Assembly (NCBI RefSeq): GCF_020463795.1
Contig: NZ_CP080025.1
Location: forward strand, 3,035,501-3,099,500
Length of the DNA stretch: 64,000 bases
Direction: 5' to 3'
Source of the DNA: Echinicola marina
GTDB lineage: Bacteria > Bacteroidota > Bacteroidia > Cytophagales > Cyclobacteriaceae
Both the position numbers and the translations under genes were made by a program. Of this stretch, positions 1 to 64,000 are shown piece by piece. Positions within the stretch are counted from its first letter, which is position 1, and each line of letters starts with the position of its first letter. The notes under the pieces are model-generated. The model did no database searches. It was not told the origin of the DNA and saw nothing but the letters and a program-made list of their open reading frames with translations.

Positions 1-447
1 AAAGCTTGGATTGGCAAGGTTGTTTTTGACGTCTGGAAATTTTAGGATCCTACTGATCTCAGCTACATAGAGGTCTCCATCCTTATAAGCTACTCCGTTT
101 GGAGAGTTTAAGTCTTCAGCAAGTGTATATCGGTAATTGGCTTTGCCATCTCCATCCTCATCGATTAAGGCATATACCTGTTTTTCCTGACGATTACCTA
201 CAAAGACAATTCCTTCCTCACTTATCGCCATAGACCTGGCATTTGGGACATTTTCCGCCCAAACCTCAATGGAAAAGTTTTCAGGTAACTGTATAGTTTC
301 CAGTTTTACTTCAGCAGAGTCTTTTGAAATGTCAGTCCTATTAGCACTATCCACGGCTTCAATAGGTTGAAGTTTGTTTTCATCAGCAGAGCAGGAAAAC
401 AATAAACCAAGGGCCAAAGCCCCTAAAATGGATTTTTGATAGATCAT
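1..447 (-). CDS. Sorbosone/glucose dehydrogenase-like lipoprotein, N-terminal part
   Basis: The 5' part of a gene that continues beyond the left edge; 149 residues are visible from an ATG at 447. The N terminus is a lipoprotein signal with lipobox LLFSC, so the protein is probably a lipoprotein outside the cytoplasm. After a linker of about 35 residues come repeats of the type LPENFSIEVWAENVPNAR and SPNGVAYKDGDLYVAE with DEDGDGK, typical of the beta-propeller of PQQ-dependent sugar (sorbosone) dehydrogenase-like proteins. This family would oxidise a sugar or alcohol in the periplasm, but the catalytic part lies outside the window, so substrate and activity cannot be judged. It is transcribed away from the ABC-F gene. 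Confidence 0.7.
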   Translation of the reverse strand, partial: MIYQKSILGALALGLLFSCSADENKLQPIEAVDSANRTDISKDSAEVKLETIQLPENFSIEVWAENVPNARSMAISEEGIVFVGNRQEKQVYALIDEDGDGKANYRYTLAEDLNSPNGVAYKDGDLYVAEISRILKFPDVKNNLANPSF

Positions 448-511
448 AAGTTAGTATGCTATTTGTCCAATAATACTACAAGTTAACAAATTGCTGAAAT
501 TTTTCCTGAGA

Positions 512-543
512 TTGATATATAAGCGGGAGAATGCTTATTTTTG
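512..543 (+). promoter_or_regulatory. Consensus Bacteroidota promoter of the ABC-F gene
   Basis: TTG at 512-514, a 21-base spacer, then TATTTTTG at 536-543, which fits TAnnTTTG exactly. The -7 element ends only four bases before the ATG at 548, so the transcript would be leaderless or nearly so. Confidence 0.6.
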
Positions 544-547
544 CAGC

Positions 548-2473
548 ATGTTATCCATCAATAATTTATCGTATTATATCGGCGGCAGGGCTTTGTATGA
601 AAATGCATCTCTGCATATTAAACCAAAGGATAAAATGGGCCTCGTGGGGCTAAACGGTACAGGTAAATCCACCTTACTGAAAATTATCAATGGTGATTAT
701 CAGCCAAGTAAAGGAGAAATTCAAAAAGCTAAGGATTGTACCATTGGTTTTTTGAATCAGGATTTGCTTTCCTATCAGTCTGAAGACAGTATCTTGGATG
801 TTGCCTTGGAGGCTTTTAAGGAGACATTGAAGCTTCAGGATGAAATCGATGCTGTACTGAAGCAGATGGAGACAGATTACTCGGAAGAGATCATCAATAA
901 ATTGGCCCATTTGCAAGAGCGTTTTGAGGCCAATGAAGGTTATAGCATTAAAGCAAAAGCCGAAGAAGTATTGGAGGGGATTGGTTTTTCCACTGAAGAC
1001 CTGCAAAGACCTCTGAAGACTTTTTCTGGAGGGTGGAGGATGCGTGTGATGTTGGCCAAATTACTTTTGGAAAAGCCTTCGCTGCTGATGTTGGATGAGC
1101 CTACTAACCACTTGGATCTTCCATCCATACAATGGGTGGAAAATTATCTAAAAACATATGAAGGAGCGGTAATTGTAGTGTCTCACGATCAAACATTTTT
1201 GGATAATTGTATTGAGACTACAGTGGAGGTTTCACGTCAAAGTTTGACGCCTTATGCCGGTAATTATTCTTTCTATAAAAAAGAAAAAGTAGAAAGAGAA
1301 GAGATTCAGCAGAATGCCTATGAGAATCAGCAAAAAATGATAAAGGATACGGAAAAGTTTATCGAACGTTTCCGGGCAAAGGCTTCTAAATCCAATCAGG
1401 TTCAGTCTAGGGTGAAGGCTTTGGAAAGATTGGAAAAGGTCAATGAAGTAATCAGTGATGAGATTGCGGTGAATTTCAAGTTTAAATTTTCAAAGCAATC
1501 TGGTAGAGACGTGATCACCTTGGAACATGTCTCAAAGGCTTATGGAGATGTAAGAATTCTTGAAAATTCTACTGCGAGAATTGAAAGAGGAGATAAGATT
1601 GCCTTGATAGGTGCCAATGGTAAGGGAAAGTCAACTTTATTGCGTATAATCGATGGAACGGAACCCATAGAAGGGAAGAGAAGTGAGGGGTATAATGTGA
1701 TCAAATCGTTCTTTGCCCAACACCAGTTGGAGGCTTTGAATGTTAATAATGAGATTTTGCAGGAAATGCTGCAAGCTGGCAGTGATAAGTCAGAGACTGA
1801 GTTGAGGAATGTATTGGGCTGCTTTTTGTTTACAAATGATGATGTGTTCAAAAAGATAAAAGTACTATCGGGAGGTGAAAAGTCAAGGGTTGCTTTGGCG
1901 AAGACCTTAATTTCCGAGTCTAATTTTCTTCTATTGGATGAACCTACCAACCACCTGGATATGCAATCGGTAAACATTCTGATACAGGCATTGCAGCAGT
2001 TTGAAGGAACCTTTATTACGGTTTCTCACGACAGACATTTTATCAAGGGGGTGGCCAACAAAATTTGGTATATCGAGGACCATCAGATAAGGGAGTATTT
2101 GGGGACTTATGATGAGTATACTTATTGGCGTTCACAGCAGGAAGCCAATACCGCTCCCGTCCAAAATACGAAAAAGGAAAAAACAGCCAAGCCAAAGGTG
2201 GTTAGGAATGACAATGAGTTAAACCAAGTAAAGAAAGATATTAAAAAGAAAGAGCGCGAACTGGAAGATGTGGAGGCTGATATCATGAGACTTGAGGAAA
2301 AGAAAGCAGATTTGGAGGTGAAACTGGCTGATCCAGAGGTCTTTCAAGATGAGGGGAAATTAAAGGATATCAATGCTGCGTATGAAGCTTTAAGAAAGAA
2401 GGAAAGTAAATTGAATAAAAGCTGGGAAAGATTAGCGGCGGAAATAGAAAATCTCCAAGGTGTTCTTTCGTAA
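548..2473 (+). CDS. ABC-F family ATPase (Uup/YdiF-like)
   Basis: 641-residue soluble protein with two ABC ATPase domains and no membrane segments. Domain 1 has Walker A GLNGTGKST and signature FSGGW followed by LLMLDEPTNHLD. Domain 2 has GANGKGKST, LSGGEKSRVALAK and LLLDEPTNHLD. A charged linker of the ABC-F type joins them, and the C terminus (about residues 555-641) is a coiled coil rich in K and E, as in Uup and YdiF. Family members act on ribosomes to relieve stalled or faulty translation states; the exact role here cannot be told. The start at 548 is chosen because the first beta-strand of the family begins there (MLSINNLSYY); the open frame extends upstream to 491 but without family similarity. 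A terminator follows. Confidence 0.93.
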   Translation: MLSINNLSYYIGGRALYENASLHIKPKDKMGLVGLNGTGKSTLLKIINGDYQPSKGEIQKAKDCTIGFLNQDLLSYQSEDSILDVALEAFKETLKLQDEIDAVLKQMETDYSEEIINKLAHLQERFEANEGYSIKAKAEEVLEGIGFSTEDLQRPLKTFSGGWRMRVMLAKLLLEKPSLLMLDEPTNHLDLPSIQWVENYLKTYEGAVIVVSHDQTFLDNCIETTVEVSRQSLTPYAGNYSFYKKEKVEREEIQQNAYENQQKMIKDTEKFIERFRAKASKSNQVQSRVKALERLEKVNEVISDEIAVNFKFKFSKQSGRDVITLEHVSKAYGDVRILENSTARIERGDKIALIGANGKGKSTLLRIIDGTEPIEGKRSEGYNVIKSFFAQHQLEALNVNNEILQEMLQAGSDKSETELRNVLGCFLFTNDDVFKKIKVLSGGEKSRVALAKTLISESNFLLLDEPTNHLDMQSVNILIQALQQFEGTFITVSHDRHFIKGVANKIWYIEDHQIREYLGTYDEYTYWRSQQEANTAPVQNTKKEKTAKPKVVRNDNELNQVKKDIKKKERELEDVEADIMRLEEKKADLEVKLADPEVFQDEGKLKDINAAYEALRKKESKLNKSWERLAAEIENLQGVLS

Positions 2474-2498
2474 GTTAAATGCCAATGGATTTAAGTAT

Positions 2499-2535
2499 AT
2501 GCCAAGTCTCTCCAAAAGACTTGGCATTATTTTTT
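2499..2535 (+). terminator. Terminator after the ABC-F gene
   Basis: 10-bp perfect stem ATGCCAAGTC/GACTTGGCAT with a short loop, followed by a T-rich run. It separates the ABC-F gene from the next gene. Confidence 0.75.
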
Positions 2536-2579
2536 ATATTGCTATGTGGTTTTTGAATATAAATAAGTTTAAGCTTGGT

Positions 2580-3839
2580 ATGTATAAAAGATTGTTCATC
2601 TTGTTTTTTCTGTTTCCATTTTGCATCAAAGCACAGGAGGTTTTAGAGGACAAGGTTTATGAGGCTAATATTAAGTCAGTTCAGCTTTATAAAAAGGGGG
2701 CTGGCATAGGAGCACAAATGAATGCTCCGGTGATACCGTTGGGAAGTGCAGGTCTTGTTTTGGAATTCGATGATTTGGCTTTTGAGCCTGACAGGTATTC
2801 TGCTACTTTGATTCATTGTGACTCGGATTGGACTTCCTCTGGTTTAAAGTCTGCAGATTATATTAGGCAGTATAATGAGTTTAATGTGAATATTTACGAG
2901 TACTCCATAAACACCAGGGTGCCTTATATTCATTTTACTTTTGATGTTCCATTGGTGACCAAATCAGGGAATTATTTATTGAAGGTTTATCGAAATAGGA
3001 ACAAGGATGAAGTGATATTGACCAAGCGCTTTATGGTTTATGATGATCAGGTGAAAGTCGGTGCGGTCCTCATGCCTCCCAATCAAACTGCAGAGCGGAG
3101 GACTGGCCAGCAGATAGATATTAAGGTCAATTATGCTGGCAGGGAGTTGGTTGATCCTGCTAGGACTGTAAAGGTGATAGTGCGTCAAAACAGGCGCTGG
3201 GATAATGTCAAGATAGGTTCCAAGCCAACATTTATTAGAGATGATCGAAGTGTTTTGGAATACCAGTTTTTCAATGGAGAGAATATTTTCGATGCAGGGA
3301 ATGAATTTCGATTTGTGGACTTGAGGTATGTACGGACTAATGGGAGAAATGTGGCCTCAGTGAGGATGGAAGATGATGTGGTTTATGCAGAAACTGCAGT
3401 GGTTAGCCCGAGGGAGCAAACAAGTTATTTAGAGTATTTGGACCTGAACGGTCAATATATCATTGAGAATATGGAACGGGGTAATCCGAAACTGGAAAGT
3501 GAATATGTCTTGGTAAACTTTAAGGCACAAATGGAAAATATAGAAGGGGAACCTTATATTTTCGGAGCTATGAGCGACTGGGGTAGAGCAGAAGCCGCGA
3601 AAATGAGCTATGATATCCAAGAGGGGATGTACCAAAGTAGTTTTTTGCTTAAACAGGGGTGGTATGATTTCCTTTTGGCAATAAAAAATGGAGACCAATG
3701 GGATACCTTGTCCATAGAAGGAAGCCATTTTCAGACCGAAAACGAATATGATGTCTTGGTTTATTATAGGGATTTTGGTTCAAGGTATGATGAGCTTTTG
3801 GGCTATATCTCTGTTAATGCCAACAAAAAGAGATTTTAA
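2580..3839 (+). CDS. DUF5103 protein, type IX secretion system plug
   Basis: 419 residues from the ATG at 2580, which puts a clean signal peptide (MYKRLFILFFLFPFCIKAQ) at the N terminus; upstream in-frame ATGs would add about 40 residues and overlap the terminator. The body (IKSVQLYKKG, HCDSDW, GNYLLKVYR, KRFMVYDD) matches the DUF5103 family, whose members were identified as the plug subunit closing the SprA translocon channel of the T9SS. The family assignment is by recalled similarity; the role follows from the family. No other T9SS gene is in the window. A bidirectional terminator follows. Confidence 0.78.
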   Translation: MYKRLFILFFLFPFCIKAQEVLEDKVYEANIKSVQLYKKGAGIGAQMNAPVIPLGSAGLVLEFDDLAFEPDRYSATLIHCDSDWTSSGLKSADYIRQYNEFNVNIYEYSINTRVPYIHFTFDVPLVTKSGNYLLKVYRNRNKDEVILTKRFMVYDDQVKVGAVLMPPNQTAERRTGQQIDIKVNYAGRELVDPARTVKVIVRQNRRWDNVKIGSKPTFIRDDRSVLEYQFFNGENIFDAGNEFRFVDLRYVRTNGRNVASVRMEDDVVYAETAVVSPREQTSYLEYLDLNGQYIIENMERGNPKLESEYVLVNFKAQMENIEGEPYIFGAMSDWGRAEAAKMSYDIQEGMYQSSFLLKQGWYDFLLAIKNGDQWDTLSIEGSHFQTENEYDVLVYYRDFGSRYDELLGYISVNANKKRF

Positions 3840-3896
3840 AAATATATTGGTTAGGATGTAGCCTTCTTGTATTGTGCATCTAATAAGGCTTGATCA

Positions 3897-3930
3897 ATAA
3901 AAAAGCCCTGATGAAACCAGGGCTTTTTTA
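3897..3930. terminator. Bidirectional terminator
   Basis: AAAAAGCCCTG/CAGGGCTTTTT stem with loop ATGAAAC, A-run on one side and T-run on the other. It serves both the plug gene (+) and cas6 (-). Confidence 0.85.
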
Positions 3931-3934
3931 TTTT

Positions 3935-4801
3935 TTAGTCTTCGCTTTCTTCCTCATCCTGTGATGAGGCATCCTGCTGTTTAGATTTATAAGGGATAAA
4001 TCCCTCTCTCTTGAACTTGTAGGCTTCAGTACGCTGACTAGGGGAATTATTGGCAAGGTCTAACATGCCAAAGCCCTTATGGGTAAATGCTCCCAGTCCG
4101 CACTTGAATACGAAGTCCTGAACTTCATGGGCTGCATATAAAGTAAATGGCAGGGTGTAACCTCTTACCTCATATTTGACATCCATGTCGTACACTGAGT
4201 AAATCCTAGCAAATTTCTTTTGCTGTTCCTTCAGCTTATTTACATAATTCATGTCAGGAACCACTTGGAACTTGTAGAAAGATTCCATTTGTTCTTGCGT
4301 GTACCATCCTGAACGTTCCATTCTTGTCAAGGTAGATTCATAAAGCAAATCAGAGAATTCATCCGTATCTGGATTGATGAATCGCTTACCTGAATCGTCA
4401 TTGAAAGTAGGTGTTAACAGTACCAATGGAGAGATACAAACGAACTTGTTTGAAGGCTCCAATTCTGGTTCCGCTTCCTTTTCGGTGTACTCAGGCGAGA
4501 TGATGAGATTTCCTAACTCAATTTTTGGCGTTTTAAACACTTGCTCTAGCAAATAGTCAAGGAAGTCTTCATTGGGTGATGAAAGCACTAGGGTAACTAA
4601 GCTTGAGTAATAATGTAAGCCACTTCTACTTACTTTGGTCTGTCCTTTTAGACCAGAGAAATTGAAGTAATTGTAGTTGAAAAACTCTTCACGTCCTCCT
4701 TTTACAATTAGACCTTTAAGGAATTGGGCCAAAATGTACTGATGGTGAAAGGGTAAATAAGCGCCTTTGTTTTTTAAGGAAAATATTAATCTTATTCTCA
4801 C
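3935..4801 (-). CDS. cas6: Stand-alone Cas6-type CRISPR RNA endoribonuclease
   Basis: 288 residues, GTG start at 4801; no in-frame ATG is available upstream. The N terminus (MRIRLIFSL, then LPFHHQYILAQFLKG) and the C-terminal glycine-rich loop CGLGAFTHKGFGML are hallmarks of Cas6, a RAMP-fold nuclease that cuts CRISPR precursor RNA at repeat hairpins. The paired histidines in FHHQY are candidate catalytic residues, but their role is not certain. The C terminus is an acidic tail (QDEEESED). No other cas gene and no repeat-spacer array is in the window, so it either works on a distant array or has another RNA substrate. A TAGTTTTG element (4885-4892, minus strand) lies 80 bases upstream. Confidence 0.82.
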   Translation of the reverse strand: MRIRLIFSLKNKGAYLPFHHQYILAQFLKGLIVKGGREEFFNYNYFNFSGLKGQTKVSRSGLHYYSSLVTLVLSSPNEDFLDYLLEQVFKTPKIELGNLIISPEYTEKEAEPELEPSNKFVCISPLVLLTPTFNDDSGKRFINPDTDEFSDLLYESTLTRMERSGWYTQEQMESFYKFQVVPDMNYVNKLKEQQKKFARIYSVYDMDVKYEVRGYTLPFTLYAAHEVQDFVFKCGLGAFTHKGFGMLDLANNSPSQRTEAYKFKREGFIPYKSKQQDASSQDEEESED

Positions 4802-4912
4802 GGCATTAAAAATGAAAAGTTAAACAATATTTAATGTTTAAGATTACTATATATATACCAACGCGGTAGTAATCCATATGTTGGCAAAACTACAATAAAA
4901 TTCTGAATAATG

Positions 4913-6010
4913 TTAAACATTGAATCTAAAATGCATGATATCACCGTCTTGAACCACGTAATCCTTACCTTCTATGGCAATTTTTCCGTTTTCACGACAA
5001 GCTGCTTCAGATTTGAATTTCTCGTAATCGGCTAATTTGATAACTTCGGATTTGATAAATCCTCTTTCAAAATCAGTGTGAATTACACCTGCGGCAGCTG
5101 GTGCTTTCCATCCTTTTTGGATGGTCCATGCCCTAACTTCTTGAACACCAGCAGTGAAGTAGGTGATCAGGTTGAGTAGGGAGTAGGCGCCCCTAATAAG
5201 TTTGTTAAGTCCGCTTTCCTCAAGTCCATATTCACCTAGGAACATTTCCTTTTCTTCAGGATCATCAAACTCAGCTATTTGGGATTCAATGGCTGCACAA
5301 AGGGTGATGACTTCCGCATTTTCATCTTTTACATTTTCCTTTAAATTTTCCACATGTTCATTGCCAGTAAGGATACTGGCCTCGTCTACATTGGCTACAT
5401 AAAGTACCGGTTTAATGGTCAGTAAGTGAATGTCCTGTATGGCCTCCAAGTCTTCTTTTTCGACCTCAATGGCACGGGCGTTTTTTCCTTCCTGCAGTCC
5501 TATTTTGAAGATATTTAATATCTCAAGGTGTTTTTTCGCTTTTGCGTCTCCTGACTTGGCTATTTTTTCCAGTCTTTGAATCTTCTTTTCTACTGATTCG
5601 AGGTCTTTAAGCTGCAATTCCGTATCGATGACTTCTTTGTCAAATATTGGATCAACATTACCTGCTACGTGGACTACATTATCATCATTGAAGCAACGGA
5701 TCACGTGAACGATAGCGTCTACCTCTCGGATATTTGCGAGGAATTTGTTACCAAGACCTTCGCCTTTACTTGCTCCCTTTACCAAACCCGCAATATCTAC
5801 AAATTCAATAACCGTTGGTAGTACCCTTTGAGGATTTACCAAAGCTTCCAAAATCTGTAGTCTTTCATCAGGGACAGTAACTACCCCGACATTAGGCTCA
5901 ATAGTACAAAACGGAAAGTTGGCTGCTTCTGCCTTTGCACTGGAAAGTGCATTGAATAAAGTTGATTTTCCTACGTTGGGCAAACCAACGATACCACACT
6001 GTAATGCCAT
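4913..6010 (-). CDS. ychF: Ribosome-associated ATPase YchF
   Basis: 365 residues, the normal length for YchF/OLA1, an Obg-family P-loop protein that hydrolyses ATP rather than GTP and binds ribosomes. G1 is GLPNVGKST at residues 7-15, followed by the family-specific [13 protein letters not shown] and the G3-like [20 protein letters not shown] coiled-coil insertion (about 130-200) and the C-terminal TGS domain ([14 protein letters not shown] through [10 protein letters not shown]) are present. It starts 14 bases after the stop of the PerM-like gene on the same strand, so the two are probably co-transcribed. Confidence 0.96.
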
Positions 6011-6024
6011 TTATTTTTTATCTG

Positions 6025-7107
6025 TTAATTCCTAAATATGCGGTATTGTTTATACCCCTTGTAGAATTCCTGAAATGAAACTCGAAAGATGGTGTAAACG
6101 GGGATTGCAAATATCATTCCCATGATACCGCCGACTTTTGCTCCCGCAAAGATAATAACAAAAATTTCAAGTGGGTGTGCTTTTACTGATTTAGAGAAAA
6201 TTAAGGGTTGCAAAATGATGTTATCAGTCAGTTGAACTACCAAAAATACACTTAAGATCTTAATAATAAAGAAGGTCATCTCTGATGTGCCAACAAAGTC
6301 ACCTGTGGAAAGGCCTACCAAAACACCAAATGTGGCGCCCAAAAGTGGGCCAGCATATGGGATCAGGTTAGCCACAGCAGCAAAAATCCCAATGGTCAGT
6401 GCATATTTGACATTGGCCAAGGACAATCCGACAGAGGCCACCGTGAAAATGGAGGTCATCTGGATCAATAAGCCCAAAAGATAATTGGATAGCAGTCTTT
6501 CTACTTTATGGAATGTCGCTACTGATAGCTCAAAATATTTGTTGGGAACCTGGTTAATAATGTTTCTTCTAAGCAAGCCGTTTTCTAACAGTAAAAAAAA
6601 AGAAATAAATACGACAGCCATCAATGTGATCAATAAAGAGCTGGTGGTATTGATAATACCATTTAGAAAACCCTGGAAATTCACTTCCCTCAAACTGGAG
6701 AACATGGTGTTTTTAAACTGCTGAAAAAGAAAGCCAGGGTTGTCAGCCATTAGGTTTAGTTTGATTAAGAAAGCTTCCACTTTGTCAATTGGCTCTTGAA
6801 TTTGTTCGTAGAGAAACTGTACGTCTATATTTTGAATGGTTTCAATTTGCACAGCGACTAATGGAACAAAAAGTAGTGAAATCAAGAATAAGACCAAGCC
6901 GATCGTAGCGAAGGAACAAATGATCGCCAACCAGCGCGGCAAGTGTTGGCCTAAAAGATGGACGCTGTTGATCCTGTTAGTTAAAGGGCGTAGGGCCGCA
7001 GCTATAACCAAGGAGATGATAAAGTAAAAGGCTATATTGGAGAAATACCAACCTAGGGTAAGGATGGTCAATATGATCGCCAATAGCCAAATAACTAATT
7101 TCTGCAT
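6025..7107 (-). CDS. AI-2E family (PerM/UPF0118) membrane transporter
   Basis: 360 residues from the ATG at 7107 (MQKLVIWLL); an in-frame GTG at 7143 would add 12 residues. It has about seven or eight hydrophobic segments: two at the N terminus, then a soluble part (about 75-140), then the conserved C-terminal bundle with LIPYAGPLLGATFG and VGGIMGMIFAIPVY, diagnostic of the PerM family. Members were named after autoinducer-2 export but several act as ion antiporters, so the substrate is open. It lies 14 bases before ychF. Confidence 0.88.
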   Translation of the reverse strand: MQKLVIWLLAIILTILTLGWYFSNIAFYFIISLVIAAALRPLTNRINSVHLLGQHLPRWLAIICSFATIGLVLFLISLLFVPLVAVQIETIQNIDVQFLYEQIQEPIDKVEAFLIKLNLMADNPGFLFQQFKNTMFSSLREVNFQGFLNGIINTTSSLLITLMAVVFISFFLLLENGLLRRNIINQVPNKYFELSVATFHKVERLLSNYLLGLLIQMTSIFTVASVGLSLANVKYALTIGIFAAVANLIPYAGPLLGATFGVLVGLSTGDFVGTSEMTFFIIKILSVFLVVQLTDNIILQPLIFSKSVKAHPLEIFVIIFAGAKVGGIMGMIFAIPVYTIFRVSFQEFYKGYKQYRIFRN

Positions 7108-7121
7108 ATAGTAAAAATAGG

Positions 7122-7218
7122 AAAGAGACTGTACCAATTCCACAAAGAATCAAATAATTTTTGACTCATATAAGTTTTGCCTGTGCAGAGCAGGCCGATG
7201 AATTGTTACAGTCTCTTT
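7122..7218. repeat. 12-bp inverted repeat around the intergenic region before perM
   Basis: AAAGAGACTGTA at 7122-7133 and its exact reverse complement TACAGTCTCTTT at 7207-7218 enclose 73 bases, which contain a smaller hairpin GCCTG/CAGGC (about 7181-7197). A T-run on the plus strand follows 7218. The structure sits between the DUF3276 gene and perM on the minus-strand transcript. Function unknown. Confidence 0.5.
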
Positions 7219-7234
7219 AGTTTTTTTGAAGGGA

Positions 7235-7573
7235 TTAATCCCATTTCAAATCATCACCGAAATTATCTTCCGTACTTGTTTCAGCTTCTACTTCGTATTG
7301 AGAGAAATCGAAATCTGGCATTAATTCAGTTTTAACGTGGTCAACAGTATCCTGTAGCGCGTCAACAAATTTCGTAAAGTCTTCTTTATACAAGAAGATT
7401 TTGTGCTTTTCGTAAACGAAATTGTCATCTCTTACCTTTCTTTTGCTTTCTGTAATAGTAAGGTAATAATCATTAGACCTGGTTGACTTTACGTCGAAAA
7501 AGTAAGTTCTTTTACCTGCTTTTACTTTTCTTGAGAAAATCTCCTCTCTGTCGTGTCCTTTATTCTCTTCCAC
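7235..7573 (-). CDS. PUR-alpha-like nucleic-acid-binding protein (DUF3276)
   Basis: 112 residues with a GTG start at 7573. The core REEIFSRKVKAGKRTYFFDVKSTR and DYYLTITESKRK, followed by a beta-strand, helix and acidic tail (DFSQYEVEAE...), is the single PUR repeat of the Bacteroidota DUF3276 family. Related proteins bind single-stranded DNA or RNA as dimers; the biological role in Bacteroidota is not settled. It lies upstream of perM on the same strand, separated by an inverted repeat. Confidence 0.85.
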   Translation of the reverse strand: MEENKGHDREEIFSRKVKAGKRTYFFDVKSTRSNDYYLTITESKRKVRDDNFVYEKHKIFLYKEDFTKFVDALQDTVDHVKTELMPDFDFSQYEVEAETSTEDNFGDDLKWD

Positions 7574-7735
7574 TTTCCAAAATTTTTAATTACTTATTTC
7601 AAGGATTTATAATACAGATGACAAGTTAAATCAATTAACAATTTAAATTCAAGGGCTTGGGAGGTTTTTTTTTGAATTAAGGGTTGTTTTTTCTCTAAAA
7701 GGTTAATAATCAATCTTTTTTTTTGAAGAATAGGT

Positions 7736-7766
7736 AAAAAAAAAGAGTGGGCTAAACCACTCTTAA
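7736..7766 (-). terminator. Terminator of the ferredoxin gene
   Basis: AAGAGTGG/CCACTCTT stem with loop GCTAAA and, on the minus strand, a run of nine T. It ends a few bases after the ferredoxin stop codon. Confidence 0.85.
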
Positions 7767-7769
7767 ATT

Positions 7770-8117
7770 TTATTCTGCGTGCAGGTATTGCTTTTTGGCT
7801 AGCAGCTCCTCCTCGGATTCTGGATGATCAGGATCATCCACGCAGCAGTCCACAGGGCATACAGCTGCACATTGTGGTTCTTCATGGAATCCGGTACATT
7901 CTGTACATTTTCCAGTTACGATATAGTAGAACTCATCAGATACAGGTTCTTGAGGTTCGTTTGCATCCACTACAGATCCGTCTTCTAATTTTACCTCGCT
8001 GAGTTCGGTACCCCCGCCCCAAGTCCACTCAATGCCTCCTTCATAGATAGCAGTGTTAGGGCATTCAGGTTCACATGCACCACAGTTGATGCATTCGTCG
8101 GTTATCATTATTGCCAT
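7770..8117 (-). CDS. 2[4Fe-4S] dicluster ferredoxin
   Basis: 115 residues. The first cluster motif is [12 protein letters not shown] (residues 9-20). The second is [22 protein letters not shown] with the longer spacing of YfhL/Alvin-type ferredoxins. An insertion of about 45 residues rich in W and G ([14 protein letters not shown]) separates the two, as in Bacteroidota homologues. It is a small cytosolic electron carrier. The ATG at 8117 has an unusually good Shine-Dalgarno (AAGGAG about 8 bases upstream) for this phylum. It is divergent from the LuxC-type reductase gene, a neighbourhood I recall from other Bacteroidota. Confidence 0.93.
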
Positions 8118-8144
8118 TATAATCTCCTTTTTTAAATTCTAGTT

Positions 8145-8175
8145 CAAAATTAAGAAGCATATGACAATATACCAA
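8145..8175 (-). promoter_or_regulatory. Consensus promoter of the ferredoxin gene
   Basis: On the minus strand: TTG (8173-8175), 20-base spacer, TAATTTTG (8145-8152), an exact TAnnTTTG match, about 28 bases before the ATG. Confidence 0.6.
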
Positions 8176-8254
8176 TATAAAAAATACACTGCTAAATAAT
8201 TTATAATGAATCTAGCTTATTATTGCATTATTCACTTTTTAATTTCAAAATAAA

Positions 8255-8262
8255 TATCTTTG
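8255..8262 (+). promoter_or_regulatory. -7 element of the acyl-CoA reductase gene
   Basis: TATCTTTG matches TAnnTTTG, 26 bases before the ATG. The -33 element is poor (TTC at 8231-8233, 21-base spacer). Confidence 0.45.
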
Positions 8263-8288
8263 TGCCCTCAGACAAAAATCAGAATGAA

Positions 8289-9302
8289 ATGACCCTCCAA
8301 GAGAGAATCAATGCCTTTGTTGCTTTAGGAAAGAGAATAGCTGAATTGCCAAAATATGAGCTGGATGAATTGGCATTCAGAGCTGAAAACAATAATAATT
8401 GGTTTACTCCTGATCAGGTAAAGCTGGCATTGCAGGCTTTGGTAGAGATGTTGGATGAAAAGGTGCTGAATGAGTGGATGGGAAAATATGAGATAGCTGA
8501 CCAGGTTCAGTCCAAGAAAGTAGGTGTGATGATGGCAGGTAATATTCCTGCTGTTGGTTTTCATGATTTGATGGTGGTCCTGCTTACAGGGCATGTTGCT
8601 CATGTCAAATTGAGCTCTTCTGATCAAGTGCTGATGAAGTGGTTGGTAAAGGAATTGTCTGAACTAGCGCCAGAACTAGCCGCTAAAGTGGTTTTTGAGG
8701 AGATGCTCAAAGGTATGGAGGCATATATTGCCACTGGAAGTGATAACTCTGCCAGGTATTTTGAATACTACTTTGGTAAGTATCCAAGTGTCATAAGGAA
8801 AAACAGAAGCTCGGTGGCTGTCCTTGACGGTACTGAGTCCATCCTTGATTATAGGGAGCTGGCCAAGGATATTTTTCAGTATTATGGATTGGGATGCAGG
8901 AATGTCTCAAAGATTTTTCTGCCAGAGGAGCAGCAGCTACAAGGATTTCTGGAGGCGATTGAGGGCTATCACTTTATGTTGAGCCATCATAAGTATCTTA
9001 ACAATTACGATTATAATAAGTCCATTTATTTGGTGAACGGTGAGCCTCATTTGGATAATGGTTTTTTGCTTTGTAAGCAAAGTGAGGAGTTGGTTTCTCC
9101 AATTGCTGTGCTTTATTATGAGGTTTATAAGGATAAGGGAGAGTTGGATCAAAAAATAGAAGCCCGAAAGGAAAAAATTCAGTGTATTGTAAGCAAAGGG
9201 GGCTGGTATCCTTCAAGTTTTGAATTTGGCCAAGCTCAGAAACCATCAGTGGGAGATTATGCAGATCATGTGGATACGGTTGCTTTTTTGATGGAGTTAT
9301 AA
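8289..9302 (+). CDS. LuxC-type acyl-CoA reductase
   Basis: 338 residues from the ATG at 8289; the in-frame ATG at 8223 lies upstream of the promoter. An aldehyde-dehydrogenase-like reductase that would reduce a fatty acyl-CoA (or acyl-protein) to aldehyde with a reduced nicotinamide. GVMMAGNIPAVGFHDL and HVKLSSSDQ form the cofactor and substrate region, and YGLGCRNVSKIF carries the catalytic cysteine. No luxD, luxE or luciferase gene is present, so this is not a bioluminescence operon; such solo copies are common in Bacteroidota. It is divergent from the ferredoxin gene and followed by a fatty acid transporter. Confidence 0.88.
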   Translation: MTLQERINAFVALGKRIAELPKYELDELAFRAENNNNWFTPDQVKLALQALVEMLDEKVLNEWMGKYEIADQVQSKKVGVMMAGNIPAVGFHDLMVVLLTGHVAHVKLSSSDQVLMKWLVKELSELAPELAAKVVFEEMLKGMEAYIATGSDNSARYFEYYFGKYPSVIRKNRSSVAVLDGTESILDYRELAKDIFQYYGLGCRNVSKIFLPEEQQLQGFLEAIEGYHFMLSHHKYLNNYDYNKSIYLVNGEPHLDNGFLLCKQSEELVSPIAVLYYEVYKDKGELDQKIEARKEKIQCIVSKGGWYPSSFEFGQAQKPSVGDYADHVDTVAFLMEL

Positions 9303-9403
9303 TTTCAATCCCTTTTGGGTTTTATAGTGTTGAATGATGCAATTCTTGGCCAAAGCCATTATATTAAGTATCATAAACTTTTATAAAAATAAACCCGAAT
9401 GCA

Positions 9404-10708
9404 TTGTTGAAAAATCAGAAGGGATTTTCGTTTCCGACACCATTTGACCTGGCACTAGTGCTTTCTATCATCAGTATTGTGTGGGCGGTGGTCCTTACCA
9501 AGCCCGGTGATGATCGTTTTTTGAGTTATTTATGGCAGGTTTTGGTCTATTGGAAAGATGGTTTTTGGGGGCTTTTGGAGTTTACGCTTCAGATGGTTTT
9601 GATATTGGTTTTCGGTCATGCTCTGGCGATATCCAAACCTGTTTCAGGTGTGCTTGATCAAATTGCTACTGGTGTAAAAAGCAATACCCATGCGGTGATG
9701 ATTACCGGTACTTCGACTTTATTAGCAGGGTATTTGAATTGGGGATTTGGGTTGATATTGGGGGCGATTTTGGCCAGAAGAATTGGTGAACAGGCTGCTC
9801 TCAAGCAGTTGAAAATCAATTATCCGCTAGTAGCTGCATCAGGTTACTTGGGTATGCTAGTTTGGCATGGAGGGTTTTCTGGTTCTGCTCCCCTAAAGGT
9901 AGCTGAAAAAGGACATTTTTTGGAAGGAGAAATAGGGGTGATACCGGTGTCAGAGACGATTCTAAGTGCTTTTAATTTTCAGGTTAACTTTTGGTTGATA
10001 TTAGCGCTTCTGGTTGGGTTGTGGTTTTTGTCAAAGAAAAAGTATGTTTATAAGCCAATGGGAGAGTTGAAGGAAAAGAAAGCTGAATTTCGAGGGGAAG
10101 ATATGTTGGGTTTGGTCGTAGGGGCTGTCATATGTGTTTTAGCGATCGGTGAGTTTTGGTTTAGTGCCAAGTTGAGTTTTGATTTTATCAGTCTCAATTA
10201 TGTCAATTTTTCCCTTTTGGGCTTGGGCTTAATGCTTCATCGAAGCATCAAAAATTATGTTGGAGCCATTGAGCTGGCCATGAAGGGAGCTACTGGGATT
10301 GTTTTACAGTTTCCTTTTTATGCAGGCATATTAGGTGTTTTTAGATCATCAGGTTTGCTTGTTATGATAGCTGGTTTTTTTGTGGAGATATCTACTCCGG
10401 AGAGTTTTCCGGTGTTGACTTTTTTCAGTGCTACCTTGATTAATTTTTTCGTTCCTTCAGGTGGAGGACAGTGGGCCGTTCAGGGGCCGGTCATTGTAGA
10501 AGCTGCTTCACAAATGGGACTTTCGGTTCCTAAAATGGTCATGGTCATGGCATATGGCGATCAGTTGACCAATATGTTGCAGCCCTTTTGGGCTTTGCCA
10601 TTACTGGCGATAACAGGGGTGGCTCCCAAGGATTTGTTGAGGTATACGCTTTGTTTTTTTCTGCTTGGTCTATGTGTTTTGCTTTTAGCGATAAAATGGG
10701 GCTTTTGA
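9404..10708 (+). CDS. Short-chain fatty acid transporter (AtoE family)
   Basis: 434-residue polytopic membrane protein with about 11-12 hydrophobic segments. The pattern FTLQMVLILVFGHALA, NWGFGLILGAILAR, HGGFSGSAPL and FFVPSGGGQWAVQGP is that of the AtoE/SCFA_trans family, which takes up butyrate and similar acids. It has no ATG in frame near the N terminus; translation must begin at TTG (9404 or 9407). It is 101 bases downstream of the acyl-CoA reductase gene, possibly the same transcript. A weak hairpin (ATAAGGG/CCCTTAT, about 10747-10772) follows. Confidence 0.87.
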   Translation: MLKNQKGFSFPTPFDLALVLSIISIVWAVVLTKPGDDRFLSYLWQVLVYWKDGFWGLLEFTLQMVLILVFGHALAISKPVSGVLDQIATGVKSNTHAVMITGTSTLLAGYLNWGFGLILGAILARRIGEQAALKQLKINYPLVAASGYLGMLVWHGGFSGSAPLKVAEKGHFLEGEIGVIPVSETILSAFNFQVNFWLILALLVGLWFLSKKKYVYKPMGELKEKKAEFRGEDMLGLVVGAVICVLAIGEFWFSAKLSFDFISLNYVNFSLLGLGLMLHRSIKNYVGAIELAMKGATGIVLQFPFYAGILGVFRSSGLLVMIAGFFVEISTPESFPVLTFFSATLINFFVPSGGGQWAVQGPVIVEAASQMGLSVPKMVMVMAYGDQLTNMLQPFWALPLLAITGVAPKDLLRYTLCFFLLGLCVLLLAIKWGF

Positions 10709-10819
10709 ATTACTGCTAATGGGATAAATACCTGTTTAGAAACTAATAAGGGGTTATTTTAAACCCTTATAAATAAGTAACAATACTTAGGTTTTACTTC
10801 TCTTTTTCGCCTAAAACTG

Positions 10820-10827
10820 TATCTTTG
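10820..10827 (+). promoter_or_regulatory. -7 element of the aconitase gene
   Basis: TATCTTTG, exact TAnnTTTG match, 48 bases before the ATG; no good -33 TTG at the right distance. Confidence 0.45.
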
Positions 10828-10875
10828 CCAACGATTTAAATGAAATCAAGTTATCACTAAAATAATTCATTTCAA

Positions 10876-13140
10876 ATGGCATTTGATATAGAAATGATCA
10901 AGGCAGTGTATGCGAAATATCCTGAGCGTATCGCAGCTGCCAGGAAGGTGGTGGGTAAACCACTTACTTTAGCAGAGAAAATACTTTACGCTCACCTTTG
11001 GGAAGGAGATGCTACAGAGAGCTTTGAGAGAGGAAAATCTTATGTGGACTTTGCTCCAGATAGGGTTGCCATGCAGGATGCAACTGCGCAGATGGCGCTT
11101 TTGCAGTTTATGCAGGCAGGTAAAGATAAAGTGGCAGTTCCTTCTACTGCCCACTGTGATCACCTGATCTTGGCCCAAAATGGTGCAAAAGACGATTTGA
11201 AGAGTTCCCTTACCGCAAGTGGTGAAGTGTTTAACTTTTTGGAGTCAGTTTCTAATAAATACGGAATTGGTTTCTGGAAGCCAGGTGCAGGTATTATTCA
11301 CCAAGTAGTTCTTGAAAACTATGCTTTTCCAGGAGGGATGATGATCGGTACCGATTCGCATACTGTAAATGCTGGTGGTCTAGGTATGGTAGCCATCGGT
11401 GTAGGTGGTGCAGATGCTGTGGACGTAATGGCAGGTATGGCTTGGGAATTGAAGTTTCCTAAATTGATAGGAGTGAAGTTGACTGGTAAAATGAACGGTT
11501 GGACTTCTGCCAAAGATGTAATCTTGAAAGTTGCTGGTATTCTTACTGTTAAAGGTGGTACTGGTTGCATCGTTGAATACTTCGGCGAAGGTGCTCAATC
11601 ACTTTCTGCTACTGGCAAAGGTACCATTTGTAATATGGGGGCTGAAATCGGGGCGACTACTTCTACTTTCGGTTATGACGAATCTATGGAGCGTTATTTG
11701 AAAGCAACTGATAGAGCGGATGTAGCTGAATTGGCCAATGGCGTTAAAGAGCATTTGACAGGTGATGATGAGGTTTATGTTAATCCTGAGCAATATTTTG
11801 ATCAAGTAATTGAAATAGATCTTTCTACTCTTGAGCCACATATTAATGGTCCATTCACGCCAGATAGAGCTACTCCTGTATCTCAGATCAGAGCAGAAGC
11901 TGAGAAAAATGGTTGGCCTACAAAAGTGGAGTGGGGATTGATCGGTTCTTGTACCAACTCTTCTTATGAAGATTTGTCAAGGGCTTCTTCTATTGCACAG
12001 CAGGCCGTAGATAAGAAATTAAAAACCAAAGCTGAATTTGGTATCAACCCAGGTTCTGAACAGGTAAGATTTACTGCAGATAGAGATGGTTTGTTGAAGA
12101 TCTTTGAAGATTTGGATGCTACGATCTTTACCAATGCTTGTGGACCTTGTATAGGGCAGTGGGCTAGGACTGGCGCTGATAAGCAAGAGAAAAATACTAT
12201 TGTTCATTCTTTCAATAGAAACTTCTCTAAGCGTGCGGATGGTAACCCAAATACCCACGCATTTGTAACTTCTCCTGAAATGGTAGCTGCTATCGCTATC
12301 TCTGGTGACCTAGGTTTCAACCCACTTACTGATAAGTTGGTGAATGCTGATGGCGAAGAGGTGAAATTGGATCCGCCAAAAGGAGATGAACTTCCAGAAA
12401 AAGGATTTGCTGTAGAAGATAACGGATACCAAGCTCCTGCAGAAGATGGAAGTGGCGTAGAAGTAGTGGTGAATCCAGACTCTAAGCGTCTTCAATTATT
12501 GGAGCCATTTGCAGCATGGGACGGTAAAAACATCACTGGAGCTAAGCTTTTGATTAAGGCTTTCGGTAAGTGTACTACAGATCATATTTCAATGGCAGGT
12601 CCTTGGTTGAGATTCAGAGGCCACTTGGACAATATCTCTGACAACTGTTTGATCGGTGCGGTTAATGCTTTCAATGAAGAAACCAATTCTGTGAAGAGCC
12701 AGTTGACAGGTGAGTATGGCGCTGTTCCAGCTACTCAAAGAGCCTATAAGGCAGCTGGTATTCCTACAATCGTGGTGGGTGACCATAACTATGGTGAAGG
12801 ATCTTCTAGAGAACATGCAGCCATGGAACCTAGGCATCTTGGGGTGAAAGCTGTTTTGGTGAAGTCTTTCGCAAGAATTCACGAAACCAACTTGAAAAAG
12901 CAAGGTATGTTGGCATTGACTTTTGCCAATGAAGCTGATTATGACAAAATCCAAGAAGATGATACTATCAACTTCCTTGATTTGGATCAATTTGCTCCTG
13001 ATAAGCCACTTAACTTGGAGTTCGTTCATGCTGATGGATCTAAGGATATTATTGTTGCTAATCATAGCTATAATGATGCTCAAATCGGATGGTTTAAAGC
13101 GGGGTCTGCACTTAACTTGATCAAGGCACAGCAAGCTTAA
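10876..13140 (+). CDS. acn: Aconitate hydratase
   Basis: 754 residues, close in length to mitochondrial-type aconitases rather than the roughly 890-residue AcnA. Catalyses citrate to isocitrate in the TCA cycle. The [4Fe-4S] cysteines are in [10 protein letters not shown] and [11 protein letters not shown]; substrate-binding motifs include [19 protein letters not shown] and, in the C-terminal swivel domain, [17 protein letters not shown]. It stands alone with a promoter-like element upstream and a strong terminator downstream. Codons are biased to a small set, as for a highly expressed gene. Confidence 0.97.
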
Positions 13141-13165
13141 TTGATCTAAATATAGAAAAGTATAT

Positions 13166-13206
13166 AAGGGGCTTATTGATGAGAATCAATAGCCCCTTTG
13201 TTTTTG
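13166..13206 (+). terminator. Terminator of the aconitase gene
   Basis: GGGGC-T-TATTGAT/ATCAATA-GCCCC with a GAGA loop, followed by TTTGTTTTT. The remaining bases to 13490 are AT-rich. Confidence 0.85.
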
Positions 13207-13433
13207 GATTGTTTGGGCTTATGCTTTAGCGAGATAGTATATTACGTGGAAGGTGTCGAGAGCAAAGTTACAGAGCTTAATTGTTATTGATTGGATGTTT
13301 ATGTTAAAACTACTTTTGAACTTATAGGATTTAAAATCAGAATTTTGTGTTGATTTGTTTTTTTAAGCGAGGGGATTTGTTAACTTAACCATGTATTTAG
13401 TTATAAATTATTTATATAAGTAAAAAAAACCTT

Positions 13434-13464
13434 TTGATTTAGCAGAAAGATTCGCCTATTTTAA
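13434..13464 (+). promoter_or_regulatory. Weak promoter candidate before the hybrid kinase
   Basis: TTG at 13434-13436, 20-base spacer, TATTTTAA at 13457-13464, a partial TAnnTTTG match, 27 bases before the ATG. Otherwise nothing recognisable is seen in 13207-13490. Confidence 0.25.
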
Positions 13465-13490
13465 ATTTCTATAGCTGAAAGAATATTATA

Positions 13491-15398
13491 ATGACCAGTG
13501 TTTTTAGGAAGATACTTGATCAATCTCCAGAAATGGTATTTTTGGTAGAGAAAAATCCACCTTACCGTGTGGTTTTTGAGAATCGTTCTTTTCGCGAGGC
13601 ACTGGGAATGGATTTGAGGAGAAAAAGTCTTTCTGATTTTGGCTTGGATAGAAGTAATCTATCTACTGGTGATCAGGTTACGATCAAGTATCACAATGCA
13701 TATTATTCTTTTATAGTTGGAGAGGAAGATAGCAATTATTTTATTTTTCAAAATGGCAGTTTGGTGGAATTGGATACGATGGAAAGCTCCAAGGGAAATG
13801 CCTCGACCAGTACAAAGGAAAAATGTTCCAGTTTTTACAAAAATCTGATAGATAAAATTCCCAATACGCTTTTTCAAATGAATATGACCGAGGAGGGGAA
13901 GATGAATTTCAAATATTTCAGCGATGGTGGAATGAATATTTTAAACGAATCCCCATCCTCAAATGGGGAGGTTAAAGGTATTGATTATTTGTTGGGTATG
14001 GTTTTTTCGCAGGATGTAGGGAAAGTCTTGCAGTCTTTGGTGCATTCAACTCGGTTACTATCTATGTGGAATTGTACTTTTCGACTTAAATTGGAGGGGA
14101 AAGATGAGTTGGTTTGGGTACAAGGTATGGCCAGACCTGAGGAAGGGCCTACTGGTGACATGAATTGGTATGGTTGTTTATTGGATATTTCTGGTTTTAA
14201 GGAACGGGAATTAGAACTTGAAAACCATAAGAATTTGGCCCTGAATGCCAGTAAGGTTAAGTCAGATTTTATCTCTATGATTACCCATGACATCAGGACG
14301 CCTTTGAATACTATTTCAGGATCGGTATTCAGCTTGTTGGGAGAGGATCATTATAGTTCGCAGGAACCCTTGTTAAATACTATCAGTTTTGCAGTGGACA
14401 ATTTGATCATCATGATCAATGATCTCTTGGATTTTCAGAAAATAGAAGCGGGAAAGATTGTTTTGGAATCAAAGCCATTCAATCTAAAGCAGTTGATGGA
14501 ACAGGTGGTCAATAGTTTGAGATTTCAAGCTTTGGAATCCAAAAACGACCTGAACCTAATCATTTCGGATAAAGTAGATTTCACTGTGCTAGGGGACAAG
14601 GTCAGGCTCTCTCAAATATTGAATAACCTGATCACCAATGCGCTTAAATTCACACATGAGGGTAGGGTAGATGTGACTGTGACCATGATTGATCACAGTT
14701 ACAATTCGGCGAAGGTTTATTTTGAAGTGAAGGATAATGGGGTGGGAATTGATAAAAAGGACTTCGGTAAGGTTTTCAACGAATTTGACCAGGTAAATGA
14801 GTCATTTGATGCCAAATATGGGGGGACTGGACTAGGGATGCCTATTACAAAGAGATTGCTTGAAAATATGGGGAGTGAAATCAATTTGGCGTCTGAAGTA
14901 GGGATAGGCAGTACCTTTTCTTTTGAAATCAACTTCGAGAAATTTGGTACTTCAAAACAGCACCTTTCATTTGAATTGGATGAATTGCCAAGAAGTGGTA
15001 ACACATTTTTAAATAATAAGGCTTTCAGGCAAAATATTCAGGTGCTTTTGGCAGAGGATAATCAGGTGAATGCCATGGTGGTGATGAAGATACTAAAAGG
15101 ATGGGGCTATGCATGTGATCGGGTTTCCAATGGTGAAGAAGCGATAGCCTCAGTCTTTGATAAGACATACGATATCATCTTGATGGATATACAAATGCCC
15201 GTCATCGACGGTTTGGAGGCGTCTAAAATTATCAAGGAGCGGTTTGATATTCCTATTATTGCATTGACGGCAGCATCTAGACGGGAGGTGGCAGAAGGAT
15301 TGAAGCAAAGTAATATCGATGACTTTGTTTCCAAACCCATCAACGCCATAGTTTTACAGAAGAGTATAGAGAATTTGATTCAGCATTACATTTCCTGA
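13491..15398 (+). CDS. Hybrid histidine kinase, PAS-PAS-HisKA-HATPase-REC
   Basis: 635 residues with no membrane segment, so a cytosolic sensor. Two PAS-like regions (about 10-90 and 120-240) precede HisKA with the phospho-acceptor His266 in THDIRTPLN. The ATPase has N box NNLITNALKF, G1 DNGVGI and G2 GGTGLGM. The C-terminal receiver (about 518-632) has phospho-acceptor Asp566 in LMDIQMP and the conserved K of SKP. No cognate response regulator is adjacent; its signal is unknown. Its last 13 bases overlap the end of the convergent TPR gene. Confidence 0.93.
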   Translation: MTSVFRKILDQSPEMVFLVEKNPPYRVVFENRSFREALGMDLRRKSLSDFGLDRSNLSTGDQVTIKYHNAYYSFIVGEEDSNYFIFQNGSLVELDTMESSKGNASTSTKEKCSSFYKNLIDKIPNTLFQMNMTEEGKMNFKYFSDGGMNILNESPSSNGEVKGIDYLLGMVFSQDVGKVLQSLVHSTRLLSMWNCTFRLKLEGKDELVWVQGMARPEEGPTGDMNWYGCLLDISGFKERELELENHKNLALNASKVKSDFISMITHDIRTPLNTISGSVFSLLGEDHYSSQEPLLNTISFAVDNLIIMINDLLDFQKIEAGKIVLESKPFNLKQLMEQVVNSLRFQALESKNDLNLIISDKVDFTVLGDKVRLSQILNNLITNALKFTHEGRVDVTVTMIDHSYNSAKVYFEVKDNGVGIDKKDFGKVFNEFDQVNESFDAKYGGTGLGMPITKRLLENMGSEINLASEVGIGSTFSFEINFEKFGTSKQHLSFELDELPRSGNTFLNNKAFRQNIQVLLAEDNQVNAMVVMKILKGWGYACDRVSNGEEAIASVFDKTYDIILMDIQMPVIDGLEASKIIKERFDIPIIALTAASRREVAEGLKQSNIDDFVSKPINAIVLQKSIENLIQHYIS

Positions 15399-16330
15399 GC
15401 CAGATCCAAATACTTTTTAGTCAGTTTCATTTCAGGATTTTTTTTGTGTACATCACTCAGGTATTTAATAGAAAGAGCTTTGTCCCCTTTGAAATAGTAA
15501 TAAATCCCTTTGTTTCTTAAGGCGAATAGATTCTTGCTGTTTTGTTTAAGACTTAAATTGATGTCTTCAAGTCCCTTTTCCAGCTTTCCTGTAAAAAGAA
15601 GGTAAAGGCCTCTGTTGTTATAATAATAAGCTTGAGAAGGGTTGAGTTCAATGGCTTTCTCAACCCAGCTGATAGCTGTTGATAAATCGTCTTTTTCAAA
15701 AGCAATTAAGGATTTTAAATTGTAAATATTGGCTTCTTTGGGATTGATTTGTATGGCTTTTTCCAAGTCAGTTAGAGCAGTTTCAAAATCTTCAAGGTAA
15801 TAATTGATAGTAGCCCTGTTGACATATAGGTCCGCTATGCTGCTGTTCATTTCTATTGCTTTTGAAAAGGACGCCAAGGATTCCTCGAAGCGGTTTAATT
15901 GTTCCATCACCAGTCCTTTTACAAAATAGCCTCTATAGTCATCAGGAGCTAGTTTAATGAGGCTTTCTGCATCAGCAAGGCTTTTGTAGTTTTCGCCATT
16001 GTCCAGATAGGTAATACTCCTTTGGTAATAGGCATCCTGGTATGACGGATTTAATTCAATAGCTTTGGAAAAGTCTTGTATGGCTGTATTATATTTAGCT
16101 ATGGAACTATAAGCCAATCCCCGATTATAGTATGCGTTTTCAAAGTCTGGGTCCAATTGCAGGGCCTCATTATAATATTCTATGGCACTTTGGTAATCAC
16201 TTTCCATTAATTTATTATTGCCTTTCAGGAGGAACCTGCCTTTTTTATCTTCCAAGGAGTCACAGGAAATGGCTAAGATGCTAAAAAGTGATAGAAGGCA
16301 AATTAAGGAAATTCGAGTAGTAAACTGCAT
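15386..16330 (-). CDS. TPR-repeat lipoprotein
   Basis: 314 residues. The signal peptide ends in the lipobox LAISC, so it is a lipoprotein of the cell envelope. The rest is about eight consecutive tetratricopeptide repeats (A..YY.GLAY....Y..A..D...A..L.P), a protein-binding scaffold. No enzymatic domain. The stop codon overlaps the end of the hybrid kinase gene (convergent). Partner unknown. Confidence 0.88.
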   Translation of the reverse strand: MQFTTRISLICLLSLFSILAISCDSLEDKKGRFLLKGNNKLMESDYQSAIEYYNEALQLDPDFENAYYNRGLAYSSIAKYNTAIQDFSKAIELNPSYQDAYYQRSITYLDNGENYKSLADAESLIKLAPDDYRGYFVKGLVMEQLNRFEESLASFSKAIEMNSSIADLYVNRATINYYLEDFETALTDLEKAIQINPKEANIYNLKSLIAFEKDDLSTAISWVEKAIELNPSQAYYYNNRGLYLLFTGKLEKGLEDINLSLKQNSKNLFALRNKGIYYYFKGDKALSIKYLSDVHKKNPEMKLTKKYLDLAQEM

Positions 16331-16604
16331 ACGAGTAATTAAGCTTGCTGATGTTGAATGATGGAAGGAGATGAAATTTCTATCCTTTGAATGTCAGGAC
16401 AAATTTAGTGAAAGGTTTTAACAAAATTACCCTAAAAATAGCTTCTGAAAATCAATTATTGGCATAGGAGAGATTTGGACTGGCTGCCAGTCGATAAGTA
16501 GTGTATTCTCTGTAAATTTTATTATCACAATAAAATTATGTTTTTTAGATTAGCTTGTTAAGGTTACGGGCGAAAGCAAGATTTTATTTTATAAGTTGAA
16601 TAGC

Positions 16605-16612
16605 TACTTTTG
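16605..16612 (+). promoter_or_regulatory. -7 element before arsC
   Basis: TACTTTTG, exact TAnnTTTG match, 17 bases before the ATG of arsC; no clear -33 element. The rest of the 299-base gap (16331-16629) shows nothing recognisable. Confidence 0.4.
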
Positions 16613-16629
16613 ATATAAATAAATGAAAG

Positions 16630-16983
16630 ATGAGCAAGGTTAAAGTATATCATAATCCTAGGTGCGGAAAAAGCCGAAATAGCTTGAAGCTGGTTCAAGA
16701 GCAGATTCCAGAAGACGAAGTGGAAATTATTAAATACCTGGAGACACCTCCAAGTAGAGCTGAATTAAAGTCAATTTTGGGCAAATTGGGGATCAAGGCA
16801 GAAGAGTTAATTCGGGAAAATGAGCAGGTCTGGAAGGAAAGTTATAAGGGAAAGTCATTTTCTGAGGATGAATTGGTAGAAATAATGGTGGAAAATCCCA
16901 TATTGATAGAACGACCAATAGTAGTGAAAGGAAATAAAGCTGTAATAGGAAGACCTCCCGAAAATGTACTGGGAATTTTGTAG
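16630..16983 (+). CDS. arsC: ArsC-family (glutaredoxin-type) arsenate reductase-like protein
   Basis: 117 residues, thioredoxin fold. The active-site loop is HNPRCGKSR with Cys12, and the arginine region is NPILIERPIVV...IGRPPE, as in ArsC and the YffB relatives. The family reduces arsenate to arsenite with glutathione/glutaredoxin, but many chromosomal copies have no proven arsenate role and no ars operon is nearby. It is followed after 34 bases by a cation diffusion facilitator. Confidence 0.85.
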   Translation: MSKVKVYHNPRCGKSRNSLKLVQEQIPEDEVEIIKYLETPPSRAELKSILGKLGIKAEELIRENEQVWKESYKGKSFSEDELVEIMVENPILIERPIVVKGNKAVIGRPPENVLGIL

Positions 16984-17017
16984 TGCCTTCCTGATCAATG
17001 TCTAACCAATACTGTCT

Positions 17018-18016
17018 GTGAAAAATCCCCGTAAGCATTGGATCATAGCTTCATTTGTGGTGAGCGTGTTGCTGCTCATAATGAAGTTTTATTCATATTA
17101 TATCACTAAATCCAATGCAATATTAACTGATGCACTAGAGAGTATAGTGAATGTGGTGGCTTCCGGTTTTGCCTTTTATAGCATTCACTTGAGTTCGATG
17201 CCGAGGGACCAAAACCACCCTTATGGGCATGGTAAAATTGAGTTTTTCAGTGCAGGTATCGAGGGGGTATTGATAATCCTTGCGGGGATATTTATTATCT
17301 ATCAATCTATTTATAGTTTCTTTTTTCCTGCCGAACTAAGGGAGCTTCCCTTGGGGATGGCTTTGGTAGGCATATCTGGTTTCGCTAATGGCTTGATGGG
17401 CTATATGTTGCTCTCCAAAGGAAAGGAGCTAGACAGTATTACCCTTGAGGCTGATGGTAGACATATCTTTACAGATGCCATAAGTAGTTTCGTGCTGATT
17501 TTAGGTGTAGCAGTTATTTATTTTACAGGTTATGGGGTTCTTGATGGTGTGTTTTCATTGCTGTTTGCCTTGTATATCGTCTATAATGGCTATGGGCTTG
17601 TGAGAAGGTCTGTAGCCGGTTTAATGGATGAAAGAAATCCTAGTTCGGTAATTACGGTAGTGAAGTTGCTCAACAAATACAGGAAGAATAACTGGATAGA
17701 TATTCATAATATGCGGGTTCAGCAGTATGGAGCGGATAAGCATATTGACCTACATTTGACCTTGCCTTATTATTTTGAACTAAAAAAGGTGCATGATGAG
17801 GTGGAAAAGGTAGAGGCTGTTTTAGAAGAAAACCTCAAGGGGCATGTAGAGGTATTTGTACATGCAGATCCTTGTATTCCTGAAAAGTGTTGCAATTATT
17901 GCCAGGTGTCTAATTGTCCAGTTAGAAAATATCCCAAGTCAAAGAAGATCAGTTGGACGGTGGATAATGTATCAAAGAATCAAAAACATTATCATGAATT
18001 CACTGAAAGCATATAA
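17018..18016 (+). CDS. Cation diffusion facilitator family transporter
   Basis: 332 residues with a GTG start at 17018. Six transmembrane segments in the first 200 residues, with the metal-site motifs of CDF proteins: DALESIVN in TM2 and DAISSF in TM5, plus HPYGHGKIEFFSAG. It exports divalent metals (Zn, Fe, Cd or Mn) in exchange for protons. The cytoplasmic domain ends in an unusual Cys/His-rich tail (CIPEKCCNYCQVSNCPV...HYHE) that may bind metal. A 7-codon frame (16998-17021) ends in a TGA overlapping the GTG. Probably co-transcribed with arsC. Confidence 0.9.
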   Translation: MKNPRKHWIIASFVVSVLLLIMKFYSYYITKSNAILTDALESIVNVVASGFAFYSIHLSSMPRDQNHPYGHGKIEFFSAGIEGVLIILAGIFIIYQSIYSFFFPAELRELPLGMALVGISGFANGLMGYMLLSKGKELDSITLEADGRHIFTDAISSFVLILGVAVIYFTGYGVLDGVFSLLFALYIVYNGYGLVRRSVAGLMDERNPSSVITVVKLLNKYRKNNWIDIHNMRVQQYGADKHIDLHLTLPYYFELKKVHDEVEKVEAVLEENLKGHVEVFVHADPCIPEKCCNYCQVSNCPVRKYPKSKKISWTVDNVSKNQKHYHEFTESI

Positions 18017-18179
18017 GTTATTTAATGTAAGAATTCTGCTATCAAAAGGTATGTTTTAGTCAAGGAATATCTGTGTTTTATATAAGGGTTCATGTGTATT
18101 TTGTTGTAAATCAGTGTTTTGCGAAGTGTTTTTTATTGTTATTGTCTTCTCCTTTTTGTATATTAAAACAAAAAGGATG

Positions 18180-18263
18180 ATGAGCGACGACAAATTTAAG
18201 ATGTTTCTGGCTGCGTCTGCCATTGTTTGGTTGGCAATAGTTGTTTTGATTATTGTAATGTAG
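18180..18263 (+). CDS. Possible 27-residue membrane peptide
   Basis: A short frame from ATG 18180 (or 18177) reads MSDDKFKMFLAASAIVWLAI and continues as a hydrophobic helix to a stop at 18261. Charged N terminus followed by one transmembrane segment, with AAAAGG directly upstream as a possible ribosome site and a strong terminator 85 bases downstream. This looks like a real small transcription unit, but length alone gives weak proof. Function unknown. Confidence 0.4.
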   Translation: MSDDKFKMFLAASAIVWLAIVVLIIVM

Positions 18264-18347
18264 TCAGCAGAGAAAGTTAGCAAATATCGTTTCTGTGTAC
18301 CATGCAGAAGAATACTTTTTAAATGGATTTGATTTTTTTAGTTAAGG

Positions 18348-18377
18348 AAAACGGGATGGTTTTGATCATCCCGTTTT
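18348..18377 (+). terminator. Terminator in the 18.0-18.8 kb gap
   Basis: AAAACGGGATG/CATCCCGTTTT stem with an 8-base loop. It would end a transcript carrying the small membrane peptide. Confidence 0.7.
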
Positions 18378-18530
18378 CTGTTTGTCAGAGTTTTTTATTT
18401 TACATCACAACTTGATTTTTTTAAAGTATTATTATAACGACCTGTTGTAACTTACTTTGTCCTTTAATTATTAATAAACCTTCTGTATGACTGCTTGATA
18501 TATAATAGACTTAACTTAGTCCTGCTTTGT

Positions 18531-18538
18531 TATGTTTG
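18531..18538 (+). promoter_or_regulatory. -7-like element before the TonB receptor
   Basis: TATGTTTG fits TAnnTTTG, about 286 bases before the receptor start; no good -33 element. If real, it would give the receptor mRNA a long leader. Confidence 0.3.
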
Positions 18539-18707
18539 AAACGGGGAGAATTATCATTGAAGTGTTTGTCATTGGAGAGTTGTTGATAAAAAAAATAAAT
18601 GCACTAAGGGTTTTTATTTTCTATGGTGTCTTCTAATTACAGGGACTTTTACATGTCCCGAATATCCCCGAAGTGACCAATAAAACACTAAACACATTAT
18701 TTAGGCG

Positions 18708-18771
18708 AATTAAATAGGGAGGCGCCTATCTCAATGCTTCTTTTGAGTAGCTTGTAAAGCACTATTTAATT
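18708..18771 (+). promoter_or_regulatory. Structured leader of the TonB receptor gene
   Basis: AATTAAATAG (18708-18717) pairs exactly with CTATTTAATT (18762-18771), closing a 64-base structure that contains the palindrome AGGCGCCT. A second hairpin (GGGAC...GTCCC) lies at about 18641-18659. Both are in the probable 5' leader of the receptor mRNA. Confidence 0.45.
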
Positions 18772-18823
18772 ATGTGGAGATTTAATTTTCTTTTAGTTTT
18801 GAGCTTTTGAAAATAATAATAAA

Positions 18824-21187
18824 ATGAAGGTGAAAAGTTTGTCCTGTTTACAGCTTAAATTATTGTTGCTGTTTTTTATGATTGCCTGTTCTACTTATCC
18901 ACTTTTGGCACAAGAGAAAGTTACCATCAGTGGGACTATAGAAGATGCCAGTAGTGGTGAAGGCTTGATTGGAGCTACGGTGTTTGTAAAGGAATTGGCT
19001 ACCGGTGCAACTAGTAATGTATATGGCTTTTATTCATTGACAGTCCCTAAAGGAGCCTATACATTGGTGTATAGTTTTGTGGGCTATGAAGCCGTTAACA
19101 AAACGATCGATTTGGAAAAAGATCAAAGTATTAATGTGGAGCTAGAGCCTGCTTCAGCCCAATTAGAGGAGGTGGTAGTGATCGCTGATCCTGAAGATTC
19201 TAATGTCCGCTCAACACAAATGAGCGTGAACAAATTGGATATGCGGGAGGTGTCAGCCATTCCAGTGATTTTTGGAGAAAAGGATATTGTGAAAACTATT
19301 CAATTACTTCCGGGGATTAAATCCAGTGAAGGGGGAGGTGGATTCTTTGTTCGAGGAGGGAGTGCAGACCAAAACCTTATTTTATTGGATGAAGCCCCCG
19401 TTTATAACGCCTCGCATTTATTGGGTTTCTTTTCGGTTTTTAATTCTGATGCCATTAAGGATTTGACCATTTATAAAGGACATATTCCTGCAGAGTATGG
19501 TGGCAGGGCCTCTTCCGTGTTGGATATCAAAATGAAGGAGGGCAATAATAAGCAGTTTGCAGCTCAGGGCGGTATAGGCTTGATTTCCTCCAGGGCAACC
19601 ATTGAAGCGCCAATTGTTAAGGATAAGGGCTCATTTGTGATTTCAGGAAGGAGGACTTATGTGGATATGTTCCTTAAACTTTCCAATAATGAAGATCTGA
19701 GCAATTCTACTCTTTACTTTTATGACCTTAATGCCAAAGCAAACTATCGGTTAGGAGAAAAGGATAGGGTATTCGTATCCGGGTACTTTGGAAGGGATAA
19801 TTTTGGTTTTAATGATCAGTTTGGTTTTGATTGGGGGAATGCTACTGCCACTGCCAGATGGAATCACCTTTTCAATGATCGGCTTTTTCTAAATACCACA
19901 GCTGTTTTCAGTGATTATAATTATGATGTGGAAATTATGGCTGAAGAGGAAGACGGTGAAATGAATGGTTTTAAGGTGATGTCGGCCATCCAGGATATTA
20001 GTTTAAAGGAAGATTTTGAATATTATATTAGTCCCGAAAACACTTTAAGGTTTGGAGTAAGTGGGATACGTCATAATTTCCTTCCAGGGGAAATTGTCCC
20101 TCAGGGTGATTCTTATATCAATGCCCAAGAATTGCAAAAGAAGTATGCTTGGGAAACTGCTGCTTATGTTTCTGAAGATTTAAATATTTCTCCAAGTTTA
20201 AATGTTAATGCTGGTTTAAGGTATTCATGGTTTGCACAGATAGGGCCAGGTGAAATATACACCTATGATGAGGATGGAGATATTGTAGATTCAAAAGACT
20301 ATAAGAGTGGTGAGATAATCAAGACTTATGGTGGTCTAGAGCCTCGCTTGGGGATAACCTATTTGTTGAATGAAACCACTTCGATCAAAGCATCTTATGG
20401 CAGGAACAGGCAATACTTGCATTTGGTTTCCAATTCCAATGCCGGCACACCTATAGACTTATGGATTCCATCCAGTAACAATGTAAAACCTCAAATAGCT
20501 GATCAGATTGCTTTGGGCTATTTCAGAAATTTTGAAGGTAATGCCTATGAAGGATCTGTGGAGGTTTACTATAAAGACATGCAAAACCAAGTGGATTATA
20601 AGACAGGTGCAGAATTAGTCTTTAATGAAAATGTAGAGTCTCAGTTATTGTTTGGAAAGGGCTGGTCTTATGGGGCGGAGTTTTTCCTGAGAAAAAATAA
20701 GGGGGACTTAACGGGTTGGATCAGTTATACATTGTCTAAGACCCAAAGAAAGTTTGAAGGGGTAGATTATGGCGAGGTTTACCCAGCAAGTTGGGACCGG
20801 CCACATGATTTTTCCATAGTGGGTATGTATCAGTTGAATAAAAAGTGGAATTTATCTGCTTCATTCGTTTATAGATCTGGTGATGCAGTAACCTATCCAG
20901 TGGGTAAATATGAATCCAAAGGCGAGGTCATCAATCTATATGACAAAAGGAATAATAGTCGCTTGCCTGATTATCATCGATTGGATTTGGGAGCCACGAT
21001 GAAGTTGAAAAATACTGAGCGTTTTGAGTCTGATTTGAACTTTTCGATTTATAATGCTTATGCAAGAAAGAATGCTTTTTTGGTGAATTTTAGAGAAAGT
21101 AGGGAGGATCCTAGCAAAACAGAAGCGGTGAAGTTCTCCCTTTTCAGTATTCTACCTTCTATTACTTATAACTTTAGATTTAAATAA
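18824..21187 (+). CDS. TonB-dependent outer-membrane receptor
   Basis: 787 residues. Signal peptide (to LLAQ), then a CarboxypepD_reg-like domain (about 32-115: VTISGTIEDASSGEGLIGATV...YGFYSLTVPKGAYTLVYSFVGYE), then the plug domain (about 135-235: GFFVRGGSADQNLILLDEAPVY, EYGGRASSVLDIKMKEG), then a beta-barrel ending in F (YNFRFK). It imports an unknown ligand across the outer membrane using TonB energy. Not a SusC by length or partner: the next gene, one base after the stop, encodes a DUF4249 lipoprotein rather than SusD. The two form an operon. Confidence 0.93.
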   Translation: MKVKSLSCLQLKLLLLFFMIACSTYPLLAQEKVTISGTIEDASSGEGLIGATVFVKELATGATSNVYGFYSLTVPKGAYTLVYSFVGYEAVNKTIDLEKDQSINVELEPASAQLEEVVVIADPEDSNVRSTQMSVNKLDMREVSAIPVIFGEKDIVKTIQLLPGIKSSEGGGGFFVRGGSADQNLILLDEAPVYNASHLLGFFSVFNSDAIKDLTIYKGHIPAEYGGRASSVLDIKMKEGNNKQFAAQGGIGLISSRATIEAPIVKDKGSFVISGRRTYVDMFLKLSNNEDLSNSTLYFYDLNAKANYRLGEKDRVFVSGYFGRDNFGFNDQFGFDWGNATATARWNHLFNDRLFLNTTAVFSDYNYDVEIMAEEEDGEMNGFKVMSAIQDISLKEDFEYYISPENTLRFGVSGIRHNFLPGEIVPQGDSYINAQELQKKYAWETAAYVSEDLNISPSLNVNAGLRYSWFAQIGPGEIYTYDEDGDIVDSKDYKSGEIIKTYGGLEPRLGITYLLNETTSIKASYGRNRQYLHLVSNSNAGTPIDLWIPSSNNVKPQIADQIALGYFRNFEGNAYEGSVEVYYKDMQNQVDYKTGAELVFNENVESQLLFGKGWSYGAEFFLRKNKGDLTGWISYTLSKTQRKFEGVDYGEVYPASWDRPHDFSIVGMYQLNKKWNLSASFVYRSGDAVTYPVGKYESKGEVINLYDKRNNSRLPDYHRLDLGATMKLKNTERFESDLNFSIYNAYARKNAFLVNFRESREDPSKTEAVKFSLFSILPSITYNFRFK

Positions 21188-21188
21188 A

Positions 21189-22001
21189 ATGAAGTCGAAT
21201 TTATATTTAGCCCTTTTTGCTGTGATTTCCTTGTTTTCCTGTGAGGAGGTTATTGATATCAGTTTAGAAGAAGTTGAGCCCAGGATTGTGATAGAAGGGA
21301 TTGTGACGGATCAGCCCGGTCCCTACACCGTTAGCATCAGCAAATCGGTAGGGTTTTATGAAGACAATGAATTTCCAGGAGTGGAAGGCGCTTATGTGGA
21401 AATTTCCGATGATTTGGGAAATGTAGATGTCTTGGAGGATTTAGGAGAGGGCAAGTACCAGACGACCGAACTGCAAGGACAAAGAGGAGTAAATTATTCC
21501 ATTAAGGTAGAGGTGGAGGGAAATACCTATACGGCGGAGAGTAAAATGCAGGAGAAACAAGTTATGATTGATTCTCTGGCTATTCGTTATGAAGAGGAGT
21601 CTTTGTTTTATAAAGAAGGTTATTACTTAAAGGCTTATTTTGAAGACCCTCCCGGTCTGGGAAATTATTATAGTTTTAATGTTTATGTCAATGGTGAGGT
21701 ATATGTGTTCGATAATGATGGGGAAATGATAGAAGACGATAATTTTTGGCTTTGGGATGATAAGTTTACTGATGGCAATGTGCAGGATTATGATTTTCCG
21801 CATACCTTAAAAGAAGGAGATGAGTTGTATGTAATGTTGAGGCATCTTAATTGGTCCACTTATGATTATTATAGGACTTTGGTGGAAGTGATCGATGGAG
21901 GAGGAGTGGCACCATCTAATCCATTGTCTAATTTTGGTGATACTGCTTTAGGCTATTTTGCAGCTTATTCGGTTACGGATATAGAGGGGGAGGTAGAGTG
22001 A
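21189..22001 (+). CDS. DUF4249 lipoprotein, partner of the TonB receptor
   Basis: 270 residues starting one base after the receptor stop, so translation is probably coupled. Lipobox LFSCEEV near residue 18. The N-terminal half has an Ig-like beta-sandwich pattern (VIEGIVTDQPGPYTVSISKSVGFY), which is characteristic of DUF4249. These proteins are surface lipoproteins regularly encoded next to TonB receptors and probably help capture the ligand; the ligand is unknown. A strong terminator follows. Confidence 0.85.
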   Translation: MKSNLYLALFAVISLFSCEEVIDISLEEVEPRIVIEGIVTDQPGPYTVSISKSVGFYEDNEFPGVEGAYVEISDDLGNVDVLEDLGEGKYQTTELQGQRGVNYSIKVEVEGNTYTAESKMQEKQVMIDSLAIRYEEESLFYKEGYYLKAYFEDPPGLGNYYSFNVYVNGEVYVFDNDGEMIEDDNFWLWDDKFTDGNVQDYDFPHTLKEGDELYVMLRHLNWSTYDYYRTLVEVIDGGGVAPSNPLSNFGDTALGYFAAYSVTDIEGEVE

Positions 22002-22095
22002 TAGGCCCAGTTTTTATGTGCTTTCAATGGGGTTACGGTTGGTGATTTCTTGACAATGTAGTTTGGAAACTAACCTTACAAATTAATTAGTAATG

Positions 22096-22134
22096 AAAAC
22101 TCCTCCCACTTAAAGTCATGGGAGGAGTTTTTTG
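22096..22134 (+). terminator. Terminator of the receptor/DUF4249 operon
   Basis: 11-bp stem AACTCCTCCCA/TGGGAGGAGTT, followed by a T-run. Confidence 0.85.
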
Positions 22135-22195
22135 TTTGTAAGAGGACAAGAAAAAGGGTTGCAGAAAGCTTAGCCTCAATTTATAAGTAGCTTTT

Positions 22196-22370
22196 TTAAC
22201 CCGGATTATGCATTAGCAATCGTAGTGAGGGCTGAAAATGCAAGAAAATCAGGCTGTTTGGAGACTGAGGCATAGCACCGCTATGGTGAAGTCGAAAACA
22301 GCAGCAAAGCGACTGATTTTAAAGAATTTTCAGTCCGTAATAGATAAGCTAATGCATATTTCGGGTTTAA
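22196..22370 (+). repeat. Palindromic dispersed repeat, copy A (175 bp)
   Basis: The ends are imperfect inverted repeats: TTAACCCGGATTATGCATTA on the left, and TTAAACCCGAAATATGCATT read from the right on the other strand. Inner halves also pair (AAAATCAG near 22246 with CTGATTTT near 22313). Copy B at 28179-28315 has the same outer and inner blocks in reverse orientation. It has no credible coding content: a 78-codon open frame here is by chance. Non-autonomous MITE- or REP-like element. Confidence 0.7.
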
Positions 22371-22385
22371 TGGTTACTAATCCTA

Positions 22386-25181
22386 TCAATTGGATATTGT
22401 TATTTCACTTTTGGTCACCTTATAGACCAATTCCTGATAGCCTATATTGCCATTTTCTGAGATGGCCTCAATGACAATCATGATATTTCCGGTAATATCC
22501 CCGTTATAAAAGCTGACGGTAGCTTTTCCATTTTCGTCGGTTATGACCTGTGGCTGCCAGTGAACCAGTGTCCTTAGATCTGGTTTAACCCAGTCTTCTG
22601 AACTGATATGTTGATATTTTGGGGTGTAAAATTCCTTAGAGGGTGAATAAAGCGGGATGGCTGCTTTGAGGATTCCTGGGGGCTGCTGGACACTGAAAAT
22701 CCCTTTTCCAGCGAGGGTATAGATAGCAATTACATTTCCAGTCATGGGAATTTCTAAAGGGTTGGCTTGGGGATATACCTCCATATATAATTCACTGAAG
22801 CGGTTAGCAAAGCGAATCAATTCTACACTTTTTACTTCAGAAGGAGGAATGTTGGGGATAAGGTCATAATTATAGTTGATCACAGGGATGCCATCGATTA
22901 CCACCAGTGTTTCTTCACCACCTGGAATAGTTGCTTTTAGATAACTTCCTTCTGGACCTCCTAGGCTATCTTCTCCATAAGTTGCTTCCATTCGTTCAAT
23001 TCTGATTTCAGGATAGTTGAACAAAAGTACGCTGTACAGTCCATAAGACCATTTTTCTTCTTTTTCTTGGATTTCCTCTCCCCCAATGACCTTGTCAGGC
23101 TTGCCAAAGCGCTTTGTGACCTTTTCCCTTTCTGAGGTCATAAGATAATCTTCCACGATGACTTCTTCTAGTTCAAATGCATCATTTGATAGCCTGAATG
23201 CGCGATCTACCTTGTTTTTCTCCTGTTGTTGGGTGATCAAAGCAAATTGGGTACTGTCCAGGTCTTCGATGGACTTTCTGTGGTCAAAATCGAAGGGAGG
23301 GAAGGGGGACTTATCCAGGGTGATGGTATAGTTTTTATTCTTTCCTGATTTGTTGGCGCTTTGGATGAGAATATTGAGTTTGTGGCCAAAGGCATCCGGT
23401 ATGGGGAAGTGAAAACGACCCAAACTATCCGTGTTTTGGGCTTGAAAATATGGTTTGTCCCCAAAGGTCATTAAGGTTAATGCCGCACCTTCCTTTTTCT
23501 TTTTGGGTGAAAGTACTCCACCTACTGTCCCAGAAACATGTAAAGAAGTTTCAGGTTGGTAAATGATGGAATCAAGTTCTTGGGTATAGTTGTACCTTCT
23601 CCAACCCTGCGTGAGCATTAGCGCTTCCATGTCTTGATGCCGTTGGTCGTTATGGGTATCAAAATAATAGCCTGGGTTTTCAATTTCCCCTTTTAAGTCA
23701 GCATTAAGCAAGAGCTGGGAGAGGATATTTTGTCGGTTTTGTTGGCTTTCTCCTATCAGGTCACTATTAATGACCAAGACTGATAAATTTACTTTTTCTG
23801 GCTTGTCTTCTGGATCCAATACCCTTATGTCAATGGCTGTTTTTTTTCTTTGAAGGTAGGTAGAGGTATCTGTTTTTGCTTGGACTTTAAGCCTGTTTTC
23901 AGGTCTTTCATTGAAATAAAGTCTTTCGGCTACAGGCTGGCGGTTTTTGTCCAGTAGTGTAAAGGAAAGGACTCCTTCAGGTAGGTTGCTTTTGGACAGA
24001 GGCACCATCATTTCTCCTTTTCTGAGGCGGCCTTTCATCATGTAATATTCTATGCCCCTACATTTGATTTGGATAAATACACTATCGTTAATTGGCTTGG
24101 AATTGACTGAGACTAATCTGATTTTGTTTTCTCCCCGAATGATAGAAAAGCTTTGTCCTTGTGGCTTTGCTTGTGGCAATGGGTATTGGAAACTCAGTGA
24201 AGTGTCCTTTAGGGAAGAGATACTTGCAAAATATTGTTTTGTGCTATCTGGCAATAAAAATAGGGTGCCCATGCCGAGATGGTTGCCTTCAAAATCCGTG
24301 ATGATTTCTCCTTCGTTATTTACAATATTCCCTTTTACTGTGATGCCCTTTCCCTTTTGGTCCACGGCTTTGAATCCTATTTTGCTTATTTGACCGTGAA
24401 TCATATCGCCTCCTTCAGGAAAAAACTGTAGGTCGATATTGTCTTGGCCTAAAGAAAAGGTCTTGGTAAATCTTTGGCCATTTTCTGTAGATATGCTCAG
24501 GGTGGCCAAGTTACTTTCTACATCTACCGGATATGCCAAGGTATAAAGGTCATTAGCCTCAGCTTTTAGCTTAAGAGTATCTCTTTTTTGGTTTATGTCA
24601 AGGTAAATATCTAGTTTTTTCTGGTGCAGGCTATCAATTATTTTTGGCAAAAAACGGGCATTTAACCAAAATTCTCCGGGAGATCTTTCTGATAGAAATA
24701 CATTGTTGATAGGCGAGTCTTGTTTCTGGTCCAGTGCAGGGAAAATATCTATATACTCTTCAAAAACAAAACGGTCGCCAAAATTATTGTTCCATTGGGT
24801 GTACGCTCTGATCAGGTATTTTCCTTCGGGGTATTTTGGGGATAGATCGAAAAAATTATCCCCAAGACCATTTGAAAGTTTCATGACTTTTTCGTCTTTA
24901 ACTTTTTCATCTGGGCCTATCAGCTGAACATATAATATACTGCTTAGTTGGCTCGGAGCATGATGTAGTCCTTCTGTGACGATACCTTTGATCCAAATAG
25001 TCTCGTCTGTGGTGTAGGTTTTTCTGTCCAGTTGTAGGTATATTTTCTCTGACAAGGCTGAAAGTGACTGGATTTTAAGATGCTGGGCCTTCAAAGGTGC
25101 CGTGGAAAAAAGACATGCCAAGATAAAATATAGGAGGGCCTGAAAAAGGGAACGTTTAATAGATTTAAACTTATTCATCAA
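22386..25181 (-). CDS. Large secreted MG2-like / TonB-plug-like protein
   Basis: 931 residues with a signal peptide (ending PLKAQ). The N-terminal part (about 35-150: EKIYLQLDRKTYTTDETIWIKG, GLGDNFFDLSPKYPEGKYLIRAY) resembles the MG2 domain of alpha-2-macroglobulin-like proteins. The middle holds further beta-sandwich domains and a CarboxypepD_reg-like segment (about 545-620). Near residues 745-840 comes a plug-like segment (ETLVVIDGIPVINYNYDL, PPSEVKSVELIR). There is no room for a TonB receptor barrel, and no thioester motif was seen. Such hybrids are frequent in Bacteroidota but uncharacterised. Envelope location is likely. The two tRNA-like genes lie upstream. Confidence 0.75.
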   Translation of the reverse strand: MMNKFKSIKRSLFQALLYFILACLFSTAPLKAQHLKIQSLSALSEKIYLQLDRKTYTTDETIWIKGIVTEGLHHAPSQLSSILYVQLIGPDEKVKDEKVMKLSNGLGDNFFDLSPKYPEGKYLIRAYTQWNNNFGDRFVFEEYIDIFPALDQKQDSPINNVFLSERSPGEFWLNARFLPKIIDSLHQKKLDIYLDINQKRDTLKLKAEANDLYTLAYPVDVESNLATLSISTENGQRFTKTFSLGQDNIDLQFFPEGGDMIHGQISKIGFKAVDQKGKGITVKGNIVNNEGEIITDFEGNHLGMGTLFLLPDSTKQYFASISSLKDTSLSFQYPLPQAKPQGQSFSIIRGENKIRLVSVNSKPINDSVFIQIKCRGIEYYMMKGRLRKGEMMVPLSKSNLPEGVLSFTLLDKNRQPVAERLYFNERPENRLKVQAKTDTSTYLQRKKTAIDIRVLDPEDKPEKVNLSVLVINSDLIGESQQNRQNILSQLLLNADLKGEIENPGYYFDTHNDQRHQDMEALMLTQGWRRYNYTQELDSIIYQPETSLHVSGTVGGVLSPKKKKEGAALTLMTFGDKPYFQAQNTDSLGRFHFPIPDAFGHKLNILIQSANKSGKNKNYTITLDKSPFPPFDFDHRKSIEDLDSTQFALITQQQEKNKVDRAFRLSNDAFELEEVIVEDYLMTSEREKVTKRFGKPDKVIGGEEIQEKEEKWSYGLYSVLLFNYPEIRIERMEATYGEDSLGGPEGSYLKATIPGGEETLVVIDGIPVINYNYDLIPNIPPSEVKSVELIRFANRFSELYMEVYPQANPLEIPMTGNVIAIYTLAGKGIFSVQQPPGILKAAIPLYSPSKEFYTPKYQHISSEDWVKPDLRTLVHWQPQVITDENGKATVSFYNGDITGNIMIVIEAISENGNIGYQELVYKVTKSEITISN

Positions 25182-25296
25182 ACAATGAGATAGGTATAGT
25201 TTTGGAAAAGCTTAAAAATAAATGATTTAATTTGATAATGAAAAAATTAGTTTTTGAGCTTTGGATATCCTTAGATGGATGGTTAAGACAGGAGAT

Positions 25297-25329
25297 AAAA
25301 AAAGCTATGAAACAATATCTCATAGCTTT
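25297..25329 (-). terminator. Terminator of tRNA-like RNA 1
   Basis: AAAGCTATGA/TCATAGCTTT stem with loop AACAATATC, followed on the minus strand by seven T. Identical to the terminator of copy 2. Confidence 0.85.
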
Positions 25330-25386
25330 AGTCAATTAACAATAAACCCAAAATAACCTGCTGTAAGAGAAGGACTCGAACCTCCA
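25299..25386 (-). repeat. Duplicated 3' half of the tRNA-like genes, unit 1
   Basis: The 88 bases at 25299-25386 match 25644-25731 (offset 345) with one difference, A25366 versus G25711. The shared unit spans terminator, 3' tail, acceptor 3' strand and T arm; the 5' halves do not align. Confidence 0.9.
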
Positions 25387-25454
25387 GAGTTGCTGTATTG
25401 AGTTTTCAACTCTTCCTGTAGAATAAGTTTAGTTTTAAACGTTGTCTTCTTACA
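25361..25454 (-). ncRNA. tRNA-like RNA 1 (acceptor and T arm only)
   Basis: A 94-base body on the minus strand. Acceptor stem TGTAAGA/TCTTACA (7 bp, perfect). T arm GGAGG-TTCGAGT-CCTTC with the canonical T loop. The 62 bases between them do not make a D or anticodon arm. They form a hairpin GTTTA/TAAAC and a 7-bp stem AGAGTTG/CAACTCT. The 3' end reads G-CA-GG, so CCA is not encoded. The gene has its own consensus promoter (25486-25517) and terminator (25297-25329). It is a tRNA-like, not a functional tRNA; whether it is aminoacylated is open. Something like a minimal tmRNA-type acceptor domain is conceivable, but no tag frame was found. Confidence 0.65.
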
Positions 25455-25485
25455 GTATAAAAAGCTTTTTGCTTTTTGTGTGATA

Positions 25486-25517
25486 CAAAATTAATAAAAC
25501 TTTTTGAAAAAAATCAA
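25486..25517 (-). promoter_or_regulatory. Consensus promoter of tRNA-like RNA 1
   Basis: Minus strand: TTG (25515-25517), 21-base spacer, TAATTTTG (25486-25493). After the start a small hairpin AAAAAGC/GCTTTTT precedes the tRNA-like body. Confidence 0.65.
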
Positions 25518-25643
25518 TTATCTATATAAAATAAATAGAAAATATGTTTTATATAGATAGAAAACGATTGCAATTTTATTTAATGAACCATTGACTTGGG
25601 ATTATGGCAGTGGTGTACTCATGTATTATGTCTTATAAAACAC

Positions 25644-25674
25644 AAAAAGCTATGAAACAATATCTCATAGCTTT
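25644..25674 (-). terminator. Terminator of tRNA-like RNA 2
   Basis: Same stem as copy 1 (AAAGCTATGA/TCATAGCTTT), followed on the minus strand by five T. Confidence 0.8.
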
Positions 25675-25731
25675 AGTCAATTAACAATAAACCCAAAATA
25701 ACCTGCTGTAGGAGAAGGACTCGAACCTCCA
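25644..25731 (-). repeat. Duplicated 3' half of the tRNA-like genes, unit 2
   Basis: Partner of 25299-25386, 87 of 88 bases identical. The single difference lies in the acceptor stem and is balanced by a change in the opposite strand (A-T pair in copy 1, G-C pair in copy 2). Confidence 0.9.
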
Positions 25732-25829
25732 CGGAGTAGTTAGGCAAAATACGAGCTCGCTATTTGCTTTATCCCAGCTTCTCCACCCCCGAGACAGGAG
25801 GGCTTGTCTGCCAATTTCAACACCCTACA
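25706..25829 (-). ncRNA. tRNA-like RNA 2 (class II-like, GUC in anticodon loop)
   Basis: A 124-base body. Acceptor TGTAGGG/TCCTACA (one G-U). Then U8 G9, a 3-bp D stem TTG/CAA with loop AAATTGGCAGA as in tRNA-Leu, anticodon stem CCCTC/GGGGG with loop CTGTCTC, a variable region of about 50 bases with GGAG/CTCC and an inner hairpin GCAAA/TTTGC, and T arm GGAGG-TTCGAGT-CCTTC. The loop would read GUC (Asp), but the class II shape and U at 37 do not fit tRNA-Asp. The 3' end is G-CA-GG without CCA. It has its own promoter and terminator. It may be a divergent tRNA-Leu relative, a specialised tRNA-like RNA or an expressed tRNA relic. Confidence 0.6.
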
Positions 25830-25867
25830 GTATAGATGAAAAGACCTTTTATCTCTTCCTTATGATA

Positions 25868-25897
25868 CAAAGGTAATATACTGGTTTTTAAATTCAA
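25868..25897 (-). promoter_or_regulatory. Consensus promoter of tRNA-like RNA 2
   Basis: Minus strand: TTG (25895-25897), 19-base spacer, TACCTTTG (25868-25875). The leader then contains a hairpin AGATAAAAG/CTTTTCATCT before the tRNA-like body, comparable in place to the leader hairpin of copy 1. Confidence 0.65.
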
Positions 25898-26017
25898 AAT
25901 AATTCAATAAATAAATTGAAATATTAGTGATTTTTTAATTTATACCATTGTTTGGTGTTGTATCTGTAATTAACGGTTTTGTTTATACGCGGTTTTTGAA
26001 CTTGATTTTTAGGTAAT

Positions 26018-26048
26018 AAAAAAGGACCAACAGGTGTGGTCCTTAATG
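26018..26048 (-). terminator. Terminator of the M3 peptidase gene
   Basis: AAGGACCA/TGGTCCTT stem with a 7-base loop and, on the minus strand, a TTTTTT run. It isolates the tRNA-like genes downstream from the peptidase transcript. Confidence 0.85.
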
Positions 26049-26051
26049 TTT

Positions 26052-28079
26052 TTAGAGTAAGCCAGCTCTTTTGAGCAGGGCTTCAGGCTTTGGTTCTCTA
26101 CCTCTGAAACGTTTGTAGAGGATAGAAGGATGTACTTTTCCTCCCGAGGATAGCACGTGTTCTTTAAAGGCATTGGCTGTAACAGGATCGAAAATCCCAT
26201 TCTCCAAGAACAGTTCAAATGCATCAGCGTCAAGTACTTCTGCCCATTTGTAACTGTAATAACCAGCAGCATATCCGCCTTGGAAAATATGAGAGAAACT
26301 TGTGGACATCAATGTGCCTTCCACTGCGGGCAAAAGTTCAGTAGGCTCCATCGCTTTTTTCTCAAATTCAAATAAAGAATTCACTTCAGCAGGCTCAGTA
26401 CTATAATAGGCCATATCCAGTAAACCAAAGCTTACTTGTCTCAAGGTTTGGTAGCCTTGATGGAAATTTGCTGCCTTTTTGATTCTTTCGATTAACTCTT
26501 CAGGGATTTTTTCACCTGTTTTGTAGTGCTTAGCAAACAGATCAAGACATTCTTTCTCATAACACCAGTTTTCAAAAATCTGGGAAGGTAATTCAACAAA
26601 ATCCCAGTAAACACTGGTTCCAGAAAGGGATTCATAAGTGCCATTGGCAAGCATTCCGTGCAAAGCATGCCCAAATTCATGGAATAAGGTAGTGACTTCA
26701 TTAAAGGTCAGTAGGGAAGGAGTGCTCTTGGTTGGTTTAGTGAAATTGCAGACTATGGAGACGTGAGGTCGGTGATCGATTCCATCTTCCTTGGACTGGC
26801 CTCTGTAAATGGTCATCCAGGCACCGTTTCTTTTTCCTGCTCTTGGGAAAAAGTCGGCGTAAAATACTGAAAGGTGTTTGCCTGATTTGTCTTTAACTTC
26901 ATAGGCAGTCACATCCGGATGATAAACTGGTATATTTTCGTTTTTGACAAATTCCAAATCATATAGTTTTCCCGCAGTGAGGAATACACCCTGTATGGTG
27001 TTCTCTAACTCAAAATATGGCTTGGTCAATTCATCATCAATGTCGAATTTTTCCTTTTTGAGCTTTTCTGAGTAATAACCAAAGTCCCATTTTTGAAGGG
27101 TTTCAGGTCCGCCAATTCCTTGGGCAAATTCAGTTAATTCCTTGAGTTCTTCTTCCGCCTTGGGTTTGGCTTTTTCCAATAGGTCTTTTAGGAAACCACT
27201 CACTTCTGAGGCGCTTTTGGCCATTCTTTCTTCAAGTACAAAGTCTGCATACCTTGGATAGCCAAGAAGGTTGGCCCTTTGATTTTTCAGCTGAAGGATC
27301 TCTTTGACGATTTGTTGGTTGTCCAATTCGTCACCTTTACAGGATTTTGTATTGTAAGCAGTAAAGATTTCTTTTCTAAGGTCCCTGTTTGCGGCATAAG
27401 TCATGAAAGGGACATAGCTGGGGAAGGCGAGCGTAAATACCCATTTGCCTTCTTTGCCCTTTTCACTGGCGGTTTGGGCTGCTGCTTCCACCACTGCATC
27501 CGGGAGTCCGGCTAAATCTTCCTTATTGTCGATGACCAATTCATATTTATTGGTTTCAGCCAATACATTTTCTCCAAAGGCGAGTCCTTTTTGGGATAGT
27601 TCTTTGTCAATTTCACGAAGCTTTTCCTTGTCCTCATCTGATAGATTGGCGCCATTTCTGATGAATGACTTATAGGTCTTGTCCAAGAGGGTGACTTGTT
27701 CCTCGTTCAAGTTTAAGCGGTCTTTGGACTGGTAAACCCCATTGACCAATTTGAAGAGTGCATTGTCCAGAAGGATGTCATTGCTGTGAGCGGTCAATAA
27801 AGGAGAAATATCCCTTGCTAACTTCTGGATCTCATCATTGGTATCAGCAGCATTTAGGTTGAAAAATATGCTTGAAATGATGTTCAACTTTTTTCCGGAC
27901 TTGTCCAATGCTTCAATGATACTATTGAAGTTAGGCTGATCAGTTGATTTGATGATCTCAATTTCAGCTTTGGCCTCCTTGATGGCTTCTTTGATTGCAG
28001 GTAAAAAATGTTCGTTTTTGATTTTGTCAAACGGTGCCGTTTCGAAAGGCGTGGTGAATTTTTCCAATAATGGATTCAT
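26052..28079 (-). CDS. M3 family zinc oligopeptidase
   Basis: 675 residues without a signal peptide, so cytosolic. The zinc site is TLFHEFGHALHGML (HEXXH), with the family glutamate further on in FENWCYEKE. The substrate-binding region with Tyr/Gly/His is in YAAGYYSYKW. Length and sequence fit oligopeptidase A or dipeptidyl carboxypeptidase (Dcp) of the thimet family, which degrade short peptides; the two cannot be told apart here. Single gene with terminator. Confidence 0.94.
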   Translation of the reverse strand: MNPLLEKFTTPFETAPFDKIKNEHFLPAIKEAIKEAKAEIEIIKSTDQPNFNSIIEALDKSGKKLNIISSIFFNLNAADTNDEIQKLARDISPLLTAHSNDILLDNALFKLVNGVYQSKDRLNLNEEQVTLLDKTYKSFIRNGANLSDEDKEKLREIDKELSQKGLAFGENVLAETNKYELVIDNKEDLAGLPDAVVEAAAQTASEKGKEGKWVFTLAFPSYVPFMTYAANRDLRKEIFTAYNTKSCKGDELDNQQIVKEILQLKNQRANLLGYPRYADFVLEERMAKSASEVSGFLKDLLEKAKPKAEEELKELTEFAQGIGGPETLQKWDFGYYSEKLKKEKFDIDDELTKPYFELENTIQGVFLTAGKLYDLEFVKNENIPVYHPDVTAYEVKDKSGKHLSVFYADFFPRAGKRNGAWMTIYRGQSKEDGIDHRPHVSIVCNFTKPTKSTPSLLTFNEVTTLFHEFGHALHGMLANGTYESLSGTSVYWDFVELPSQIFENWCYEKECLDLFAKHYKTGEKIPEELIERIKKAANFHQGYQTLRQVSFGLLDMAYYSTEPAEVNSLFEFEKKAMEPTELLPAVEGTLMSTSFSHIFQGGYAAGYYSYKWAEVLDADAFELFLENGIFDPVTANAFKEHVLSSGGKVHPSILYKRFRGREPKPEALLKRAGLL

Positions 28080-28178
28080 ATATTGATTTCTTATTGATTT
28101 TGATTCAAGGTGTTTACGATATTATCGACTTAAAGTTAATGATTTTTGATTGAGTAACTTTGAGCTCTTGGCTTATAA

Positions 28179-28315
28179 TTCAACCAGAAATATGCATTAG
28201 CATATCAATTACAGCCTGAAAATACTTTAAAATCAGTAGCTTTTCTTTCGCTTTGATCAAGACTGATTTTCTTGCATTTTCAAGACGGGGCGAGATCTCA
28301 CTACAATCGATAATG
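28179..28315 (-). repeat. Palindromic dispersed repeat, copy B (137 bp)
   Basis: Read on the minus strand it repeats copy A: GAAAATGCAAGAAAATCAG, then CTGATTTTAAAG-ATTTTCAG, then GCTAATGCATATTTC. It lacks about 30 bases of the centre and has a worn left end. Together with its flanks it fills the 307-base gap between the two peptidase genes. Confidence 0.65.
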
Positions 28316-28386
28316 TAAAGTGTCTCTTACCCCACTGAATTAAAATTTAGAAGGGTAAGAGGCATAATTGGCTGAATATTTACTTG

Positions 28387-29733
28387 TTATCTTACTGGTT
28401 TTGGGAATACGGCCATGCTTTCAGTGTCTTCAGGGCCGACTGCTTGTACTGCAAAGAAGTAATTGTCTTTGGAATAGGACAAGGTAATGGAGGTGTCCTC
28501 AGTGAAAAATTTCTTTTCCCAAACTGGCGAGCTGGTTTCTCGCATTAGTACATAATATCCACTAGTTTTTCCTACAGCAGGAGTTTTCCATTTTAAAGTG
28601 GTCGAATTACTCAATTGGCTCACGTCAATACCAACTTCTTGTGGGACAGAAGGGGCAGTAGCCAAACTGGCCAAAACCGCAAGGTTTATACCTGTGTTTT
28701 TTCTTAAGAATTCATAGTCGATATGTTCAGGTAGATCTCCGTATTTTATGTCATTTTCAGTTCTTAAATCTTGATGCTGCTGTTCGTAGTTTTCATTGTG
28801 TTCACAAATTCTTACTGCCGTAAACCCTTGTTGGGAAAAGGGTGTATGATCTCCGCCTCTTAAGAATCGGTCATTTCTGTAAACCAGTTTCACTTCCAGC
28901 TGGTCAATATATCTTTCTCCGGTTTCTTTAATATATCTTGCTAGCTGACGTGATTTACTGTCATTTTCTCCATTGGTATATTTTCTAAGCCTTTCCATTT
29001 CTTCAGTCTCGTATAGGGGTACGCCTTCGCTGAATACTCTGACTTTGGTATTGTCTCTTAGCATTGTGCCGCTTGAGGCAGAGTTGCCAATCATATCATT
29101 ATTTATCATGGCTGCTAAGTTCCAGTTTTCTTCCTTGGCCATTTTAGCCATATGTGCGGCTCCTTTTAGTCCTTGTTCCTCCCCCGAAACCGCAACGAAA
29201 ATTATGGTGGCAGGAAATGCCCTTTTGCTCATTATTCTTGCCATTTCAATAAGTGCAGCCACTCCTGATCCATCATCATTGGCGCCAGGAGCATCATCTT
29301 TGGCATTCATGATATCAGAAACTCTGCTGTCTAGGTGTCCACTGACCACAAATATTCTGTCATCCGCGGGGTCAGTCCCTTTTAAGGTGGCCATAACATT
29401 GCCCATCCTTACATCTTCGGGGATTCTTCTTCCATCTGCTTCAATGGTGTAGTAATCGATTTTTGAACTCAGTCGTCCTCCAGAATTAGCCTCAAATGAT
29501 TTGAATTTGGAAAGTACGTATTGTCTCGCAGCTTCAATGCCATGCTCTTTCTGGTCCTCACTCAGTGAATGTCGGGTGCCAAAGCTGACCAATCCTTCAA
29601 TGTAGATTTTGAGTTGGTCAGGAGATATTTCATGAACCATTTCCTCAATGGTCTCATTTCTATTTATAGTGGTTATTTGTGAGAAAGTTTGTAAGGGGAT
29701 GATGAGGATCAATATTGTTAAAATTCTTTTCAT
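28387..29733 (-). CDS. Secreted M28 family metallopeptidase with C-terminal Fn3-like domain
   Basis: 448 residues, signal peptide ending QTFSQ. The M28 zinc ligands are all visible: VSGHLDS, PGANDDGSG, VSGEEQGLKG, INNDMIG and GGDHTPF, so it should be an active aminopeptidase-type exopeptidase. The last 85 residues (PSVPQEVGIDVSQ...TTLKWKTP...YYVLMRE) look like a fibronectin type III domain. No T9SS sorting domain at the C terminus. Periplasmic or secreted peptide degradation is likely. Confidence 0.92.
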   Translation of the reverse strand: MKRILTILILIIPLQTFSQITTINRNETIEEMVHEISPDQLKIYIEGLVSFGTRHSLSEDQKEHGIEAARQYVLSKFKSFEANSGGRLSSKIDYYTIEADGRRIPEDVRMGNVMATLKGTDPADDRIFVVSGHLDSRVSDIMNAKDDAPGANDDGSGVAALIEMARIMSKRAFPATIIFVAVSGEEQGLKGAAHMAKMAKEENWNLAAMINNDMIGNSASSGTMLRDNTKVRVFSEGVPLYETEEMERLRKYTNGENDSKSRQLARYIKETGERYIDQLEVKLVYRNDRFLRGGDHTPFSQQGFTAVRICEHNENYEQQHQDLRTENDIKYGDLPEHIDYEFLRKNTGINLAVLASLATAPSVPQEVGIDVSQLSNSTTLKWKTPAVGKTSGYYVLMRETSSPVWEKKFFTEDTSITLSYSKDNYFFAVQAVGPEDTESMAVFPKPVR

Positions 29734-29802
29734 TGGATCATGGTTTAGGATTTCATTCCCTTAAATTTATAGTATACTTGAAGTAAATAAAAAGAGAATT
29801 AC

Positions 29803-30321
29803 ATGAGTGAGTTATTAGTTCCCAAAGAAGGTGAATATGGAGCTTTTTATGAGACCTATATTTCTAAAGTTAGAGGTGAAGACATTACAGAACTGTTGAT
29901 TTCTCAAGTGGAGGAATTAAGAGCATATTTCCAGGGCATGTCAGAGGATAAGGCGACTTACAGTTATGAGGATGGTAAGTGGAGCCTTAAGGAGGTAATA
30001 GGACATATCAATGACACAGAAAAGGTGATGTTGTTCAGGGCCTTGTGTTTTGCAAGAAATGATGATCAAGAATTGCCAGGGATGGAACAGGAAGATTATG
30101 TGAAGGCGGCCAATTTTAATGAAGTGCCTTTGGTGAACCTTTTGGAAGAATTTGAGCTTACAAGATATATTATTCGCTCATTTATGAATGGACTTCCAGA
30201 AGAGGCGTTTACCAGAGTGGGAATTGCCAATGGATCTGAACTCAGTGTGAGGGCATTGCTCAATATCATACCGGGGCATTTTAAGCATCATATGCAAATC
30301 CTACATGAGCGGTATACCTAA
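29803..30321 (+). CDS. DinB-family four-helix protein (1)
   Basis: 172 residues, helical. YEDGKWSLKEVIGHINDTEKVM has the first conserved His of the DinB/YfiT fold, and the C-terminal PGHFKHHMQILHERY the His pair completing the metal triad. Family members bind divalent metal, and some are thiol-dependent transferases; the substrate is unknown. The stop is 24 bases before a thioesterase gene on the same strand, so the two probably form an operon. Confidence 0.87.
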   Translation: MSELLVPKEGEYGAFYETYISKVRGEDITELLISQVEELRAYFQGMSEDKATYSYEDGKWSLKEVIGHINDTEKVMLFRALCFARNDDQELPGMEQEDYVKAANFNEVPLVNLLEEFELTRYIIRSFMNGLPEEAFTRVGIANGSELSVRALLNIIPGHFKHHMQILHERYT

Positions 30322-30345
30322 AATCATCCCAAATATTTAAATTCT

Positions 30346-30861
30346 ATGTTTGAGTATAACCCAGATAAGCATTATCCCAAGGAAACGGAAAGCAGGGCAG
30401 TCATCCGTTTTCAGGATTGTGATCCCCTGCAGCACCTTAACAATGCGAAGTATTTTGATTATTATTTCAATGCTCGGGAAGACCAAGTCCCTAAATTATA
30501 TGGAGTGGAAATGTATGATCTTATCAAGAAATACCAAGCTGCTTGGGTAGTTTATAATCATAATATCTCTTATGTCAGGCCAGCTATGGTGGGTGAGTGG
30601 ATACGGATCAGGAGCCGTATACTTTGGCATAATGAAAATACTGTGCTAATAGAGTATTACATGATGGATGATTCCAAAAAGGAATTGAAAAATCTGCTTT
30701 GGACTACGCTTAAATATGTGGGGTTAAAGGACGGAAAGGTCAAACCGCATAGAGGAGAAATTGTAGATTTTCTAAAAGCGACAACGGATGAATTTGATAT
30801 CCGCAAAAGCAATATTGCCGAAAGGGTCAAGCAGCTAAAAGTAAAGTTGGCAGAGGAGTGA
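30346..30861 (+). CDS. Hotdog-fold acyl-CoA thioesterase (4HBT type)
   Basis: 171 residues. IRFQDCDPLQHLNNAKYFDYY is the active-site helix of the 4-hydroxybenzoyl-CoA thioesterase/YbgC group, with the conserved Asp in DPLQHLNN. Expected to hydrolyse acyl-CoA in the cytosol; chain length unknown. Operon with the DinB gene upstream, ending at a strong terminator. Confidence 0.88.
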   Translation: MFEYNPDKHYPKETESRAVIRFQDCDPLQHLNNAKYFDYYFNAREDQVPKLYGVEMYDLIKKYQAAWVVYNHNISYVRPAMVGEWIRIRSRILWHNENTVLIEYYMMDDSKKELKNLLWTTLKYVGLKDGKVKPHRGEIVDFLKATTDEFDIRKSNIAERVKQLKVKLAEE

Positions 30862-30873
30862 CATCTCATTGAA

Positions 30874-30909
30874 TAAAAAAACACGCTAGGTTGCTAGCGT
30901 GTTTTTTTA
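30874..30909. terminator. Bidirectional terminator
   Basis: ACACGCTAG/CTAGCGTGT stem with A-run before and T-run after; serves the thioesterase gene and the convergent gene to its right. Confidence 0.85.
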
Positions 30910-30951
30910 TGACAAACTTAAAAATTCCCATGGTCAATTTTTACTTCAGTA

Positions 30952-32160
30952 TCAATCCACCTTATACATTTTATTGGCAGCATTGATATATTCCAATGGG
31001 TTGAAGGCTTTGTCAAAGGCACTTTTTAAATTATTAAGTTTCGCTTCTAGGTCATTGATTTTTGGGCCGATATGTTTGGCTGTTTTATATTTCTCGATCA
31101 GAGAATTGTACTTATTGATGTTTTCACTAATTCTAAATGTGATACTTCCAAAACGAATTTTAAGGGACTGGATTTCCGCCATTTCGTTGTAAAAGGTGTT
31201 CTTCCAGTTTTTAGGATTTGTTTCCTTTTCATGTCTTACCCTGTTTGCAATGATGTTGGTCAATTCATTGAGGTATTCATACCTACGATTGGCATCATTT
31301 TCCATGCTATAACTTCTTTCAAACACCTTTTTATCAATGCCCAAGACTTGGAGGTTTTTGATCAGGTTTTCTTCGTATAGTTTTTTAAGTTCCTCTAATT
31401 CCGTATCAATGGCTTCCCATTCAGTTTCAATCAAGTTTTTGTCATTGGTGAACTGCCCCAGTTCCGTTACCAACTCAAACATTTCTTGACTTTGTTCTCT
31501 TAGCTTTTGGTCTCTGCGCCCAGTACCAATACTTTCTACATAGCTGGACATTCCTGTGAAGAGGGCTTGGCTGAAGGTCCCGAAAATAGGAGTGCCTGCA
31601 GAAAGATCACCTGTAAGACTGATCAGGTTGGAGACAACAGATAGGGTAGGACTTTCTTTTTTGTTTTTGTCGATAAAACTTTGGAATCCTTTGTACCAAT
31701 CATTGAAACCTGGGTAAGTGGTGGGGTTGCCCACAGCATTCAAGGTCTGGAAGAAATCCCTGGTGGCACCAAAAAGGATTAAAGGCCGAAGTTCTCTTTC
31801 CATAGAAACCAAGTTAATGATAGCTGACTGGTAATTCCCTTGGTAGATATTCAGTTCAGCATCTTTTTCGGCTTGTTGGAAATCTTCGATTAATTTGACC
31901 CTTTCAATCAGCTTTTCAATTTTCTGAGCTTCACTGTTGGTTTGGTTCAGTGATTCATCGAGCATTTGGATTTTTTTGTCCAAGTCGTGAAGTTTTGTCC
32001 CCAATTCATTGTCCAAGGAATCAGTTTTTACCTGAATATTTTTCAGTAAACTGTTTTTGAGTGACTGTTCCAATGAGGTGGTTGTCGTGTCTGTCTGCCC
32101 TGAAGCAAAGTAACTGAAGGATAAGAAGGTGATTGTGAGTAAGTAAAGTTTAGTTTTCAT
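30952..32160 (-). CDS. Secreted coiled-coil protein of unknown function
   Basis: 402 residues, not recognised. A signal peptide (ending FASGQ) is followed by a heptad-rich coiled coil (about 30-110: LEQSLKNSLLKNIQVKTDSL and on), a more globular part (about 110-210) with glycine-rich hydrophobic stretches (ISLTGDLSAGTPIFGTF), and a second helical, charged half. Probably periplasmic. Neighbours give no functional hint, and the 170 bases upstream show no clear promoter. Confidence 0.7.
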   Translation of the reverse strand: MKTKLYLLTITFLSFSYFASGQTDTTTTSLEQSLKNSLLKNIQVKTDSLDNELGTKLHDLDKKIQMLDESLNQTNSEAQKIEKLIERVKLIEDFQQAEKDAELNIYQGNYQSAIINLVSMERELRPLILFGATRDFFQTLNAVGNPTTYPGFNDWYKGFQSFIDKNKKESPTLSVVSNLISLTGDLSAGTPIFGTFSQALFTGMSSYVESIGTGRRDQKLREQSQEMFELVTELGQFTNDKNLIETEWEAIDTELEELKKLYEENLIKNLQVLGIDKKVFERSYSMENDANRRYEYLNELTNIIANRVRHEKETNPKNWKNTFYNEMAEIQSLKIRFGSITFRISENINKYNSLIEKYKTAKHIGPKINDLEAKLNNLKSAFDKAFNPLEYINAANKMYKVD

Positions 32161-32332
32161 AGAAAATTAAATTTCCAAATGCTATACGAAATTTGTGCCA
32201 TAAATGTATAATCAATATTTTATTGATGAAATAAAACTCTTTTCTAAAATTCAATTTCGGATTCAGGTATTACTTAAAGCCATGTAAAATGTGGATGAAC
32301 GGGGGCATTGATTTAAAATGATGCTAGCATCC

Positions 32333-32545
32333 ATGGGGAATTATTTAATTAAGACTTTGACCGCCAAATATCGCATGACCGAACTACAGTGTGAAGTAGC
32401 AGATGAATGTGCACAGCTGTATGGAGGTTATGGTTATATGTGGCAGTGCCTCGTAGTACGGGCATAAGTGGATGACAGGGAGTAAAATATCTGCCGGTAC
32501 CAGTGGATCATGAAAGAATTAATAGCCAGAAAAGCATTGAAATAA
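32333..32545 (+). pseudogene. Decayed C-terminal fragment of an acyl-CoA dehydrogenase
   Basis: A 44-codon open piece reads KTLTAKYRMTELQCEVADEC then AQLYGGYGYMW, the C-terminal flavin-binding helix of acyl-CoA dehydrogenases (ECVQLHGGYGYMWEY). After a stop at 32465 and frame changes, the family end is still readable: DDRE-stop-NI and IMKELIARKALK-stop at 32545. The N-terminal two thirds are missing. It lies directly before fadD, so a beta-oxidation gene may once have stood here. The other bases of 32161-32673 show nothing recognisable. Confidence 0.7.
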
Positions 32546-32673
32546 AGGATTAATAATCAGTTCTTAATAATTAGGTGGTAGGTTTTGTCTTATATTAACA
32601 TCATAATTGATTTAATTTGTTAAATTAAATTCACGAAAGAGGCCATTGTTTGATTACCCAAAATAATAAATAG

Positions 32674-34353
32674 ATGCAAGATTTTCCATGGTTTGAATAC
32701 TACCCCGAATCAGTGCCAAAAGAAGTAGATGCGGAGGCATATGAAAGTATAATCGGTCTTTTTAAAGAGAGTGTCCAAAAATACGGCGAGGCAGTAGCCT
32801 ATGAATGTATGGGCAAAACAATCAGTTTTATTGAGTTAGAAAAATTGTCCCGGGATTTTGCTGCATACTTACAGCAGGATTTGAAACTCAAGAAAGGAGA
32901 AAGAATAGCCATTCAAATGCCCAATTTGCTGCAATATCCTGTAGCCATGTTTGGGGCTTTGAGGGCAGGATTGATAGTGGTCAATACCAATCCTTTATAT
33001 ACAGCCCATGAGATGAAACATCAATTCGAGGATGCGGATATTTCTGCATTGGTGATAGTTTCCAATTTTGCCCATAATTTGGAAGCCATTTTGCCAACGT
33101 TAAAAGTAAAGCATATCATCATCACAGGTATTGGTGACCTTTTGGGTGGTCTGAAAGGTGGTATAGTGAATTTTGTGGTGAAATATGTCAAGAAGATGGT
33201 TCCTGAATACCATGTTCCTAATGCGATAAGTTTCAAAACAGCGATGGCCTATGGTGCCCAAAGAGGCCTTGATCCAGTTAAAATTGATTTAGGGGATATC
33301 GCTTATCTTCAATACACAGGTGGTACTACAGGGGTGTCCAAAGGGGCCGAATTGACCCATGGAAATATCGTTGCGAATATGCAGCAGATTTCTGCATGGA
33401 TGAAACCTAAATTAAAGGAGCATGAAGAGACGGTGATCACTGCATTGCCGCTTTATCATATTTTTGCCCTTACGGTAAATTGTTTGGCCATGTTAAAAAT
33501 CGGGGCCCATAATCTACTCATTACCAATCCAAGGGATATGAAGGCATTTTGTAAGGAACTTAGAAAGAATAAATTCAGTGTCCTTACTGGGGTGAATACT
33601 TTGTTTAACGGTCTGTTAAACCAAGAATCTTTCAGGAATTTGGATTTTAGCAGCTTGAAAGTAGCCGTTGGGGGAGGAATGGCTGTGCAAAAATATGTGG
33701 CTGATCGTTGGCACCAGGTCACAGGCGTGCCTTTGGCTGAAGGTTATGGCTTGACGGAAACCTCTCCTGTGGCTTGTTGTAATCCTATTGATGGAACGGA
33801 ACGCATTGGGACTATAGGTTTGCCTTTGCCCAATACAGAAGTGAAAATTGTGGATGATGAGGGCAATGAAGTTCCTCTGGGAGAAAAGGGCGAGCTTTGC
33901 ATTAAGGGACCACAAGTGATGAAAGGCTATTGGAAGCGTCCTCAGGAAACTGCTGATACCATGCTTGGCGACTGGTTGAAAACCGGGGATATCGCTGTGC
34001 AGGATAAGGATGGTTTCTTGAAAATAGTGGATAGGAAGAAGGAAATGATCCTAGTTTCAGGGTTTAATGTTTATCCCAATGAAGTAGAAGATGTTATAGC
34101 GGGACATGAAAAAGTAGATGAGGTGGGGGTGATAGGTATGCCTGATGAGAATTCGACAGAAAGGGTGGTGGCTTATGTTGTGGCCAATGATGAGAGTTTG
34201 ACTTCCGATGAATTGATCAGTTTTTGCAGGAAAAGTCTTACCAACTATAAGGTGCCGAAAGAAGTTTATTTTGTGAAAGAGCTTCCCAAATCCAATGTGG
34301 GGAAAATCCTTCGGAGAATTATTAAAGAAAATCACATGAAACAATCAGTATAG
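32674..34353 (+). CDS. fadD: Long-chain fatty acid-CoA ligase
   Basis: 559 residues, practically the length of E. coli FadD (561). ANL superfamily: P-loop YTGGTTGVSKGAELTH, adenylate-binding GYGLTETSPVACCNP, hinge and A8 motif GDWLKTGDIAVQDKDGFLKIVDRKKEMILVSGFNVYPNEVE (split here only for description), and the A10 lysine in LPKSNVGKILRR. Activates fatty acids with ATP and CoA at the inner membrane for beta-oxidation or lipid synthesis. An acyl-CoA dehydrogenase relic lies upstream and a terminator follows. Confidence 0.95.
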   Translation: MQDFPWFEYYPESVPKEVDAEAYESIIGLFKESVQKYGEAVAYECMGKTISFIELEKLSRDFAAYLQQDLKLKKGERIAIQMPNLLQYPVAMFGALRAGLIVVNTNPLYTAHEMKHQFEDADISALVIVSNFAHNLEAILPTLKVKHIIITGIGDLLGGLKGGIVNFVVKYVKKMVPEYHVPNAISFKTAMAYGAQRGLDPVKIDLGDIAYLQYTGGTTGVSKGAELTHGNIVANMQQISAWMKPKLKEHEETVITALPLYHIFALTVNCLAMLKIGAHNLLITNPRDMKAFCKELRKNKFSVLTGVNTLFNGLLNQESFRNLDFSSLKVAVGGGMAVQKYVADRWHQVTGVPLAEGYGLTETSPVACCNPIDGTERIGTIGLPLPNTEVKIVDDEGNEVPLGEKGELCIKGPQVMKGYWKRPQETADTMLGDWLKTGDIAVQDKDGFLKIVDRKKEMILVSGFNVYPNEVEDVIAGHEKVDEVGVIGMPDENSTERVVAYVVANDESLTSDELISFCRKSLTNYKVPKEVYFVKELPKSNVGKILRRIIKENHMKQSV

Positions 34354-34354
34354 C

Positions 34355-34386
34355 AAAAAAGCTCTCCCGTTACGGAGAGCTTTTTG
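34355..34386. terminator. Bidirectional terminator between fadD and bioB
   Basis: AAAAAGCTCTCC/GGAGAGCTTTTT with loop CGTTAC; both genes converge on it. Confidence 0.88.
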
Positions 34387-34391
34387 TCTTT

Positions 34392-35372
34392 TTATATGCT
34401 TACTTCTTGATCCTTGAAAGCCTTTCTAGGCTTCAGGTTCAATGTCTGGAACAATTGTTTGTCCATATCTTCTTCAGGGTTAGGGGTGGTTAGTAATTTA
34501 TCCCCGGCAAAGATAGAGTTTGCTCCTGCCATAAAACACAATGCTTGTTCCTCTGTATTCATTCTTACTCTTCCTGCAGAAAGTCTTACCATGGCTTTTG
34601 GCATGATGATCCTTGCCGTGGCTATCATTCTTACCATTTCCCATACAGAAACTTTTTCCTGCTCTTCTAGCGGAGTGCCTTCCACTGGTACCAAGGCATT
34701 TACAGGAACGGATTCTGGGTGTGAAGGCAAAGTCGCCAGGGTGTGGAGCATGCCCACTCTATCTTCCAGATTTTCTCCCAATCCAATGATTCCGCCGGAG
34801 CAGACAGAAATGTCCGCTTTTCTGACATTTTCCAATGTATCTAATCTATCATCATAGTTTCTTGTAGTGATGATTTCATTATAATGCTCCTCGCTGGTGT
34901 CCAAATTGTGGTTGTAGGCGTAGAGCCCTGCATCCTTTAATTTGGCAGCTTGTTCTTCAGATAACATTCCCAAGGTACAGCAAACTTCCATTCCCATGGT
35001 GTTTACTCCTTTTACCATTTCAAGTACTTTGTCAAAGTCTCTGTTGTCTCTAACTTCTCTCCATGCTGCTCCCATACAAAAGCGGGTACTGCCTGCTGAT
35101 TTTGCATCAGCAGCCTTTTGCAATACTTCTTCTACTTCGAGTAATTTATGGACTTTAACATCTGTGTGGTATCGGGCGGCTTGGGGGCAATAAGCGCAGT
35201 CTTCAGGGCACCCTCCGGTTTTTACAGAGAGTAAGGTACATACTTGTACTTCCTGAGCGTCATGAAATTCACGGTGAACTGTGCCTGCTTTATAAATAAG
35301 GTCTAGAATGGGTAAATCAAAAATTGCTTTGATTTCTTCTCTGGTCCAATTGTTTCTAATATCAGTCATCAA
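34392..35372 (-). CDS. bioB: Biotin synthase
   Basis: 326 residues; a second ATG directly follows the first. Radical SAM enzyme inserting sulfur into dethiobiotin. The radical SAM cluster motif is [12 protein letters not shown], and the auxiliary [2Fe-2S] ligands lie in [11 protein letters not shown] and [12 protein letters not shown], with the conserved Arg in [10 protein letters not shown]. No other bio gene is adjacent. Confidence 0.97.
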
Positions 35373-35512
35373 AATTTGATTTGAATGTTCTTTTACAAGC
35401 CCTAAAATTATTGAATTTTCATCAGGATGTAATCTTTTTGCTGGTTTTTCTGGTGGTTAGCCTTAAAGCGTAAATACTTTGGAGGTATGGTAAGTTCTTA
35501 TTTTTGAGTAAT

Positions 35513-36067
35513 TTATTTAAGCTGGGTCAAAATGTTTTTTGACTGGCTAAAATGTCTTTTTTCATGGGTGATGATGATTTCCACAGCAGTAGAAAGTGGG
35601 TAGGCGATCAACTTATTGGCAGGGGAATGGATGATCTGTCCTTTTTCCAAGAAGGGCGCTAATTTTCCAACCCATTGGGATAATTCATTTTGATGGCCCT
35701 CAAATTCCTTTAAGAGGTTCGAGGTGTCTTCTCCTTGGAATTTATCAGGTGCCCATATAGGAATGGTTTTTAGCTTTTTTGGCTGCTCTGGAGATACTGA
35801 TTTCAAGATGGTATTACCCAGAATTTTGGTCAGGAAACCAAAATTACCTATAAAGGGTTTTTCATAAGTACCCTCTTCCAACTGTTTGAAAATTGGAAAA
35901 TAACTTTGGTTAATGACCATCAAGTGCTGAATATTCTCTTCGATGCTCCAGGTGTCAGGATGGGGTTTGAAAGTCAATTGCTCAGGGCTAAGCTCGCCAA
36001 AGCTAGATAAAAACACCTGAGTGTTTTCTTTGATTTGTTTTTGCCAGTCTTTGATCTTGCTTTCCAT
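35513..36067 (-). CDS. DinB-family four-helix protein (2)
   Basis: 184 residues from the ATG at 36067; the frame is open up to 36145 but without similarity. PHPDTWSIEENIQHLMVINQ and the C-terminal VEIIITHEKRHFSQ carry the His triad of the DinB_2 fold. It is only distantly similar to the DinB protein at 29.8 kb. Putative metal-dependent protein of unknown substrate. Confidence 0.83.
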   Translation of the reverse strand: MESKIKDWQKQIKENTQVFLSSFGELSPEQLTFKPHPDTWSIEENIQHLMVINQSYFPIFKQLEEGTYEKPFIGNFGFLTKILGNTILKSVSPEQPKKLKTIPIWAPDKFQGEDTSNLLKEFEGHQNELSQWVGKLAPFLEKGQIIHSPANKLIAYPLSTAVEIIITHEKRHFSQSKNILTQLK

Positions 36068-36218
36068 GGTTATTGAGAGGTGCTTATGGATAAATATCTG
36101 TTTATATTGGCTCCCAATTCTATTTATTGGGACAATTAGGGTCAAAAATCGTTATTATGAATGACAAATTCGCCAAATTGAACCGCAAATAATTAAAACA
36201 ATCAAGTAGCATCCAGTT

Positions 36219-37595
36219 ATGATATATGCTATTGTAGATATTGAAACTACCGGGGGCTATGGTAAAAGGCACCGTATTACTGAAATTGCCGCATTTTTAC
36301 ATGATGGAGAGCAGGTGCTGGACAGTTATCAGACCTTGCTCAATCCTGAATGTGAGATTCCGCATTATATTACAGGACTTACAGGAATTGATCAGCAAAT
36401 GGTCGAGGGAGCCCCTGTGTTTAGAGAGATTGCTGATGAGCTATACGACTTTTTACAGGGGAAAGTCTTTGTTGCCCATAATGTGAACTTTGATTATCAG
36501 TTTATTAAAGCAGAGTTTGATCGTGTTGGTAGGGAATTTGACCTGCCGAAATTATGTACGGTAAGACTGAGTAGAAAGATATTTCCGGGCTTAAGGTCTT
36601 ATAGTTTGGGAAGTATATGTGAGTCCAAGTCCATTTCCATCACAGACCGTCATAGGGCTTATGGAGATGCAGAGGCCACTGCGGAGCTGTTCGGGATGCT
36701 CGTGGATGCTGATGATCAGGGGGTAATAGCGTCACTTTTAAAAAGAAATTCCGGTGAAGCCTTTTTGCCTCCCAATATCAGCAAGGAGCAGTTTATGGCA
36801 TTGCCGGAAAAGGTAGGTGTTTATTATTTTCATGATATTAATGGTAAGGTGATTTATGTAGGGAAAGCGCTTAATATCAGAAGTAGGTTTAAGGGGCATT
36901 TTTCTGGGGCAGTCAAAGGGAAACAGGCTATGAAGTCCGAGATTCATAGCGTTAGTTGCCAATTGACGGGGAGCGAATTTCTGGCACTTTTAGTGGAGGC
37001 ATTGGAAATCAAGAAGCATTGGCCGAAATTCAATAGGGCACAAAAGGTGAAGGGGACATCATGGGGATTGTATCGTTACCAGGATGGAGCGGGGTTTGAG
37101 CGTTTTCAAGTCGCTAAGATCAGCCGATTTACCAAGCCACTGTTGAGTTTTAAAAGTCACCATGATGCTTGGTCTTATTTGTTAGAGAAAGTGGCACATT
37201 ATAACTTGTGTCCAAAGTTGTGCGGTATCCAAAAGACAGCTGCAGAGTGCTATGATTATAAATTAGGGAAATGTGAGGGGGCTTGTTGTGGGCAGGAGGA
37301 TGCTGCCTCTTATAATCAAAGGGTGGGGGATTGGCTACAGCAGATGAAAAAGGAACGTGCTAGACTATTGATAAAGGAAAAGGGAAGAGGAGCGGGGGAA
37401 GATGCCGCTATTTTGTTTGAAGATGGGGTGTTAAAGGCTTATGGTTTTGTGAACAGAGAAGATGATGTGGTGGCAGACACAGGTTTTTTGGACTTTTTAG
37501 ATCCTGTTAAGCCTGTTTCGGAAACAACCTATATATTGGAGCAATATTTGGCTAAAAACTTTTCTTCTAATGTTATTATGTTAGATGAGGTGTAA
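36219..37595 (+). CDS. DnaQ-type exonuclease fused to a GIY-YIG (UvrC/Cho-like) nuclease
   Basis: 458 residues. Domain 1 (about 1-170) is a DEDDh 3'-5' exonuclease: VDIETTGG, FVAHNVNFDYQF and HRAYGDAEAT. Domain 2 (about 195-285) is a GIY-YIG endonuclease: VGVYYFHDINGKVIYVGKALNIRSRFKGHF with the catalytic Glu in LVEALEIKKHWPKFN. The remaining 170 residues include a Cys-rich patch (CPKLCGIQ...CEGACCG) as in UvrC/Cho homologues. The fusion suggests repair of damaged DNA, possibly incision followed by resection. Stand-alone gene. Confidence 0.88.
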   Translation: MIYAIVDIETTGGYGKRHRITEIAAFLHDGEQVLDSYQTLLNPECEIPHYITGLTGIDQQMVEGAPVFREIADELYDFLQGKVFVAHNVNFDYQFIKAEFDRVGREFDLPKLCTVRLSRKIFPGLRSYSLGSICESKSISITDRHRAYGDAEATAELFGMLVDADDQGVIASLLKRNSGEAFLPPNISKEQFMALPEKVGVYYFHDINGKVIYVGKALNIRSRFKGHFSGAVKGKQAMKSEIHSVSCQLTGSEFLALLVEALEIKKHWPKFNRAQKVKGTSWGLYRYQDGAGFERFQVAKISRFTKPLLSFKSHHDAWSYLLEKVAHYNLCPKLCGIQKTAAECYDYKLGKCEGACCGQEDAASYNQRVGDWLQQMKKERARLLIKEKGRGAGEDAAILFEDGVLKAYGFVNREDDVVADTGFLDFLDPVKPVSETTYILEQYLAKNFSSNVIMLDEV

Positions 37596-37874
37596 GTGAT
37601 AGGTAGTCAGTTTTTTATGTGTTTTGTGGTGCAGGCGAGTGGTTATAAAAATGATTTTAACGAATGATTTTTGTTCAATCAATCGAAAGATATTTTTTAG
37701 TAAATGTAATGAATGTCTATGGTTTTTAAAGAAACAGAATATATTTCCTTATAGTTGTGTTTTTTGTTTAAAAATGTTTATTAAGTTTTATTGTTTTTTA
37801 AATATACCAAATAATTGTTTATATTGATTAGAGTAGTGTTTTAGAGTGATTTATAAACCCATAATTTCTACGAT

Positions 37875-38672
37875 ATGAAAAAGTTGTTTTATTTCGCCAC
37901 AGTTTTGTTCATTGTCTGCCAAGGTGCATTTGCGCAAGGAGACCATAAATATATGGTAATTGAATTTATCAAGGTAGCGTCTACACAAATGGTAGATTAT
38001 TCTGAGAATAAGAGTTTTATGGAGAAGATTTATTCTGAAGCCATCAAGCAAGGTGATGTGGAGGGATGGGATCTATGGTCACTACAGTCAGGCCCCGATC
38101 AGGGGGATTTTCAGTATGTGACTATCACCTATTATGATGATCCTGTAAAGATGATGAATGGAATGACGGATAATAATTTTGTGAATTATGCAAAAAGGGC
38201 ATTTTCTTCTGAAATGTCTGATCAGCAAATAGAAATGAATGTGGAAAATGCCGTGGCTAATCGTGATCTGGCGATGAGAGCCTATATGGTAATGGTGGCC
38301 CATACAAAAGATGATTTTGAAATGAAGCCAGGTGTCTTGGCCTCTTTTGATTTGATGAAAGCGGCAGAAGGAAGGTTCAATGAATATGAACATGTGGAGA
38401 CTGATCTATACCTGCCATTCCATCAAAAAAAGATTGCTGCGGGTATGATGGAACGATGGATGTTTTTAAGAACAGCGGTACCTATGGGAAGTGCTGCCGA
38501 TTATACACATATGACGTTGAATTTTTACAACGATTATTTGCAGTTCTTTAATTCTATGGAATATGAAGATATGGAAGCTTCAGAAGAGCAATTAACGGCC
38601 ATGGAAGAGGGCTTAAGTTCTAGAGACCAAAAATGGGTGTATATGGCTACATTGCTCAAAGCCATTAGGTAA
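37875..38672 (+). CDS. Secreted protein of unknown function, probably two alpha/beta-barrel repeats
   Basis: 265 residues, not recognised by name. Signal peptide ending QGAFAQ. Two halves show the same order of motifs: a strand (HKYMVIEFIKV / MRAYMVMVAHT), a helix with a long acidic run, a strand with W (GWDLWSLQSG / MMERWMFLRT) and a strand-helix with Y (FQYVTITYYDD / YTHMTLNFYND). This is the pattern of dimeric ferredoxin-like alpha/beta-barrel (ABM-like) domains duplicated in one chain. Very Met-rich. The AT-rich 279 bases upstream show no clear promoter. Confidence 0.65.
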   Translation: MKKLFYFATVLFIVCQGAFAQGDHKYMVIEFIKVASTQMVDYSENKSFMEKIYSEAIKQGDVEGWDLWSLQSGPDQGDFQYVTITYYDDPVKMMNGMTDNNFVNYAKRAFSSEMSDQQIEMNVENAVANRDLAMRAYMVMVAHTKDDFEMKPGVLASFDLMKAAEGRFNEYEHVETDLYLPFHQKKIAAGMMERWMFLRTAVPMGSAADYTHMTLNFYNDYLQFFNSMEYEDMEASEEQLTAMEEGLSSRDQKWVYMATLLKAIR

Positions 38673-38776
38673 GCAGGTAGGCATGAATAAAGGATGATTT
38701 TCTTTTGGTAAGTTTTTCTGTAAGTATGCCTATTGCTAATCATGTCGAAAAAATCAAAAAAGAGCTCTGGAATCTA

Positions 38777-39808
38777 TTATTCTAGGGCTTTTTCTATGGG
38801 TACTAAATTTTGAACGATTTCATTTAGGAGGCTTTCATTTTTAGAAATATAATCGTCGACAGCCTCTTTTAATGCTTTTAGATTAGATTTGGATGCTGCA
38901 TCAAACTTGTTGGAAGCATTTTTAAGATCTGGATTAATTCGTAGAAATCCATTTTTGTTTTTTTCTGCATCAAAGAGCCATTTTAGCTGATGGGTGACTG
39001 TTTCAGCATTTCCAGACCTCACAATAGAAAGTAAAGGTTTTGTCCATTGGCCAGGGGCAAAGTTCTTTGCTTCATGAAAGGTATATTGTCTCTCTGGGAG
39101 GCCGGTCCCTAAAGACAACAAATACATGTCTTTACTGATGGGATTTTTGATGTTTTCAAAGTACATTTTACGGGTTTCTGCATAAGCGCACATGCCGGGG
39201 TTATTGGCAAAAACAGCTCCATCAATCAAGGGATAGCTGATACCTAGTTCGGATTTAATATTGACTGCTTGGAAATAAGTGGGGGTAGCAGTAGCAACTC
39301 TTGCGACATCTTTTATATGAAAATCTTTTGCCTTGGTGATCATTGCATTATGTTGATTGAAAAAATGGGCGCGCCTGTGATCAAGATCATAAGCTGCGAT
39401 AATACAGGGCTTGATCAATTGGCTAAATTTATTGTCAGCAAATTGTTCCGTAAAAAGAGTATTTAGTGCTTTATCAGTGTATTTGTCGTTAAGTAACCCA
39501 CCTAATGTTTGTATTTTATGGAGGTGAGATTTTGAATAGGCCTTAAGACAAAACTCATGGAAAAAATTATTCACTTCTTCTGTGCTGAATTTAGCCTTGG
39601 CTTTGAGCTTGTCATCGGGGTTTAACAAAGCACAGGTGATAACCCCTCCTGAACCTGTTCCCGCAAAAAAGTCAACAAAATCTACCAGCCTGGAATGTTT
39701 GTTTTTAGTTCTTAGCTGGATTTTTTCCTCTAGTGCTTGAAGGATCAAGGCGGGTATAACTCCCCTTACACCCCCGCCATCAATAGAAATAATTTTCACT
39801 TTTTTCAT
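38777..39808 (-). CDS. Patatin-like protein with GTGSGG in place of GTSTGG
   Basis: 343 residues without a signal peptide. The oxyanion loop DGGGVRGVIP (10-19) and the dyad Asp in LIDGAVFANNP (Asp196) are typical of patatin phospholipases. At the nucleophile elbow, however, AGTGSGG (49-55) has Gly52 where the serine of GTSTGG is expected, with a Ser at position 53. Plant pPLAIII enzymes have a similar GxGxG variant and keep lipid acyl hydrolase activity, so loss of function is not certain. It stands alone, so there is no sign of a CBASS or other defence operon. Confidence 0.87.
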   Translation of the reverse strand: MKKVKIISIDGGGVRGVIPALILQALEEKIQLRTKNKHSRLVDFVDFFAGTGSGGVITCALLNPDDKLKAKAKFSTEEVNNFFHEFCLKAYSKSHLHKIQTLGGLLNDKYTDKALNTLFTEQFADNKFSQLIKPCIIAAYDLDHRRAHFFNQHNAMITKAKDFHIKDVARVATATPTYFQAVNIKSELGISYPLIDGAVFANNPGMCAYAETRKMYFENIKNPISKDMYLLSLGTGLPERQYTFHEAKNFAPGQWTKPLLSIVRSGNAETVTHQLKWLFDAEKNKNGFLRINPDLKNASNKFDAASKSNLKALKEAVDDYISKNESLLNEIVQNLVPIEKALE

Positions 39809-40299
39809 TTGTCTTTTATTTTATTGAAACTCTACCTTGATCAATAAATTCACTGTATGGGGGATACTTTCCGACTAGTCTGGATCATGTTATATTGTGC
39901 TACGGGACTAGGTGGAATCAAGAGCGTATAAAGGGTTTTTATCCTTTGTTAATCTATTGTTAACTAAAATTGATATTGTACTGTTTTTTGTTGTAATTGT
40001 TTAGCAGTCAGTTGTTTAATTTTGGTTATTTTAAAAGGTTATTCCTTTTAAGTTACATATAAAAATAATTTAAAAATCTAAATTTGGTAGAATATTTACC
40101 TGTAAATTGTTGATTTGCTGAGTTTTGATGGTTGGTGGGGAGTGAAATGAGTGTTTGATGTTGTGTTTTGTGCTGAAGAAGGGTTAATTCGTTCTTTTTT
40201 AGAGTGGCTAAAGACTGCTGTTTAATAATGTATTAATAAAATTAGGACAATCTCGAAATAGCATCTCTTCCCTACCTTGTATTCTGATAGGTGTGTTTT

Positions 40300-40500
40300 A
40301 AATAATAGGTATACCACCAATTGCAGCAGTAAATGATAAGGCAATCGAAAAGATCGTTTTGATTACAATGTCAGGGGCTTTGGCCTTCAGGATTTTGGGC
40401 CCCAGCGCAAAGCATTTAAGGATACAGATATCATAGCAGCTAAATATACTTAGGGGAATCTCGATTATTTGAACGAAAAGAAAGTTTGTTTTGACATTAA
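40300..40500 (+). other. Possible gene relic in the 39.8-40.5 kb gap
   Basis: The 710 bases before the PhoX gene are AT-rich up to about 40300. From there, codon-like sequence can be read in two frames (IGIPPIAAVNDKAIEKIV, and QRKAFKDTDIIAAKYT-stop-GNLDYLNEKK), as if from a decayed gene with a frameshift. The family is not recognised and it may be chance. Confidence 0.2.
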
Positions 40501-40518
40501 TAAAAAACCGTTATATCT

Positions 40519-41931
40519 ATGAGTACTGGCAATAGTAATACCGACAGAAGAGCATTCATCAAACAATCAGGTATGGTGACCATGGGCTTTATGGGCCTGT
40601 TTCAATGCATACAACCTTCTTCAAAAAACGGATCTTCGAGTGAGAAGATTGGCTATGGGCTACTAGAAGAGGACCCTGATAAAATTCTGAATTTGCCTAA
40701 GGGGTTCAGTTATACCATTATTTCTCGCTCTGGGGAGCTAATGGATGATGGCCTGATTGTACCGGGCAGGCCGGATGGAATGGGGACTTTCCCTGGAAAA
40801 GAAGGGAAGATCATTATTGTTAGAAATCATGAAAACAGCCCGGATGATTTTGAGGAAGGGGCTTTTGGAGAGCATAATGAAAATTACTCATCAAAGTATG
40901 CAGGAGAATTGTATGAAAATGGAATGGGTAGCCTGCCTGGTTTGGGAGGCACTACTACACTGGTTTATAATCCAGCAACCAAGAAAGTTGAAAAGCAGTT
41001 CCTTAGTTTGGGAGGTACAGTCAGGAACTGTGCTGGAGGGGTGACGCCATGGGGTTCTTGGTTGACTTGTGAGGAATCAACCGTCAGGAAAGGAGACTAT
41101 GATGGTAAGTTGGAGGAAGATCATGGTTATGTCTTCGAGGTCCCTGCATCAGAGGATCCTATGCTCTATACCGCTAAACCAATTAAGGAAATGGGAAGGT
41201 TTAATCACGAGGCTGTTGCGGTGGATCCGAGAACAAGTATTGTTTATTTGACAGAGGATCGCGGAGACGGCTTGTTTTATCGATTTATACCTGATGTGCC
41301 CGGAGAGCTTCACTCAGGAGGGAAACTACAAGCTTTGGCCATAGTAGGTAAGCCTTCTTTTGATACCCGAAATTGGGAGGACTTAGAGACAGAAAGGATG
41401 CCCAAAAATAAGGCTTTTGATGTGGAATGGCTCGATATAGACGATGTAGAGGCACCTGATGATGACTTGAGGTATAGGGGGACAGAACAGGGAGCGGCAT
41501 GTTTTGCCAGGGGAGAAGGAATTTGGTTTGGACAGGGGGAGCTGTATTTCGCCTGTACCAATGGAGGAGAGATTTCTGCCGGCCAAGTCTTTAAATACAC
41601 CCCTGGGAAAAATGAAGGTAAAGCTAATGAGATATCAGCACCAGGGAAATTGGAACTGTTCGCTGAGCCTAATGACACAGAGATTCTTAAAAGCTGTGAT
41701 AATGTAGCAATTGCCCCTTGGGGTGATTTATTATTATGTGAAGACAGGTCACATCCTTTTGTAGTAGGGATTACCCCAGAAGGAAACTTTTATAAGCTGG
41801 CTGAGAATATTGGTTATGAAAGTGAATTTGCAGGCGGGGTGTTTTCTCCAGATGGAAAAACCTATTTTGTTAATATACAGGGGGCTGGTTTGACCATTGC
41901 CATAGAAGGTCCTTGGGATCAAAAAACTTAA
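40519..41931 (+). CDS. PhoX-family (DUF839) phosphatase-like protein, Tat-exported
   Basis: 470 residues. The N terminus has a twin-arginine signal (TDRRAFIKQSG), so it is folded before export. The body is the beta-propeller of the PhoX/DUF839 family: VRNHEN, GGTTTLVYN, RNCAGGVTPWGSWLTCEES, GRFNHEAVAVDP and YLTEDRGDGLFYRF. PhoX enzymes are calcium/iron-dependent alkaline phosphatases that release phosphate from organic esters; many DUF839 proteins are untested. A terminator follows. Confidence 0.87.
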   Translation: MSTGNSNTDRRAFIKQSGMVTMGFMGLFQCIQPSSKNGSSSEKIGYGLLEEDPDKILNLPKGFSYTIISRSGELMDDGLIVPGRPDGMGTFPGKEGKIIIVRNHENSPDDFEEGAFGEHNENYSSKYAGELYENGMGSLPGLGGTTTLVYNPATKKVEKQFLSLGGTVRNCAGGVTPWGSWLTCEESTVRKGDYDGKLEEDHGYVFEVPASEDPMLYTAKPIKEMGRFNHEAVAVDPRTSIVYLTEDRGDGLFYRFIPDVPGELHSGGKLQALAIVGKPSFDTRNWEDLETERMPKNKAFDVEWLDIDDVEAPDDDLRYRGTEQGAACFARGEGIWFGQGELYFACTNGGEISAGQVFKYTPGKNEGKANEISAPGKLELFAEPNDTEILKSCDNVAIAPWGDLLLCEDRSHPFVVGITPEGNFYKLAENIGYESEFAGGVFSPDGKTYFVNIQGAGLTIAIEGPWDQKT

Positions 41932-41948
41932 ACCAAGAATAGATATTG

Positions 41949-41974
41949 AAAAGGGCTTGCAAGCCCTTTTTTAA
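41949..41974. terminator. Bidirectional terminator
   Basis: AAAAGGGCT/AGCCCTTTT around TGCA, T-run on the plus strand. It overlaps the stop codon of the convergent thioesterase gene. Confidence 0.75.
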
Positions 41975-42366
41975 TGTTCTTTTATGATAGGGGTAGGTTT
42001 TTTATCCTCATCAATGGCTACTAAGGTAAAGGTGCCGCTAATCGCCTTTTCCCTTCCTTCTTCATACATCTGCTCAATAAAAATATCAACCTGAATTTTG
42101 AGACTGGTGTTCCCAATATGTATGATGGATCCTACAAGTTCAATTATGGTACCAGCAGGGATAGGCACGGTAAAATCTATTTTGTCACTGCTGACAGTAA
42201 CCATTTTTTGGCGACTGAACCTCGTGGCAGTGATAAAAGCTACTTCGTCCATTAAATGCATGGCAGTACCTCCGAATAAGGTGTCATAGTGGTTGATTGT
42301 ATTGGGGAAAACTGCTTTGAAGATTCTGGTCTCTGCTTTTTTGATCTTTAGTTCTAGTGCTGTCAT
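41971..42366 (-). CDS. Acyl-CoA thioesterase (YciA/BFIT-like hotdog)
   Basis: 131 residues from the ATG at 42366. FPNTINHYDTLFGGTAMHLMDEVAFITATRFS is the hotdog helix of the YciA/acyl-CoA hydrolase group, with the catalytic Asp in MDEVA; VTVSSDKIDFTVPIPAGTIIEL follows. The start codon overlaps the stop of the upstream PAS gene (ATGA), so the two are translated as a coupled pair. Confidence 0.85.
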   Translation of the reverse strand: MTALELKIKKAETRIFKAVFPNTINHYDTLFGGTAMHLMDEVAFITATRFSRQKMVTVSSDKIDFTVPIPAGTIIELVGSIIHIGNTSLKIQVDIFIEQMYEEGREKAISGTFTLVAIDEDKKPTPIIKEH

Positions 42367-42854
42367 ATTTCTGTTTCTAGTGCAAGAAAGTGGGAAGTGT
42401 TTCCTGATATATTTTTTAATGGAAAAATGTGAATTTGACAAAGATAGGTGGAGTGGTCAAGTTTATAGTTGATTAGTTTACTTTGGAAAGGGAGATCGAG
42501 GGATAATTTTCTTTTGAATTCTTTAAGTGCCAAAGTAGAGGTGCATTCTCCTTGCAGAAAAGAAGGTTTTTTGCCAATGGCAAAATGGGGACTGTATCCG
42601 GTCATTTTTTTAAAACCTTGGTTTACCCAAATGATGTGTTTGTTGAGGTCGGTAAGGACCAAGGCATCGTAATTTTCTTCCAGTATATCCCATTGGGTGT
42701 CCCATTTAAAGCGATCTTTAAAGTATTCCAGCGTGGCTTTGTCTTGTTCGATCGATCCTGGAATTTTATTGGAGAATACACTTTGTATATAGATATCCCA
42801 ACATTTTAAAGGTGTCTTAATGAATGGATTTTTGCTATCCTTCTTTGAAATCAT
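42363..42854 (-). CDS. Single PAS-domain protein, LOV-like but without the photoactive Cys
   Basis: 163 residues. One PAS domain (about 55-160): ALVLTDLNKHIIWVNQGFKKMTGYS then GKKPSFLQGECTS. The second motif aligns with GRNCRFLQG of LOV photoreceptors, but Cys is replaced by Pro, so the usual flavin-cysteinyl chemistry is not possible. No output domain. Overlaps the thioesterase start by ATGA, suggesting a sensor or partner of that enzyme; this is inference. Confidence 0.8.
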   Translation of the reverse strand: MISKKDSKNPFIKTPLKCWDIYIQSVFSNKIPGSIEQDKATLEYFKDRFKWDTQWDILEENYDALVLTDLNKHIIWVNQGFKKMTGYSPHFAIGKKPSFLQGECTSTLALKEFKRKLSLDLPFQSKLINYKLDHSTYLCQIHIFPLKNISGNTSHFLALETEI

Positions 42855-42972
42855 ATCGAGAGAAATAAAACTATTCCGAACAGGTATTTAACTTGTTCGG
42901 AATAGTGATTGTTTAATATTAATCATTTTACCAAGTTGATTGATTTCGGTAAAATAACTGTTTTTTAAGGTG

Positions 42973-45327
42973 CTAGCCCAGGTTGTTGAGGACTTTGGTA
43001 CTAAAACTTGAGGTATTCAAAGTGGCATTATCCCTTAAGGATTGAGCTGCTTTTACCATTCTTATGAGGGCTTCTTTTGTTTCCTCCCAACCTCTGGTTT
43101 TTAGACCGCAATCAGGGTTTACCCATAGTTGTCTGTCCTTGATAACTGCTTTGGCTTTATTCATAAGTTGGACCATTTCATCCTCTGTGGGGATTCTTGG
43201 GGAGTGAATATCGTAGACACCGGGACCAATTTCATTTGGATATTGGAATTCAGCAAAAGCATCCAACAATTCCATTTGAGAACGGGAGCATTCGATGGTG
43301 ATGACATCCGCATCCATGGCAGCTATGTGTTGGATGATATCATTAAATTCAGAATAGCACATATGGGTGTGGATCTGTGTTTCGTCTTTTACACCGGATG
43401 AAGCAATGCGGAAGCAATCTACAGCCCACTTTAGGTATGCGTCCCAATGTGAAAGTCTAAGCGGAAGGCCTTCTCTAAGAGCAGGTTCATCGATTTGAAT
43501 GATTTTGATTCCTGCACTTTCCAGGTCATTGACTTCTTCGCGAATAGCCAATGCTATTTGCTGACATGTAACCGAACGTGCTTGGTCGTTTCTTACAAAT
43601 GACCATTGAAGGATAGTGACTGGACCTGTTAGCATTCCTTTTACGTTTTTGTTGGTCAGGGATTGCGCAAAAGATGTCCAATATTTGGTCATGGCACGAG
43701 GTCTTGAAACATCTCCATAGATGATAGGAGGTTTGACACACCTGGATCCATAGCTTTGTACCCATCCATTTTGGGTGAAGACAAAGCCCTCCAGTTTTTC
43801 ACCGAAATATTCCACCATATCATTCCTCTCAAACTCACCATGCACCAGTACATCTAAGCCAATAGCTTCCTGCCACTCGATGGCTGCTTTGGTTTCCTTC
43901 TTAATAAGTTCATTATATTGATTTTGAGTCAATACTCCTTTTTTTAGGTTGGCACGCCATTGTCGAACTTCTTTGGTTTGTGGAAAGGAACCAATGGTGG
44001 TCGTGGGAAATAAAGGTAGCTTTAGGTTTTCTTCTTGCAGTTTTTGGCGCTCGCTAAATATGTTTTTTCTTTGGCTATGTTCTGGACTAAGCAGCTCTAC
44101 AGCCAGCTTAACTTTGGCTTTGTGAATGATTTGGGCCTCTGCTTTACTTTGGATGGCTGCTTTGTTTTCCGAAAGGATGTCCAAATTGGCTTTGTTTTCT
44201 TGGTCTATCGCAAGCTTTCTTAAGTTGCTTATCTCCTCTACTTTCTGTTTTGCAAAAGCTAACCAGTTTTTGATCTCCGGAGTCAAAGCGGTCTCGTTAG
44301 ATTCTTCCTCCAAATCACAGGGACTGTGTAATAAGGAGCAGCTAGGACCGATCAAAAGCCTTTCGGTCTCTTTGGCCTTTTGGGCTTTTTCGAGCAATGC
44401 CAAGGAGCCTTCAAAATCATTTTTCCAAATATTCCTGCCATCTACCAAGCCTAATGACAAGCTCATGTTTTTCGGGATAGACTGTAGCACTTCCTCCAAT
44501 TGCTCAGGAGCTCGTACAAGATCTATATGTAATGCGCATACCGGCAAGGCACTTGCAATGGGAAGATTATCTCCCAGATTGCCAAAATAGCTGGCAAGCA
44601 AGATTTTGATATTTGGGCAGGCTCTTTTTATTTCCTTATAAGTCGATAAAAATGCCTCTTTTTCTTCCTTGGAGAGATCCATGGCCAGATAGGGCTCGTC
44701 TATTTGTACCCACGTAGCACCTGAATTTTCTAGCTTTTTCAGTATTTCCAGATAGACAGGTAGGAGATTTTGCAGCAAGGAAATTCTATGAAAGCCTGTC
44801 TCCTTTTCCTTTCCTAAAAGTAAATAGGAGATAGGACCAATGATGACTGGTTTGGTCTGTATGCCCAGTCTCTTGGCTTCTTTGAATTCATCCAGTATTT
44901 TGGAAGAGAATAATTTGAATTTTTGATCTTTTTTAAATTCCGGGACAATGTAGTGATAGTTGGTGTCAAACCATTTGGTCATTTCCATGGCGATGATATC
45001 CAGACCATTGTTTTGATAGCCTCTGGCCATGGCAAAATAAAGGTCCAGTTCCGGTCTTTTTTGGTCTGTAACAATATCATGGTATCGTTCAGGAATGGCT
45101 CCTACTGTTAATGACATGTCCAGTACCTGGTCGTAAAAGGAGAAGTCATTGGAAGGGATCATGTCTATTCCAGCTTCCTGCTGTAATTTCCAGTTTTGTA
45201 GACGGATGTCAGCTCCAGCCTTTAAAAGATCATGAAGTGAAATTTTTTCTTTCCAATAGGCTTCACAGGCCTTTTTGAGTTGTCTTCGGCTACCTATTCG
45301 CGGATAGCCAAGATTGTGCGTTAGCAT
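42973..45327 (-). CDS. metE: Cobalamin-independent methionine synthase
   Basis: 784 residues. Transfers the methyl group of 5-methyltetrahydropteroyl-triglutamate to homocysteine in the cytosol. N-terminal half begins NLGYPRIGSRRQLKKA. The zinc ligands of the C-terminal barrel are visible in IHTHMCYSEF (His, Cys), ITIECSRS (Glu) and NPDCGLKTRGW (Cys). A cobalamin riboswitch lies upstream (45541-45710), so expression should drop when B12 is available and a B12-dependent MetH can take over. Confidence 0.97.
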   Translation of the reverse strand: MLTHNLGYPRIGSRRQLKKACEAYWKEKISLHDLLKAGADIRLQNWKLQQEAGIDMIPSNDFSFYDQVLDMSLTVGAIPERYHDIVTDQKRPELDLYFAMARGYQNNGLDIIAMEMTKWFDTNYHYIVPEFKKDQKFKLFSSKILDEFKEAKRLGIQTKPVIIGPISYLLLGKEKETGFHRISLLQNLLPVYLEILKKLENSGATWVQIDEPYLAMDLSKEEKEAFLSTYKEIKRACPNIKILLASYFGNLGDNLPIASALPVCALHIDLVRAPEQLEEVLQSIPKNMSLSLGLVDGRNIWKNDFEGSLALLEKAQKAKETERLLIGPSCSLLHSPCDLEEESNETALTPEIKNWLAFAKQKVEEISNLRKLAIDQENKANLDILSENKAAIQSKAEAQIIHKAKVKLAVELLSPEHSQRKNIFSERQKLQEENLKLPLFPTTTIGSFPQTKEVRQWRANLKKGVLTQNQYNELIKKETKAAIEWQEAIGLDVLVHGEFERNDMVEYFGEKLEGFVFTQNGWVQSYGSRCVKPPIIYGDVSRPRAMTKYWTSFAQSLTNKNVKGMLTGPVTILQWSFVRNDQARSVTCQQIALAIREEVNDLESAGIKIIQIDEPALREGLPLRLSHWDAYLKWAVDCFRIASSGVKDETQIHTHMCYSEFNDIIQHIAAMDADVITIECSRSQMELLDAFAEFQYPNEIGPGVYDIHSPRIPTEDEMVQLMNKAKAVIKDRQLWVNPDCGLKTRGWEETKEALIRMVKAAQSLRDNATLNTSSFSTKVLNNLG

Positions 45328-45540
45328 AATGATAAACTTTTAACGTGATAAATAATTGTCAAAAGCCTTTAGCTAAACTTCGCAATGCTGCGATGGGAAG
45401 GGAAACTGAAAAATAAGACGTACCTTTCCCTTGGGCACATTTATCCCAGGAGAAGAAAGGAAAAGGAGTCGTACTTGACAGGTGCTTCAAACCGCGAAAG
45501 CATTGTCATTTCTGTCCTCCATAATGGACAGTTCAAAATA

Positions 45541-45710
45541 GGCAGGTCTCCTGGCTTGTAACATTTTTGCCGTCCTTCCCACCCCGATAGCTATCGGGAC
45601 AGTGGACATCCAATGGGCAAAAACTTTCACGTTACTTACAGTTGCGCGACAGCCCGTGATTTTCACACGGTTCCCTATTATCATCGACCTTAGCCGATGA
45701 CCTATAATGG
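45541..45710 (-). promoter_or_regulatory. Cobalamin riboswitch upstream of metE
   Basis: Read on the minus strand: AGGTC at the 5' side, AATAGGGAACC, then GAAAATCACGGGCTGTCGCG, CAACTGTAAGT, GATGTCCACTG (B12-box region), GGTGGGAAGG, and the diagnostic end AAGCCAGGAGACCTGCC, whose GACCT can pair with the 5' AGGTC. This is the conserved core of B12 riboswitches. The 210 bases from here to metE contain hairpins (for example TGTCC/GGACA at about 45513-45531) that could be the switch platform. A 91-codon open frame here is by chance. Confidence 0.92.
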
Positions 45711-45954
45711 TAAATGAAGAAATTATGTAAAGAACTTTGATCGGCAAATATAGGGAATGCAAACCGAATTGAGTATATAAATTAATCTGTGAAGTTTTAA
45801 ATAAGGAAAAATATTGATTGGAAAGGGGGTGGGTTAGAAAAAATAATAGGTTAAGATTATGGTTTCAATTGATTGATTTTAAATGGTTTATGTTTTTTGT
45901 TGTTGGCTAGGGTTTAGGTTTGTAAAAATAAAATGGTATCCCTATTTAAACTTA

Positions 45955-45962
45955 TAAATTTG
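45955..45962 (+). promoter_or_regulatory. -7 element before the aldo/keto reductase gene
   Basis: TAAATTTG, exact TAnnTTTG match, 45 bases before the ATG; no clear -33. Confidence 0.4.
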
Positions 45963-46007
45963 TAAAGTATGAAAAAGAGGGCATGTTTTGTTCAAATATT
46001 AGTTTAA

Positions 46008-46964
46008 ATGACAAAAACAAAGATCGGATTAGGTTTGGCATCATTGGGAAGACCGGAATATATTAATATTCGTCCCCATCAAAATATAGACAAGTCTGCT
46101 GAGGCCTTCAGGTCAAAGACCAAGTCTGTGCTGGATGAGGCCTATAAAAATGGGGTTCGATATTTCGATACAGCTCCTTCATATGGAAGGGGAGAGGAGT
46201 TTTTGCTGGATTGGCATCGAAGTAGGGGATATAAAGATGTGGTTTTAGGTACCAAATGGGGGTATACCTATAAGGCCAATTGGGAGTTGGGCTATAATGG
46301 TCCGCACGAAGTGAAAGAGCATTCTTTGAGTAAGCTTAGAGAGCAATGGAAATATTCCAAGCAGCTATTGTCGGCATTGAAAATATACCAGATTCATTCG
46401 GCTACTTTTGATTCTGGGGTTCTTGAAAATAAGGAAGTACAGCGGGAACTGATGAGTCTAAAAAAGGATTATGGTTTGATAATTGGCTTGACCAGTAGCG
46501 GAAAAGCACAGACTGAGATTTTGGAGGCAGCAATGAGGATTGAAGTAGATGGGGAGGAACTTTTTGATAGTTTTCAGGTTACTTTCAACCTGCTAGAGCA
46601 AAGCACCCTTTCCGTGCTCAAAAAGGCAAAAGACAAGGGGAAGTTGCTAATCATCAAAGAAGGGATGGCCAATGGAAGAGTATTTCCGAATAAGCATTTT
46701 GAACATTATCAGGATAGATATCAGGAATTAATAGCTATGTCCAAGAAGTTTCAAGTAGGGATAGATGCCTTAGCTTTGCGTTTTTGTATGGATTTAGTTG
46801 AACCTGATTATGTGCTTAGTGGCGCTGGAAATATAGAACAGTTGAGAGAGAATTTGAAGGCCCATACATTTGAACTTAAAGGTGATGATCTACATCAACT
46901 ACAATCCATGGCGGTGGATGTTTCGGATTATTGGGAGGAAAGAAGTCAACTTGAGTGGAATTAA
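46008..46964 (+). CDS. Aldo/keto reductase family oxidoreductase
   Basis: 318 residues, one (beta/alpha)8 barrel. The catalytic tetrad is visible: Asp and Tyr in YFDTAPSYGRGEE, Lys in GTKWGY and His in YQIHSATF. NADPH-dependent reduction of aldehydes or sugars is expected; the substrate is not predictable. It ends 227 bases before tRNA-Pro and is the last gene before the putative island. Confidence 0.9.
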   Translation: MTKTKIGLGLASLGRPEYINIRPHQNIDKSAEAFRSKTKSVLDEAYKNGVRYFDTAPSYGRGEEFLLDWHRSRGYKDVVLGTKWGYTYKANWELGYNGPHEVKEHSLSKLREQWKYSKQLLSALKIYQIHSATFDSGVLENKEVQRELMSLKKDYGLIIGLTSSGKAQTEILEAAMRIEVDGEELFDSFQVTFNLLEQSTLSVLKKAKDKGKLLIIKEGMANGRVFPNKHFEHYQDRYQELIAMSKKFQVGIDALALRFCMDLVEPDYVLSGAGNIEQLRENLKAHTFELKGDDLHQLQSMAVDVSDYWEERSQLEWN

Positions 46965-47191
46965 TTATAATTTGGTTTTATAATTATTAAAAAACTATTT
47001 TATTTGCAGCAGCTTTAGAAGCTAGCATTCAGCAGGTATATGCTGGAAGGCAAGGAAAGAAGGTAAATTCTCTTTTTGAAAGCGATAGGATGTGTGTAGG
47101 CTTGGATGTGGATAGTGAAGATGAAGGGCATGAGTCCGAAAAATATAATAACAAGGAGTGTCTTTTTTCCATTAAGTAAAGACAAAATAAT

Positions 47192-47265
47192 CGGAGTGTA
47201 GCGCAGCCCGGTAGCGTACTTGCATGGGGTGCAAGGGGTCGTGGGTTCGAATCCCGCCACTCCGA
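47192..47265 (+). tRNA. tRNA-Pro(GGG)
   Basis: 74 bases. Acceptor CGGAGTG/CACTCCG, D arm with CCCGGTAGCG, anticodon stem CTTGC/GCAAG with loop ATGGGGT (anticodon GGG), T arm GTGGG-TTCGAAT-CCCGC, discriminator A; CCA not encoded. Complete and intact. Next to an integrase gene, so it is the likely attachment site of the island. Confidence 0.96.
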
Positions 47266-47288
47266 CTCTTTCGAAACCTTTCGATTAT

Positions 47289-47326
47289 AAAACCCTGTAA
47301 ATCATATGGTTTACAGGGTTTTTTGT
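47289..47326 (+). terminator. Terminator after tRNA-Pro
   Basis: AAACCCTGTAAA/TTTACAGGGTTT stem with loop TCATATGG, then T-run. Confidence 0.88.
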
Positions 47327-47549
47327 TTTTATATACATCAATATATACCATAATATATCAAGATATATGAGAGCTATTAGGTGAACACGTTTTATTGATT
47401 TTATTTTGTTATAATTGAGTTAAGTAGCTGTTTAACAGTTGGTTGATGGTTGTTTTCTTAATTTGTTTTGATTCCTTTTGATTTCATTTGTGGCCTTATG
47501 AGGCGCGTAAATTGAAATTATTAGTCAAAAAGGTACAGAATGAAATAAA

Positions 47550-48818
47550 ATGAAAGTTTGTAACACATTTGGAATTCACTTTATTGTTAGGAAATCTAGA
47601 AGCAAGGCCGGTATGTGCCAAATTTATGTAAGAATTAGTCTCAATGGATCAAGAAGAGAAATTTCCCTTAAAAAGTATGTTAAAGAGAGCAAATGGGACA
47701 GAAATAAGGGGAAGTTAAGAGGGACTCGTCGAAATGCCTCTGAAACCAATTTCTTTCTAGAGGAGGTTAGGGGCCAGATTTATGATGCTTATCATGAATT
47801 GGCCAATAAGAGGCGGTCATTTCATATTGATGATCTTAAGAACTATTATTTAAGGGGTGGGGAGGAAGAGTATACATTGTTGCGGTTGATGGAATATCAT
47901 AATCTTACTTTTGCCAATACACTTTCAAAAGGAAGTTTGAAAAATTATAGGACTACGGAAAAATACCTAAAGAAGTATTTTAAAGATTGGCTAAGAGTGT
48001 CGGATGTTTTTTTAAGTGAAATAAACTATCGCTTTTTATCCGATTTTGAGTTTTTCCTCAGAAAGACTTTTCCAAAGGAAGGAAATAAAGGGCTGAGCAA
48101 TAATGGGATCATGAAGCATCTTGTAAGGCTTAAAAAGTTATCCTCATTTGGGGAAAGATTGGAGTGGTTGGAAAAAGATCCTTTCGCTAAGTATCAGATT
48201 AAATTTGATAAAGTTGAGAGAGGCTTTTTGGATCAGGATGAACTAACGCTTATTGAAAATACTGATTTTGAACTTCCAAGACTCAAGCTGGCAAAAGACC
48301 TTTTTGTATTTAGTTGCTATACGGGATTATCTTATGTGGATATTATGAATTTAAAGCAGATACATTTTATCCGCGGAATAGATGGCGGGAAATGGATTTA
48401 TACCACTAGGCAAAAAACTGGCGTAAAAGTCAAAATTCCAATATTACCATTTGCTGAAAGGATAGTTGAAAAATATAAGCAGGATCGTAGGGCATTGGAT
48501 AGAGGAACGGTTTTTCCATATGCCAGCAATCAAAAGCTCAATAAAAACTTGAAAGATATTGCAGCAGCATGTGGACTGAATAAGTACCTGACCTTTCACT
48601 TGGCCAGGCATACATTTGCAACAACCATTACTTTACTCAATGGGGTGCCAATAGAAACGGTGAGTAAGGTTTTGGGGCACACTAAAATTACTACAACCCA
48701 AATTTATGCGAAAGTAGTAGAGTCCAAGGTCGGAGATGATATGGGTAAATTAAGTGCGATTTTGTCAAGCAAAGAACAAGAGCAGAAGGATGAAAGAATT
48801 TCAAATGTTCCACATTAA
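47550..48818 (+). CDS. Tyrosine recombinase (CTnDOT-type integrase)
   Basis: 422 residues: arm-binding domain (about 1-95), SAM-like core-binding domain (about 100-205) and catalytic domain. The catalytic residues HLARHTFA (His, Arg), LGHTKITTT (His) and the Tyr in TTQIYAKV are present. The first catalytic Arg is absent: the position reads CYTGLSYVDI, as in CTnDOT IntDOT and its relatives, where this is normal. It should integrate and excise the element at tRNA-Pro. Confidence 0.93.
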   Translation: MKVCNTFGIHFIVRKSRSKAGMCQIYVRISLNGSRREISLKKYVKESKWDRNKGKLRGTRRNASETNFFLEEVRGQIYDAYHELANKRRSFHIDDLKNYYLRGGEEEYTLLRLMEYHNLTFANTLSKGSLKNYRTTEKYLKKYFKDWLRVSDVFLSEINYRFLSDFEFFLRKTFPKEGNKGLSNNGIMKHLVRLKKLSSFGERLEWLEKDPFAKYQIKFDKVERGFLDQDELTLIENTDFELPRLKLAKDLFVFSCYTGLSYVDIMNLKQIHFIRGIDGGKWIYTTRQKTGVKVKIPILPFAERIVEKYKQDRRALDRGTVFPYASNQKLNKNLKDIAAACGLNKYLTFHLARHTFATTITLLNGVPIETVSKVLGHTKITTTQIYAKVVESKVGDDMGKLSAILSSKEQEQKDERISNVPH

Positions 48819-48941
48819 GGATTATTCTCAGTAGAAGGTGATTGCTGGTTTTAGTAACGGGTGAACTAGGAAAAACACATGAGTTGGGTGCTACTGGTGA
48901 ATTTATAATGTTTGTGGATTTTAGTTTGGCGGTATTGAACA

Positions 48942-49217
48942 ATGCTAGAAAATATGAATATTGATTTTATAACAAAACAGGATTTGATGGATTTCAAGGA
49001 TGAATTTTTTAAAGAATTGGAATCTTTTATGAAGAATCAATCTGGTACTCCCACAAAAAGATGGCTAAAATCTTATGAAGTCCGCGAATTATTAGGAATC
49101 TCGCCTGGTACTTTACAGAATCTAAGGATTAATGGAACATTACCATTTACTAAAGTAGGAGGCTTGATGTTTTATGACTTTGAGGATGTGAGGAAATTGA
49201 TGGAAAGTGGGAAATGA
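48942..49217 (+). CDS. Helix-turn-helix protein, excisionase-like
   Basis: 91 residues; the start may be 48942 or the ATG at 48954. After a helical N terminus, RWLKSYEVRELLGISPGTLQNLRINGTLPFTKVGGLMFYDFEDVRKLME is a MerR/Xis-type winged helix. Such small proteins sit next to integrases of Bacteroidota elements and act as recombination directionality factors or regulators. Confidence 0.83.
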   Translation: MLENMNIDFITKQDLMDFKDEFFKELESFMKNQSGTPTKRWLKSYEVRELLGISPGTLQNLRINGTLPFTKVGGLMFYDFEDVRKLMESGK

Positions 49218-49285
49218 TGAGGTTTGACCACATAGGAGAAGTTTATGGATATAGTAAGCGGAATTGGGAAATTATTGGTTTTCTT

Positions 49286-49315
49286 GTACCGAGTGGGCAA
49301 CCACTCGGTACTTTT
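49286..49315 (+). terminator. Terminator after the integration module
   Basis: Perfect 11-bp stem GTACCGAGTGG/CCACTCGGTAC closed by a GCAA tetraloop, then TTTT. The remaining bases to 49874 are AT-rich; only one TTAAGG (49598-49603) was noted. Confidence 0.8.
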
Positions 49316-49874
49316 CTCGAACCAGTTTGTGGAAGATTTGGAGGGATTATTAAAAATATTTGACTGCTTTACTGAAAGTAAAAAAATGAAGGGGCCCTGG
49401 GGTAATTAATCATTGAGAAGAATATGTTTTTCTAATTGATAGCTTTACTACTATTTAGGTATGGGTTGTACTTTTTCTTTTTGGATTTTAGTTTCTAGCC
49501 ACTCCTGAATTTATTTTGACATGAAAAGCAAAACCAATATAAATAAAAACGAGTGTTTTTCGAATTTATTCGTAAATGGTGGGGGTAGTAAACTGCTTTA
49601 AGGGACTGTTCTGAACCAAATTTTAAAAGTAGAAGATCACTACTGACCTTAGTTAATTTATAGGTAACTAACTGAAATTCGTATTTTCTAGGACTAATCG
49701 TCCTGTTTTTGATTAATTTTTCAAATCCAAATTTAAGCTAGGTATTATCCTTATAATAGAAAAGTCTCTTTTTTAGGGCAACCGTCCATTTATATTATCC
49801 GTTTCCATCTACAAATTGCATGGGAGAGACCTACATAAAGGGATGCTTATATAGCATTATTATATACTAATTTG

Positions 49875-50567
49875 ATGAAAAAAATACTAATTGTTGAGGA
49901 TGATGCTGAACTGAGCAAAAATATTGCTGATGCCCTTACTGTTGAAGGGTTTGAGGTTGTTCCGGTGTTCGATGGGCTGCTTGCCTCTAGGTTGATGCGA
50001 CGTGAATCGTATAATTGTGTACTGATGGACATTAACCTTCCAGGGTGGAACGGGTTCGAACTCTGTAAGTATTTTAGGAAATTTGACCAGCACACTCCCA
50101 TATTGGTGTTGACCGCTTTCAACGAACTGGAAGATAAGGTGATGGGATACGAAGCCGGAGCGGATGATTACCTGACTAAGCCGTTTTACATGAAGGAGTT
50201 GTTGATGAAAGTCCAGGTGCTGCTGAAAAGAGGACAGTTTATCAAAGAGGGAAAGGCATTGGATGAGATCGTTGTAGCGGGAGCGTTGAGGCTTGATCGC
50301 AAAAATAAGGAAGTGTTTCACAAGGACGTCAGGGTCGACCTAACGCCCCGTGAGTTCCAAATCCTGGAGGCCTTGTTGGATGCAAATGGCAGCCCAGTAA
50401 GCAAATCAACCTTGGTGAAAAAGATCTGGGGAACTTCTATGGATATTTCTTCCTCTACCAATACCATTGAAGTATACATCAATTTTTTAAGGAATAAACT
50501 GGACAAGCCCTTTGGAAAGCAATCCATTAGAACTAAGGTAGGCTTTGGCTATTATTACAAAGATTAA
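49875..50567 (+). CDS. OmpR/PhoB-family response regulator
   Basis: 230 residues from ATG 49875. Receiver domain with the acidic pair EDD near the N terminus, phospho-acceptor Asp52 in LMDINLPG, Thr in VLTAFNE and Lys in LTKPFYMKE. Then a winged-helix DNA-binding domain (about 130-230: VDLTPREFQILEALLDANG, IEVYINFLRNKL). Followed one base after the stop by its histidine kinase. Position before czcCBA-type genes suggests metal-responsive control of the efflux operon. Confidence 0.95.
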   Translation: MKKILIVEDDAELSKNIADALTVEGFEVVPVFDGLLASRLMRRESYNCVLMDINLPGWNGFELCKYFRKFDQHTPILVLTAFNELEDKVMGYEAGADDYLTKPFYMKELLMKVQVLLKRGQFIKEGKALDEIVVAGALRLDRKNKEVFHKDVRVDLTPREFQILEALLDANGSPVSKSTLVKKIWGTSMDISSSTNTIEVYINFLRNKLDKPFGKQSIRTKVGFGYYYKD

Positions 50568-50568
50568 G

Positions 50569-51933
50569 ATGACCATTCGAAACAAAATATTACGTTACTT
50601 TTCCATCAGCATCATTCCTCTATTGGGCGTTTGCCTTTTAATGGTTTATCTGGTCTTTGATGGGTATCGGCAAGAGGAATTTCGCCAAAGACAACAAGAA
50701 AAAATCACTTCCACGTTGGCATATTTGTCAGCTTTCACCGAGATGGATTCTGAAATGCTGAAGAGCTTTAACAGGACTGTGATCGATTCCATGCTGAATG
50801 AAAAGTTACTCATTTTTGATGCGGGCAAGTCGCTTGTTTATAGGTCATTGGATGATACCCAAATTGGTTCCGTGGACATGATATTGGGTAGATTGTCTCC
50901 AAATACCACCCAAATCAGCCTCAGGGAAGGGGACTATGAAGTGCTCGGGATGTATTTTGAATCGGTAGGTAAATCCTATTATGGAATTTACAAAGCCTAT
51001 GACGAATTTGGGTATACGAAATTGTATTTTTTAAGAAATATCCTCTTAGGTACCTTTATTGCCATTTCCGTCTTGTTGTTTGTCATGACATTCTTGCTTT
51101 CCAAGCATATAGCTGCTCCCATCCACCAGGTGGCCATGGCCATTCAACAATATAAAATCGGAGCCAAAAGCTTTAGATTGGACATGAAGGGTGGTTCCAG
51201 AGAGGTAGAAGTGCTCATTAACAAGTTCAATGAGCTGCTGGATCGCATAGACCTGGCGTTGATGTTCCAGAAAAATGCCACGCATCATATTTCCCATGAA
51301 CTCAAAACACCACTGGCGGTACTGGTGTCCAATTTCGAGAAAATGGAACAAATGGAGGATGATCGTGAGCTGAAAGACTTGCTGACAAAGCAGAAATACA
51401 TGACCATGGGAATCTCCGAGGTGATCAATGTCTTGCTGGAGATATCAAAAAAAGATACTGGCACTGGGCTGGAAGAAAAAAGGTTAAGGGTGGATGAGTT
51501 GCTTTTTGACCTGTGCGAAGAATTGTCGGTCATTTATCCGGACTTTATGTTTTCAATAGATTTTGGAAGCAGTATCGAAGACCCTGAAACATTGGTGTTT
51601 TCAGGAAGTGAATCATTGATCCGTGCGGCATTGTCAAACCTTCTTACCAACTGCATTAGATATGGGCACAGCGGCATGGCCAATATTCTGGTGGCGGTAA
51701 GGCAAGAGACCTTGTCCATCGAATTCACCAACAAAGGAGAAACCCTTTCCAAAAAAGAAGTGAGGTCCCTGTTCAAGCCCTATTTTAGAGGTGTCAACAG
51801 TAAGGGCATTTTGGGCAATGGTCTTGGACTGGCCTTGGTCAAAAAGATCATGGAGGTTTATGAAGGAGATATAACCTATTCCATCCCAGAAAAGAACACC
51901 AATAAATTCACCTTGCGGTTGCCTTTAAGGTAA
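50569..51933 (+). CDS. Membrane sensor histidine kinase
   Basis: 454 residues from ATG 50569, one base after the response regulator stop. Two membrane helices (about 9-31 and 157-180) enclose a periplasmic sensor of about 125 residues. HAMP follows, then HisKA with His243 in ISHELKTPLAVL, N box NLLTNCIRYG, and G2 GNGLGLALVKK. Cognate partner of the preceding regulator; probably senses a periplasmic metal ion. Codons richer in C and G than in the core region. Confidence 0.94.
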   Translation: MTIRNKILRYFSISIIPLLGVCLLMVYLVFDGYRQEEFRQRQQEKITSTLAYLSAFTEMDSEMLKSFNRTVIDSMLNEKLLIFDAGKSLVYRSLDDTQIGSVDMILGRLSPNTTQISLREGDYEVLGMYFESVGKSYYGIYKAYDEFGYTKLYFLRNILLGTFIAISVLLFVMTFLLSKHIAAPIHQVAMAIQQYKIGAKSFRLDMKGGSREVEVLINKFNELLDRIDLALMFQKNATHHISHELKTPLAVLVSNFEKMEQMEDDRELKDLLTKQKYMTMGISEVINVLLEISKKDTGTGLEEKRLRVDELLFDLCEELSVIYPDFMFSIDFGSSIEDPETLVFSGSESLIRAALSNLLTNCIRYGHSGMANILVAVRQETLSIEFTNKGETLSKKEVRSLFKPYFRGVNSKGILGNGLGLALVKKIMEVYEGDITYSIPEKNTNKFTLRLPLR

Positions 51934-51962
51934 TCTTTATTTCCATTAAGGCTTTTTTAAGG
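51925..51962 (+). promoter_or_regulatory. Three phased TTAAGG repeats, candidate response-regulator operator
   Basis: TTAAGG at 51925-51930, 51946-51951 and 51957-51962, with start-to-start distances of 21 and 11 bases (two and one helical turns). OmpR/PhoB-type regulators bind direct repeats with 11-base spacing. The site precedes the TolC-like gene by 40 bases. Confidence 0.45.
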
Positions 51963-52002
51963 TTGTTTTGTTGTCCTTTGACCTGTATAAGAACAGGCAA
52001 AG

Positions 52003-53331
52003 ATGCGCAACAAACACATTTATCACCTATTATTCCTAGTCATGATGATAGCGGTTGGTGTCCCAAGTCTTCGGGGCCAATCGCTGTCAAATCAGGCCCA
52101 GGCTGATACCCTCAGGATGGACAGGGTTTCCTGTGAGGCTTATCTTCTCCAAAATAGCGTCATGATTTTGGCCGAAAAGCTGGAGATTGAAAAAGCACTC
52201 GCCCAAAAATGGCAGGCCCAATTGTGGCCCAATCCTAGTTTGGGAATCGATGAAGTAAACCTTTGGGCATCGCCTGCGCAGCTGGGGTATTTTGGGGAGG
52301 AATTACCCCCTCTGGTTGGAGGATTTGGCAAAAACCTTCAAATGTCCATGGCGCTTGAGCAACTCGTTCAAACGGCAGGGAAGCGCAGAAAACTTATCGC
52401 GGTGGAGGAGGTTGCTGTTGAGCAATCAGAGGCCTATTTCAAGGATTTTCTCAGAGAACTCAAGCAGTCCTTTAGGGAACTGCTTAACCAATGGGAGTAC
52501 TTGGAAAGGAACAAGGCCCTTTTGTCTGGACAATATGAATCCCTTTCCCAGTTAAAAGCCGCCATGGGCAAGCAAGTAACCCTTGGAAATACCGGTAAAG
52601 CGGAGTATGTACGGTTGATGGCTGCCCAATTGGAACTGAAGAAGGCCTTATTTGAAACAGAGGAAGACCTTATTTCCTTACAGCAAGAACTTACCCTACT
52701 CATGAACCTTCCCTCAGGAACCATACTGGAATTGGAGTTGGAAGAGGGCTTTCCAGAGCTTGAAAAAATAGTCCTAGTAACGCTTGGCGAATTGGAGAAC
52801 AGAGCATTGCAAAACAGACCGGATCTTAGGGGAGCCTTGCTGGAGGAAACGATGCAAGAAAAGCAGTTGGCCTATGAAAAGTCACAGCGGGTTCCAGACC
52901 TGAACCTCAAGGTTGGGTACGATAGAGGAGGAAATTTTATGCTCGATTTTATTGGATTTGGGGCAAGTATCGATCTGCCATTTTTTGACCGTAACCAGGG
53001 TAATATCAAGCGGGCACAGCTCAACCAACAGCAGGCTGTGTTTCGGTCCCAACATAAGCAAGCCACTGTTTTGGCTGAAGTGCGCACGGCATACCTTTCC
53101 CTGATGAAGGAGATTGAGTTCTATCAAGACATAGACGGACAATATGACGAGGAGCTGGATGGGCTGTTGGATAATTACACCAGAAATTTCAGTGAAAGGA
53201 ATATCAGCCTGCTGGAGTATTTGGATTTTTTGGAGGCCTATCTCGAAAACAAGGAAATCCTTCTGGATACCAAAAGGTCTATTAAAGACAAAATCGAAAC
53301 ATTGCAATCAACCATTCACGGGGATATTTAA
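52003..53331 (+). CDS. TolC/CusC-type outer-membrane efflux protein
   Basis: 442 residues, signal peptide ending LRGQ. Repeating helical OEP pattern in two halves: LAQKWQAQLWPNPSLGIDEVN and, in the second half, RVPDLNLKVGYDRGG...FGASIDLPFFDRNQGNIKRAQ. It forms the outer-membrane channel of the tripartite metal efflux pump encoded with the next two genes (gap 14 bases). Confidence 0.92.
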   Translation: MRNKHIYHLLFLVMMIAVGVPSLRGQSLSNQAQADTLRMDRVSCEAYLLQNSVMILAEKLEIEKALAQKWQAQLWPNPSLGIDEVNLWASPAQLGYFGEELPPLVGGFGKNLQMSMALEQLVQTAGKRRKLIAVEEVAVEQSEAYFKDFLRELKQSFRELLNQWEYLERNKALLSGQYESLSQLKAAMGKQVTLGNTGKAEYVRLMAAQLELKKALFETEEDLISLQQELTLLMNLPSGTILELELEEGFPELEKIVLVTLGELENRALQNRPDLRGALLEETMQEKQLAYEKSQRVPDLNLKVGYDRGGNFMLDFIGFGASIDLPFFDRNQGNIKRAQLNQQQAVFRSQHKQATVLAEVRTAYLSLMKEIEFYQDIDGQYDEELDGLLDNYTRNFSERNISLLEYLDFLEAYLENKEILLDTKRSIKDKIETLQSTIHGDI

Positions 53332-53345
53332 AAGATTCAAATAAG

Positions 53346-54464
53346 ATGGAAGTGTACAGAAATATAAAAAATTATCGGTTTTTGGCCGTTTTGTTGTTGT
53401 CCACGCTAGTTGCTTGTGGTCCTCGGGAAATGACTAAACCAGATGTCCAAAGCCCAAGGCTATGCCTGGAAGGAAAGCTCAAGGAAGGAACGCGTCTGGT
53501 CAGGGCGGAGAAGGTGAAAATCAAAGAATCCCTGCCCCTGACGGGGAAAATAGAGCCTGATCCCGATAGGGTGATCCACTTTACAAGCCTTGTAAGCGGG
53601 GTAGTGACCAAAACTTATTTTTCCTTGGGAGAACAAGTAGCAGCAGGCCAGTTGTTGATGGACATTGTCAGCCCAGAGCTTAGCGCCCTTCAAGCAGACA
53701 AAAAGCGGTTGGAAAGTGAAATCAGGGTAGCAAAACGACAACTAGAAGCCAAAAAGTCAATGTATGAGGACAGACTTGCCTCAGAGAGTGACTTCATGGA
53801 GGCAGAGAGCCTCCAGCTTTCACTGGAGGCTGAGTTGGAGAAAGTCAATGCTAATCTATCCCTATACCGCGCCAGTCCCGAACGGAGTGTCTTTCAGGTC
53901 TTCGCTCCTTCGGCTGGTGTGGTTACGGCTAAGAATATCACCGCTGGAATGCAGATTGTAGCCGATGATACCCCATTATTCACTTTGGCAGACTTGGATG
54001 CGGTATGGGCCATGGTCAATATTTATGCAGGCAACCTTTCCCAGATCCACCAAGGGATGCCAGCAGCCGTTTCGTCCTTGTCTTATCCGGATGATGTTTT
54101 TTCAGGACAGATTGATCACCTCTCGGAAATATTCCAAAATCAAGAAAAGGTGCTGAAAGGAAGGGTAGTGCTGGACAATCAAAACCACCGGCTGAAACCA
54201 GGAATGGTAGTGGATGTTACTGTGGCCAATGAACGGGACGAGACGGCCATCAGCATTCCTTCCAATGCCCTTGTTTTCGATAACAGCACCTACTACGCAG
54301 TCATCTATAAGGATGATTGTGACCTCCGCGTCAAGAACATCCAATTGCTATTGATGAACGAGGGAATAGCGTACGTTAAAAGTGGCTTAGAGGAAGGCGA
54401 ACAAGTAGTGGCCGCTAACCAGCTCTTGATCTATGAACAGCTAAAAAACCAGCCTAACCACTAA
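53346..54464 (+). CDS. RND efflux periplasmic adaptor (CusB/CzcB-like)
   Basis: 372 residues. Lipobox LVACGPR, so a lipid-anchored membrane fusion protein. Barrel-sandwich and hairpin parts are visible: GKIEPDPDRVIHFTSLVSG, VTKTYFSLGEQVAAGQLLMDIVSPEL, a coiled coil (about 110-165), then VFAPSAGVVTAKNITAGM and the beta-barrel. It links the RND pump to the TolC-like channel. The next gene begins 6 bases after the stop. Confidence 0.93.
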   Translation: MEVYRNIKNYRFLAVLLLSTLVACGPREMTKPDVQSPRLCLEGKLKEGTRLVRAEKVKIKESLPLTGKIEPDPDRVIHFTSLVSGVVTKTYFSLGEQVAAGQLLMDIVSPELSALQADKKRLESEIRVAKRQLEAKKSMYEDRLASESDFMEAESLQLSLEAELEKVNANLSLYRASPERSVFQVFAPSAGVVTAKNITAGMQIVADDTPLFTLADLDAVWAMVNIYAGNLSQIHQGMPAAVSSLSYPDDVFSGQIDHLSEIFQNQEKVLKGRVVLDNQNHRLKPGMVVDVTVANERDETAISIPSNALVFDNSTYYAVIYKDDCDLRVKNIQLLLMNEGIAYVKSGLEEGEQVVAANQLLIYEQLKNQPNH

Positions 54465-54469
54465 TCGAT

Positions 54470-57400
54470 ATGCATAAACTGGTCCAGCAAATTGTTGCTT
54501 TTTCCCTTAGAAATACCGTACTGGTCTTCTTTGCCATTCTACTGTTGGTAGTAGCAGGAATCGTTTCCTATACCAAAACCCCGATAGAGGCTTTTCCAGA
54601 TGTGACTAATACGCGGGCACGGATCATTACCCAGTGGCCAGGAAGGAGTGCTGAAGAGGTCGAGAAGTTTATCACCCTGCCCATTTCAAAGGTGATGAAT
54701 ACGGTGCCAAAGAAGACTTCGGTAAGGTCCATTTCTTTATTTGGACTTTCCGTGGTCACCATCGGTTTTGATCAATCCGATGACTTTTACGCCCAACAGT
54801 ATGTGGCCAATAAGCTACAGTCCGTAAATCTTCCGGATGGGGCGGATGCTGAAATAGAGCCGCCATCTGGAGCTACAGGAGAGATATACCGATATGTTTT
54901 GCGCAGCAATCGACCTATCAAAGAAATCACCGCATTGCATGATTGGGTGGTGGAAAGGGAATTGCTAGCGGTTCCGGGAATAGCCGACATTGTGAGTTTT
55001 GGAGGAGAGGAGAAAATCTATGAAATCAAGATTAATCCTACCGAACTGGCGAATTACGACCTTTCTCCGCTCGATGTATTCGAAGCTGTGGGCAATAGTA
55101 ATGTGAACGTAGGTGGGGATGTGGTCGAGCGTGGCGATCAGGCTTATGTGGTTCGGGGGATAGGATTATTGGATCATATTGATGATATCGGCAATATCAT
55201 CGTCGAAGAAAACCAAGGAACTCCAGTGCTCGTCAAACATGTGGCTTCCGTAGAGGTCTCCGCCAAGCCCCGATTAGGGCAAGTGGGGCTTCAGGACGAA
55301 GACGATCTGGTCCAAGGGATCGTGATCATGCTCAGGGGAGAAAACCCCAATGAAGTGATTGGACGCCTGAAGGAAAAAATCACTGAACTCAACTCCAGGA
55401 TACTTCCTAAAGATGTGAAAATTGAACCGTTTGTGGACCGGACAGAACTGGTGGACATCACGGTAAATACCGTGACCAAAAACTTGGTAGAAGGGATCAT
55501 CCTGGTGTCCATTGTAGTCTTCATATTCCTGTACAATTGGCGGATGACCGTAATCGTGGCTAGTGTTATTCCCTTGGCATTCCTCTTTGCGATCATCATG
55601 CTGAAAATCTTAGGAATGCCGGCCAATTTAATATCCATGGGCTCCCTAGACTTTGGTCTGCTGCTGGAAGGGACATTGGTGATTTCCGAAACAGTCTTCG
55701 TCAGCCTGGAGCGGAAAGCACACCACTTGGGCATGGAGCGGTTTAATAAGATTTCGAAATCCGGAATTATCAAAAGAAGTGCTGGCAGCGTAGCCTCCTA
55801 CATCTTTTTTGCCCTGATCATTTTGATCGTGGCCTTGATGCCCATATTCTCATTTCAGAAGGTGGAAGGCAAGATGTTTACCCCTTTGGCCTATACCTTG
55901 GGCTTTGCACTGCTAGGTTCCCTTATCCTTAGCCTTACTTATGTGCCGGACATGTGCAAGGTCATGCTGACCAAGGACATTGTGGAGAAGGACAACCGGA
56001 TTACCAGGGGGAGCAGGGAAGGATTGTACCGATTGTACTTATGGAGTGCCAAAAACAAACAGGCGACCATCGCGGTATTTGGAGTGCTGCTGATAGCCAG
56101 TATCGTAGGCTTTTCCAGGCATGGATCCGAATTCCTGCCGAAACTGAATGAAGGAGCGATCTATGCTAGGGCCACGCTTCCCAACAGCGTAAGCCTTACC
56201 GAATCTGTCAGGATCACCAAGGAAATGAAGGAAAAGGTGCGGTCCTTTGAGGAGGTGAAGTTTGTGCTCACTCAGACGGGAAGGCCAAATGACGGTACCG
56301 ACCCTACAGGCTTTTTTAACATCGAGTTTCATGTCCAGCTGTATCCTGAGGGAGATTGGGAACGGGACATCTCCAAAGATGAACTGATTGGGGAAATAAG
56401 AAAAGAGTTGTCTATTTATCCTGGGGTTGTGCTCGGCTTTAGTCAACCCATTCAGGATAACGTGGAGGAATATGTCGCTGGGGTGAAAAGCTCTTTGGTC
56501 GTCAAAATATTCGGACATGACCTTTTCGAACTGGAAGAATATGCTGACCAAGTGGCCAAGGCTTTGGAAGGAGTAGAGGGCATTGAAGACCTGAATGTGT
56601 ACAAGAATATTGGACTGCCAGAGCTTCGTATCCAACTGCACGACCATAAAATGGCGAGGTATGGCGTAAATGTGGCTGATGCCCAGGCAGTGGTGTCCAT
56701 GGCCATCGGTGGACAAGCGGCAACCAATTTTTACGAGGGTGAAAGGATCTTTGATGTCCGTGTCAGGTATGAAGAAAATTACCGGGACAATGAGGACAGG
56801 ATAAGGGAAATCCTTATACCGGCGATGGATGGAGGCAAGGTTCCCCTCAAGGAAATTGCCACGGTGGATTTCCATACGGGACCGGCTTTTATCTATCGGG
56901 AGGATAACAGCAGGTATATTGGAATCGGATTCAGTATCGAAGGGCGGGACCTTGGTAGCACCATTCAAGAAGCCAAGCAACGCGTAGCGCAAAAAGTTGA
57001 TTTCCCTGCGCACCTTACCACGGTATGGGCGGGAGAATTCGAAAGCAAGGAGCGTGCTACCCGGCAATTGGCCTTGATCGTACCCGTTTCGATTCTCTTG
57101 ATCATGTTTTTGCTATACATGAATTTTCAAGGGAATATCAAGGATACCTTGGTGTCTTTCTTGACCATTCCATTTGCATTTATTGGGGGTTATTTATCCC
57201 TATGGTTGACGGGAACTACCTTTGGGATTTCGGCTGGAATCGGGTTTATCATCTTATTCGGAGTGGCCACCATTGATGGAATTGTCCTCATTGGTAACAT
57301 CAAGCAGCAACTTATGGATCGTGTTCCACTGAAAGAGGCCATCGCCAGTGGGGTTTATTCCAGGATTAGGCCGATTTTGATGATCGCATTGATGGGGGCA

Positions 57401-57565
57401 ATGGGCCTGTTGCCTGCAGCACTGTCCACAGGGATGGGGTCGGAAGTCCAAAAACCATTGGCCATCATGATCGTGGGAGGGCTGATCGTATGCATGTTAC
57501 TTTCGCTGACCGTTCTTCCACAGGTATATTACATGGCCTATAAGAATGATAAGCAATATAATTAA
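54470..57565 (+). CDS. Heavy-metal RND efflux pump (CzcA/CusA family)
   Basis: 1031 residues, normal for HME-RND. Twelve membrane helices and two large periplasmic loops. N terminus with TPIEAFPDVTN and WPGRSAEEVEKFITLPI. In TM4 the proton-relay motif reads LDFGLLLEGTLVISE: Asp394, Glu400, Glu407. CzcA of Cupriavidus has Asp, Asp, Glu at these spacings, so the middle Asp is replaced by Glu. Exports divalent (Zn, Co, Cd, Ni) or monovalent (Cu, Ag) ions; the ion cannot be assigned from sequence alone. Inner-membrane part of the pump with the two upstream genes. Confidence 0.95.
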   Translation: MHKLVQQIVAFSLRNTVLVFFAILLLVVAGIVSYTKTPIEAFPDVTNTRARIITQWPGRSAEEVEKFITLPISKVMNTVPKKTSVRSISLFGLSVVTIGFDQSDDFYAQQYVANKLQSVNLPDGADAEIEPPSGATGEIYRYVLRSNRPIKEITALHDWVVERELLAVPGIADIVSFGGEEKIYEIKINPTELANYDLSPLDVFEAVGNSNVNVGGDVVERGDQAYVVRGIGLLDHIDDIGNIIVEENQGTPVLVKHVASVEVSAKPRLGQVGLQDEDDLVQGIVIMLRGENPNEVIGRLKEKITELNSRILPKDVKIEPFVDRTELVDITVNTVTKNLVEGIILVSIVVFIFLYNWRMTVIVASVIPLAFLFAIIMLKILGMPANLISMGSLDFGLLLEGTLVISETVFVSLERKAHHLGMERFNKISKSGIIKRSAGSVASYIFFALIILIVALMPIFSFQKVEGKMFTPLAYTLGFALLGSLILSLTYVPDMCKVMLTKDIVEKDNRITRGSREGLYRLYLWSAKNKQATIAVFGVLLIASIVGFSRHGSEFLPKLNEGAIYARATLPNSVSLTESVRITKEMKEKVRSFEEVKFVLTQTGRPNDGTDPTGFFNIEFHVQLYPEGDWERDISKDELIGEIRKELSIYPGVVLGFSQPIQDNVEEYVAGVKSSLVVKIFGHDLFELEEYADQVAKALEGVEGIEDLNVYKNIGLPELRIQLHDHKMARYGVNVADAQAVVSMAIGGQAATNFYEGERIFDVRVRYEENYRDNEDRIREILIPAMDGGKVPLKEIATVDFHTGPAFIYREDNSRYIGIGFSIEGRDLGSTIQEAKQRVAQKVDFPAHLTTVWAGEFESKERATRQLALIVPVSILLIMFLLYMNFQGNIKDTLVSFLTIPFAFIGGYLSLWLTGTTFGISAGIGFIILFGVATIDGIVLIGNIKQQLMDRVPLKEAIASGVYSRIRPILMIALMGAMGLLPAALSTGMGSEVQKPLAIMIVGGLIVCMLLSLTVLPQVYYMAYKNDKQYN

Positions 57566-57585
57566 CAAATAATTAAGTGATATCG

Positions 57586-58593
57586 ATGACAAATATGCTC
57601 AGTAGGTTGCAAAAAGTAGGGTTAAACGGTTTCTTTTTGACACTCTTGATCATGATCCTCATAGCTTATCTCATTCCTGGTTTAGGTGCCGATCACAGTC
57701 CGGTTCCATGGACCAAAATGATTGCGATAGGCAATGCCCTGATCTTCTTTTTCTATGGGGTAAAGCTGGATCCAAAGCAGTTGAAGGCAGCTATTGGCAA
57801 CTGGAAGCTGCATCTTGTCATCCAATTGACCACCTTTCTGGTTTTTCCGCTACTTGTTTGGTTTGTGTTTATTTTAGTGGGGAAGCCAGCTGGAGCGATA
57901 TGGTTGGGAGTAATGTACCTTGCTGCACTTCCTTCCACTGTATCCTCCTCGGTGGTTATGGTCAATATTGCCCGTGGAAATGTCCCTGCTGCCATATTTA
58001 ATGCGAGCATATCCAGTTTAGTGGGAATCTTAATTACACCTTTATGGATGGAGCTTTTTATGGACCATGATGGGAGTGGCCAAGCATTTGATTTTATACC
58101 TACCATTACAAAACTAGGTATACAAATTCTGATGCCCTTTTTTCTAGGATTGTTAATGCATGGCCAATTGAAGACATGGGCAAAAGCGTATGGAGGGTAT
58201 TTGAAACGATTTGATCAAGGAGTGATCCTGACCATTGTATTTACTTCTTTTTCTAATGCTTTCTTTGACAATATGTTTGAAGGGATGCCAGCTGCTATAC
58301 TAGTCGTTCTTGGCATAGGAATGGCTGTATTGTTTTTATTGGTTATATCGGTCATGGGAGGTATTGCCCGTCAAATGAAATTACCTTTTGAAGATCGGGT
58401 GACGTTGATGTTCTGCGGATCAAAAAAATCATTGGTCCATGGGGCCATTATGGGAAGTGTCCTGTTTCCAGATCCAGCAGTTTTGGGCATCGTCCTGTTA
58501 CCTCTGATGTTATACCATGCGCTGCAATTGCTTATGGGGAGTGCATTGGCTGGGTATTTTAGTAAGCGAGAGGAATATTTAGAAGAGAAATAA
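57586..58593 (+). CDS. Bile acid:sodium symporter-like (BASS/SBF-like) transporter
   Basis: 335 residues from ATG 57586 (an in-frame GTG lies at 57577). About ten membrane segments. FFYGVKLDPKQLKAAIGNWKLH, AALPSTVSSSVVMVNIARGNVPAAIFN and MFCGSKKSLVHGAIMGSVLF are typical of the YfeH-like SBF family. The first start is 12-20 bases after the RND stop, so it belongs to the efflux operon. Substrate unknown; BASS members carry bile acids, organic anions or arsenite (ACR3), but it is not an ACR3. Codon use returns to AT-rich here. Confidence 0.87.
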   Translation: MTNMLSRLQKVGLNGFFLTLLIMILIAYLIPGLGADHSPVPWTKMIAIGNALIFFFYGVKLDPKQLKAAIGNWKLHLVIQLTTFLVFPLLVWFVFILVGKPAGAIWLGVMYLAALPSTVSSSVVMVNIARGNVPAAIFNASISSLVGILITPLWMELFMDHDGSGQAFDFIPTITKLGIQILMPFFLGLLMHGQLKTWAKAYGGYLKRFDQGVILTIVFTSFSNAFFDNMFEGMPAAILVVLGIGMAVLFLLVISVMGGIARQMKLPFEDRVTLMFCGSKKSLVHGAIMGSVLFPDPAVLGIVLLPLMLYHALQLLMGSALAGYFSKREEYLEEK

Positions 58594-58633
58594 ATGGGGA
58601 TCTATTAAAACCCCACAATTTAAGTTTTTAAAA

Positions 58634-58664
58634 AAAGCGTACAGGAAAGTCCCTTGTGCGCTTT
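58634..58664 (+). terminator. Terminator of the efflux operon
   Basis: AAAGCGTACAGG/CTTGTGCGCTTT stem (with G-T wobbles) and loop AAAGTCC. A smaller TGGGG/CCCCA hairpin lies at about 58595-58613. No further feature is visible in 58665-59084. Confidence 0.65.
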
Positions 58665-59084
58665 TGATATTTAAAAGGCAAGGATAATTTTATCTATTGG
58701 GAGAAGTTATATCAGGGTGTTTTCCTTATTGGCAAACTCAATTATAAGGATATCTTTGGTCGTAATAAGGCGAAAAATAAAAAAAGCCGGTAATTTTTTT
58801 AAAATAAATTAATTGTATCGATGGAATTTCTGAATTTCAAGTCTCTATGATATAAAGAGCTTATTCCATGTCAATGAAAGCTCATGGTTTATGTCCAAAA
58901 CCAGATGCCCAACTTTTTACAGGTCTTTTAGATCATCATTGGTTTTACTCAGGTAGTAAAGGTGTTTGTCGCAGTGTAAGAGTATTTTACATTGTTTAAA
59001 TGTAAAAAGAACACCTAATTTATATATATTGTCCCGAAAAGGTTAACCATGTTTTATTGTACTCAATTAACAACCCAAAGAACC

Positions 59085-60413
59085 ATGAAATATATTTTTA
59101 AGATTTCAATATTATTGGTCTTGTGCATATCCAATAGTATTTGTTCAAGTGCACAAAAAACAAGCCTTCCCGAGTATTTTAACCCATCTCCTGATTTGTC
59201 TACAATGGGAATAGATGAAGAGGAGGTAACAAAGATTGATAGCTTGTTAATGGCTTTTGTAGCGCATAAAAAGTTGAACTGTGTGTCAGCATTTATAGCA
59301 AATGGAGGAGATGTGGTTTACAAAAAGGCCTTTGGAATGAAGGATGTTGAAAATCAAGTTCCAGCTACTATTGATGATTACTATGTATTGTTTTCTCAGA
59401 CCAAGGCCATTACCACAGTAGCTTTTATGAGCCTTGTGGAAAAAGGCTTGGTCAAGGTAGATGACCCTGTGTCCAAGTATTTTCCTGAAATTCCCAATGA
59501 AGTGGTCACCAAAGTGCATGAAGATGGTACCTATGAAACCAGGCCAGTAAAGCACCCGATGACCTTTGCCCACCTGATGTCTCATTCATCAGGTTTAAAT
59601 GCGGGATTGGTAGGACAAATTCGCAAAAATGAAGGTAAAAAAGGAGGTACGCCTCCCGGATTTGGAGGAAGGAGTATCGACCGTATTCCAAATGGACAGC
59701 ACAGCTTTGGTGGAAACTATCAATCTAAATACCTCGAGGATGAAATGCTTGCCCTGGTTGAATACCCACTGGGTTTTGACCCTGGAACGGAATGGAACTA
59801 TCATGTTAGCAGCAATATGTTAGGGTATATGGTGGAGCGTATTTCTGGAAAGCCATTAAGGGAGTATGTGAAAGAGACCATATTGGACCCATTGGGAATG
59901 GATGAAACCGATTGGTATTACCCTCCCAGTAGCTTGTCACGGTTTGTCAAACCTTATAGCGCAGTGGATGGTAAGTTAGAACCTGGTTTAACGATGTACG
60001 CTGAAGGAGCGGTGAGTAAACAACAAACTTATTGTGAGGGTGCTATAGGACTGAACGGGCCCATTGAAGATTATGCCAAGTTCTGTCAAATGTTGTTGAA
60101 CAAGGGTGAATTTAACGGTAAAAGAATCTTAAAGCCGGAAACTATAGAATTGATGACGACGAAAAATCAGCTTCCATCTGATAATTCAGGAGGCAAGGGA
60201 TTTCAGTTTGGTTTGGGCTTCGAACTCCATAATGATATGAAAAAACCGGTTCCAGCAGTTTCCAATACCGCTTTTGCATGGGGAGGGATGCTGGGCACTG
60301 CTTACATCATAGATCCTGAAAATGACTTGGTAGCGCTATTTTATATGAATATGTACAAAGCAGAGCCATTGTATCCATTGTTTTTGGAAAAGGCTTATGC
60401 ACTTATTGACTAA
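59085..60413 (+). CDS. Secreted serine hydrolase, beta-lactamase class C fold
   Basis: 442 residues from ATG 59085, which gives a clean signal peptide (ending CSSAQ); an upstream in-frame ATG at 59049 adds 12 residues. SxxK nucleophile motif FSQTKAITT, the second motif WNYHVSSNMLGYMVERISG (Tyr), and the third AFAWGGMLGTAY. Such proteins are esterases, D-amino-peptidases or transesterases rather than true lactamases. Its position before a GH53 gene suggests an esterase removing acyl groups from a polysaccharide, which is inference. Confidence 0.88.
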   Translation: MKYIFKISILLVLCISNSICSSAQKTSLPEYFNPSPDLSTMGIDEEEVTKIDSLLMAFVAHKKLNCVSAFIANGGDVVYKKAFGMKDVENQVPATIDDYYVLFSQTKAITTVAFMSLVEKGLVKVDDPVSKYFPEIPNEVVTKVHEDGTYETRPVKHPMTFAHLMSHSSGLNAGLVGQIRKNEGKKGGTPPGFGGRSIDRIPNGQHSFGGNYQSKYLEDEMLALVEYPLGFDPGTEWNYHVSSNMLGYMVERISGKPLREYVKETILDPLGMDETDWYYPPSSLSRFVKPYSAVDGKLEPGLTMYAEGAVSKQQTYCEGAIGLNGPIEDYAKFCQMLLNKGEFNGKRILKPETIELMTTKNQLPSDNSGGKGFQFGLGFELHNDMKKPVPAVSNTAFAWGGMLGTAYIIDPENDLVALFYMNMYKAEPLYPLFLEKAYALID

Positions 60414-60461
60414 GTAATTTGGTAAGGATTTAAAGGATAAAACCAGTACAAATTAGATGAC

Positions 60462-61406
60462 ATGAACATGATAAAAAGATTAGAAGAGTTTCGACATAAT
60501 TCAGGAAAAGGGAAATTTATCAGTTATATCCTACTGGCTGTTATTTTAGGCGGTTTACAGCTGTTTCGTCCAGCTATGGGACAGGAAGTGAAATCCAGGA
60601 TCGTGGAAGATGGAGGCACAGGTCCATATCCTGCCATAATGGAAATGGATGCTTCGCTTCCCACACATACTATTTTCAGACCCCAAGAAATGGCTCTTTT
60701 TGGTGAAGAGGAAAAACTACCCATCATCGCCTGGGGCAATGGGGCCTGTGCCAATTCCCCATGGGAGCATGTGAATTTTTTGAGTGAAGTAGCTTCGCAC
60801 GGTTTTTTGGTGATTGCCATTGGGCCAATGCCTGCTGAAGGGGAGAAAAAGAAAGGTAAATCGTATTCTTCCCAGTTGATTGATGCCATTGACTGGGCCA
60901 TTACTAGCAATGAAGATGAGGACAGTCCGTATTATGGAAAAGTGGATACCTCCCATATTTCGGTGAGTGGGATGTCTTGTGGAGGTTTACAGACCTTAGA
61001 GGCTGCGGCCGACCCAAGGGTGACTACTGCTGTGGTGTGTAATAGCGGTATATTGCCCCATCCAGGTGCTGGAATGCTAGGAATGCCACAGATCAAAAAG
61101 GAACAATTAGAAAAACTACATTCCCCCACACTCTATTTGCTGGGCGGGGAACGCGATATCGCCTATCATAATGGAATGGATGATTTTGAGCGGATTGATC
61201 ATGTACCTGTTTTCGTAGGGAATATGGATGTGGGGCATGCCGGAACTTATGCCCAGCCCCATGGAGGTGAATTTGCTAGGGTAGCTACTGCATGGTACCT
61301 ATGGCAACTAAAGGGAGATCAGGAGGCAGCAGCACTATTTCAGGGCAAGCCAAGCAGTCTTTCCCAATCCCCCTTATGGAAGGTACAAAAGAAGAAAATT
61401 CCATGA
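60462..61406 (+). CDS. Secreted alpha/beta hydrolase (PET-hydrolase/chlorophyllase-like)
   Basis: 314 residues, hydrophobic N-terminal segment (about 19-38) ending MGQE as signal or anchor. Nucleophile elbow GMSCGG (GxSxG), oxyanion region IIAWGNGACAN, and His in DVGHAGTYAQPHGG. It is a paralogue of the truncated gene at 63531: both start with DGG.GPYPAI and share NG.C.NS, EVASHG and SCGG. Likely an esterase for acetyl, feruloyl or similar groups on plant or algal galactan; not proven. Confidence 0.85.
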   Translation: MNMIKRLEEFRHNSGKGKFISYILLAVILGGLQLFRPAMGQEVKSRIVEDGGTGPYPAIMEMDASLPTHTIFRPQEMALFGEEEKLPIIAWGNGACANSPWEHVNFLSEVASHGFLVIAIGPMPAEGEKKKGKSYSSQLIDAIDWAITSNEDEDSPYYGKVDTSHISVSGMSCGGLQTLEAAADPRVTTAVVCNSGILPHPGAGMLGMPQIKKEQLEKLHSPTLYLLGGERDIAYHNGMDDFERIDHVPVFVGNMDVGHAGTYAQPHGGEFARVATAWYLWQLKGDQEAAALFQGKPSSLSQSPLWKVQKKKIP

Positions 61407-61537
61407 GATAGGAGAGATGAATACGGATAGAACGATTTAATAATTTAACAACGAGTGTCCGGGAAACAGTATGGCATGGTAGCCAATAGTTGACCGTAGA
61501 TTGAATAACCCATAACAATACAAATAACTCATCTATT

Positions 61538-63520
61538 ATGAATCGAAATAACGTAACAATTCTTAATTTATTTATACCAATGGTTTTGGCAGTATTCTGC
61601 TTTAGCTGTCAAAAGGAAATAGATTACCGCATCGGAGCAGATATTTCATTTTTGCCCCAAATGGAAGCAAGGGGAGCGACATACCTGAATGAAAATGGTG
61701 AGCAAGAAGATCCCATTGAGCTATTGTCAGATCACCATTTCAATACTGTTCGCCTGCGGCTTTTTGTGGATCCGACTGCTGAAAAAGGCTATTCCAAGGA
61801 AGGTTTTTGCGGTCTCGACCGTACCCTTGAAATGGCCAAACGCATCAAAAAGGCGGGAATGGAATTTGTACTGGATTTTCATTATAGTGACTATTGGGCA
61901 GATCCTGATAAACAATTTAAACCATCAGCATGGGAGGGGGCTACTGGAAAGCCCCTTCAAGATAGCTTATATCAATATACCCATAAGGTATTAACCACTT
62001 TTAAGGAAGCGGGAGTAGCTCCTGATGTCATTCAGATAGGAAATGAAATCAATCACGGTATGGTGTGGCCAGAGGGAAAAGTAATGGACAATGCCACCGA
62101 TCAAGATTGGGAATCGTTGATGGGGCTTTATACATCGGGACAAAAAGCTGTCCGCGAGGTCCTTCCCAATGCCAAGATAATGGTCCATTTGGCACTGGGT
62201 GGCCAAAATAAATTGTGCCATGAATTCTTAGATAAGATGAAGGACCATGGTGCCGTTTATGATATTATTGGCCTTTCTTATTATGAGCAGTGGCACGGTA
62301 CCTATAACGATCTAAAAACCAATTTATATGACTTGGCCAATACCTATAAAAAGCCGATTGCTGTTTGTGAATATGGTACCAACTTGGATAATGTAAAACG
62401 CATCAATGATATCGTTCGCTCGATTCCTAATGGTCTGGGGTATGGAACCATGGCATGGGAACCTCTTCGTGCCCTTTTCGACCAAGAAGGCAAACCTGCA
62501 GGAGAGCTATTCGCGGTCTATGACAATATATACTATCAATATGCTGATCCTGAGAAAAGTCCTGTAGTAGAACAGCCACAGGCTAGAACTGTAAAAGCAC
62601 AAAGGCCCGTAATTGGCGCAGATATTTCCTTTGTGCCGCAAATGGAGTCGCGTGGAGTAAGTTATTCGGACCAAGGAGAGGAAAAGGATGTCGTAGAGAT
62701 ATTGAAGGACCATCGTTTTAACTGGATCAGGTTACGACTTTTCGTGGATCCTACTTCAGAAAATGGCTATTCCAAAGAAGGCTATTGTGGATTGGAAAAG
62801 ACATTGGAAATGGCCAAAAGGGTCAAGGCATCAGGGATGAAATTTCTGCTTGATTTTCATTATAGTGACACATGGGCAGATCCTGGGAAGCAGTTTATGC
62901 CTGCCTCATGGGAAGACTTAGAAGGTTCGGCATTAGAAAGAAGAATTTACAATTATACCCAAGAGGTCGTGGAGCGATTCATTGATGAAGGCGTAGCTCC
63001 CGAGATGGTGCAAATTGGAAATGAGATTCATAACGGGATGCTATGGCCTATAGGGAAGATAGAAGGGGATCAAGTGGAATCTTTTTGTGTACTTTTGAGG
63101 TGTGCAAGTGCTGCTGTACGTTCAGTAGATCCCAATATTAACATTATGGTGCATATCGCCAAGGCCCACGATTTGAAGAATTCCATCAAATTTTTTGATA
63201 AGATCAGTAGTAGGGATGTGGTTTTTGATATTATCGGTCAATCCTACTATCCCGAATGGCATGGTGAGCTAGATAATATGGAAGCCAACTTGACGGAATT
63301 GGCCAATCGATATGAAAAACCCATCATCGTGGTGGAGTACAAGGAATATAAAAAGGAAGTTAATGAGATCGTGAAAAATCTTCCCAATGGTTTGGGCCTC
63401 GGAACATTTATTTGGGAAGCCACTTCTCCCGGCTGGGGGGATCTGTTTGACAGAAATGGAGCGGCCAATCAGAATATTGAGATCTATCCGGCCTTTTATG
63501 AAAATTATAACACAGACTGA
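61538..63520 (+). CDS. Lipoprotein with two tandem GH53 endo-beta-1,4-galactanase domains
   Basis: 660 residues. Lipobox CFSCQKE near residue 26. Two homologous GH53 domains, about 32-345 and 355-655, both starting GADISF(L/V)PQME(A/S)RG. Domain 1 has acid/base Glu170 in IGNEINHGMVWP and nucleophile Glu278 in AVCEYGTN. Domain 2 has Glu496 in IGNEIHNGMLWP and Glu600 in VVEYKEY. Both keep VRLRLFVDPT / IRLRLFVDPT. GH53 enzymes cut beta-1,4-galactan and type I arabinogalactan. The duplicated domain is unusual; domain 2 has a changed region after the nucleophile, so its activity or specificity may differ. Confidence 0.94.
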   Translation: MNRNNVTILNLFIPMVLAVFCFSCQKEIDYRIGADISFLPQMEARGATYLNENGEQEDPIELLSDHHFNTVRLRLFVDPTAEKGYSKEGFCGLDRTLEMAKRIKKAGMEFVLDFHYSDYWADPDKQFKPSAWEGATGKPLQDSLYQYTHKVLTTFKEAGVAPDVIQIGNEINHGMVWPEGKVMDNATDQDWESLMGLYTSGQKAVREVLPNAKIMVHLALGGQNKLCHEFLDKMKDHGAVYDIIGLSYYEQWHGTYNDLKTNLYDLANTYKKPIAVCEYGTNLDNVKRINDIVRSIPNGLGYGTMAWEPLRALFDQEGKPAGELFAVYDNIYYQYADPEKSPVVEQPQARTVKAQRPVIGADISFVPQMESRGVSYSDQGEEKDVVEILKDHRFNWIRLRLFVDPTSENGYSKEGYCGLEKTLEMAKRVKASGMKFLLDFHYSDTWADPGKQFMPASWEDLEGSALERRIYNYTQEVVERFIDEGVAPEMVQIGNEIHNGMLWPIGKIEGDQVESFCVLLRCASAAVRSVDPNINIMVHIAKAHDLKNSIKFFDKISSRDVVFDIIGQSYYPEWHGELDNMEANLTELANRYEKPIIVVEYKEYKKEVNEIVKNLPNGLGLGTFIWEATSPGWGDLFDRNGAANQNIEIYPAFYENYNTD

Positions 63521-63530
63521 TTAAAGTAAT

Positions 63531-64000
63531 ATGAAAAAACACCTAATACTTTCAATCCTTTTATTAATATCCCTACGGTACAGTTTCGGTCAGGGGGAAA
63601 AGATGAAGGAAATAGATGATGGGGGAAGTGGCCCTTATCCGGCCATAGCCGTTTCCGAAAAAGCGTTATCGGATTTTGTGGTGTATCGGCCTGAGAATTT
63701 GCCTGCTGCCGTCAAAGAGGAAGGAAAGTTGCCGCTTATGGTCTGGGCAAATGGAGGCTGTATGAATTCATCCATCCATCATGAACGCCTCTTGACAGAA
63801 GTGGCCTCCCATGGATACGTGATCGTGGCCATCGGGTCGTTACAGATGACCGTGGAGGAAAGAGTGCATAAGCCTACTCCGGATCAAGAATTGGTAAGGG
63901 CTTTGGATGAGATGACCAATCTGTCCCAACAAGCCGGTAATGTTTACCATGACATGTTGGATTTGGACAAAATAGTGGCGGCCGGTCAGTCTTGCGGTGG
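63531..64000 (+). CDS. Alpha/beta hydrolase, 5' part (paralogue of 60462-61406)
   Basis: 156 codons are visible before the window ends. Signal peptide ending SFGQ, then EIDDGGSGPYPAIAVSE, LPLMVWANGGCMNS, EVASHGYVIVAIGS and the nucleophile elbow AAGQSCGG at the very end. The same family as the hydrolase before the GH53 gene, which it brackets. It starts 10 bases after the GH53 stop, so it is in the same operon. The C-terminal His lies outside the window. Confidence 0.85.
   Translation, partial: MKKHLILSILLLISLRYSFGQGEKMKEIDDGGSGPYPAIAVSEKALSDFVVYRPENLPAAVKEEGKLPLMVWANGGCMNSSIHHERLLTEVASHGYVIVAIGSLQMTVEERVHKPTPDQELVRALDEMTNLSQQAGNVYHDMLDLDKIVAAGQSCG

Follow-up and report, generated by a model that had tools for sequence, protein, structure and literature searches.

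In both tmRNA and the bacterial Y RNA YrlA, a tRNA-like domain forms part of a longer RNA. In Escherichia coli, processing of a tRNA precursor releases its 3' trailer as the regulatory RNA 3'ETS-leuZ, a sponge for other sRNAs; the tRNA concerned is ordinary. In Bacteroides thetaiotaomicron, the FopS sRNAs are multi-copy paralogues with a common seed and bind near the start codon of mRNAs for SusC-like transporters, whose translation they were found by experiment to repress (PMC11697453). The sections of the FopS paper drawn on here give a length of ~65-70 nt, with the seed at the RNA's own 5' end, and mention no tRNA-like head (PMC11697453).

The window analysed here, a stretch of 64,000 nt from Echinicola marina, contains two units with common 3' parts at 25297-25900 on the minus strand, as read from the sequence. 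We consider it rather probable that the units belong to a paralogous family of trans-acting antisense sRNAs with tRNA-like heads, whose tail would block translation at start codons. What was established here by computation is that the family exists, how its members fold, that they have a tail in common and that this tail has genomic matches in antisense positions. The body of unit 1 is called type A below and that of unit 2 type B; a third kind, type C, has only the tail in common with these. The features are:

25868-25898, minus strand: promoter-like element of unit 1, TTTG-N19-TACCTTTG (sequence; Bacteroidetes consensus)
25841-25857, minus strand: 5' leader hairpin of unit 1 (sequence; a similar leader occurs in the own-genome copy at 2977696)
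25706-25829, minus strand: body of unit 1, a type A class II tRNA-like RNA, positions 1-73 (covariance model, covariation)
25791-25797, minus strand: anticodon-like loop of unit 1, CUGUCUC, with GUC at 34-36, U37 and C38 (sequence, loop statistics)
25733-25784, minus strand: variable arm of unit 1 with an extra domain of internal loop and hairpin (structure; covariation of the long form)
25714-25730, minus strand: T arm of unit 1 (sequence, covariation alignment)
25671-25705, minus strand: tail of unit 1 with predicted antisense seed CAGGUUAUUUUGGGUUUAUUGUUAAUUGACUAAAG (antisense matches at start codons)
25644-25674, minus strand: terminator-like hairpin and T run of unit 1 (sequence)
25486-25493, minus strand: promoter -7-like element of unit 2, TAATTTTG (sequence; clear -33 element not found)
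25459-25476, minus strand: 5' leader hairpin of unit 2 (sequence)
25361-25455, minus strand: body of unit 2, a type B tRNA-like minihelix RNA of acceptor, hairpins and T arm, without anticodon arm (covariation of a related type B set, namely the copy at 850876 and its likely orthologues)
25326-25360, minus strand: tail of unit 2, with the same predicted seed as unit 1 (BLAST, comparison of tail-bearing RNAs)
25297-25329, minus strand: terminator-like hairpin and T run of unit 2 (sequence)

A preliminary description of the locus had placed both units here on the minus strand, and we recovered them at the same coordinates, each with the T arm, 5' hairpin, common tail and terminator-like hairpin reported for it. 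The near-identity of the 3' halves was likewise borne out, as genome BLAST aligned the units over 88 bases with 99% identity and the sole difference is compensated in the acceptor (TGTAGG/CCTACA in unit 1, TGTAAG/CTTACA in unit 2). The shared module is larger than the tRNA-like 3' half then recognized, since it also takes in ~60 nt of tail and terminator. A consensus promoter had been claimed for both units: unit 1 has the full TTTG-N19-TACCTTTG, which we take to resemble the Bacteroidetes promoter consensus, but unit 2 has only TAATTTTG, with no clear TTTG at the matching distance. Nor does the supposedly unrelated middle hold for unit 1, whose middle is an intact class II tRNA-like body with D arm, anticodon arm and long variable arm; the idea of a family with a fixed tRNA-like 3' module stands, but its variable inserts are two different things rather than one. 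The observed pair of units is not due to chance, because the same genome holds five full type A copies, two type B (unit 2 and a copy at 850876-850942) and one type C (near 3590979), 47 of 59 relatives have a match to unit 1 DNA, and the pairs covary in type A and, less strongly, in type B.

In the body of unit 1 the acceptor stem has 7 bp, the D stem 3 bp and the anticodon stem 5 bp; the D loop is like that of tRNA-Leu, the variable arm is long and the T arm canonical. This body scores 145 bits with the R1 type A model, unit 1 being among the sequences that built the model. Over 26 relatives type A is 99.5% paired, with six pairs changed on both sides, and sliding controls reached at most 65.1%. 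A long form of type A from other families has, within its variable arm, an additional helix of three base pairs and one more stem, together with a conserved GGGUUGACCAC loop. Of the 37 pairs predicted for this form, 22 are changed on both sides (30 sequences, nine of them viral). The cloverleaf of acceptor, D, anticodon and T arms is present in type A only, unit 2 having no anticodon arm. Unit 1 represents a class II tRNA-like RNA of old origin and wide distribution. That both units might be plain tRNA genes, an outcome the preliminary description had allowed for, is ruled out, since ARAGORN calls neither and neither matches Rfam RF00005 above its gathering threshold. No Rfam family was found above threshold at either unit, at one long type A RNA or at the loci of the other copies tested, and a search of open-licence PubMed Central papers yielded no paper on such an RNA, in agreement with the earlier statement that no described family of this layout was known.

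Loop statistics were taken from alignments A1 and A2, comprising 71 distinct chromosomal type A sequences found by whole-RNA similarity (BLAST or model) and not by an anticodon-fixing pattern; loci L073-L152 and L193-L251, found with an anticodon-containing pattern, were left out. Among these 71, U35, C36, C38, G73 and G2 occur in all and G34 in 67, counts that should be read knowing that the BLAST query and the model both held GUC, so that strongly changed anticodons could escape. Against the rule for decoding loops, which have U33 and a purine at 37, U33 is present in 54 of the 71, and position 37 is a pyrimidine in 71 and a purine in none. A viral pattern that stopped before the anticodon gave 54 stretches, and 12 of the 14 new loci among them were type A relatives (by eye), all 12 of which kept GUC and C38, with A37 in one (L290). 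Aspartate identity, in the part of PMC9976931 used here, is assigned mainly to G73, G34, U35, C36 and C38, and in bacteria to G10 as well. Type A carries the main set, with G34 missing in 4 of the 71, but not G10, position 10 being A in 41, U in 27 and G in 3. As judged from sequence, type A would be an RNA in which most elements of aspartate identity have been retained but decoding geometry has not.

Type A occurs in genomes of Cytophagales, Chitinophagaceae and Saprospiraceae and in uncultivated viral contigs. A covariance search of 395 genomes of the phylum gave at least 363 positive genomes, many with tRNA-sized hits only; among the matches listed, long hits (roughly at least 105 nt) lay above ~66 bits, together with one 76-nt match at 66.6 bits, and ordinary class II tRNAs (~82-86 nt) reached ~60 bits or less. 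A pattern scan of named genomes gave at least 120 stretches, 80 of them as loci; carriers among those listed were Chitinophaga, Dyadobacter, Fulvivirga, Algoriphagus, Echinicola and Cyclobacterium species and Saprospiraceae MAGs. In IMG/VR, 59 contig stretches matched the anticodon-containing type A pattern; the model found every one of them again, including two that run off the end of their contig. Each of the 15 viral loci scanned had at least one ordinary tRNA, three had tRNA-Asp(GUC) and two had tmRNA (in L205 and L220 the tmRNA gene lies beside the type A RNA). INPHARED and PLSDB gave no match that would point to an annotated phage or plasmid origin.

The viral copies show several further peculiarities. 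Of 34 distinct viral inserts, 24 have a perfect palindrome of at least 10 nt immediately after GACCAC on the 3' side (1.3 in shuffles); L204:3169-3319, L213 and L251 are examples. A kissing dimer through palindromic loops was rejected as a general mechanism, with no excess of palindromes in chromosomal long forms, as was an interaction between the GUC and GACC loops, many GUC copies having no GACC. In the copies of L198, L216, L222 and L233 the D loop is enlarged by an insert that looks like a hairpin and is palindromic in some of them (by eye), and at L291:8892-8982 lies an insert-free type A relative that ARAGORN calls tRNA-Asp(GUC). Separately, the viral contigs L204 (at 2767, 2989, 4203, 4557 and 5543, counted on the reverse strand), L241, L242 and L246 carry RNAs of 106-149 nt whose acceptor, D and T arms resemble those of tRNA-Leu and are almost identical to one another (AGTCAGG...CCTGACTA), while their middles are unrelated and have no clear anticodon; these RNAs parallel types A and B and may be another class of tRNA-scaffolded RNA.

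Gene context divides the type A loci. Counting loci with at least 700 nt upstream (9 of 137 were shorter and set aside), a divergent Lrp/AsnC-type gene lies within 600 nt (median 152) in 81 of the 105 type A loci outside the tail-bearing clade and in none of the 23 within it; the assignment is backed by Pfam for one such protein. The likely orthologue in E. marina lies at 4865934, away from any type A copy; the gene next to it looks SufB-like (by eye). At 32674-34353 of the window is an acyl-CoA-ligase-like gene (by eye) whose start resembles that of the gene directly downstream of type A in other genera, possibly a trace of an older gene order. The window also contains a cobalamin riboswitch at 45524-45720 (Rfam, 104.8 bits) and a tRNA-Pro(GGG) at 47192-47266 (ARAGORN).

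These observations bear on an explanation in which the tRNA-like head itself is the product, type A being a non-decoding RNA, charged with aspartate or bound by AspRS, for extra-ribosomal use or as a sensor, perhaps under Lrp/AsnC control, and the tail a mere trailer. We regard this as possible but doubtful: it would account for the spread of type A through several families and viral contigs, mostly without the tail, for the near-invariance of the aspartate set beside a loop at odds with decoding, for the retention of GUC and C38 in the new viral copies and for the frequent Lrp-type neighbour, but bacterial G10 is almost absent, one viral copy has A37, the GUC of query and model may hide changed anticodons, the host has three ordinary tRNA-Asp(GUC) genes, and types B and C lack the anticodon arm yet have the tail. 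For type A as such, a non-ribosomal aspartyl-RNA or an AspRS-binding RNA is our leading guess.

Returning to the antisense sRNA family that we favour, its tail can be followed across heads of quite different make. In the 23 type B sequences an acceptor stem is retained along with a T arm, or a hairpin resembling one, and most have one or two hairpins besides (acceptors were assigned automatically, except in a few rows, L260 and L270-L273, where the assignment was wrong and was replaced by reading by eye). In nine related type B copies three of the four hairpin pairs change on both sides, in seven cells in all, a weaker covariation than that of type A. Unit 2 is a degenerate type A relative without an anticodon arm, in which only the acceptor/T-arm minihelix and hairpins are left. 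The eight type C sequences have conserved blocks GAUUGGC, GUCU and UAGUUGAAGU. Behind A and B heads, across the genus and a few neighbouring genera, the tail GGUUAUUUUGGGUUUAUUGUUAAUUGACUAAAGCU hardly varies, and it is mostly kept behind C; types B and C were found through the tail, so the search itself guarantees its presence there, but not that it should stay so alike where the heads have diverged. Since TTTTGGGTT occurs within 45 nt 3' of only 34 of the 169 type A copies, the tail is confined to one clade and does not account for type A as a whole, for which the head must have another, older role. We think it likely that the functional element shared by the family is the 3' tail, acting as an antisense seed, and not the tRNA-like module, whose part is more probably in shaping or processing the RNA. 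Multiple dispersed copies with near-identical tails might also be expected of duplicated, decaying tRNA genes that gene conversion keeps alike and that have no function, but compensatory changes in type A and, more weakly, type B, copies across families and in viral contigs, and a tail almost identical between genera whose type B heads have diverged render this very improbable.

The first sign of what the tail may do was that its weak matches in its own genome are unexpectedly often antisense and directly upstream of start codons. BLAST in four genomes gave 62 non-paralogue tail matches, compared with 33 and 50 for two dinucleotide shuffles; at E <= 0.35 there were 19, compared with 2 and 3. 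We classified 54 of the 62 by position (of the other eight, seven fell largely or entirely beyond the main seed region on its 3' side and one, at 866314, was too near the edge of the stretch retrieved), all 33 of shuffle 1 and, for shuffle 2, the 30 of 50 that had been given loci, taking start codons from naive ORF calls. Antisense matches within 12 nt of an ORF start made up 21 of 54 for the tail, 2 of 33 for shuffle 1 and none of 30 for shuffle 2. The seed is thus complementary to start regions beyond chance, as expected of a FopS-like sRNA (21 of 54 vs. 2 of 63 for the two shuffles; Fisher P = 8e-7 at 12 nt and 9e-5 at 30 nt, orthologues counted separately). By name the 21 fall into ~11 gene families, and the two control cases are one gene in two species. 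The other 33 tail matches comprised six antisense at 31-150 nt, three sense within 30 nt (one gene in three copies), one sense at 31-150 nt, 15 inside ORFs and eight elsewhere, and shuffle 2 had 3 of 30 antisense at 20-27 nt.

Other measures of the tail were less marked. The exact 12-mer ATAAACCCAAAA is not enriched genome-wide, with 110 sites in seven genomes, ~66 of them non-paralogue, vs. 62 for the reversed pattern; 30 of the 110 were fetched, 15 of them paralogues, and the 15 non-paralogue sites comprised five antisense at starts, two sense at starts, seven inside ORFs and one unplaced. In two other genera the tail was antisense within 30 nt of a start in 5 of 21 matches, with three of the five within 6 nt, a share that does not stand out clearly from the controls (the 21 come from 29 non-self matches, of which seven others were terminator-side only and one a seed match without a locus). 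Duplex energies of the 21 start-antisense sites, which are selected sites, ranged from -19 to -35. Among 76 unselected starts of the E. marina genome one reached -19 or below, namely that of a gene that looks ECF-sigma-like (by eye), which follows the RNA copy at 2977696 at a distance of ~300 nt and has a site of -28.4 kcal/mol; an apparent orthologue of this gene in another genome also lies beside an RNA copy.

Among the genes so matched, sites recur between species for a symporter (four genomes), an MKxKNI outer-membrane-type gene (four), a SusC-like gene (two to three) and HPPD (two), orthology being judged by N-terminal sequence. For homogentisate dioxygenase, ATAAACCCAAAA stands 3-4 nt before the ATG in four genomes. 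The target candidates named by Pfam are a sodium:solute symporter, homogentisate dioxygenase, HPPD, two TonB-plug/CarboxypepD_reg proteins, a serpin and an FGGY kinase; a CarboxypepD_reg match of a third outer-membrane-type protein and a GDSL match fell below Pfam cut-offs. For the serpin and one TonB-plug gene the site is 63-104 nt upstream and not at the start. An acyl-CoA-dehydrogenase-like gene (named by eye) has the 12-mer in two species, where the flanks are as conserved as the site. In the symporter gene of three species, by comparison, the 25-nt site is identical at 24-25 of 25 positions vs. 25-32 of 45 for the 45 nt upstream.

Bacteroidota 5' UTRs are A-rich near starts, and the start-proximal matches might reflect the A/C-rich composition of translation starts rather than pairing, the tail then being conserved for termination or protein binding. 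The lack of genome-wide enrichment of the 12-mer is in line with this, but the dinucleotide-matched shuffles came within 12 nt of starts in antisense in only 2 of 63 matches, and the symporter site is conserved where its flank drifts; we therefore think a purely compositional origin unlikely.

In the favoured antisense mechanism the transcript would run from the 5' hairpin through the tRNA-like head and a ~35-nt tail to the terminator hairpin. The acceptor/T-arm minihelix, which type B retains, is the part recognized by RNase P and RNase Z, so the head probably sets the 5' end of the sRNA at the seed: both enzymes would cut at the head and free an sRNA of ~60 nt that begins with the seed. The tail core UUAUUUUGGGUUUAUUGUUAAUUG would then base-pair with mRNAs at or just upstream of the start codon and block translation, a ribosome block proposed by analogy with FopS. 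We infer that the units are transcribed and processed, and that they pair and repress in the cell. The predicted targets would be the sodium:solute symporter, the homogentisate and hydroxyphenylpyruvate dioxygenases, SusC-like TonB receptors, the ECF-sigma-like gene and the FGGY kinase. The head would derive from the older, widespread type A, and the unit 2 minihelix may be its remnant.

A broader proposal, which we advance tentatively and rate as plausible rather than probable, is that of an undescribed class of RNA: an aspartate-identity, non-decoding class II tRNA-like RNA with a variable-arm domain, widely distributed in Bacteroidia beside Lrp/AsnC genes and carried by viruses among tRNA genes, of which one clade would have turned the trailer into a base-pairing regulator of nutrient genes, some duplicates losing the tRNA body and keeping the processing minihelix and the seed. 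The antisense sRNA family, if confirmed, would extend multi-target antisense sRNA networks beyond the well-studied Bacteroides, and the head would link tRNA maturation to regulation. The predicted targets are concrete, namely both tyrosine-breakdown dioxygenases, a solute symporter and SusC-like receptors. For tRNA biologists, type A offers a conserved RNA that keeps aspartate identity elements, breaks decoding rules and is carried by viruses beside ordinary tRNA genes.

Set against the described systems, the units share with tmRNA and YrlA a tRNA-like domain in a longer RNA, but both identities are ruled out, as ARAGORN makes no tmRNA call at the window or own-genome copies and the TROVE protein domain (PF05731) was not found in this genome. 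By eye, the D and T arms of type A resemble those of the tRNA-Leu(GAG) of the same genome, and its anticodon arm that of tRNA-Asp; it differs from class II tRNAs, tRNA-Leu and tRNA-Asp in the extra variable-arm domain, the pyrimidine at 37 and the variable position 33, and the window copies escape ARAGORN and RF00005. With tRNA-Sec and allo-tRNAs, as presented in the portion of PMC7609411 consulted, type A shares a class II body and an unusual anticodon, but it differs in its 7+5 acceptor/T stem and inserted variable-arm domain, and that portion describes no RNA like it. As in 3'ETS-leuZ, the tail of the window units lies 3' of a tRNA-like head, but here the head is non-standard and the tail matches mRNAs. 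The likeness to FopS, drawn from the sections of its description used here, comprises multi-copy paralogy, a common seed and sites in start regions; the window units differ in having the seed 3' of a tRNA-like body, and their predicted targets add tyrosine breakdown.
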